36,684 nt of DNA from NCBI GenBank assembly GCA_012103605.1, contig WLWL01000008.1, forward strand, positions 1 through 36,684, given 5' to 3'. Below are positions 1-36,684 of this stretch, one piece after another. Below the pieces are notes generated by a model, which did no database searches, was not told where the DNA came from, and was given only the letters and a program-made list of their open reading frames with translations. This DNA is from Candidatus Nanopelagicales bacterium. Lineage in GTDB: Bacteria > Actinomycetota > Actinomycetes > S36-B12. Numbering within the stretch: position 1 is the first letter of the stretch; the number at the start of each line of letters is the position of its first letter. A program made the translations under genes and the position numbers.

Positions 1-456
1 CTCGTGCGCAGTGGAGAGGCAGATTCAGAGTTGTACGGTGATCGCGGGCAGCTGCTTACTGCTGTGCGGAATCTGCTGTCGAATGCTGTCGCCTACTCAC
101 CCCCCGGCACGAGAGTCTCAGTGTCCTTTTCCTCTCACCAGGGTGTGGCAGAGATTGCCGTCAAGGATCAAGGGATCGGGATTCCTGGCCACGATCTGGA
201 CCGGATCTTCGAGCGCTTCTATCGAGTCGACCAAGCTCGATCACGAAGTACGGGGGGAACGGGATTGGGTCTGTCGATTGTGAAGCACGTGTGCCAAAAC
301 CACGGAGGCGAGTGCACCGTGTGGTCCGAGGTGGGAACTGGATCGACGTTTACTCTGCGACTCCCGGTCTACGACCCGCACACGGATATGCAGCGGCAGG
401 CCCATGAGTTAGATATCGATGTTGTGACGTCCCCGGAACAGGGAGGATCTTCGTGA
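1..456 (+). CDS. Sensor histidine kinase, C-terminal part (SenX3/PhoR-like)
   Basis: Partial gene: the frame is open to the left edge, so only the last 151 codons are present. The fragment is the HATPase catalytic domain that binds ATP and phosphorylates the conserved His of the missing dimerisation domain. Visible boxes are the N box (NLLSNAVAYSPPGTRV), the G1 box (DQGIGIP) and the G2 box (GGTGLGLSIVKH), followed by a strand typical of the end of the fold and a short acidic tail. It overlaps the downstream regulator by 4 nt (GTGA, 453-456), so the two form a two-component pair. The pairing with a RegX3-like regulator suggests a SenX3-type kinase, which in mycobacteria senses phosphate limitation. 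That role is inferred from the partner, because the sensor region lies outside the window. Confidence 0.9.
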   Translation, partial: LVRSGEADSELYGDRGQLLTAVRNLLSNAVAYSPPGTRVSVSFSSHQGVAEIAVKDQGIGIPGHDLDRIFERFYRVDQARSRSTGGTGLGLSIVKHVCQNHGGECTVWSEVGTGSTFTLRLPVYDPHTDMQRQAHELDIDVVTSPEQGGSS

Positions 457-1133
457 CACGAGTGCTGGTTGTCGAAGACGAGGAGTCGTTCTCCGACGCT
501 TTGACCTTCATGCTGGAACGCGAGGGCTACGAGGTGGCAGTTGCGGCAGACGGCAATGCGGCAATAGAGGAATTCGAGAAATCAGGGGCCGACATCCTCC
601 TGCTCGATTTGATGTTGCCCGGTCTGCCGGGCACCGAGGTGTGTCGACAGGTACGAACACGCTCACAGGTGCCGATCATCATGCTCACCGCGAAGGACGG
701 CGAGGTCGACAAAGTGGTCGGACTCGAATTGGGTGCCGACGACTACGTCACCAAGCCCTTCTCGTCTCGAGAGTTACTCGCGCGAATTCGAGCGGTGTTG
801 CGACGCAACGGAGAGTTGGAAGAGTTGTTGCCAGCAGCCGTCGAAGCCGGACCGGTGCGGATGGACGTCGATAGGCACGTGGTCACGGTTCGTGGTGAGC
901 AGGTGTCCATGCCCTTGAAAGAGTTCGATCTACTGGAAATCCTGGTGCGCAATTCCGGGCGAGTGCTCACTCGCGCGCAACTCATCGACCGAGTGTGGGG
1001 GTCGGACTACGTCGGGGACACCAAGACGCTGGACGTTCACATCAAACGCCTGCGGACCAAAGTGGAAACCGATCCTGCGCACCCCGTTCACCTAGTCACC
1101 GTGCGCGGACTCGGCTATAAGTACGACGCGTGA
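453..1133 (+). CDS. regX3: OmpR/PhoB-family response regulator, RegX3-like
   Basis: A 226-aa response regulator. The receiver domain (about 1-118) has the acidic pocket E8-D9, phospho-acceptor D52 in LLLDLMLPG, the T in LTAKD and K in YVTKPF. The C-terminal winged-helix DNA-binding domain (about 130-226) contains the PLKEFDLLEILV and KTLDVHIKRLR elements and ends in VRGLGYKYDA. The length and D52 match mycobacterial RegX3, which regulates phosphate-starvation genes. The GTG start is fixed by the 4-nt overlap with the kinase stop. CarD, ispD, ispF, cysS and rlmB follow nearby, an order often seen in actinobacteria. Membership of the OmpR family is certain; the phosphate role is inferred. Confidence 0.9.
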   Translation: MTRVLVVEDEESFSDALTFMLEREGYEVAVAADGNAAIEEFEKSGADILLLDLMLPGLPGTEVCRQVRTRSQVPIIMLTAKDGEVDKVVGLELGADDYVTKPFSSRELLARIRAVLRRNGELEELLPAAVEAGPVRMDVDRHVVTVRGEQVSMPLKEFDLLEILVRNSGRVLTRAQLIDRVWGSDYVGDTKTLDVHIKRLRTKVETDPAHPVHLVTVRGLGYKYDA

Positions 1134-1146
1134 GGTTGGCGCAGGG

Positions 1147-1653
1147 TTACATCGCCGGTGGAACCGGCTCGATTCCCTCGTAGTACCCGGTCGGAGGCAC
1201 GACGAGCACGTTCGCCTCAACAATCCCGGAGCGTTCGAATTGAAGAGCGACGGGGACGTACGTACTGGGAGAGGCGTCGAACTCGTACGAGTTGATCCAC
1301 CGGTCGGATTCATACCCGAAGCCCACCGATTGGTTGGGGAGTAGTTCCACCACATCGCCGGTGATGAAGGCGGGGACACCGTCGATCAGAGCAGCTAAGA
1401 GAGTGTCCACTTCCAGATCTTGATTGGTCACCCGCATGATCAAGGTTGCGCTGGCAGAGCCGTCGGGCCCCGCGATAACCGTCAGGTTCTCAGCGCGAAT
1501 GTCTCCGGCCTGAACTTGGACGCCATTCCCCGTCAACTGCACTGATTGCATGTTGGTGGATGCGTCCGGACCGTTGTAACAGCCGGTCAACGTCAACGTG
1601 AGAGCGGCAAGAGCGCTGGACATGACGAGTGCTGTGGAGTGACGCTTGTTCAC
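1147..1653 (-). CDS. Putative secreted lipoprotein of unknown function
   Basis: A 168-aa protein with a short positively charged start (MNKRH), a hydrophobic stretch and a lipobox LTGC with the lipidated Cys at residue 25, so it should be anchored on the outer face of the membrane. The mature part is rich in beta-strand-like segments and has no motif I recognise. It ends in a proline-rich tail. It is divergent from carD and converges on the response regulator with a 13-nt gap. The GTG start at 1653 is supported by a TACTCT box 6 nt upstream, suggesting a leaderless mRNA. Actinobacteria often carry a small lipoprotein here, but no function can be assigned from sequence. Confidence 0.75.
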   Translation of the reverse strand: MNKRHSTALVMSSALAALTLTLTGCYNGPDASTNMQSVQLTGNGVQVQAGDIRAENLTVIAGPDGSASATLIMRVTNQDLEVDTLLAALIDGVPAFITGDVVELLPNQSVGFGYESDRWINSYEFDASPSTYVPVALQFERSGIVEANVLVVPPTGYYEGIEPVPPAM

Positions 1654-1659
1654 GACCGC

Positions 1660-1665
1660 AGAGTA
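1660..1665 (-). promoter_or_regulatory. Putative -10 box for leaderless lipoprotein mRNA
   Basis: TACTCT on the minus strand, then 6 nt, then the GTG start at 1653. No Shine-Dalgarno lies between them. Spacing fits transcription starting at the start codon. Confidence 0.5.
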
Positions 1666-1684
1666 TCGGTCGATTGTGCGGTGG

Positions 1685-1690
1685 TAGAAT
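1685..1690 (+). promoter_or_regulatory. Putative -10 box of carD
   Basis: TAGAAT lies 27 nt upstream of the carD ATG, leaving a leader of about 20 nt with a purine-rich ribosome site (GAAAGGGGA, 1701-1709). No clear -35 is seen. In mycobacteria CarD itself compensates for weak -35 or discriminator regions, so autoregulation is possible but unproven. Confidence 0.5.
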
Positions 1691-1717
1691 CAGCGTTCCG
1701 GAAAGGGGATCCTCTCA

Positions 1718-2200
1718 ATGGCTTTTAACGTCGGAGACACTGTTGTCTACCCGCACCATGGCGCAGCACTCATCGAATCGGTGGAGATGCGCAAAATCAA
1801 GGGAGAGGATCGGGAGTACCTCGTTCTTCGCGTAGCGCAAGGGGACCTGACGGTTCGAGTTCCCGCGGACAACGTTGACTTGGTCGGGGTTCGTGACGTT
1901 GTGAACGCCGAGGGTTTGGACAAAGTCTTCACGGTCCTGCGTCAGCCCTACACCGAGGAGCCCACCAACTGGTCGCGTCGATACAAGGCCAATTTGGAGA
2001 AGCTGGCATCCGGTGACGTCATCAAGGTTGCCGAAGTGGTCCGTGACCTGTTCCGTCGCGAGCAGGAGCGTGGCTTGTCAGCGGGAGAAAAGCGCATGCT
2101 CGCCAAGGCTCGCCAGATCCTGGTCAGCGAGTTGGCGCTCGCAGAGAAGACCGACGAGGACAAGGCCGAGGCCATCCTCGACGAGGTCCTGGCTTCCTGA
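1718..2200 (+). CDS. carD: CarD-family RNA polymerase-binding transcription regulator
   Basis: A 160-aa CarD protein. The N-terminal Tudor-like RNA-polymerase-interacting domain (about 1-55) opens with the family-typical [17 protein letters not shown], a strand pattern that binds the beta subunit. The helical C-terminal domain (about 65-160) contains the conserved NWSRRYKAN and [18 protein letters not shown] segments that contact the upstream edge of the transcription bubble. In mycobacteria CarD stabilises open complexes at rRNA and many other promoters and is essential. The ATG has a good Shine-Dalgarno about 8 nt upstream. ispD follows after 10 nt, the usual actinobacterial arrangement. 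Confidence 0.95.
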
Positions 2201-2210
2201 TCAGTTCGTC

Positions 2211-2918
2211 GTGAGCGACGACGTTGGCTACGGGCGCGTCGCCGCCCTCGTTCCCGCTGCAGGCAGGGGTGAACGCCTCGGCCCGGGAGCCCCGAAAGCC
2301 ATTCGAGAAATCGCCGGCACCCCAATGCTCGTCTATGCGGTGAAGGCACTCGCAGCCAGTCCCGTCGTCGACGTTGTGGTGGTCGCTGCTCCATCGGATT
2401 ACCGAGAAGACGTGGGTTCGTTGCTTCAACCCCAAGAGTTCTCCGCCGAGGTTTTCGTTGTGGCAGGGGGAGAATCTCGATCGGAATCTGTCGCCCGGGC
2501 GTTGATCGCACTGCCTGATGACGTCGACGTGGTTCTTGTTCATGATGCCGCGCGTCCGCTGGTCCCACCGGAGGTCATCACCAACGTGGTGGCCGCGGTC
2601 AGGGACGGTCACGCAGCCGTCGTTCCTGTCGTACCGCTCGTCGACACGATCAGAACGGTAAGTGGCGATGCCTCGTTGGGGGCGACCGTGTCGCGAGATT
2701 CTTTGCGGGCCGTGCAGACACCGCAAGGCTTCACCCGCGACGTACTTCAGCGGGCACACGCGGAAGTCGACGCTCCCGTCACCGATGATGCCGGAATGGT
2801 GGAGCGGCTCGGCATTTCCGTCCATGCGGTTGATGGCCACGAAGACGCCTTCAAGGTGACGCGCCCGTTGGACGTTGTCCTGGCCGAGGCCCTGATCGAG
2901 CATCGGAGGACGCGGTGA
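2211..2918 (+). CDS. ispD: 2-C-methyl-D-erythritol 4-phosphate cytidylyltransferase
   Basis: IspD joins MEP and CTP to give CDP-methylerythritol in the non-mevalonate isoprenoid pathway. The 235-aa product opens with the nucleotide-binding loop [13 protein letters not shown] followed by PKA, has [12 protein letters not shown] in the middle, and has a late [11 protein letters not shown] segment, all typical of the family. The frame is open further upstream inside carD, but that extension is a carD shadow. The GTG at 2211, 10 nt after the carD stop, gives a normal IspD length and N-terminus. It overlaps ispF by 4 nt (GTGA, 2915-2918), so the pair is translationally coupled. Confidence 0.95.
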
Positions 2919-3400
2919 CATCGCAGATGCGGGTCGGAATCGGGACGGACGTGCACGCGTTCGCCGAAGGCCGTCCCATGTGGCTCGCCGGATTGGTCTG
3001 GGAAGACCAGGACGGCCTCGAAGGGCATTCCGATGCGGACGTCGCCTCGCACGCGATCTGCGACGCCGTCTTATCCGCGGCAGGACTAGGAGATCTTGGT
3101 TCCCTCGTGGGAACGAACGACCCTGAGTGGTCAGACGCGTCGGGCATCAGCCTGGTGGCGCATGCCGCGGCCGCTGTTCGTGCCTCGGGCTTCGCGATTG
3201 TCAACGTCTCCGTGCAGGTCATCGGCAACCGGCCCCGCGTAGACGAGCGGCGTCGAGAAGCCCAGGATGTTCTGTCAGCCGCGTTGGGTGCCCCGGTGAG
3301 CGTCTCGGGAACAACCACCGATGGGTTGGGGTTGACCGGCCGGGGCGAGGGAGTCGCCGCCATCGCTGTCGCTCTCGTCGAGGATCGTCAGAAGCAGTGA
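2915..3400 (+). CDS. ispF: 2-C-methyl-D-erythritol 2,4-cyclodiphosphate synthase
   Basis: IspF cyclises CDP-methylerythritol 2-phosphate to MEcPP, two steps after IspD. The 161-aa protein has the metal ligands of the D-x-H motif in GIGTDVHAF, the loop [10 protein letters not shown] that includes the third metal His, AAGLGDLG, and the C-terminal signature [14 protein letters not shown]. It should form a trimer with active sites between subunits. The length is standard. The GTG start overlaps the ispD stop by 4 nt. A second start (ATG) lies four codons in but is less likely given the coupling. Confidence 0.95.
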
Positions 3401-3412
3401 CACACTCACCCC

Positions 3413-3811
3413 ATGGTTGCTATCCCCGAAGAAGTCCTGCGTTGGCTCGATGCCCCTGAATTTGCCGTTATCGCGACCATCTTGCCGAGCGGACGCCCGC
3501 ACCAAGCAGTGGTCTGGGTGACCCGAGATGGCAACGATGTGCTGGTGTCGACCGTCAAGGGTCGTCGCAAGCACCTGAATGTGGAAGCGGATCCTCGATG
3601 CAGCGTCATCGTGTACCCGAAAGACAGCCCTTACTCCTACGTTGAAGTTCGAGGCACGGCCGAAGTCGAAGATGAGGGCGCCCGCGAATTGATCGATCGC
3701 CTGTGTCAGGAGTACACGGGTAACGATCGGTACACCGCCGACGACGGTACGGACAATGTGCGAATCATCCTGCGTATTCACCCGGAGAAGGTCGTCACGC
3801 TCATTCGGTAG
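3413..3811 (+). CDS. PPOX-class flavin/F420-dependent oxidoreductase
   Basis: A 132-aa split-barrel protein of the pyridoxamine-phosphate-oxidase-like superfamily. It has the early strand [20 protein letters not shown] and the later [20 protein letters not shown] segment, typical of the actinobacterial F420-binding branch (TIGR03618-like). Members use F420 or FMN; some reduce biliverdin or other small molecules, but most have no known substrate. The ATG follows the ispF stop by 12 nt. A weak CACACT sits 6 nt before the start, so an independent leaderless mRNA is possible. It is not related to the true pdxH at 24303. Family assignment is firm; cofactor and substrate are inferred. Confidence 0.8.
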
Positions 3812-3821
3812 GCCGCACCGC

Positions 3822-3827
3822 TACTGT
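3822..3827 (+). promoter_or_regulatory. Putative -10 box for leaderless cysS
   Basis: TACTGT, then 6 nt (CTCACC), then the cysS GTG at 3834, with no Shine-Dalgarno. It lies in the 22-nt gap after the PPOX gene. Confidence 0.55.
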
Positions 3828-3833
3828 CTCACC

Positions 3834-5249
3834 GTGGTACTTCGCCTGCATGACACGTCCACTCGAAAGGTCCGCGAGTTCGCCTCGATCGAACCCGGTC
3901 GGGTGGGCATGTACGTATGCGGCGCAACCGTCCAGGGGCCGCCGCACGTGGGGCACATTCGCAGTGGAGTGGCTTTCGACATCGTCAGGCGCTGGTTGGC
4001 TGCCCGTGGCTACGACGTCACGTACGTTCGCAACGTCACCGATATCGACGACAAGATCCTGCACAACGCCGGCCATGAGGATGTTCCTTATTGGGTAGTG
4101 GCGATGCGCAACGAGCGGGCATTCTCCGAGGCGTATGACGTTCTTGGTTGCCTACCTCCGACGTACGAGCCGCGAGCGACCGGGCACATCCCTGAGATGG
4201 TCGACTTGATGCAACGACTTATCGACGCAGGCATCGGGTACGCAGCGAACGGCGACGTGTATTTCGACGTCCGTGCCTATGCGGAGTACGGCTCGTTGAG
4301 CGGCCAGAAGGTCGACGACATGCTCGCAGCGGATGACGCCGAGGCTCGGTCCAAGAGAGATCCCCGCGATTTCGCCATGTGGAAGGGCGCCAAAGAGGGT
4401 GAACCTTCGTGGGAAACGCCGTGGGGCCCGGGGCGTCCCGGCTGGCACATCGAATGCTCGGCGATGGCGCGCAAATACCTGGGCTCGACTTTCGACATTC
4501 ACGGCGGCGGCTTGGACCTCGTCTTTCCGCACCATGAGAACGAGATCGCGCAGTCTCGATGCGTGGGTGACGACTTCGCCAACTACTGGCTGCATAACGC
4601 GTGGGTGACCACCGCCGGGGAGAAGATGAGCAAGTCACTGGGTAACTCGCTCCTCGTCTCAGAGGTCGTTCAACGAGTGCGCCCCATCGAGCTTCGCTAT
4701 TACCTGGCGGGTGCGCACTATCGCTCGATGTTGGAGTTTTCCGATGCGATGGTCACGGACGCGGGCCAAGGCTTCCAACGAATCGAGGGTTTCCTGACGA
4801 GAGCTGCGGAAGTGATCGGCGACGGTTTCGATGTCGATGCGGACAACAGGCATCCTGACTTCGACGAGGCGATGGATGACGACTTCAATACCCCGCAAGC
4901 CATCGCCGTCATCCATGGTGTGGTGCGAGAGGGCAATGCAGCCATCGCACGTGGAGATACCGAGACGGCCAGATCCAGGGCCCAATCTGTGGTGGCCATG
5001 CTGGATGTTCTCGGGCTGAACCCGTCGGATTGGAGGCGCGGTGACGCGGGTGGACGCTTGGAGGGCGCGGTTGATGCGCTTGTTGCCGTTGCGCTGGAGC
5101 AACGGCAAGCTGCGCGGGAACGCAAAGACTTCGCCAGTGCCGATGCGATTCGTGATCAGTTGAAAGCGGCCGGCATCGAGATTGAAGACACCACGGATGG
5201 TCCTCGGTGGTCTCTGAGCGACGACGGTGGGTCCAGCGATGTCGGGTAA
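3834..5249 (+). CDS. cysS: Cysteine--tRNA ligase
   Basis: A class I aminoacyl-tRNA synthetase of 471 aa that charges tRNA-Cys. The start gives C29 in MYVCGATVQ as the first zinc ligand, followed by the HIGH-type motif HVGH (38-41). The other zinc ligands fall in WHIECSAM and HHENEIAQS. The KMSKS loop is intact ([11 protein letters not shown]). The C-terminal helical domain includes [15 protein letters not shown], typical of CysRS. The frame runs 78 nt further upstream into the PPOX gene, but the GTG at 3834 fits the family N-terminus and has a TACTGT box 6 nt upstream. It is not the mycothiol enzyme MshC: the full C-terminal domain is present and the context is ispF-cysS-rlmB. Confidence 0.95.
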
Positions 5250-6165
5250 CTCACAGCGCCGTGGTGCGACCCGGAAAGGATCCAAGAAGGGGTCCACGTC
5301 TGGATCGGGAGGTCAACGAAAGCAAGGCCTCGAAGGGAAAGGACCCACACCGAAAGCCAAGGACCGTGCGCATCATCCAGCGGCGCGACGCGCACGAAAG
5401 CACGCACCGTCTTCGACGCGGACCAGCCAGATTCATTCCGGTGATGTGGTCATCGGGCGTAACCCGGTTCTGGAGGCCCTTCGTGCCGGTGTCCCGGCGA
5501 CGGGCTTGTACCTGCAGGTGCGGGCAGAGCCGGACGACCGTTGGCGTGAGTCCCTAGCCCTTGCGCAAGATTTAGGAATACCCGTCTTCGAAGGAGCGCG
5601 GGCAGACCTGGACGATCTCTCCCATCACGGAAGTCATCAAGGATTGGTCCTGGCGATCAAGGACTACGAGTATGCGGATCTCGACACCGTGGCCACGGGA
5701 AACCTCGTGGTGTTGCTCGATGGCATCACCGACACCCACAACGTAGGAGCAATTGCTCGATCGGCCGGAGCCTTCGGTGCGAGCGGCCTGATCTTGCCGT
5801 CGCGAAGATCCGCGGGGATCACGGCGTCTGCGTGGAAAGCTTCGGCGGGAGCGCTCTCACGCCTCCCCGTCGCGCGCGTCACCAATCTTCGGTCGACCCT
5901 CGAGACACTCCACAGCGATGGATGGATGTCGATCGGATTGGACGCCCGGGCACAGACGAGCATCAGCGACATCGACGATGACGTAGTTGATGACCGGGTG
6001 GCGCTCGTGTTGGGCTCCGAAGGACACGGCCTGTCACGCTTGGTTGCCGAAACGTGTGACTTCTTGATCTCCATCCCGATGGTCGAAGGGCAAGAGTCAC
6101 TGAACGCGTCCGTCGCCACAGGGATCACGCTGAATGCGATTTTCGATCGGCGTCGACAACCGTAG
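5239..6165 (+). CDS. rlmB: 23S rRNA (guanosine-2'-O-)-methyltransferase RlmB-like, SpoU/TrmH family
   Basis: A 308-aa SpoU-class methyltransferase predicted to 2'-O-methylate a guanosine in 23S rRNA. Residues 1 to about 70 form a very basic, low-complexity tail (runs of Lys, Arg, Gly, Ser) common in actinobacterial members. The substrate-binding domain starts near [17 protein letters not shown]. The knotted SAM-binding domain carries the three signature motifs: [27 protein letters not shown] and [18 protein letters not shown]. The ATG at 5239 overlaps the end of cysS by 11 nt, so translation is probably coupled. Family and location are firm; the exact methylated nucleotide is inferred from orthology. 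Confidence 0.9.
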
Positions 6166-6172
6166 GCGTTGA

Positions 6173-6247
6173 TGGAGCCCCCGGTCAGGATTGAACTGAC
6201 GACCTACCGCTTACAAGGCGGTTGCTCTACCACTGAGCTACAGGGGC
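6173..6247 (-). tRNA. tRNA-Thr (anticodon TGT)
   Basis: The minus strand folds as a complete cloverleaf of 75 nt with an encoded CCA. The acceptor is GCCCCTG paired with CGGGGGC (one G-T pair), followed by discriminator T. The D arm is GCTC/GAGC. The anticodon stem is ACCGC/GCGGT with loop CTTGTAA, so the anticodon is TGT, reading ACA/ACG threonine codons. The variable loop is 5 nt and the T arm is GTCAG/CTGAC with loop TTCAATC. It lies just downstream of, and convergent to, rlmB. Confidence 0.95.
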
Positions 6248-6258
6248 GTAGGCGCAGG

Positions 6259-6264
6259 AGTCTA
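6259..6264 (-). promoter_or_regulatory. Putative -10 box of tRNA-Thr
   Basis: TAGACT on the minus strand, 11 nt before the mature tRNA 5' end at 6247, giving a short leader for RNase P removal. No convincing -35 was found. Confidence 0.35.
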
Positions 6265-6274
6265 AAGGAGCCCC

Positions 6275-6397
6275 GTGACGCTGTTGGTCGTCAGAGGGAA
6301 ACAAGTAGCCTCGTGGTGTCCCGTGATGTGTGTCGACGATGCTGACGCGAAACTGTGGGGTGGGTCGTACGCCGGGCGCGCGATTGAGGGAACGTGA
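6275..6397 (+). CDS. Possible 40-aa small protein
   Basis: A short frame starts at GTG 6275 and ends at TGA 6397. It has a strong Shine-Dalgarno (AAAGGAG, 6264-6270) 4 nt before the start, one of the better ones in the window. About 70% of third codon positions are G or C, similar to nearby genes. The product (starts MTLLVVRGKQVAS) has no membrane segment and two cysteines (WCPVMC). I recognise no family. It ends inside the first copy of a 12-nt direct repeat just ahead of the CPBP gene. It could be a real small gene, a translated leader for the next gene, or chance. Confidence 0.3.
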   Translation: MTLLVVRGKQVASWCPVMCVDDADAKLWGGSYAGRAIEGT

Positions 6398-6411
6398 CAG
6401 AGGGAACGTGA
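6386..6411 (+). repeat. Direct repeat of 12 nt before CPBP gene
   Basis: GAGGGAACGTGA occurs at 6386-6397 and again at 6400-6411, a 14-nt period. The first copy supplies the stop of the 40-aa frame. The second provides a purine-rich stretch 11 nt before the GTG at 6416, so the duplication may have built or doubled the ribosome site. Confidence 0.6.
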
Positions 6412-6415
6412 TCGA

Positions 6416-7168
6416 GTGATCGGTTGGCACGTCCCGGAGTACCAACCGGGACTTCCATGGTGGCCGTTGGTGGTCGTCATCGTCGCGATCGTTGTCATCA
6501 ACATCGTCAACAACCGTCTCGCGCCGCAATCGCACTACCTTCTGTGGTCGTTTGCGAGTTCCGTCGTCTTGATCGCCATCGGTCTTTTGGATGGAAACTC
6601 TTTCACCGACATGGGGCTCGGTTGGTGGTTCTATTTGTCAGGTTTCATCTGGGCTCTCGCCTCGATCGGTCTTGTCACCGCCTTCTACGTTGTTGTCAGC
6701 CTTTTCAAGAAGACCCGCCAGGCCTTGAAGGACGACAGCATTGGCTCGTTGTCGGCAGGGAAGTTGGCGTTCCGGGCACTCGTCGAGGTTCCGTTCGGAA
6801 CCGTTTTGCTGGAGGAGATCGCTTTCCGGGCTGTGCTGTTTTCGATGCTGGCACGACGGTTCGGTGTCGTATGGGCGATTGTGATTTCGTCCCTCATGTT
6901 CGGGATCTGGCATGTGCTCCCCAGCATCGGAACTCACGAACGCAATCCCGCCTTGGGTTCGGTCGTCGGGAAGGGCTTGCGCGCCAACATCCTGACCGTT
7001 GTGGGTAGCGTGCTTGTGACGGCTGTGGCGGGTGTGCTTTTTGCATTGATGCGCATTGTGTCCGGCAGCGTCATCGCCCCCATGGGGCTGCACTGGGCAA
7101 CCAACGGTCTGGGTTACGGATTCAGTTGGGTCATCCTTCGAGGTCGCGGAAGACGTCGTTCCCCGTAG
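6416..7168 (+). CDS. CPBP-family intramembrane glutamic endopeptidase
   Basis: A 250-aa membrane protein with about six to seven hydrophobic segments. It has the three catalytic motifs of the CPBP (CAAX-processing/bacteriocin-protection, Rce1-like) family: LLEEIAFRAV with the Glu-Glu and Arg, SLMFGIWHV with the second-motif His, and GLHWATN near the C-terminus. Such enzymes cut within the membrane. In bacteria their substrates are mostly unknown, with roles in bacteriocin immunity or protein maturation. The GTG start is the first in frame, placed just after a duplicated GAGGGAACGTGA. No neighbour suggests a substrate. Confidence 0.88.
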   Translation: MIGWHVPEYQPGLPWWPLVVVIVAIVVINIVNNRLAPQSHYLLWSFASSVVLIAIGLLDGNSFTDMGLGWWFYLSGFIWALASIGLVTAFYVVVSLFKKTRQALKDDSIGSLSAGKLAFRALVEVPFGTVLLEEIAFRAVLFSMLARRFGVVWAIVISSLMFGIWHVLPSIGTHERNPALGSVVGKGLRANILTVVGSVLVTAVAGVLFALMRIVSGSVIAPMGLHWATNGLGYGFSWVILRGRGRRRSP

Positions 7169-7212
7169 TCTGGGATGGCACGGTGGAAATGTGCAGGCCG
7201 GCGTGGGGGTGA

Positions 7213-7242
7213 ATGACACGAATGGCATTTAGGTCCTACGAT
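7213..7242 (+). promoter_or_regulatory. Putative promoter of the DUF3263 gene
   Basis: ATGACA (7213-7218) and TACGAT (7237-7242), separated by 18 nt, resemble a -35/-10 pair. They would give a leader of about 100 nt before the ATG at 7348. The leader holds a 15-codon frame (7283-7330) and a small CCCTG/CAGGG hairpin just before the Shine-Dalgarno. Confidence 0.35.
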
Positions 7243-7347
7243 GACGCTTATCTTCCTCTCGGTGGCGAACAATCCGTCGCCGATGAACAGCCCGAAACAC
7301 ACGGCGCGGTTCACCCTGGATCAGGGTTGACCACGAAGGAGTACCCC

Positions 7348-7644
7348 ATGGATGCTGTCCGCCTCGACAACGAAGCGGCAGGAAGCAGCTTGAGTCAGCG
7401 TGATCGTCAGATTCTCGAGTTTGAGCGTCAGTGGTGGAAGTACGCGGGGGCCAAAGAGCAGGCAATCCGTGAACTCTTCGACATGAGCGCCACGCGCTAC
7501 TACCAAATCATCAATGCGCTTATCGACAACCCCGACGCCCTGGCGTTCGATCCGATGTTGGTCAAGCGCTTGCGCCGGATGCGCGCGGCCCGTCAACGGG
7601 CCCGCTCGGCTCGCAGGCTCGGTATTGAGGTCACCGGCCGCTAG
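7348..7644 (+). CDS. DUF3263 protein
   Basis: A 98-aa protein of the actinobacterial DUF3263 family. The core LSQRDRQILEFERQWWKYAG, followed by a helix-turn-helix-like SATRYYQIINALID, then a basic C-terminal helix rich in Arg (RRMRAARQRARSARR), suggests a small DNA-binding protein, but no function is established. The frame is open from 7213. The ATG at 7348 is chosen because it has an AAGGAG 6 nt upstream and gives the usual family length. In mycobacteria a DUF3263 gene is followed by a LytR-C protein before groEL2; here groEL follows directly. Confidence 0.88.
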   Translation: MDAVRLDNEAAGSSLSQRDRQILEFERQWWKYAGAKEQAIRELFDMSATRYYQIINALIDNPDALAFDPMLVKRLRRMRAARQRARSARRLGIEVTGR

Positions 7645-7645
7645 A

Positions 7646-7676
7646 GGCGCCTACGCGTGACGTGGGCGTAGGGGCC
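7646..7676 (+). terminator. Hairpin after DUF3263, possible weak terminator
   Basis: GGCGCCTACGC (7646-7656) pairs with GCGTAGGGGCC (7666-7676) with one mismatch and a 9-nt loop, starting 1 nt after the stop codon. No T-tract follows, so it may be a weak terminator or an mRNA-stabilising structure. Confidence 0.35.
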
Positions 7677-7704
7677 GTGGGTGCCCCTGAAGCCCGGTAG
7701 GAAA

Positions 7705-7731
7705 TTTGCACTCTCCAGGGGTGAGTGCTAA
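7705..7731 (+). promoter_or_regulatory. CIRCE element 1 (HrcA operator)
   Basis: TTTGCACTC, 9 nt, GAGTGCTAA. The right arm matches the CIRCE consensus perfectly and the left arm differs at one base. CIRCE is the operator of the heat-shock repressor HrcA. Confidence 0.9.
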
Positions 7732-7734
7732 CTT
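7706..7734 (+). promoter_or_regulatory. groEL promoter
   Basis: TTGCAC (7706-7711) and TAACTT (7729-7734), exactly 17 nt apart, form a good housekeeping promoter. The first CIRCE element covers the spacer and the edges of both hexamers, so repressor binding would block polymerase. Confidence 0.6.
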
Positions 7735-7737
7735 TAA

Positions 7738-9438
<1,701 letters not shown>

Positions 9439-9474
9439 CGGTCCGATTTCCCTCAATTCGCCTCACGAACACCT

Positions 9475-9516
9475 CGCTGGGGGCGGTTCCTTCGGGAGCC
9501 GCCCCCAGCGCTTTTT
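9475..9516 (+). terminator. Rho-independent terminator of groEL
   Basis: A 16-bp stem (arms 9475-9490 and 9495-9510, with one G-T pair) closed by a TTCG tetraloop and followed by CTTTTT. It is the strongest intrinsic terminator in the window. It lies between groEL and the convergent TMEM175-like gene. Confidence 0.93.
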
Positions 9517-9517
9517 G

Positions 9518-10171
9518 TCAGTTGTCGTCCGGAGCGTAGATATGCAAGTCACCATCTGATCGAGCTGTCAAAAAGATGACCAGAACGATGATGGTTTCGA
9601 TTGTCCACACGGCGAGAGCCAGACGAGGATCGAGTTGGGCGGCGATGACTGCGATGACGGCAACAATCGGCACCAACACCAGATGATGAATCGTGTCTTT
9701 GGTCCATTCCTGACCACCTGGCTCGCTTCGCCCTAGTGCTTGCTGATCGTTTTGGACACTGCGCATGAACCAACCGAGGAAAATCGACACTAGCCCGATG
9801 AGCAACGAGAAGATCTGCAGCACCATCGGCCGCGACAGTTCGAAGGTACTCACCAAGTGGGCGCTGAAAGGGATGAGAGACACCGTCGCGAGAAAAGCGA
9901 AGTTGATGGCGATGGAACGCGAACTGACGAATCGAGCCGACGCTGCGGCGTGATGCTGGAACATCCACAGCCGAGCGAGGATGACGAAGCTGATCAGCCA
10001 CCCGGCGAACGCCTCCCAATCGCTAAGCAGGACCTGGACGACTTCTGTGCCGGGGGCCGGGTCCTCGGGGATCTTGAGCTCTAGTACGAGCAACGTGAGC
10101 ACAATGGCGAAAAGACCATCGGTCAGAGCACCGAGTCGCTCGGATCTGTAGAAGGTGCGCTGTTTGCTCAT
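9518..10171 (-). CDS. TMEM175/DUF1211-family membrane protein, putative K+ channel
   Basis: A 217-aa protein with six hydrophobic segments and the TMEM175 family opening RSERLGALTDGLFAIVLTLL. In characterised members the first helix carries FSDG and lines a potassium-permeable pore; here it reads LTDG, so the Phe and Ser differ while Asp-Gly is kept. Bacterial members form tetrameric leak-type K+ channels. The frame extends 29 codons upstream, but the ATG at 10171 is preferred: it places MSKQRTFYRSERLG before helix 1 and has TTTAAT exactly 6 nt upstream, consistent with a leaderless mRNA. It converges on groEL. Confidence 0.85.
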   Translation of the reverse strand: MSKQRTFYRSERLGALTDGLFAIVLTLLVLELKIPEDPAPGTEVVQVLLSDWEAFAGWLISFVILARLWMFQHHAAASARFVSSRSIAINFAFLATVSLIPFSAHLVSTFELSRPMVLQIFSLLIGLVSIFLGWFMRSVQNDQQALGRSEPGGQEWTKDTIHHLVLVPIVAVIAVIAAQLDPRLALAVWTIETIIVLVIFLTARSDGDLHIYAPDDN

Positions 10172-10177
10172 CAGGGC

Positions 10178-10183
10178 ATTAAA
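10178..10183 (-). promoter_or_regulatory. Putative -10 box for leaderless TMEM175-like gene
   Basis: TTTAAT on the minus strand (5 of 6 to TATAAT), 6 nt before the ATG at 10171. Confidence 0.5.
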
Positions 10184-10214
10184 CCGCCGGTCATAAGGGG
10201 TTGCGGGGACATCC

Positions 10215-10727
10215 GTGTCGATTTGGCACAGTTGCCCCGTGGAGCGATCGTGGAACATCCGGCAAATCGATGGCGCCGACGTCCGGCTGCGCAGCTCTCA
10301 GTCGACCGGCCGCGTGGACGTCGATGTGAGCGCTCCGGTTCGAGCGGGAGACTTGTGGATCCAAGAGACCGACGTTCGGATGAATCTGACGATCGCTCTC
10401 GATCGGATAAAGACAGGCAACTTCCTTACCGACGGTGCGGTCCGGGCCTTCATTTCCGGCTACCGAGCGCACGATCTTGTCTACGCGGGGGCGGGCAACA
10501 CCTCCGGTGAGGCTGCGGAGATCTCGGGACGGGCAAGCGCCGGGACCATCGATACCCAGATAGTGCTCGCCGTGTCGCCGGTGGGAACCGACTGGCAATC
10601 GATGAGTGAGATAGAGATCATCGGCACTGTCGAGTTTGGGCGCGTGCACATTCCGCTGCCGGGGGTCGGAACGGTCGATGATCTCGTGGTCGACATCGAT
10701 GCGCGCCTTGCGGTTATGCCGGCGTAA
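10215..10727 (+). CDS. YceI-like domain protein
   Basis: A 170-aa protein resembling the YceI lipid-binding lipocalin-like fold. It starts with a strand WNIRQIDGADVRLR, has a central strand MNLTIALDRIKTGNFLTDG that matches the YceI pattern ending in a Gly-Asn-x-x-x-Asp turn, and shows alternating beta-strands to the end. There is no signal peptide, unlike many secreted YceI proteins, so it is probably cytosolic. Family members bind isoprenoid or amide lipids; the ligand here is unknown. The GTG at 10215 is used; a GTG at 10239 is also possible. It diverges from the TMEM175-like gene with a 43-nt gap. Confidence 0.6.
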   Translation: MSIWHSCPVERSWNIRQIDGADVRLRSSQSTGRVDVDVSAPVRAGDLWIQETDVRMNLTIALDRIKTGNFLTDGAVRAFISGYRAHDLVYAGAGNTSGEAAEISGRASAGTIDTQIVLAVSPVGTDWQSMSEIEIIGTVEFGRVHIPLPGVGTVDDLVVDIDARLAVMPA

Positions 10728-10751
10728 GGCCCGGCCAACGCGAGCCTCGAC

Positions 10752-12410
10752 CTAAACCCCGTCCCAGCGCCCTGCGTGCACGTCATCCGCGTCCACGATG
10801 CGATAGCCGTAGCCCTGCTCCGCGAGGAAGCGTTGCCGGTGCTGGGCGAAATCGGCGTCGACGGTGTCGCGCGTCACGATGGAGTAGAAGTGCGCCGTCC
10901 GCCCGTCCGCCTTGGGTCGCAGGATCCGACCGAGTCTCTGTGCTTCTTCCTGACGTGACCCGAAGGTCCCGGAGATCTGAATAGCGACCGCGGCTTCGGG
11001 TAGGTCGATGGAGAAGTTCGCAACCTTGCTGACGACCAGAACGTTTATCTCACCCTCGCGAAACGATTGAAACAGTCGTTCGCGCTCCTTGACCGAGGTG
11101 TCCCCGGTGATCACGGGTGCATCGAGATGAGCGCTCACTTCCGCTAGTTGATCGAGGTACTGACCAATGACCAGCACCTGCTCGCCGGAGTGGTGGGCGA
11201 TGATCTCATCGATCAGACGATTCTTCTCGGGTGTGCAGGCGGCAAGCCGATACTTGTCTTCCGGCTCCGCCATCGCGTAAACCATTCGATCCGGCTCGGG
11301 CATGTCGACGCGGACTTCGACGCAATCGGCCGGAGCGATGTAGCCCTGGGACTCGATCTCACGCCACGGTGCGTCGTAGCGCTTCGGGCCGATCAGGGAG
11401 AAGACATCCGACTCGCGGCCGTCCTCACGAACGAGCGTTGCGGTGAGTCCCAGACGACGCCGACTCTGAATGTCCGCCGTGAATCGAAAAATCGGAGCGG
11501 GCAGCAGGTGGACCTCGTCGTAGATGATGAGCCCCCAATCGCGGGTGTCGAAAACCTCGAGGTGTGGGTAGATCCCTTGCCGCTTGGCGGTCAGCACCTG
11601 ATACGTCGCAATCGTCACGGGGCGGATTTCCTTCTTGGATCCGGAGTACTCACCTATCTCGTCCGCCGTGAGCTCGGTACGGCGAAGCAGTTCGTCCCGC
11701 CACTGTCGGGCCGCAACGGTGTTCGTTACCAAAATCAGGGTCGTTGCTTGGGCTAGAGACATGGCGAGAGCACCCACGATGGTCTTGCCGGCCCCGCACG
11801 GCAGCACCACCACTCCCGATCCGCCGTACCAGAATCCGTCGGCGGCCTCGACCTGATAGTCGCGTGGCTGCCATTCGGCCGTGTCCAGCGCGATGGCGTG
11901 ACGCTCGCCGTCGACGTATCCCGCGATGTCTTCGGCCGGCCACCCGAGTTTGACGAGGGCTTGTTTCAGATGGCCACGTTCACTGGGGTGCACCATCACG
12001 GTCGTCTCATCGAGCCGCGTCCCGAGCAGCGGTGCGATCTTCTTGCTGCGGAGAACTTCTTCGAGAACAGCGACGTCGATGGCTTGAAGGACGAGTCCGT
12101 GGGCAGGATCGTTGGCCAACTGCAGGCGGCCGTAGCGCGCCATCGTTTCCGCAACGTCGACAAGGAGCGCGTGGGGAACCGGGTAGCGCGAGTAACGAAT
12201 GAGTGTGTCGATGACCTGCTCGGCGTCGTGACCGGCTGCTCGCGCGTTCCACAATCCGAGCGGAGTCAACCGGTAGGTGTGGATGTGCTCCGGTGCCCGT
12301 TCGAGTTCAGCGAAGGGCGCTATCGCCTTGCGGCAATCATCGCTGTCGCTGTGCTCGACTTCCAGGAGAAGTGTCTTGTCGCTTTGAACGATCAGTGGTC
12401 CGTCCGTCAC
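10752..12410 (-). CDS. XPB/Ssl2-type DNA helicase (Rad25/ERCC3-like)
   Basis: A 552-aa superfamily 2 helicase of the XPB type. The N-terminal part (about 1-180) includes the damage-recognition-like region. The helicase core shows the Q-like WQPRDYQVEAA, Walker A LPCGAGKT, the DEVH box IYDEVHLLPA, motif III LTATLVREDG and motif VI AQRLGRILRPK. XPB is best known from TFIIH; bacterial and mycobacterial versions unwind DNA 3'-5' and may act in repair. The frame extends 25 codons further upstream, but the GTG at 12410 overlaps the stop of the upstream M20 gene by 4 nt (GTGA) and gives the usual VTDGPLIVQSD start. Its normal partner, the helicase-associated protein, lies 3 kb away at 15502. Confidence 0.93.
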   Translation of the reverse strand: MTDGPLIVQSDKTLLLEVEHSDSDDCRKAIAPFAELERAPEHIHTYRLTPLGLWNARAAGHDAEQVIDTLIRYSRYPVPHALLVDVAETMARYGRLQLANDPAHGLVLQAIDVAVLEEVLRSKKIAPLLGTRLDETTVMVHPSERGHLKQALVKLGWPAEDIAGYVDGERHAIALDTAEWQPRDYQVEAADGFWYGGSGVVVLPCGAGKTIVGALAMSLAQATTLILVTNTVAARQWRDELLRRTELTADEIGEYSGSKKEIRPVTIATYQVLTAKRQGIYPHLEVFDTRDWGLIIYDEVHLLPAPIFRFTADIQSRRRLGLTATLVREDGRESDVFSLIGPKRYDAPWREIESQGYIAPADCVEVRVDMPEPDRMVYAMAEPEDKYRLAACTPEKNRLIDEIIAHHSGEQVLVIGQYLDQLAEVSAHLDAPVITGDTSVKERERLFQSFREGEINVLVVSKVANFSIDLPEAAVAIQISGTFGSRQEEAQRLGRILRPKADGRTAHFYSIVTRDTVDADFAQHRQRFLAEQGYGYRIVDADDVHAGRWDGV

Positions 12411-13513
12411 GCGGCACCCCCGATGGCGGAGAGCAGCCCCGCGAGCAGGCGAGCACGTTCGTCCATGCCGGACACTGACGCCCATTCGTGGTCGGCGTGC
12501 GCACCGTCACCAACGGCGCCGAGCCCGTCGAGCGTCGGTACGCCTGCGGCGGCCGTCAAGTTTCCGTCACTGGCTCCACCGACTGCCCGAGATGACAGTT
12601 CCGGCAGCCCCATGTCGTGAGCCACGCGCTGAGCGCGAGCGAACAGGTGGGCGGACAGAGCAGACTCAAGAGCGGATCGGTCGATGCCTCCGCCGATAGA
12701 CCATGTGGCCTCGGGGTGTTGCAGTTCCCAGGAACGAACGCTCGCATCGACTCGCTCTTGCTCGGCGCGAGTCCAGGCCCGAACATCGACGGTCAACGCA
12801 GCCTCGGCGGGGACGGTGTTGGAGGTGGTGCCGGATGTCATCACGGTGGGGGTCACCGATGTGCCGAGGGAGCGGTCCGCCCACGTGACCGCTTCGGTGA
12901 TGAAGTGCGCGGCTTCGACGGATGCGTTTATCCCGCGCTCGGGGTCCAGGCCTGCGTGCGCTGCACGGCCGGTGAATGTCAGGTGATACCAAGACGTGCC
13001 TTTGCGTTCGGTTTTCAACGCCCCGTCGGCCGATGGCTCGAGAACGAAGACGGCCTCCGCCTGGGTAATGGCTTCGGCGATCAGGTCGCGGGAGGCCATG
13101 GACCCTGTTTCCTCATCGGTCGTCAGCAGCATTCCGCAGGAACCCTCCGGGTGAGCGGACACCATGGACAATGCGGCCCAGCCCTGGACAACCCCCGCCT
13201 TCATATCGAAAACCCCGGGCCCCGTCATTCGATCTCCATTCACCGCAAACGGGATGCGCTCCAGGGTTCCCACCGGCCACACCGTGTCCAGATGCCCGAG
13301 AAGAAGTACCCGAGGGCTCGACGGTCCCCAGCGCCACACGGGTCGGCCACCGTGCCTCTCGATACGGCCTGGCTCGGACAACCATGCGCGCGATAACTCA
13401 TGGGCAGCCTCGACCACCTCCGCACAGGCGGTGAGATCGTCGGTGGGGGATTCGACGGTCACCAGTTGACGGGTCGCGTCGACGAGATCGTCCACGCTGA
13501 GGTGACCGTCCAT
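12407..13513 (-). CDS. M20-family metallopeptidase/deacylase, carboxypeptidase G2-like
   Basis: A 368-aa zinc hydrolase. The metal and catalytic motifs are intact: LLGHLDTVWPVG (first ligand and Asp), GPGVFDMKAG (bridging Asp), TTDEETGS (general base Glu and ligand) and a late GDGAHADHEW (last His). The dimerisation domain starts near WYHLTFTGRAAHAG. M20 enzymes hydrolyse N-acyl amino acids or small peptides. Divergent, 35 nt away, lie a GNAT and an N-succinylamino-acid racemase-like gene. Members of these three families act together in Geobacillus to convert D- to L-amino acids through N-succinyl intermediates, so N-succinyl-L-amino-acid desuccinylase is the best guess. Its stop overlaps the XPB start by 4 nt. 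Confidence 0.85.
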   Translation of the reverse strand: MDGHLSVDDLVDATRQLVTVESPTDDLTACAEVVEAAHELSRAWLSEPGRIERHGGRPVWRWGPSSPRVLLLGHLDTVWPVGTLERIPFAVNGDRMTGPGVFDMKAGVVQGWAALSMVSAHPEGSCGMLLTTDEETGSMASRDLIAEAITQAEAVFVLEPSADGALKTERKGTSWYHLTFTGRAAHAGLDPERGINASVEAAHFITEAVTWADRSLGTSVTPTVMTSGTTSNTVPAEAALTVDVRAWTRAEQERVDASVRSWELQHPEATWSIGGGIDRSALESALSAHLFARAQRVAHDMGLPELSSRAVGGASDGNLTAAAGVPTLDGLGAVGDGAHADHEWASVSGMDERARLLAGLLSAIGGAA

Positions 13514-13536
13514 CGAGTGAGCCTCGTTCCTCTCGC

Positions 13537-13542
13537 TACCGT
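13537..13542 (+). promoter_or_regulatory. Putative -10 box for leaderless GNAT-NSAR operon
   Basis: TACCGT, then 6 nt (GCTGCC), then the GTG at 13549. It lies in the 35-nt gap between the divergent M20 and GNAT genes, so the promoters for the two sides must interlock. Confidence 0.5.
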
Positions 13543-13548
13543 GCTGCC

Positions 13549-14388
13549 GTGAGCGTTGTTGATGATGCCTGGCGGGCTGCCGCGCGAGCCGAAGAGGCTG
13601 CGGGGATATCCATCCGGACCTTGGATGACCCTAATGACCAAGGCATCGCCGTGCGAATCTTCGATGAGGTCTGGCCTCCGGAATCCGGGGCAACCCACGT
13701 GAAGTCGAATCTTCTGCGAGCTCTGGTCCACTCCGGAGGCTACGTCGCTGCTGCGTTCGACGACTCCCAACCGGTGGGTGCAGCACTCGCCGTTGTCGGG
13801 CGGCACCGCGGATCGGGACACGAATCCGAGAGCGGATCACCGGAAGATGCGTCTTCGTGGCACGCACATCTGCACTCGCACATGGCCGGCGTCGTGGATG
13901 GATATCGAAATCGACACGTCGGCACGGCGATCAAATTGCACCAACGAGCGTGGGCGCTTTCTTGCGGGATAGACACCGTGGTGTGGAGTTTCGACCCTCT
14001 CGTGCGTCGCAATGCGCGACTCAACGTGCAGAAACTCGGCACCCACGTGCGGGACTACATGCCCAACTTCTACGGCAATATGGACGACGCCATTAACGCC
14101 GGGGACCCGTCGGACCGTGTCTTTGCGTGGTGGGTTCTTGATGGTGAATCTGCGATCATTGCGGCCCGGGCCCCCATCGCCGATGTCGACCCAGCGGACT
14201 TTGATGAGACCCGCGTCATTGCGATCCCGGACGACATCGTAAGCCTGCGCACGACCGATCCGGACCAGGCGCGTGAGTGGCGGATAAGAGTCCGGGAGCA
14301 GTTTCTCGATGCGTTGGAGCGTGACTTTTCGGTGGTGGGGCTTGATTCGCACGGGTCGTATGTCCTGGCGAAGGGCTCGACCTCATGA
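13549..14388 (+). CDS. GNAT-family N-acyltransferase (COG3375-like), putative amino-acid N-succinyltransferase
   Basis: A 279-aa protein with a GNAT fold in residues about 20-190. The acyl-CoA loop is seen in VDGYRNRHVGTAIKLHQRAWAL, where Arg-x-x-x-x-Gly-x-Ala fits motif A. It is followed by TVVWSFDPLVRRNARLNVQKLG, a segment I associate with the COG3375 proteins that travel with MenC/NSAR genes. It overlaps the racemase gene by 4 nt (ATGA, 14385-14388). In the Geobacillus pathway the GNAT uses succinyl-CoA to N-acylate D-amino acids; I infer the same here from the neighbours. The acyl donor and amino-acid range cannot be read from sequence. The GTG start is supported by TACCGT 6 nt upstream. 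Confidence 0.8.
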   Translation: MSVVDDAWRAAARAEEAAGISIRTLDDPNDQGIAVRIFDEVWPPESGATHVKSNLLRALVHSGGYVAAAFDDSQPVGAALAVVGRHRGSGHESESGSPEDASSWHAHLHSHMAGVVDGYRNRHVGTAIKLHQRAWALSCGIDTVVWSFDPLVRRNARLNVQKLGTHVRDYMPNFYGNMDDAINAGDPSDRVFAWWVLDGESAIIAARAPIADVDPADFDETRVIAIPDDIVSLRTTDPDQAREWRIRVREQFLDALERDFSVVGLDSHGSYVLAKGSTS

Positions 14389-15497
14389 CTATCGATGCTT
14401 TACGCCTGCACTCGTTGCAGATGCCACTGGTGCGGCCTTTCCGCACGAGTTTCGGGACCCAACACGTGCGTGACGTGATGCTGGTCGAGGCCATCGACAG
14501 TGACGGCGTCCAGGGTTGGGGTGAGTGCGTCACGTTGGGCTGGCCGGGCTACAACGCCGAATACACCGCCGGGGCAAAACGGCTGATCAAGGAGTACCTC
14601 GCACCGATTGTTCTGGGTAAGGACTGGACTCCCGACGGCGTTCATGCCGCCATGAAGGTGGTCCGTGGGCACCACATTGCCCGGGCCTCCGTTGGCACCG
14701 CTGTGCTCGACGTGTGGTTGCGTCGCGCCGCTACCTCGCTCGGTGACTACCTCGGAGCGACGCGTGCGGAAGTCGATTGCGGTGTGAGCGTGGGGATCCC
14801 GACATCGGAAAGCACCGAGGAACTCCTCGAAGAAGTGGGTTTGTACGTGGATGCGGGCTACCGGCGCATCAAGTTGAAGATCGAACCCGGGTGGGATATC
14901 AAGCCGGTCGCCGCGGTGCGTGAGCGTTGGCCGACGATTCCGCTTCAGGTTGATGCCAACCAGGCCTATTCGCGGGAGCACGCCCACCACCTGGCCAGAC
15001 TGGACGAATTCGATCTCTTGCTGATCGAGCAGCCGTTGGAAGAAGAGGATTGGTGGGGCCACACGCTTATCGCTCGTGCATGCTCCACCCCGATCTGCCT
15101 GGACGAATCAATCCTGTCGACAGAGTCGGCAGAGTCAGCGATCGAGTTCGGCGCCGCGTCGAACATCAACATCAAGCCGGGCCGGGTGGCCGGGTTTCTC
15201 GAAGCCAAGAAGATCCATGATCTGTGCCTGAGTCGAGAAGTCCCCGTGTGGTGCGGAGGGATGTTGGAGACCGGTATAGGTCGCGCAGCGAATGTCGCTC
15301 TCGCAGCTCTGCCGGGATTCACGTTGCCGGGAGACACGAGCGCATCGAACAGGTACTACGCCGAAGATGTCACCGAGCCCTTCGTACTTCGCGACGGCCG
15401 GCTCGCAGTACCGACCGGGCCGGGTATCGGTGTCGTGCCTATTCCGGAGAATCTCCGGTCGATGAGTGTTGCTGTGGAGGAATTGACGAGTCCCTGA
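14385..15497 (+). CDS. N-succinylamino-acid racemase / o-succinylbenzoate synthase-like enolase-superfamily enzyme
   Basis: A 370-aa enolase-superfamily protein. The catalytic set is complete: K163 and K165 in RIKLKIEPG, D190 and N192 in QVDANQAY, E215 in LLIEQPL, D240-E241 in CLDES, and K264 in NINIKPGR. The positions are within one residue of those I recall for the Amycolatopsis NSAR (Lys163, Asp189, Glu214, Asp239, Lys263). Many members catalyse both racemisation of N-succinyl amino acids and the MenC dehydration. No other menaquinone gene is nearby, while a GNAT (coupled) and an M20 deacylase (divergent) are, so racemisation is favoured. A dual role in menaquinone synthesis cannot be excluded. 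Confidence 0.9.
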   Translation: MTIDALRLHSLQMPLVRPFRTSFGTQHVRDVMLVEAIDSDGVQGWGECVTLGWPGYNAEYTAGAKRLIKEYLAPIVLGKDWTPDGVHAAMKVVRGHHIARASVGTAVLDVWLRRAATSLGDYLGATRAEVDCGVSVGIPTSESTEELLEEVGLYVDAGYRRIKLKIEPGWDIKPVAAVRERWPTIPLQVDANQAYSREHAHHLARLDEFDLLLIEQPLEEEDWWGHTLIARACSTPICLDESILSTESAESAIEFGAASNINIKPGRVAGFLEAKKIHDLCLSREVPVWCGGMLETGIGRAANVALAALPGFTLPGDTSASNRYYAEDVTEPFVLRDGRLAVPTGPGIGVVPIPENLRSMSVAVEELTSP

Positions 15498-15501
15498 GAT
15501 G

Positions 15502-17271
15502 TCAGGCACTGATCTGAATTGCCACAACGCCGGAGATTCGAGAGACGGCGAGGGTGCGCACCTGTTCGGCGTGGTGGTCGTAGGCCGTGAGAGATCCTCC
15601 ACCGAGGCGAATGGGGTCAACCAGGAGAACGGCGGTGGACCCGTCTGACTCGGCGTGCGTCAGATGAACCGTCTCGTTGTGATCTATGGCGTACTTGACG
15701 CTGGCTACCACCGTCGAACTATCCATGCGCGGCACCTCGGAGATATCGATAGGTGCCTCGTCCACCCGGTCCCGGAGTTCCTCCGCTCGGAGCACCCGCA
15801 GGGTCTTGTCCACAGTTGCTGCCGTTGCCCGCGCGCGGGGCCGTCGCCTCGGTGCGGGTGGGCAAGGAGCAACGAAGTCCGCTCGGACGCCGGGCAAGGA
15901 CCTGGCTGCGTCGGTGATCGCGTAGACGACTGGCTGCGGGACATCCTTGGAACTGATGGTGCGGAGAAACTCGATCCAGGTGTGCGGATCGGCATCGACC
16001 GTGAGGGCGCGGCGCAGTGACGCCTTCGATATCCGTAGCACGCATCCGTGCCCGCGGGATTCAACGTCCGCCAGGTCGCGCAGAGGTCTGCCCACAGCGG
16101 GAGTCAGCGGACCGGCCGCCACGATGGTGTGGTCGGCTTGGATGAGAACGGTGTCGACCTCAGCGGCGAGATGAGCAGTGACATTTTTGGCAAGTGCCGC
16201 AGAGTCCGAGGTGTCGGCCAACTCACGACCCGCGCTGCTGAGCCCCCCAGCGTTCATAATCCCGAGGACCTCTGCCTCGTGAAATAGCGTGCGTAGGACC
16301 GATGATCGTTTCGATCCACGGCGCCGAGGCCATCGGTAGTCGATGACTTCCAGCATTGTGTCGATGTCGCACGCACCCGAGGCCTCGTTGGCGACGGTCA
16401 GCAGATGATGTCGCCAGGTGGCGGTGAACGGATGCTCTTCGGTTACCAGCGGTTTGGCAGAGGTGACGCCCTGTCGGTCTCGCCATGTCTGTGCAAGGAG
16501 AGCCCAACGACGGCCGGGCGGGGTGCGACGCCAATCGTCGAAGGATTCAGTCGGCATCCATTCCACATCGGAGTCGGTCGCCCCGACAGCAAGCAGCCCC
16601 GCCGAGTGCGCGAGGTCGAGTGCGCAGGAAACGGCGAAGCGATCGGCACCCAGGTGCGCGGCAAGAGTGTCGAGCGCGCGGGTGGATAGACCACCGGAAC
16701 GAAGCACCGCACCCGGCTCCCGTCGCCACAGATCGCCGACTTCTTCGATGACCGAGATGGTGGAGCGCACGTGTGCCCCGGCCTGTTGATCGAGCGTGGT
16801 GTGTTCCTCTGCGCTGATGGGCAGTGCTGAGCACGCCGGAGGTGGCCAGATCGGCGCGGGTGCCTGAGCAACCTGGTCTCGAACCGACGTCACAACGTGG
16901 GTGCGTTCCTGCGTCCCCCACAACAAGGCCGCTGTGTGCAGGGCATCGACCGCGTGATGCACAGACGATGCGAAATCGGTGGCGTCTGCCGCGTCCACCC
17001 GGGTGACCACTTCGTCGATGAGCACGGGAATGGATGTCGGTTGCTCGGCGGTGAGTTCGCTTGCCACACGGAGAGTGAAGTGGTGCAGAACATCGACGTC
17101 GTCCAGGTAACGAGCAATGGATGGACTCGTCGACGCACGAGTCGTCAACGCCCGCATGTCCGAGGGAATGGGGTGCACAAGATCGGGGCGTGCGTTCAAC
17201 AGTGCGGAGATTTGATCGTCACTGCGGGAGCGGAGGTCCTCGGCGAGTGTCCGAGGTTGGGGTGAACTCAT
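15502..17271 (-). CDS. Helicase-associated domain protein, partner of bacterial XPB
   Basis: A 589-aa actinobacterial protein of the type encoded next to XPB-like helicases (in M. tuberculosis the pair is Rv0862c-Rv0861c). The N-terminus (LAEDLRSRSDDQISALLNAR) opens a long helical, winged-helix-rich region. The C-terminal third carries a helicase-C-terminal-like, DRD-like region around HTIVAAGPLTPAVGRPLRDL to GCVLRISKASLRRAL, and a late WYL-like beta domain (IDHNETVHLTHAESDG). No Walker A is present, so it is not a helicase by itself. It probably works with XPB on DNA, though no function is established. Here it is separated from XPB by the M20/GNAT/NSAR genes. It follows a small membrane-protein gene by 4 nt and converges on NSAR. 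Confidence 0.8.
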   Translation of the reverse strand: MSSPQPRTLAEDLRSRSDDQISALLNARPDLVHPIPSDMRALTTRASTSPSIARYLDDVDVLHHFTLRVASELTAEQPTSIPVLIDEVVTRVDAADATDFASSVHHAVDALHTAALLWGTQERTHVVTSVRDQVAQAPAPIWPPPACSALPISAEEHTTLDQQAGAHVRSTISVIEEVGDLWRREPGAVLRSGGLSTRALDTLAAHLGADRFAVSCALDLAHSAGLLAVGATDSDVEWMPTESFDDWRRTPPGRRWALLAQTWRDRQGVTSAKPLVTEEHPFTATWRHHLLTVANEASGACDIDTMLEVIDYRWPRRRGSKRSSVLRTLFHEAEVLGIMNAGGLSSAGRELADTSDSAALAKNVTAHLAAEVDTVLIQADHTIVAAGPLTPAVGRPLRDLADVESRGHGCVLRISKASLRRALTVDADPHTWIEFLRTISSKDVPQPVVYAITDAARSLPGVRADFVAPCPPAPRRRPRARATAATVDKTLRVLRAEELRDRVDEAPIDISEVPRMDSSTVVASVKYAIDHNETVHLTHAESDGSTAVLLVDPIRLGGGSLTAYDHHAEQVRTLAVSRISGVVAIQISA

Positions 17272-17275
17272 GGCG

Positions 17276-17500
17276 CTATCGACGCACTTCCCGTCGGGCT
17301 CTCGATGAGCGCAGGAGACCGATGATCACGATCGCCAGGCCGACGCCCGTCAGCATCGACAAGAACCACCACACGCCGGATAGGCGAACCTCGGGAAGGA
17401 ACAAGGGAGTCAAGGCCACCAGGGCGCATCCGAGGCCGATGATGGTGATGACGAATCCTGTACGCAGGAGCCGATCGCCGTGGGGGGAGCCGCTTCTCAC
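17276..17500 (-). CDS. Small two-helix membrane protein
   Basis: A 74-aa protein with two hydrophobic segments (about 15-34 and 45-64), a short loop, and a basic C-terminus (SSRARREVRR) likely to face the cytoplasm. The frame runs upstream to 17566, but the first 22 codons look non-coding. The GTG at 17500 places VRSGSPHGDRLLR before the first helix. It lies 4 nt upstream of the helicase-associated gene, so the two are co-transcribed, and diverges from the cold-shock gene. No family name is offered. Confidence 0.65.
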   Translation of the reverse strand: MRSGSPHGDRLLRTGFVITIIGLGCALVALTPLFLPEVRLSGVWWFLSMLTGVGLAIVIIGLLRSSRARREVRR

Positions 17501-17546
17501 TCCACTAGCCTGCCATGCCCTGACAGTGAAGGCGTGTCCAAGGCCG

Positions 17547-17552
17547 TAGGAT
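17547..17552 (+). promoter_or_regulatory. Putative -10 box of the cold-shock gene
   Basis: TAGGAT, 43 nt before the GTG at 17596, giving a leader of about 37 nt with a GAGGAG ribosome site near 17583-17588. Confidence 0.45.
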
Positions 17553-17595
17553 CGGGCGCCAAGCACCCACGGGGTGATCGAGCGAGGAGCGACAG

Positions 17596-17976
17596 GTGCC
17601 GACAGGAATCGTGAAGTGGTACGACTCCGAGAAGGGGTTCGGCTTCATCACTGCCGATGACGGCGAGGACGTCTTCGTTCACGTATCGACGTTGCCGGAC
17701 GGGGTACCTGCATTGCGCCCGGGCACGAAAGTGGATTTCGGGATCGTTGATGGGCGTCGCGGAAAGCAGGCGCTATCGGTCACCATTCTGGAAACCCCGT
17801 CCGTTGCGAAGGGTTCGCGGAAGCCGGCCGATGACATGGCCGTGATCATCGAAGACGTCATCAAGCTGCTCGATGGGATGTCCGGGCAGTTGCGACGAGG
17901 GCGGTATCCCTCTGATGACATGGCGCGCAAGGGCGCGGCTGTCTTGCGGGCCGTTGCAGACGACCTGGACGTATAG
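17596..17976 (+). CDS. Cold-shock domain protein with C-terminal extension
   Basis: A 126-aa protein. The N-terminal cold-shock domain (1 to about 66) has GIVKWYDSEKGFGFI containing RNP1 and DVFVHVS containing RNP2, which bind single-stranded RNA or DNA. A 60-aa C-terminal extension, rich in charged residues and probably helical (DDMAVIIEDVIKLLDGM), follows. Such an extended cold-shock protein of about 130 aa is typical of actinobacteria (Rv0871-like), next to DUF2771 and DUF3027 genes, as here. The GTG start has a GAGGAG Shine-Dalgarno. Likely an RNA chaperone; the role of the tail is unknown. Confidence 0.92.
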   Translation: MPTGIVKWYDSEKGFGFITADDGEDVFVHVSTLPDGVPALRPGTKVDFGIVDGRRGKQALSVTILETPSVAKGSRKPADDMAVIIEDVIKLLDGMSGQLRRGRYPSDDMARKGAAVLRAVADDLDV

Positions 17977-18060
17977 CGCACCTGCCGACTCTGTTAGCGA
18001 CGCAACCGGCAACGCAGTTAGCGAGACATCCAGCTCGAACCCCGCTGCCACGAGCGTGGA

Positions 18061-18546
18061 CTATGCGCGTTCGAGCCGGAAGACCCAGATGCCTTTCGCT
18101 GCATCGCCACGACCGGCGACTACCTGCAGGAGAACGCCATCGGGTGGAATTTCTTGTAAGTCCGGGTAGGTGAATCGGTAGTAGGTGGTTTCCAAAGGCG
18201 TCGACACCAAACGTTGCTGTCCGATCACCGGTGACCATCCAGAGTCGGCGACCACGGGATCGACGCTGATGCCGATTGTCTCTCCGGGAACCACGGGAAT
18301 GCGCGGGACGTTGTCTCCGGTGCTGGCCTCGGCGATCAAGCTCTGGGCGCAGTCTCCGGGTTCGAGAGCCGGTGAATCGAACGCCCAGCAGATTGCCTCT
18401 TGGAACTTCGTCGTGGTACCGGCGAAAACGGACACCCCGGGCGCTGGTTTCTCGCACGCCGTCAGCGTCAAGGCCGCGGCGGCGGCGATCACCACGATCG
18501 ACGCGATTCGACGGCGCCGGAGTTCGGGAGACGGTGGAAGAGGCAT
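18061..18546 (-). CDS. DUF2771 lipoprotein
   Basis: A 161-aa secreted lipoprotein. Four arginines (RRRR, 10-13) precede a hydrophobic segment and a lipobox LTAC with lipidated C31. The mature part starts EKPAPGVSVFAG and has the DUF2771 pattern: two cysteines (AICWAF and GDCAQ), VVPGETIGISVDPVVADSGW, and a final GIWVFRLERA. DUF2771 proteins are actinobacterial surface proteins of unknown function encoded beside cold-shock and DUF3027 genes. The ATG at 18546 has TAGTGT exactly 6 nt upstream. It diverges from DUF3027 with an 86-nt gap. Confidence 0.8.
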   Translation of the reverse strand: MPLPPSPELRRRRIASIVVIAAAAALTLTACEKPAPGVSVFAGTTTKFQEAICWAFDSPALEPGDCAQSLIAEASTGDNVPRIPVVPGETIGISVDPVVADSGWSPVIGQQRLVSTPLETTYYRFTYPDLQEIPPDGVLLQVVAGRGDAAKGIWVFRLERA

Positions 18547-18552
18547 GGTCGG

Positions 18553-18558
18553 ACACTA
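18553..18558 (-). promoter_or_regulatory. Putative -10 box for leaderless DUF2771 gene
   Basis: TAGTGT on the minus strand, 6 nt before the ATG at 18546, no Shine-Dalgarno. Confidence 0.5.
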
Positions 18559-18620
18559 CCCGGGTGCCGTGCCGGCTTCCGGATGAGTGACCCACCGACG
18601 GTGCGGGGTCCCGCGTGGGT

Positions 18621-18626
18621 CACAAT
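18621..18626 (+). promoter_or_regulatory. Putative -10 box for leaderless DUF3027 gene
   Basis: CACAAT, 6 nt before the GTG at 18633. It decides that start over an upstream GTG at 18615, which would lie before the box. Confidence 0.5.
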
Positions 18627-18632
18627 CGTCCC

Positions 18633-19349
18633 GTGCCGACCGATGTCAAGGAAGACGCTGTGCTGCGAGACGCCCAAGGTCTCGCGCACGATGCTGTCGT
18701 CGATGAAATGGGAGCTCGACTCGTGGGCTCTTACCTCGGTTTCGCCATGGAATCAGAGAGATTCGGAACCCACACCTTCGCCTGCGACGACCCGGCGTAC
18801 GTCGGCTGGCAATGGGCCGTGAGCGTGTCACGTGTGCCGCGGGGGAAAGCCGCGACTATCTGCGAAATCGTCCTGCTGCCGGGGCCCGAGTCCCTGGTGG
18901 CTCCGGAGTGGGTGCCCTGGAGCGATCGCATCCGCCCGGGCGACCTCGGGGTAGGTGACGTTCTCCCCACACCTGCGGACGATGCCCGACTCGTCCCTGG
19001 CGTGAGCGGATCAGACGAAATCGACGCGATCATCGATCGTGACGAGCCGCGAGGATGGACCGGTTGGGAAGCGGGCCTTGGTCGAGCGCGAGTGCTGTCG
19101 ATCGCCGGTCGTGATTCGGCGGCGGACAGGTGGGATGACGGGGATTTCGGTCCCACCTCAGAAATGGCCGAAGCGGCGTCGAAAAAGTGCGCGACGTGTG
19201 GCTTCGTCGTGAGTGTCGCGGGTCCACTGTCACGCTCGTTCGGGGTGTGTTCCAACCAGTTCGCTCCAGCCGATGGTCGTTTGGTGTCTTTGGCGTACGG
19301 CTGCGGTGCCCATTCCGAGGTACTCGAACCCGCCGCCGACGATCTGTGA
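18633..19349 (+). CDS. DUF3027 protein with zinc-ribbon-like C-terminus
   Basis: A 238-aa soluble protein of the actinobacterial DUF3027 family. It shows the family blocks ALVGSYLGFAM-like (residues about 28-40), YVGWQWAVSVSRVPRG, EIVLLPGPESLVAPEWVPW and RPGDLGVGDVLPTPADDARL. The C-terminal 60 residues carry four cysteines in KCATCGF, FGVCSN and YGCGAH, which look like a zinc ribbon. The function is unknown; the conserved place between DUF2771 and DUF2530 suggests a common actinobacterial process. It converges on DUF2530, with no spare nucleotide between the two stop codons. Confidence 0.85.
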   Translation: MPTDVKEDAVLRDAQGLAHDAVVDEMGARLVGSYLGFAMESERFGTHTFACDDPAYVGWQWAVSVSRVPRGKAATICEIVLLPGPESLVAPEWVPWSDRIRPGDLGVGDVLPTPADDARLVPGVSGSDEIDAIIDRDEPRGWTGWEAGLGRARVLSIAGRDSAADRWDDGDFGPTSEMAEAASKKCATCGFVVSVAGPLSRSFGVCSNQFAPADGRLVSLAYGCGAHSEVLEPAADDL

Positions 19350-19586
19350 TCAACGCGCTTGTAGTCGAGACCGTCGCCACCGGAAAAACACGAGGCCAAT
19401 AGCGCCGGTGAGTGTCCCCACTGCCGCGACCGCCCACCACCACACGCTCGATGCGCCTTGGTCGACTCCGGATGTGATCGACAGGATCACCCACGCGACG
19501 ACCCAGAGAATCGTGCCGGTGGCCACCGCGGGAATGGCGGTCTCGTCAGGTGACAACGAAGTACGGGGCTGAGTCTTGTCGGTCAT
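19350..19586 (-). CDS. DUF2530 small membrane protein
   Basis: A 78-aa protein with two hydrophobic segments separated by a short loop (TSGVDQGASS) and a basic end (RWRRSRLQAR), matching the DUF2530 family. The N-terminal part (TSLSPDETAIPAVATGTILW) also fits. The frame is open far upstream, but the ATG at 19586 has CATAAT 7 nt before it; ATGs at 19589 and 19595 are alternatives. The stop codon lies immediately next to the DUF3027 stop. Function unknown. Confidence 0.72.
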   Translation of the reverse strand: MTDKTQPRTSLSPDETAIPAVATGTILWVVAWVILSITSGVDQGASSVWWWAVAAVGTLTGAIGLVFFRWRRSRLQAR

Positions 19587-19593
19587 CATCTCC

Positions 19594-19599
19594 ATTATG
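19594..19599 (-). promoter_or_regulatory. Putative -10 box for leaderless DUF2530 gene
   Basis: CATAAT on the minus strand, 7 nt before the ATG at 19586. Confidence 0.4.
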
Positions 19600-19662
19600 G
19601 CTGGCTCGTATATGGGAAGTCTGTTGCGTTGGATGTGTGCAGTGACCGTGCGTGCCGGATCG

Positions 19663-19668
19663 TAGGCT
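19663..19668 (+). promoter_or_regulatory. Putative -10 box for the 29-aa ORF operon
   Basis: TAGGCT, 8 nt before the GTG at 19677. The same TAGGCT-N8-GTG arrangement occurs before lysC. Confidence 0.4.
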
Positions 19669-19676
19669 GATGCGTT

Positions 19677-19766
19677 GTGGACCCTCGGACTCGACGCATC
19701 ATCACTCTCGCGGTGCTGGCAGTAGCGGTGGGTGCTGTGGTGCTCGCGGCCTTCATCGCCCGATGA
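19677..19766 (+). CDS. 29-aa single-pass membrane peptide
   Basis: A very short frame (GTG to TGA, 29 codons) encoding a basic start MDPRTRR, one continuous hydrophobic helix of about 20 residues, and a final Arg. This is a textbook small transmembrane peptide. The stop overlaps the ATG of the next gene by 4 nt (ATGA, 19763-19766), the coupling seen between real gene pairs throughout this window. A TAGGCT box lies 8 nt upstream. I recognise no named family. The alternative is that this is only the leader that delivers ribosomes to the secreted protein gene. Confidence 0.55.
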   Translation: MDPRTRRIITLAVLAVAVGAVVLAAFIAR

Positions 19767-20564
19767 CATTGATCGTGGGAGCGACGCCAAGAAAAGCGGC
19801 TGCATCACGAGTAATCGCGATCATGACGGCGGCGATCATGACGGCGCTGTCTGTCGCCGCTCCAGCGTCAGCGCAGCAGGAACTGCCGTGGACCGAGGTG
19901 TGCCGATTCGATGATCGACGTTTGACGGAGATCAGCGGTATGGCCGCATCGTTGATGCACGAGAACGTCGTGTGGGTTCACAATGACTCCTCCGATGCCG
20001 CCCGTCTTTACGCTCTTGATCTCGAGACCTGCGACACCGTGTCGGAACTGCGTCTGCGGGGGGTGCAGGCCCGTGATTTCGAGGCGCTGGCGAGTACGAG
20101 AAGTGCGCGTGGGCGAGCCGCCCTCTGGGTTGGAGATATCGGCGACAACCGTGACTCCTGGCCTTTCGTCACGCTCCATCGAGTGTGGGAGCCGAAGACG
20201 CTGGGGACGCGGTCGCGTCGGGTGAAGTCCTGGGACTTCACCTATCCCGATCGACCACACAACGCCGAGACCTTGATGGTCAGTGGTCGCTCGGTGTGGG
20301 TGGCGACGTGGCAACTCGCCACCGGGGGCTTGTATTCGGTCCCTTTGAGTCGCACCGTGGCTCGTGCTGAGCGACTCGACGATGTCGGTCCGTTGACCAC
20401 GGATGGCGCGATACATCGGGACGAACGGGGTTACGTCCTTCGGGACTATCTGGACGTCCACTTCTATGTGGGCCTGCCGCCGGGAAGAAAGCTCGCCACC
20501 TTCGCATTGCCACGTCAAGTGCAGGGCGAAGCGATCACCTGGACGTCGGATGGAACCGGGCTGC

Positions 20565-24242
<3,678 letters not shown>

Positions 24243-24302
24243 TTCTTCCTCCTGAGTCGAGGGCCCTATTCAACACCTGCGAATCCATGATGGGATGCGG
24301 AT

Positions 24303-24983
24303 ATGCAGGGATCACCCGATTCGCCGGTCAGCCCGGCGGATATGCGGGTTTCCTACACCGAAGGCACCCTCGACGTCTCCGACCTGGCATCCACGCCACT
24401 GGAGCAATTTCAGGAGTGGTTCGCCGCCGCTTCGCACGACGAGAGAGTCACCGAAGCCAACGCGATGGTGTTGGCGACAGCGGACGCCGATGCGGCTCCC
24501 AGTACTCGAACGGTGCTGTTAAAAGGGGTTGATGAGCGCGGGTTCGTGTTCTTCTCCAACTTGACCTCTCGGAAGTCTCGAGAGTTACATGCCAACCCGA
24601 ACGCGTCGGTGACCTTCCCGTGGTTTGCCCAGCACCGGCAGGTCGTTGTCTGCGGACGAGCAGAAGAGATTCCCCGAGACGAAACGCTTGAGTACTTCAG
24701 ATCACGTCCACACGAATCGCAGTTGGGTGCATGGGCGAGCGACCAATCGACACCCATCGAGTCCCGCCGAGTGCTAGACGAGCAGTGGACGGCGCTGCAC
24801 GAGAAGTACCCCCCGGGCAGCGAGGTCCCCCTACCCGAATCGTGGGGTGGCTGGCTTATGCGTCCCACGACGATCGAGTTCTGGCAAGGCCGCCCCTCAC
24901 GCCTGCACGATCGTCTGCGCTTCGTCGGCCAAGGCTCCCTTGCCGAGGCAGGAAACTGGCGGGTCGAGAGGCTCAGTCCGTAA
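24303..24983 (+). CDS. pdxH: Pyridoxamine/pyridoxine 5'-phosphate oxidase
   Basis: A 226-aa FMN-dependent oxidase that makes pyridoxal 5'-phosphate. It has the conserved blocks EANAMVLATADADAAPSTR, VLLKGVDERGFVFFSN, SRKSRELHANP, VVVCGRAEEI, the RPHESQLGAWAS segment, and the C-terminal WGGWLMRPTTIEFWQGR with final WRVERLSP, all hallmarks of PdxH. The ATG at 24303 gives a normal N-terminus. It converges with the ribbon-helix-helix gene (4 nt between stops). Confidence 0.95.
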   Translation: MQGSPDSPVSPADMRVSYTEGTLDVSDLASTPLEQFQEWFAAASHDERVTEANAMVLATADADAAPSTRTVLLKGVDERGFVFFSNLTSRKSRELHANPNASVTFPWFAQHRQVVVCGRAEEIPRDETLEYFRSRPHESQLGAWASDQSTPIESRRVLDEQWTALHEKYPPGSEVPLPESWGGWLMRPTTIEFWQGRPSRLHDRLRFVGQGSLAEAGNWRVERLSP

Positions 24984-24987
24984 CGCG

Positions 24988-25242
24988 CTAGTCGGACCGG
25001 CGTCGAATCTCGTTCGCGAGAGCGATGGTGACGAACTCGTCGATGGATATTCCCGCGCTCTTCGCGGACCGCCGCAACTGTTTACGCAACTGCTTGGGGA
25101 TGGTTGTCTGGATGGCTACCTTCTTGCCCTCGAGAACCGCATCGCCGGTATGCGCTGACGCGACGTGGGTCGTGGGATGAACGTTCGCGTCCGGCGCCTT
25201 GCGCAGTGCGGGCCGAGGTGCAGGATCGAAATTCGGACTCAT
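24988..25242 (-). CDS. Small ribbon-helix-helix protein paired with ParA
   Basis: An 84-aa protein. Residues 1 to about 40 look disordered. The last 44 residues fit a ribbon-helix-helix: strand KKVAIQTTIP, helix KQLRKQLRRSAKSAG, turn, and helix SIDEFVTIALANEIRRR. This fold binds DNA as a dimer. It overlaps the end of the parA-like gene by 4 nt (ATGA), so it is most likely the functional partner that links the ATPase to DNA or to a cargo. No parS-like site is apparent. Whether it acts in segregation, positioning of another complex, or autorepression is unknown. Confidence 0.7.
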   Translation of the reverse strand: MSPNFDPAPRPALRKAPDANVHPTTHVASAHTGDAVLEGKKVAIQTTIPKQLRKQLRRSAKSAGISIDEFVTIALANEIRRRSD

Positions 25243-26006
25243 CGCATTCCTCCTGGAAAGAGTCGATCGAGAAGAGTGTCGAAGCGTTCGGATAGTTCAC
25301 GGCCGGCAGGTGAGTCCCACTCGTGAATCGGCATACCAGCTCCCTCTGCCTGGGCAATGGCGTTTCGTTCGGGAATCTCGACGTCACTGACCTGTCGATC
25401 GAAGTACGCGCGGAGCTCTTGCGCGCGATGACGGTGCTCGGCAACGGTTGATCGCATCCGATTCAGCACGATCGTCGGTGCCGCGAGAGTTCGATTGGTG
25501 GATTCACGCACCAGGTCGATCGCTTCGACAGCCTGCTGTGCGCCTCGGAGGGCGAAGTAACCAGGCTCGGTGACAACCACTGCCCCAGACGCAGCATGGA
25601 GTGCATTTCGGGTCATCTCACCGAGGGACGGAGGGCAGTCGATAACAACGAGTTCGTAGCGGTGTCCGATCCCTGCAAGCACGGTACGCAGGCGCTGTTC
25701 GGATCCCGGTGCAGCTTCGGCGACTCGGTGCTCGACGGCTGGTTCAGACGGTAAGACGTCGGTGCCCCGCCCCCAGGTGCTCGGCACTATCGCCTCCGCG
25801 GCGACACCCGGCCTGCCATCGGCGAGAGCGTCGCCCACGGTCAACGCCGGATCCATCAGCCCGACGCCCATGGATGCGTTGGCCTGCGGATCGAGGTCGA
25901 CGACGAGTGTGCGCCAATGGCGGTTCCATGCAGCGCTGGCCAGTCCGAGGGCCAGGGTGGTTTTGCCCACTCCACCCTTCATCGACAGCACAGCGATCGT
26001 CGGCAC
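25239..26006 (-). CDS. ParA-family ATPase (orphan, chromosomal)
   Basis: A 255-aa ParA/MinD-type ATPase. The deviant Walker A is KGGVGKTT with signature K10 and P-loop K15. Walker A' is LVVDLDPQANASMGVGL and Walker B is LVVIDCPPSLG. Such ATPases form ATP-dependent dimers that bind nonspecific DNA and position cargo. The partner is a ribbon-helix-helix protein and not ParB, and the locus is not next to an origin or the rnpA/gidB cluster, so it is not the main chromosome partition gene. The GTG start has TAGGGT 6 nt upstream. Confidence 0.85.
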   Translation of the reverse strand: MPTIAVLSMKGGVGKTTLALGLASAAWNRHWRTLVVDLDPQANASMGVGLMDPALTVGDALADGRPGVAAEAIVPSTWGRGTDVLPSEPAVEHRVAEAAPGSEQRLRTVLAGIGHRYELVVIDCPPSLGEMTRNALHAASGAVVVTEPGYFALRGAQQAVEAIDLVRESTNRTLAAPTIVLNRMRSTVAEHRHRAQELRAYFDRQVSDVEIPERNAIAQAEGAGMPIHEWDSPAGRELSERFDTLLDRLFPGGMR

Positions 26007-26012
26007 GATGGA

Positions 26013-26018
26013 ACCCTA
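26013..26018 (-). promoter_or_regulatory. Putative -10 box for leaderless parA-like gene
   Basis: TAGGGT on the minus strand, 6 nt before the GTG at 26006. Confidence 0.45.
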
Positions 26019-26053
26019 CGCGCCGAGGAGTATCGGCAGCCGCGTGCCGAGCC

Positions 26054-27409
26054 TTATCCCTTCTTGATCGCCGCAAAATCAGCGAGGGCGACTTCGCGCT
26101 CGGCCTTGTGATCGACGATCGGCTCGGGATAGCCGTGGTCGTAGCCCCCGAGAACATCCCACGGCTCGTGGGCCGTCTTGCCGGTGAGGTGGCGAAGTTC
26201 GGGAATGTACCGGCGCACGTAGTCGCCGTGCGGATCGAACTTCAAGCCCTGAGAGATCGGATTGAACACTCGATAGAAGGGGGACGCGTCGGTGCCACAC
26301 CCGGCCGTCCACTGCCACCCATGGGTGTTACTCGCGACATCCCCATCGCGTAGCCAGTGCATGAATTCAGCCGCACCCCGTTGCCACGGTTGGTGGAGGT
26401 CTTTGACGAGGAAACTCGCCACCACCATGCGAACGCGGTTGTGCATCCACCCTTCGGCCCGAAGTTGGCGCATGCCGGCGTCGACGAACGGGAATCCCGT
26501 TCGTCCGTGCGCCCAGGCATCGAAGGCCTCCTCGTCGTCTACCCACCGCATAGCCGAGTCGTAGCGCGCGTCCAGCGATGCACGAACGGAGTCCGGCCGT
26601 TGATGCAGGACGTCGGCGTAGAACTCACGCCAACAGATCTCGCGACGAAAGCCGTCATCGGCGTCCGTTAGTTCGGCGAGGATCGAGCGCGGATGGATCT
26701 CCCCGTACTTCAGGTGGTGGCTCATGGCGCTGGTGCCGTCGAGATCAGGACGGTTGCGGCCCTCGTCGTAGGTGGATAGGCCGGAGGCGTGAAAGTGCGC
26801 CCATCGTTTCCATGCCGCTTCTTCGCCGGCCTCGGGCAGGTCGATCCCGGTGGACTCGAACGTGGGGTGACCCTCGCATTCCAGAGGCATCCACCAGTCG
26901 ATGTCGCCGGGTGGTTCGGCTGCCGGTGTTCGCCAGCCGTGGGAGAGCCAGGCTCGATAGAAGGGTGTGAAGACGCGGTAGGCAGTGCCATCTTGTTTGG
27001 TCACGCGGCTGGGAGCGATCGCGTAGGGAGAACCGGTCCTGACGAGACGAACGCCGATGGCTTCCAGTGCGCTGTGGACAGCGGTGTCGCGGGCAGACCC
27101 GTAAGGGCCGTAGTCCGCGGCGATGTGGACGGTGTCCGCTCCCGCGGTGCGCGCAACGTGGGGGACGAGATCGACCGGGTCTCCATGCAGGATGAGCAAT
27201 TGACGCTCGATGGCGGCACCGAGATGGTCCAGAGAGTCCACGAGGTACTCCTGGCGACTAGGCCCGGCGGGTTCCCAGAGGTGCGGATCGATAACGAAAA
27301 GCGGGACGACCCGGCCATCGCCATCAGCACGGGCGGACTCGACCGCCGCCAACAGTGCGGGGTTGTCGAGTAGCCGGAGGTCGCGGCGAAACCACAGGAC
27401 GGCTGGCAC
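26054..27409 (-). CDS. phrB: Deoxyribodipyrimidine photolyase (class I)
   Basis: A 451-aa cryptochrome/photolyase-family protein that repairs UV-induced pyrimidine dimers with light. The N-terminal antenna domain starts AVLWFRRDLRLLDNPAL. The FAD-binding half has CWREFYADVLHQRP, TGFPFVDAGMRQLRAEGWMH, NRVRMVVASFLVKDL and SNTHGWQWTAGCGTDASP, including the tryptophans used for electron transfer. This points to a real photolyase and not a cryptochrome-DASH. The antenna cofactor cannot be decided. The GTG start has TACGGT 6 nt upstream. A photolyase fits a sunlit habitat, but this is only suggestive. Confidence 0.93.
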   Translation of the reverse strand: MPAVLWFRRDLRLLDNPALLAAVESARADGDGRVVPLFVIDPHLWEPAGPSRQEYLVDSLDHLGAAIERQLLILHGDPVDLVPHVARTAGADTVHIAADYGPYGSARDTAVHSALEAIGVRLVRTGSPYAIAPSRVTKQDGTAYRVFTPFYRAWLSHGWRTPAAEPPGDIDWWMPLECEGHPTFESTGIDLPEAGEEAAWKRWAHFHASGLSTYDEGRNRPDLDGTSAMSHHLKYGEIHPRSILAELTDADDGFRREICWREFYADVLHQRPDSVRASLDARYDSAMRWVDDEEAFDAWAHGRTGFPFVDAGMRQLRAEGWMHNRVRMVVASFLVKDLHQPWQRGAAEFMHWLRDGDVASNTHGWQWTAGCGTDASPFYRVFNPISQGLKFDPHGDYVRRYIPELRHLTGKTAHEPWDVLGGYDHGYPEPIVDHKAEREVALADFAAIKKG

Positions 27410-27415
27410 CTGTCA

Positions 27416-27421
27416 ACCGTA
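27416..27421 (-). promoter_or_regulatory. Putative -10 box for leaderless phrB
   Basis: TACGGT on the minus strand, 6 nt before the GTG at 27409. Confidence 0.5.
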
Positions 27422-27484
27422 GGTGGTCGCCGTCCCGATCGCAGGACGGGTGACTTCTGCCCCGGTACGGTTGGAACGACCACC
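27422..27484 (+). repeat. Nested inverted repeats in the phrB-dtxR gap
   Basis: GGTGGTCG (27422-27429) is the exact inverse of CGACCACC (27477-27484). Inside it CCGTCC (27430-27435) is the inverse of GGACGG (27444-27449). The pair brackets the putative dtxR -10 box. It does not match the known IdeR/DtxR operator, so any regulatory role is open. Confidence 0.5.
27466..27471 (+). promoter_or_regulatory. Putative -10 box of dtxR
   Basis: TACGGT, 49 nt before the GTG at 27521. The leader carries AGGGAG 6 nt before the start codon. Confidence 0.35.
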
Positions 27485-27520
27485 CTTGGTGTTCCGCCGG
27501 GAAAGAGCGCAGGGAGCAGC

Positions 27521-28213
27521 GTGAGCGACCTCATCGATACCACCGAGATGTATCTGCGGACCATCTATGAGCTCCAAGAAGAAGGCATCACCCCCATGCG
27601 GGCCCGGATTGCCGAACGCCTTGGTCAAAGTGGCCCCACCGTCTCGCAAACGGTGGCGCGAATGGAGCGTGACGGTCTGGTCACCGTCGACCAGGATCGA
27701 CATCTCGAATTGACGGGCACGGGCGAGCAACAGGCGGTGCGCGTGATGAGGAAACATCGACTTGCGGAATGCATGCTGGTGGAAATCCTCGCCATGCCCT
27801 GGGAGGACGTGCATGCCGAAGCCTGCCGTTGGGAGCACGTGATGAGCGACGCCGTGGAGAGGCGAATCCTCGACCTGCTCGATCACCCATCGGTCAGTCC
27901 GTATGGAAATCCGATACCCGGCCTTGCGGAACTAGATCCGGGCGCGAGCGACGTTGTGGCAGGGCTGCAGGGACTACTGCCGCTCCCTGATGCTGTGACC
28001 GAAGATCTGAAGCGGGTGCGGGTCCGACGGTTGGCGGAGACCCTGCAGACCGATGAGGGGTCGATGGCAAAGCTCAGACGAGTGGGTGCCATCCCGGGCG
28101 CCGACGTGAAGGCTCGTCGCCTTGAAGATTCGGTGACGATCGGGAGCGCGGGCGAGTACGTCGAACTTTCTGCCGAAGACGCGCGACACATTTTGGTTGA
28201 GGCGGGAATGTGA
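27521..28213 (+). CDS. ideR: Iron-dependent repressor, DtxR/IdeR family
   Basis: A 230-aa metal-dependent repressor. The N-terminal winged helix (1-73) is followed by the dimer and metal domain (74-140). All metal ligands align at the same numbers as in DtxR: primary site M10, C102, E105, H106; ancillary site H79, E83, H98. The C-terminal SH3-like domain is present (about 150-230). With Fe(II) bound such proteins repress siderophore and iron-uptake genes and can activate iron storage. The conserved block AEACRWEHVMS is diagnostic. A good Shine-Dalgarno (AGGGAG) supports the GTG start. It overlaps an SDR gene by 4 nt (GTGA). Confidence 0.93.
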   Translation: MSDLIDTTEMYLRTIYELQEEGITPMRARIAERLGQSGPTVSQTVARMERDGLVTVDQDRHLELTGTGEQQAVRVMRKHRLAECMLVEILAMPWEDVHAEACRWEHVMSDAVERRILDLLDHPSVSPYGNPIPGLAELDPGASDVVAGLQGLLPLPDAVTEDLKRVRVRRLAETLQTDEGSMAKLRRVGAIPGADVKARRLEDSVTIGSAGEYVELSAEDARHILVEAGM

Positions 28214-28983
28214 CCGATCTGCCCGAGGCTCTGTCCGTTGCCGGTCGGACGGCACTGGTGACTGGCGGAGGGACCGGTATCGGACGAGCCTGTGCCCTCA
28301 CGTTGAGTGCCCGGGGAGCGAAAGTCTTTGTCCTCGGTCGGACGGAAACCTCTCTTGAGCAGACGCAGAGCATGGCTGCACCAGGATCAATTGAGACCGT
28401 TGTCGCGGACGTGCGCGAGAGCGATCAGGTAGACGACGCGTTGCAGCGCATCCTGGCGGAAGGCCCGTTGGACATTCTGGTGAACAACGCGGGTGGTCAG
28501 TTCATCTCCGCAGCCGAGCAGATCACACCCAAAGGCTTTCGAGCGGTCATGCGTTTGAATCTCGACGCCACCTGGTACCTGACAACACAAGCGGCGTCGC
28601 TGTCGATGCTTGCGAACGGCTACGGCAAAGTCGTGTGCATCACGATGACACCGAGCCAAGGAATGCCGGGCATGACTCACTCGAGTGCATCGAGAGCGGC
28701 CGTGGAGTCTTTGGTCCGCACCTGGGCTGCGGAATGGGCATCACGCGGGGTCCGAGCCGTAGCGGTCGCGCCGGGCATCGTTCACACAGAAGCCATGGAG
28801 CGCTACGGCATCGATCCGGCGCAGGTGGCAACCGTCGTACCTGCAGGTCGCTTGCAAACACCCCAGGAGGTGGCGGAACTCGTGGCTTTCTGCGCCGCAC
28901 CAGCCGGCGACTACATCACCGGAACGACCCTGGTGGCCGATGGTGGTCTGAACGTGTCCGCACCGTCACCGCTTCACGCCTGA
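28210..28983 (+). CDS. SDR-family oxidoreductase, trans-2-enoyl-CoA reductase-like, lacking the usual Tyr
   Basis: A 257-aa short-chain dehydrogenase. The NADP(H)-binding glycine motif is TGGGTGIG (18-25) and NNAG lies at 92-95. The usual catalytic Y-x-x-x-K is replaced by S158-S-A-S-R162, and the preceding catalytic Ser region reads TMTPSQ. Peroxisomal trans-2-enoyl-CoA reductase (PECR) and dienoyl-CoA reductase relatives also lack the Tyr; the run VNNAGGQFISAAEQITPKGF resembles PECR closely. So an enoyl-CoA or other acyl-CoA reductase is the best guess, not an alcohol dehydrogenase. The gene is coupled by GTGA overlap to the iron repressor, a pairing whose meaning is unclear. Confidence 0.8.
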   Translation: MTDLPEALSVAGRTALVTGGGTGIGRACALTLSARGAKVFVLGRTETSLEQTQSMAAPGSIETVVADVRESDQVDDALQRILAEGPLDILVNNAGGQFISAAEQITPKGFRAVMRLNLDATWYLTTQAASLSMLANGYGKVVCITMTPSQGMPGMTHSSASRAAVESLVRTWAAEWASRGVRAVAVAPGIVHTEAMERYGIDPAQVATVVPAGRLQTPQEVAELVAFCAAPAGDYITGTTLVADGGLNVSAPSPLHA

Positions 28984-29005
28984 GCAAACGGCGGCGCACT
29001 GACCC

Positions 29006-30271
29006 CTAGATGCCGGCGCCAGCCAGGCTTGCTGCGCGAGTGAAGTCAGGACGAAGGGGCATACCGGATGATCCGCCAGGCCCCAACTTGACGCCAAGAG
29101 TTTGGTGCAGCTGGATGGTGTCGAGGTCAAAGCCGAGCCGCGAGGCTGCCATGTAGAGGCGCCAGACCCGAGCGGTACCCAATCCCGCTTCGGCGACGGC
29201 CTCGTCCCAGTGATCCTCGAGGTTTTCGCACCAATGACGCAGGGTTATCGCGTAATGCTCGCGCAGGTTCTCCTCATGCCGTATCTCGAAACCGGCGTCG
29301 TTCATTGCGCTCATGATGTAGCCGGGCCCGGACAGTTCTCCGTCTGGGAAGACGTACCGGTTGATGAAACTTGTTCGGTAGTGAGACGGCTCGTCGTTGT
29401 TGGGTCGAGTGATGGTGTGGTTAAGCATCCGACCCTCTTCACGAATCTTGCTGTAGAGGAAAGAAAAGTACGACGGATAGTTCTCGCGGCCGATGTGTTC
29501 GGTGAGTCCGATGGACGAGACGGCGTCAAATTCTGATTCCGGCACGTCGCGGTAGTCGCTGAAGCGAATCTGGGCTTGCCCTTCGAGATCTGCATCGGCA
29601 ATCGCCTGCTGACCCCACTCTGCTTGTTGTGCCGACAAAGTGACGCCGATCGCGGTGACCCCGTAGTTCTTGACCGCGTGCAAGACCATGCCTCCCCAGC
29701 CACAACCCACATCCAGCAGGCGCATCCCCGGACGGAGTCCGAGCTTGCGGCAGACCAGGTCGAACTTCTCCTCCTGTGCGACCTCGAGGGAGGCATCGGC
29801 ATCGGGGAAAACCGCGCACGTGTAGGCCATGGATGGCCCCAGGACCCAGCGGTAGAAGCGATTGGAAACGTCGTAGTGGTGATGAATCGCCTCCGCGTCG
29901 CGGCCCTTGGAGTGCCGGCGTCCTCGCAAGCGGCGTTCCTGGGGCGGCGGTGCGGGGCGTTTTAAGGCCTGCGGGCCGAACGTCTTGGCCAATTCGAGCT
30001 TGTCCCGCCATGACAGGTGCGAGGTATCGAGGGGAAACAGCCGGCTGAGGGCGGTGTAGGCGTCGCCGATGATCTCAAGATCGCCGCTGACGTACGCGCG
30101 TGCGAGCCCGAGTTGTGAGGGAGCCCCGGCGAGGAATTGCACTGCGCGGGGGCTGCGAATCTCCAGGATGACGTCGTTGTCCTGCGGTCCCACACTCGAT
30201 CCGTCGTATGCGCGAAAACTCACCCGTCGATCGGGTGTAATGATCTTCGAAAACGCATCCGCGAGTTTCAT
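29006..30271 (-). CDS. tmsB: CFA-type SAM-dependent methyltransferase, TmsB-like
   Basis: A 421-aa protein of the cyclopropane-fatty-acid synthase family. The SAM site is MRLLDVGCGWGGMVLHA. Other blocks are HHYDVSNRFYRWVLG, MAYTCAVFPD and SSIGLTEHIG, seen throughout the family. An N-terminal domain of about 130 aa precedes the methyltransferase. The gene overlaps by 4 nt (ATGA) an FAD oxidoreductase, the arrangement of tmsA-tmsB (also called bfaA/bfaB), in which the methyltransferase adds a methylene to oleoyl chains at C10 and the flavoprotein reduces it to 10-methylstearate. I therefore favour 10-methylene fatty-acid formation over cyclopropane formation; the sequence alone cannot exclude ordinary CFA synthase. 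Confidence 0.8.
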   Translation of the reverse strand: MKLADAFSKIITPDRRVSFRAYDGSSVGPQDNDVILEIRSPRAVQFLAGAPSQLGLARAYVSGDLEIIGDAYTALSRLFPLDTSHLSWRDKLELAKTFGPQALKRPAPPPQERRLRGRRHSKGRDAEAIHHHYDVSNRFYRWVLGPSMAYTCAVFPDADASLEVAQEEKFDLVCRKLGLRPGMRLLDVGCGWGGMVLHAVKNYGVTAIGVTLSAQQAEWGQQAIADADLEGQAQIRFSDYRDVPESEFDAVSSIGLTEHIGRENYPSYFSFLYSKIREEGRMLNHTITRPNNDEPSHYRTSFINRYVFPDGELSGPGYIMSAMNDAGFEIRHEENLREHYAITLRHWCENLEDHWDEAVAEAGLGTARVWRLYMAASRLGFDLDTIQLHQTLGVKLGPGGSSGMPLRPDFTRAASLAGAGI

Positions 30272-31674
30272 CGCTGCTCCACCACTTTCTCGTAAAGACC
30301 CAACAGTCGCCCGTGGGGGTCGTACTCCTTCTTCAGGCGCTCGTACTCGTGTCCGCCGTAGATCGACCAGAAGGTGTCCTTGTCGTAGAAGGCCGTCGAA
30401 TACAGGGACTTGCGTCCATCGAGTTCGATGACTTTCTGCTCGATTCGCCTGTTCACTCGACCGTCGCTTGGGTCGTCGCCATCGGAGAGTGGCACAGTGG
30501 ACCAGAAGCCGACATTCACGTAAAGCTTGCGCGGGTCAAACTCGTACAACGGCCACCGAGCATCGGGGTCGCGTTGCCGCAGAGGACAAACCCAAATCGG
30601 CTCGATCCCTACTTCTTCGTGGAAGAAGTCGAGAAACTCCGGCAGTGCGTCCACCGGAACCTCGATGTCCTGCACCACATGCTCACGTGGCGGTCGCCCC
30701 CGGAGCGCATCGGTGCGCGACGAGAAGTCGTATTTGCGATCAAGAGCGATGAACTTCCAATAGACATCACTGCGGAGTTTGGACTTCGGCCACCAACGTC
30801 GAATCGCCGGCTTCTGCGCACCGAACGCTCGCGAGCACCAGAACCAATCGGTGTCCCAGCGCCATAGGTAATCGTGAATCGTGACGACGTCCTGTGACTT
30901 CTCTTGGATGGACCGGTAGTAGATGCCCATGCCGGTGTAGTCGCTAATCGACATTCCGGCGGGAAGTCGACTGACCATCTCGCCGAGGGTCAGATACTGC
31001 TCCGACGGGGTGAAGACTGTCCCATCAAGAAAGTCGACTCGGATTCCGTCGTACTCCATGGCGGCGCTGATGGTGGTCATCGCCGCCGTCATCGCTTCCG
31101 CAGCATCGAACCTCAGGTGGCGTAGGTGAACGAAGGGCTTGGTCGGCTCGAGCTCGATCTTCAATCGGAGCGCGTACCCGAGTGATCCGTAAGAGTTGGG
31201 GAAGCCGAAGAAGAGGTCACGGTGGGGATCGTTCGCCTGGGGCGTGATGGTCAGCACGTCTCCGTCGCCGGTGAGGATGTCCATCTCGATCACGGACTCG
31301 TGCGGCAGGCCGCTGCGGAAGCTCGCGCTTTCGATACCGAGGCCGGTGACGGCCCCACCCAGGGTGATCGTCTTCAACTGGGGAACGCACAGGGGCATCA
31401 GGCCGTAGGGAAGCGTCGCCTGGACGAGGTGCTCGTAGGTGGTCATGCCGAGCACCTCGGCGGTATTCGTGTCGGGATCGACATGAAGGACCCCGTCGAA
31501 CGCCGTCACGTCCAATCGGCCGGCCGCAGAATTCTCGCGAGGACGGAACAGGTTGGATGTGGATTTCGCGAGCCGTAGCGGCTGGCCGGGGGGAAGTGCC
31601 GAGAGTTGGCGCCTCAGATCGAGGACGAGCGCGTCGTAGCGCGCGCGCCATCCCAGGGAAGTTTCCACGCTCAC
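30268..31674 (-). CDS. tmsA: FAD-binding oxidoreductase, TmsA-like (10-methylene fatty-acyl reductase)
   Basis: A 468-aa flavoprotein of the vanillyl-alcohol-oxidase fold, closest in pattern to the DHCR24/UfaA1 group. The FAD-binding domain has LKTITLGGAVTGLGIESASF. The C-terminal half ends with VIELDGRKSLYSTAFYDKD, FWSIYGGHEYERLKKEYDP and GRLLGLYEKV, all DHCR24-like. DHCR24 reduces a C=C bond with NADPH; TmsA does so on a 10-methylene fatty chain. Coupled by ATGA overlap to the methyltransferase, it completes tuberculostearate-type lipid synthesis. The frame extends to 31749; the GTG at 31674 has TACGGT 8 nt upstream and gives a sensible start. Confidence 0.78.
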   Translation of the reverse strand: MSVETSLGWRARYDALVLDLRRQLSALPPGQPLRLAKSTSNLFRPRENSAAGRLDVTAFDGVLHVDPDTNTAEVLGMTTYEHLVQATLPYGLMPLCVPQLKTITLGGAVTGLGIESASFRSGLPHESVIEMDILTGDGDVLTITPQANDPHRDLFFGFPNSYGSLGYALRLKIELEPTKPFVHLRHLRFDAAEAMTAAMTTISAAMEYDGIRVDFLDGTVFTPSEQYLTLGEMVSRLPAGMSISDYTGMGIYYRSIQEKSQDVVTIHDYLWRWDTDWFWCSRAFGAQKPAIRRWWPKSKLRSDVYWKFIALDRKYDFSSRTDALRGRPPREHVVQDIEVPVDALPEFLDFFHEEVGIEPIWVCPLRQRDPDARWPLYEFDPRKLYVNVGFWSTVPLSDGDDPSDGRVNRRIEQKVIELDGRKSLYSTAFYDKDTFWSIYGGHEYERLKKEYDPHGRLLGLYEKVVEQR

Positions 31675-31682
31675 GGCGCACA

Positions 31683-31688
31683 ACCGTA
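31683..31688 (-). promoter_or_regulatory. Putative -10 box for leaderless tmsAB operon
   Basis: TACGGT on the minus strand, 8 nt before the GTG at 31674. Confidence 0.4.
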
Positions 31689-31734
31689 ATGCCCCGTGCT
31701 TCGGGCCGGGCACGAGATAGGTAACAAAGTGACG

Positions 31735-31740
31735 CACAAT
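31735..31740 (+). promoter_or_regulatory. Putative -10 box for leaderless gene at 31748
   Basis: CACAAT, 7 nt before the ATG at 31748. It overlaps another ATG at 31739, which is therefore unlikely to be the start. Confidence 0.4.
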
Positions 31741-31747
31741 GGTCAAC

Positions 31748-32425
31748 ATGGAGGGCTATCGGGCACCCGAGCAGGCCGCTGGAGCGGATTCGGCGGCCAG
31801 AACCGGGCACGAGTCGTGGATTCACCGACCGTGGGTTCCGTGGGCGGCAGGCGCCGTCGCCTTCACGCTCACGATCTTGGCCGGCATGGTGGTGTTGGCG
31901 GACGCGGTGTGGCGCAACGTCGAAATGGAGAACTTCCTCGAACGAGTCGAGGCCTCAGAGCAGGTCATGCAGGATCTCCAGGGAGCGACTGCGGCTGCCT
32001 TCGAGGATCACGGTGGCGAGGGCCAGCAGCGAAAGCTCGACGCCGAACTTCGCGGCCTGGCTGCGGATGCAGAGCAAGACATCGCTGCAGCGGGAGCCGA
32101 CGTGTCGGGTCTGCCCATTGCCATCTGGCACACGGACATCGAACGTGCCCGGCAGGCATACCTTGACCACAACAATGCATGGCAGGAGTACATGGCGCGA
32201 GCGTCGGAGTCAGCCTCGGAGTTCCTGGCGCCTCAGCCTCTAGTGAATCAAACCTTCTTCGATGCCGAGGAGCCGTTCTATCGGGCGGTACCGGTCCCCG
32301 ATCTTTTTGGGCTCTCTGATCAGGTGGCGTTGATCTTCGCGGAGGGTCAGGAGCAGGAGTCGTCGGGTCAGTTGGTCTCTCGACTCGTGCGCGATACTCA
32401 GCCGACCGGCTGCGACTCCGGCTGA
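31748..32425 (+). CDS. Unknown single-pass membrane protein
   Basis: A 225-aa protein with about 33 cytosolic residues, one transmembrane helix (about 34-55, AAGAVAFTLTILAGMVVLAD), and an acidic, mainly helical outer part of about 165 residues rich in Glu, Gln and Ala, which could form a coiled coil around residues 60-110. I recognise no family. The last 28 nt overlap the end of the convergent MMPL gene (32398-32425). Being next to an MMPL transporter, it could be an accessory protein, but the opposite strand argues against an operon. ATG 31748 is chosen from the CACAAT box; ATG 31739 would add three codons. Confidence 0.7.
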   Translation: MEGYRAPEQAAGADSAARTGHESWIHRPWVPWAAGAVAFTLTILAGMVVLADAVWRNVEMENFLERVEASEQVMQDLQGATAAAFEDHGGEGQQRKLDAELRGLAADAEQDIAAAGADVSGLPIAIWHTDIERARQAYLDHNNAWQEYMARASESASEFLAPQPLVNQTFFDAEEPFYRAVPVPDLFGLSDQVALIFAEGQEQESSGQLVSRLVRDTQPTGCDSG

Positions 32426-34821
32426 TCGGTGGGCTGTTCGGCCCGCGCCAGCGCGCTCGGCCACCACACTTTGCGGCCGATGTCGTAGGCCAGAGCCGGC
32501 ACCAGGGTGGTCCTGACGATAAACGCGTCGATCAGCACGCCGAGGGCGACGGCGAAGCCGACTTGACGGAGGGCTACGAGCGGAAGAACTCCGAGTACCA
32601 GGAAAGTGGCGGCGAGAACGATGCCAGCGCTGGTGATGACTCCGCCGGTCACGGTGAGTCCCCGCAGGATGCCGGGCCGTGTTCCGATCGTTTTTGACTC
32701 TTCCCGCACTCGGGTCATCAGGAAGATGTTGTAGTCGACGCCCAAAGCAACGAGGAAGACGAACGCGAAAAGCGGGAACGACGCGTCGGCTCCGGGGAAG
32801 TTGAAGATGTGGTTGAAGGCGATAGCGCAGGCACCCAACGTCGCGAAGAAAGACAAGATGACGGTGCCGATCAAGAGCAAAGGAGCGACAAGGGACCGGA
32901 GCAAGATGATCAAAATGATGGAGATGACGAACAGAACCAGCGGAATGATGACGTTGCGATCGCGAAGGTTCGCTTGGTCGATGTCGTAGGCGACTGCGGT
33001 CGGTCCGCCGACGCGTGCGTCGGCCCCTGGAATCCCTGCGAGGTCCTCGCGTAGTTCGCCGATGAGGACCTCGGCTTCGTCTGAATCGGGAGGAGCGGTC
33101 AGGGTCGCTAGCAAGAGCACCCGACCATCCACGACGGTGGGCTCGGCCATCATCTGCCCCGGAGCGCCCGGTGGTAGGTCGGTCTGCCACACGACGCGGT
33201 CGATTCCTTCCGTCGCCTCAACCGCTTCCAGGACGTCGACCGCAGCATCGGCGTTGGCGGTGATCAGCGTCTCGCTCCCGAGCCCGGCGGCGAAGTTCTC
33301 GACCAGAATCTCCTGCCCGATGACGGAGTCCACTTCTTCGGCGTTGACGAACGATTCCGAGGTCGCGACCCCGTCTGCTTTCAGCGTGGTGCTGAAGCCT
33401 GCGAGGAACAGCAGCACCAGGGCTGTTGCGATCCAGGTGACTCGCGGTCGACGCCCCACGCTGCCGGCGATCTTCGCCCACAGACCGGACATCTTGATGT
33501 CTTCTTGCCCGAAACGTGGCGTGCGAGGCCAGAACGCCCAACTACCCGAGGGGAAGCGTTCACGAGTGAAGGGTCCCTTGCCCCTGACCCGAGCGATGCC
33601 GAAGACGATCCAGCCGGCGATCGTTATCGCAGCGAATAGTCCGCCGGCTGCCAGGAAGGGGGTGAGTGGAACATCAACGAGGAAACCGATGGCGAGGCCG
33701 ATGATCGTGGGCACCAGGAAGGCGAGGATCGGTAGCACAAAACTAGGAATCGCGAGAAGGGCCGGGAGGAAAGTGAGCATCACGATCACCGCGGCCACAA
33801 TGCCGATCGCTGCTACCGGCCCGGTCGACTTGTTGGAGTTCAACTCACTCAGCAGCAAGCACATGAGTCCGATGGAGGTCGTTGCTCCCGAGGCGACAAT
33901 GGGCTCGACGGTGCCTCGAAGAGCGCGACGAATAGCCGTGGTGTGCAGTCGATGCCGATGCAGTTCTTCCCGATAGCGGCTGACGAGGAGGAGTGAATAG
34001 TCGGTCCCCGCGCCGAAGACGAGCACCGTCAAGATGCCTTGACTTTGGCCGTTGAGAACAACAACGTCATTGTCAGCGAGGATGTAGACGAGCGCGCTCG
34101 CCGTCGACAGCGCGATACCCGCGGCAATGAGCGGAATGAGCCAGAGGAAGGGACTGCGGTAAACGAAGATGAGGATGATCGCGACCACGAGTGCGGTTGC
34201 GATGAGCAGGGTGGTGTCGATGGCCCCGAAAACTTCGATGAGATCGGCGAGGAAGCCACCCGGTCCTGTGACGTTCACCTGAAGGTCGGGGTAGGCGGCG
34301 GCCGCTTCTCGAATCACGTCGACGATGCCGAGGAAAGCAATCTCACCGTTATCCAGAAGCGCGGATCCGCGATCACCGTTGACAGCAACGTTGATCAAGA
34401 CAGCGTCGCCGTCCTCGGATGGAATCGGAATGAGCGGTACCGGATCGAGATACGCCGAGACCTGGTCTCCGTCGGGCACCTGCAGATCGGGAATCTGTTG
34501 AATGAGTTCGCCGATGGCTTGTTGATCCGCCGCCGTGAATTGGCCGCCGTCTGGCTTGGACACCACGACCAGAAGCGGGATGGCCGTGCTGTCGGCGAAC
34601 TGGGCCTGCTCCTCGGCGACGAGCGTTGACTCGGCGGAGGAGGGAAGGAAGGCGGCGTTGTCGTTCTCCTGCACCTGGGACAGCTGTCCGGCCAGGGGCC
34701 CAGCCCAACTCGAAATCATCAACCAGCCGATGGCGACCGCGATCGCGAGCCACACACCCTTACGTGCGCTGGGGGTGCGGTCGACGGGCGCAGCGTCGCT
34801 TTCCGGAGCCCGAGTACTCAC
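32398..34821 (-). CDS. MMPL-family RND transporter
   Basis: An 807-aa inner-membrane transporter with two repeats of the MMPL/RND fold. After TM1 there is a large outer domain (about 50-170), five helices, a cytosolic loop with VRGKGPFTRERFPSG, a second TM and outer domain, then five more helices. The two conserved proton-relay helices are visible as VFGAGTDYSLLLVSRYREEL and ALGVDYNIFLMTRVREE, the GxGTDY/GVDYN Asp-Tyr pairs. MMPL proteins export lipids or lipid-linked compounds in actinobacteria, although many of this shorter type have no known substrate. The GTG at 34821 is used; another GTG at 34857 would add 12 codons. Confidence 0.9.
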   Translation of the reverse strand: MSTRAPESDAAPVDRTPSARKGVWLAIAVAIGWLMISSWAGPLAGQLSQVQENDNAAFLPSSAESTLVAEEQAQFADSTAIPLLVVVSKPDGGQFTAADQQAIGELIQQIPDLQVPDGDQVSAYLDPVPLIPIPSEDGDAVLINVAVNGDRGSALLDNGEIAFLGIVDVIREAAAAYPDLQVNVTGPGGFLADLIEVFGAIDTTLLIATALVVAIILIFVYRSPFLWLIPLIAAGIALSTASALVYILADNDVVVLNGQSQGILTVLVFGAGTDYSLLLVSRYREELHRHRLHTTAIRRALRGTVEPIVASGATTSIGLMCLLLSELNSNKSTGPVAAIGIVAAVIVMLTFLPALLAIPSFVLPILAFLVPTIIGLAIGFLVDVPLTPFLAAGGLFAAITIAGWIVFGIARVRGKGPFTRERFPSGSWAFWPRTPRFGQEDIKMSGLWAKIAGSVGRRPRVTWIATALVLLFLAGFSTTLKADGVATSESFVNAEEVDSVIGQEILVENFAAGLGSETLITANADAAVDVLEAVEATEGIDRVVWQTDLPPGAPGQMMAEPTVVDGRVLLLATLTAPPDSDEAEVLIGELREDLAGIPGADARVGGPTAVAYDIDQANLRDRNVIIPLVLFVISIILIILLRSLVAPLLLIGTVILSFFATLGACAIAFNHIFNFPGADASFPLFAFVFLVALGVDYNIFLMTRVREESKTIGTRPGILRGLTVTGGVITSAGIVLAATFLVLGVLPLVALRQVGFAVALGVLIDAFIVRTTLVPALAYDIGRKVWWPSALARAEQPTDQPESQPVG

Positions 34822-34876
34822 GGGGGAATACTTCCCGACGTCGCGTCGAAGTGCCACCTCAGGGGTCGTTCCTCGC

Positions 34877-34882
34877 TAGCGT
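34877..34882 (+). promoter_or_regulatory. Putative -10 box for leaderless gene at 34890
   Basis: TAGCGT, 7 nt before the GTG at 34890. It fixes this start within a frame that is open far upstream. Confidence 0.45.
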
Positions 34883-34889
34883 GCGGGTC

Positions 34890-35279
34890 GTGGACGACGT
34901 TCGCTACATCAGAGGCGTTCTGGCCGCCGGCGCACTCGTCTTCGCATTTTCCTCGGTGGCGCTTCTGGTGCTTCCCGCCTGGTTCGCGGAGGCCCTGGGC
35001 ATGCGTGCGTCGGTAGAAGCCGAGTGGGCCCTGCGGATGGTGGGAGCCTGCTTGGTGGCTCTCGCCGGTCAGATGTGGTTGGTGCGGCGAGCCGATCGCC
35101 CGGGAATTCGTGGGGCGGCCGCGGTGATGATCCTCGGAGGCGGTCTGATGACGCTGCTCACAGTCTTCCTGCCCGCGGAGGAGCAGTGGACCTTCATGCG
35201 ATGGCTCTACCTGGCGTTTGGGTCGAGTTTCGTCATTGCCTACTCCGGGCTCTTGTATTGGGGCTTTCGGGAGCATTAG
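34890..35279 (+). CDS. Small four-helix membrane protein
   Basis: A 129-aa protein with four hydrophobic segments (about 9-29, 42-63, 72-91 and 101-123), short loops and few charges. Features include RMVGACLVALAGQMWLVRRA in the second helix region and a final LYWGFREH. The layout resembles small DUF4345/DoxX-like membrane proteins but no family can be assigned. The frame is open from 34626, antisense to the MMPL gene; the start is set by the TAGCGT box 7 nt upstream. It lies 36 nt before lysC on the same strand. Confidence 0.7.
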   Translation: MDDVRYIRGVLAAGALVFAFSSVALLVLPAWFAEALGMRASVEAEWALRMVGACLVALAGQMWLVRRADRPGIRGAAAVMILGGGLMTLLTVFLPAEEQWTFMRWLYLAFGSSFVIAYSGLLYWGFREH

Positions 35280-35301
35280 TTCTGCCGCCGGTGGCCGGCC
35301 G

Positions 35302-35307
35302 TAGGCT
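35302..35307 (+). promoter_or_regulatory. Putative -10 box for leaderless lysC
   Basis: TAGGCT, 8 nt (GTGGCTTT) before the GTG at 35316, with no Shine-Dalgarno. Confidence 0.45.
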
Positions 35308-35315
35308 GTGGCTTT

Positions 35316-36602
35316 GTGTCTTTGATTGTCCAGAAGTACGGCGGCTCGTCCGTCGCCGACGCCACCAGCGTGAAGCGGGTGGCGCGACGGATCGTGGACA
35401 CCAAAAAGTCCGGTGACGAGGTCGTCGTCGTGGTCTCCGCGATGGGGGACACCACGGACGAGTTGCTCGACCTTGCTAATGAAGTCTCACCGCTGCCGCC
35501 GGGTCGGGAACTCGACATGCTCTTGACCGCTGGCGAGCGGATCTCCATGGCGGTGCTCGCGATGGCGATCCATGACCTAGGCGCTGAGGCCCGCAGTTAC
35601 ACCGGATCGCAAGCGGGGTTGATCACCGACTCGGCTCATGGTGCCGCGCGGATCATCGATGTTGCTCCTGGGCGGATCAGCGAGGCTCTTGCCGAGGGCG
35701 CTATCCCGATCGTGGCGGGCTTCCAGGGTGTTGCACAAGATTCCAAGGACATCACCACTCTCGGGCGAGGTGGCTCCGATACGACGGCGGTCGCGCTGGC
35801 GGCCGCCCTGAACGCTGATGTCTGCGAGATTTACACCGACGTCGACGGCGTCTTCAGCTCCGACCCGCGAGTGGTGCCGGCTGCTCGCCGCGTCCCCTTC
35901 ATCACCTATGAGGAGATGATGGAACTTGCTGCCGTGGGTGCCAAGGTGCTGCACCTGCGGTGTGTCGAGTATGCCCGTCGATTCGATCTACCCATCCACG
36001 TTCGTTCGTCGTTTTCGTCGAAAGAAGGAACCTGGGTGATGTCGCCTGAAGCGATCACCCGCGCCATCGAAGAAGGAAGAGCTATGGAGCAGCCGATCAT
36101 TTCCGGAGTTGCCGCAGATGTGAACGACGCGAAAGTGACGGTCGTCGGTGTTCCTGACAAGCCGGGTCAGGCGTCCGCGATCTTTCGCGCTCTGGCCGAC
36201 GCCAGCATCAACATCGACATGATCGTTCAAAACGTGTCAGCGGCGACGACGGGTCGAACTGATGTCACCTTCACCTGTCCGCAAGGGTCGGTGCAGCAGG
36301 CAATGGAGGCGATCAACGCTCGGCGAGAGGCGATTGAGTTCGAGTCGTTGACGGTCGATGAGCACATTGCGAAGGTCTCGCTGGTTGGTGCGGGCATGCG
36401 TTCACACCCCGGAGTCTCTGCTGATTTTTTCCAAGCTCTTGCGGAGACGGGCATCAATGTCGAGATGATCTCGACATCGGAGATTCGTATTTCTGTTGTG
36501 ACACGGGTAGACGATTCGACGAAGGCGGTGCAGGCGCTGCATTCAGCATTCGGCCTAGACGCTGATGGGGAGGCGGTCGTGTACGCGGGTTCGGGGCGGT
36601 GA
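35316..36602 (+). CDS. lysC: Aspartate kinase (alpha subunit)
   Basis: A 428-aa aspartokinase, the first enzyme of the lysine, threonine, methionine and diaminopimelate pathway. The kinase domain starts [12 protein letters not shown], has [16 protein letters not shown], and [15 protein letters not shown]. The C-terminal half has two ACT domains ([20 protein letters not shown] and [20 protein letters not shown]) that sense lysine and threonine. This is the actinobacterial alpha2beta2 type, with an internal start for the beta chain at 36084. It overlaps asd by 4 nt (GTGA). Start GTG 35316 matches the family N-terminus and has a TAGGCT box upstream. Confidence 0.96.
36073..36602 (+). CDS. lysC: In-frame internal start: aspartate kinase beta subunit
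   Basis: Within lysC an ATG at 36084 (codon 257, frame kept) is preceded by AAGGAAGA (36073-36080), with GGA ending 6 nt before the start. It would yield a 172-aa chain holding only the two ACT domains. In Corynebacterium glutamicum the beta subunit is also 172 aa and arises from the same kind of internal start. The coordinates include the ribosome site; the coding part is 36084-36602. Confidence 0.75.
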
Positions 36603-36684
36603 CCGTGAGTTCCGCGAAGGTGAACGTCGCTGTCGTCGGTGCCACCGGCCAGGTCGGCGGTGTGATGCGCACATTGCTCGCTGA
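36599..36684 (+). CDS. asd: Aspartate-semialdehyde dehydrogenase, N-terminal fragment
   Basis: Partial: only the first 28 codons before the window edge. The fragment [20 protein letters not shown] is the NADP-binding opening of Asd, which reduces aspartyl phosphate made by LysC. GTG 36599 overlaps the lysC stop by 4 nt; a second GTG at 36605 is possible. Confidence 0.9.

Follow-up and report, generated by a model that had tools for sequence, protein, structure and literature searches.

Three adjoining genes of a Candidatus Nanopelagicales bacterium raise the question of whether this actinobacterium can turn D-amino acids into L-amino acids. The genes lie in the window analysed here, a stretch of 36,684 nucleotides (contig WLWL01000008.1 of assembly GCA_012103605.1). 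A sequence-only reading of the window had proposed that an M20 deacylase, a GNAT acyltransferase and an enolase-superfamily enzyme work together through N-succinyl intermediates. The placing of the three genes in that reading, including the 4-nt overlap and the divergent spacing, was confirmed in the sequence (Table 1). The overlap is an ATGA at 14385-14388 which joins the GNAT stop codon to the enolase start codon; the M20 and GNAT start codons point away from each other. All three ORFs are intact. They are under purifying selection, with dN/dS of 0.05-0.14 within the genus, where dS is unsaturated.

Table 1. Features of the three-gene locus (window positions)
Feature	Position	Strand	Basis or remark
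M20-family metallo-hydrolase, carboxypeptidase-G2-like; putative N-acyl(succinyl)-L-amino acid hydrolase	12407..13513	-	Pfam M20 and M20_dimer
Divergent intergenic region, 35 nt, from M20 start to GNAT start	13514..13548		Same length in near relatives
GNAT acyltransferase, putatively COG3375-like; putative succinyl-CoA:D-amino acid N-succinyltransferase	13549..14388	+	Fold prediction and Foldseek
Predicted enolase-superfamily N-succinylamino acid racemase (MenC by name models)	14385..15497	+	PDB 1sja match, residues, TIGR01928

The enolase-superfamily protein is very probably an N-succinylamino acid racemase (NSAR), judging by its closest relatives and its residues. Its best PDB matches are entries for the Amycolatopsis N-acylamino/N-succinylamino acid racemase, AmyNSAR (1sja-1sjd); the match to 1sja runs over the whole length (429 bits, E 1.4e-127) and retains all catalytic residues. 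In the same PDB sequence search the Deinococcus radiodurans NSAR scored 298 bits, and a deposited o-succinylbenzoate synthase (OSBS; 2okt) only 58 bits; characterised NSARs are thus the nearest in sequence. The KxK motif, the D/E/D metal ligands and the C-terminal lysine expected of the NSAR/OSBS subfamily are all present. The six residues picked out from the sequence earlier (K163, K165, D190, E215, D240 and K264) proved to be invariant columns in an alignment of 27 sequences. R267 occupies the position of R266 in AmyNSAR, which we take to be a second-shell determinant of racemase activity. It had also been predicted that the enzyme would be mislabelled as MenC, and this is the case: TIGR01928, whose NCBIfam name is o-succinylbenzoate synthase, matches at 311 bits. 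The database record of the D. radiodurans NSAR carries the same name.

The name nevertheless suggests a rival role, that of a second OSBS for menaquinone synthesis, and dual NSAR and OSBS activity is common among NSAR/OSBS enzymes. This role is highly improbable here. A complete men cluster lies on contig C17 of the same genome: a single stretch gives matches for menB, menC and menD, and is flanked by menA, menE, isochorismate synthase and menG frames (read from the translations by inspection). The separate menC, at L011:9164-10222, keeps its own catalytic residues. The enolase as sole OSBS of the genome, which would have told against the proposed route, is thereby ruled out; the men genes that the sequence-only reading had suggested looking for were found, including another menC. 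The C17 MenC shares its superfamily and catalytic lysines with the window enolase, but it is only 30% identical to it in the 27-sequence alignment, lacks the KPGR motif and lies among men genes, whereas the window enolase is linked to the GNAT and is not a member of the men cluster. In a search for the futalosine pathway, no match to PF02621 (MqnA/D family) was found in the window genome. The C17-type MenC occurs in 137 of 146 related genomes and the window type of enolase in 88, with both in 85; relatives without the window-type enolase keep the C17-type menC. Correcting the annotation of the window enolase is safe because a true MenC is co-present in nearly every relative. Contamination of the window genome is estimated at 8.55%, and was considered as a source of the two MenC-like genes. 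It is an unlikely one, as is a binning error, because both contigs match the same-genus genome G001 closely (C17 menC at 95%, the window trio at 97-98%).

The other two enzyme classes assigned from sequence, a GNAT and an M20 protein with all metal motifs, are borne out as well. The GNAT had no match in Pfam, NCBIfam or PDB sequence searches, so its class was settled by structure prediction. An AlphaFold model built from 34 homologues reached a pLDDT of 91.6, and Foldseek matched it to GNAT acetyltransferases throughout (Ard1: E 6e-8, TM 0.80 to the target). The CoA motif of the superfamily, RxxGxG/A, is present as R-H-V-G-T-A at residues 122-127. Racemase-adjacent GNATs elsewhere are homologous to it, with identities of 38% in Amycolatopsis, 32% in Streptomyces, 31% in D. 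radiodurans and 26% in Lysinibacillus.

The M20 protein matches carboxypeptidase G2 with E 7e-37. Its metal ligands and catalytic residues (H74, D103, E134/E135, E159 and H339), including the catalytic glutamate, align with those of 1cg2. It is 50% identical to the racemase-adjacent M20 proteins of Amycolatopsis and Streptomyces. Against the M20 proteins of Bacillales clusters, taken from clusters other than the G. kaustophilus locus, the best match is 30% over 83 residues (E 7e-6) and the others have E values of 0.002 or worse; the Lysinibacillus cluster M20 is of the TIGR01891 amidohydrolase type (269 bits). By these matches the window M20 is assigned to the carboxypeptidase-G2-like subfamily, which it shares with the M20 proteins of Amycolatopsis and Streptomyces, unlike the amidohydrolase-type M20 of Bacillales clusters. 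In a GTGA at 12407-12410, the M20 stop codon runs into a GTG that is likely to be the true start of an XPB helicase gene. The ORF list places the XPB start at 12485, which is probably too early. The two genes may be translationally coupled and expressed together.

Conservation of the gene order in tens of related genomes is far beyond chance. The order xpb-M20-GNAT-enolase-Helicase_C_3 is found, whole or up to the contig limit, in about 30 genomes. GNAT and enolase occur together in 85 genomes and are both missing from 53, so that 138 of the 146 are concordant; several of the eight discordant genomes reflect contig ends, and kinship is ignored in these counts. A GNAT profile search gave 80 named records; the enolase adjoins in 74 of them and the M20 in 39. 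Candidatus Nanopelagicales and acI records are among them, and these names suggest an aquatic actinobacterium of that order as the source of the window. In genus g27 (L042 and L043), M20 and GNAT are adjacent and the racemase is on another contig.

Homologous loci are found in more distant organisms. In A. pretoriensis, an enolase 85% identical to AmyNSAR has homologous GNAT and M20 neighbours on one strand, and Kibdelosporangium aridum has the trio on one strand with an enolase 75% identical to AmyNSAR. The window differs from Amycolatopsis in its divergent layout beside the xpb helicase gene. All three genes are found together on Lysinibacillus and Streptomyces plasmids. In D. radiodurans, the NSAR (PDB 1r0m, encoded on plasmid MP1) is 43% identical to the window racemase and has a homologous GNAT downstream; unlike in the window, transporter binding-protein genes lie between the two and the M20 is absent.

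It could be argued that only GNAT and racemase form a functional unit, and that the M20, a mere neighbour co-expressed with XPB, whose gene it overlaps, acts on its own as a hydrolase of N-acyl-amino acids or peptides. This M20 is indeed missing from 23 of the 85 genomes with the pair, and it occurs without the pair in g7, a genus of the same family. However, it is present in 62 of the 85 pair-bearing genomes and in only 6 of the 61 others (three of these six have the GNAT). It also adjoins the pair in layouts that are unrelated to one another: divergent in the window, on the same strand in Amycolatopsis, Streptomyces and Kibdelosporangium, and in G013 (L055) reordered with all three genes on one strand. 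Since independent layouts hold the same members, a functional link among the three is indicated and an unconnected M20 is quite unlikely.

Within such a linked trio, the GNAT-racemase pair is the tight unit and the hydrolase looks exchangeable, because some genomes have the pair without the M20 and others the M20 without the pair. An amidohydrolase-type M20 is found in 16 of the 23 pair genomes lacking the window-type M20, compared with 26 of the 62 which have it (p 0.03 in a test that ignores kinship). As a substitute for the missing M20 it is only a hint; 25 of the 61 genomes without the pair also carry it, and seven of the 23 have neither type. The window genome has no amidohydrolase-type M20. 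No substitute hydrolase was recognised among the neighbours of the pair in L045, L049 and L051. L049 and L051 belong to a family of small genomes (f6, probably acI) in which the pair lies by fatty-acid synthesis genes, without M20; PAP2 and transporter genes are also among its neighbours. In genus g7 (L149 and L150), M20 is kept between xpb and Helicase_C_3, and GNAT and racemase are gone. Tentatively, different M20 subfamilies may have supplied the hydrolase on two or more occasions, a carboxypeptidase-G2-like one in Actinomycetota and an amidohydrolase-type one in Bacillales, with small-genome aquatic actinobacteria of the same order running the pair without a linked hydrolase, either together with another deacylase or as a different pathway.

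The three genes, encoded together in a genome which does not need the racemase as its OSBS, are likely to specify a route in which D-amino acids are acylated, racemised and deacylated to L-amino acids. In its favour are the identities of the genes, their intact frames, the conserved residues, the synteny and co-occurrence, and the separate MenC. We infer the substrates, stereoselectivity, direction and physiological use of the route as follows. The GNAT would acylate a D-amino acid at its amino group, most likely with succinyl taken from succinyl-CoA. The racemase would then take off and return the alpha proton by means of the lysine pair K165/K264 and a metal-bound enolate, according to the known two-lysine chemistry (PMC8142540). 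A mix of N-acyl-D and N-acyl-L forms would result. The M20 would cleave the N-acyl-L form to L-amino acid and free acid, which would drive the sequence one way.

Given the promiscuity of NSAR enzymes, acetyl could take the place of succinyl; the GNAT would then use acetyl-CoA, and racemase and M20 would act on N-acetyl amino acids. The nearest relatives of the GNAT in fold are acetyltransferases. Tyr324 of the window enolase (15354-15356) stands at the position of Phe323 in the Amycolatopsis racemase, and a variant chain of the latter, 4a6g_A, likewise has Tyr there. N-acetylmethionine is racemised by AmyNSAR as well, albeit poorly (PMC8142540). Succinyl, however, is the acyl group of the known three-gene route. 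The kcat/Km of characterised NSARs is much higher on N-succinyl than on N-acetyl substrates (PMC8142540). The acetyl variant is accordingly considered unlikely, and succinyl is preferred.

D- to L-amino acid conversion through N-succinyl intermediates was reportedly described in Geobacillus kaustophilus by Sakai and colleagues in 2006, and that route is said to rely on enzymes of the same classes as those here (a GNAT, an NSAR/OSBS-type enolase and an M20 hydrolase). The sequence-only reading had equated the two. The equation holds for the enzyme classes, and is strengthened by their co-occurrence, the separate MenC and the trio beside an AmyNSAR orthologue; it may not extend to the M20, which is not close to the M20 proteins of other Bacillales clusters and is separable from the pair. 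The genes of those other Bacillales clusters are also on one strand, unlike the divergent genes of the window. That the gene set is a further instance of a known pathway, with the hydrolase point modestly new, is well supported.

Peptidoglycan-derived D-amino acids are known to contribute to aquatic organic matter. The route may serve to salvage them, whether from peptidoglycan or from dissolved organic matter, a capacity that is masked when the racemase is labelled MenC. A gene set that is widespread in aquatic actinobacteria, but misnamed, is thus given a testable function. Elsewhere in the window, a gene for a TMEM175-family protein (potassium-channel family) is found on the minus strand at 9518-10258, between a chaperonin gene and xpb.
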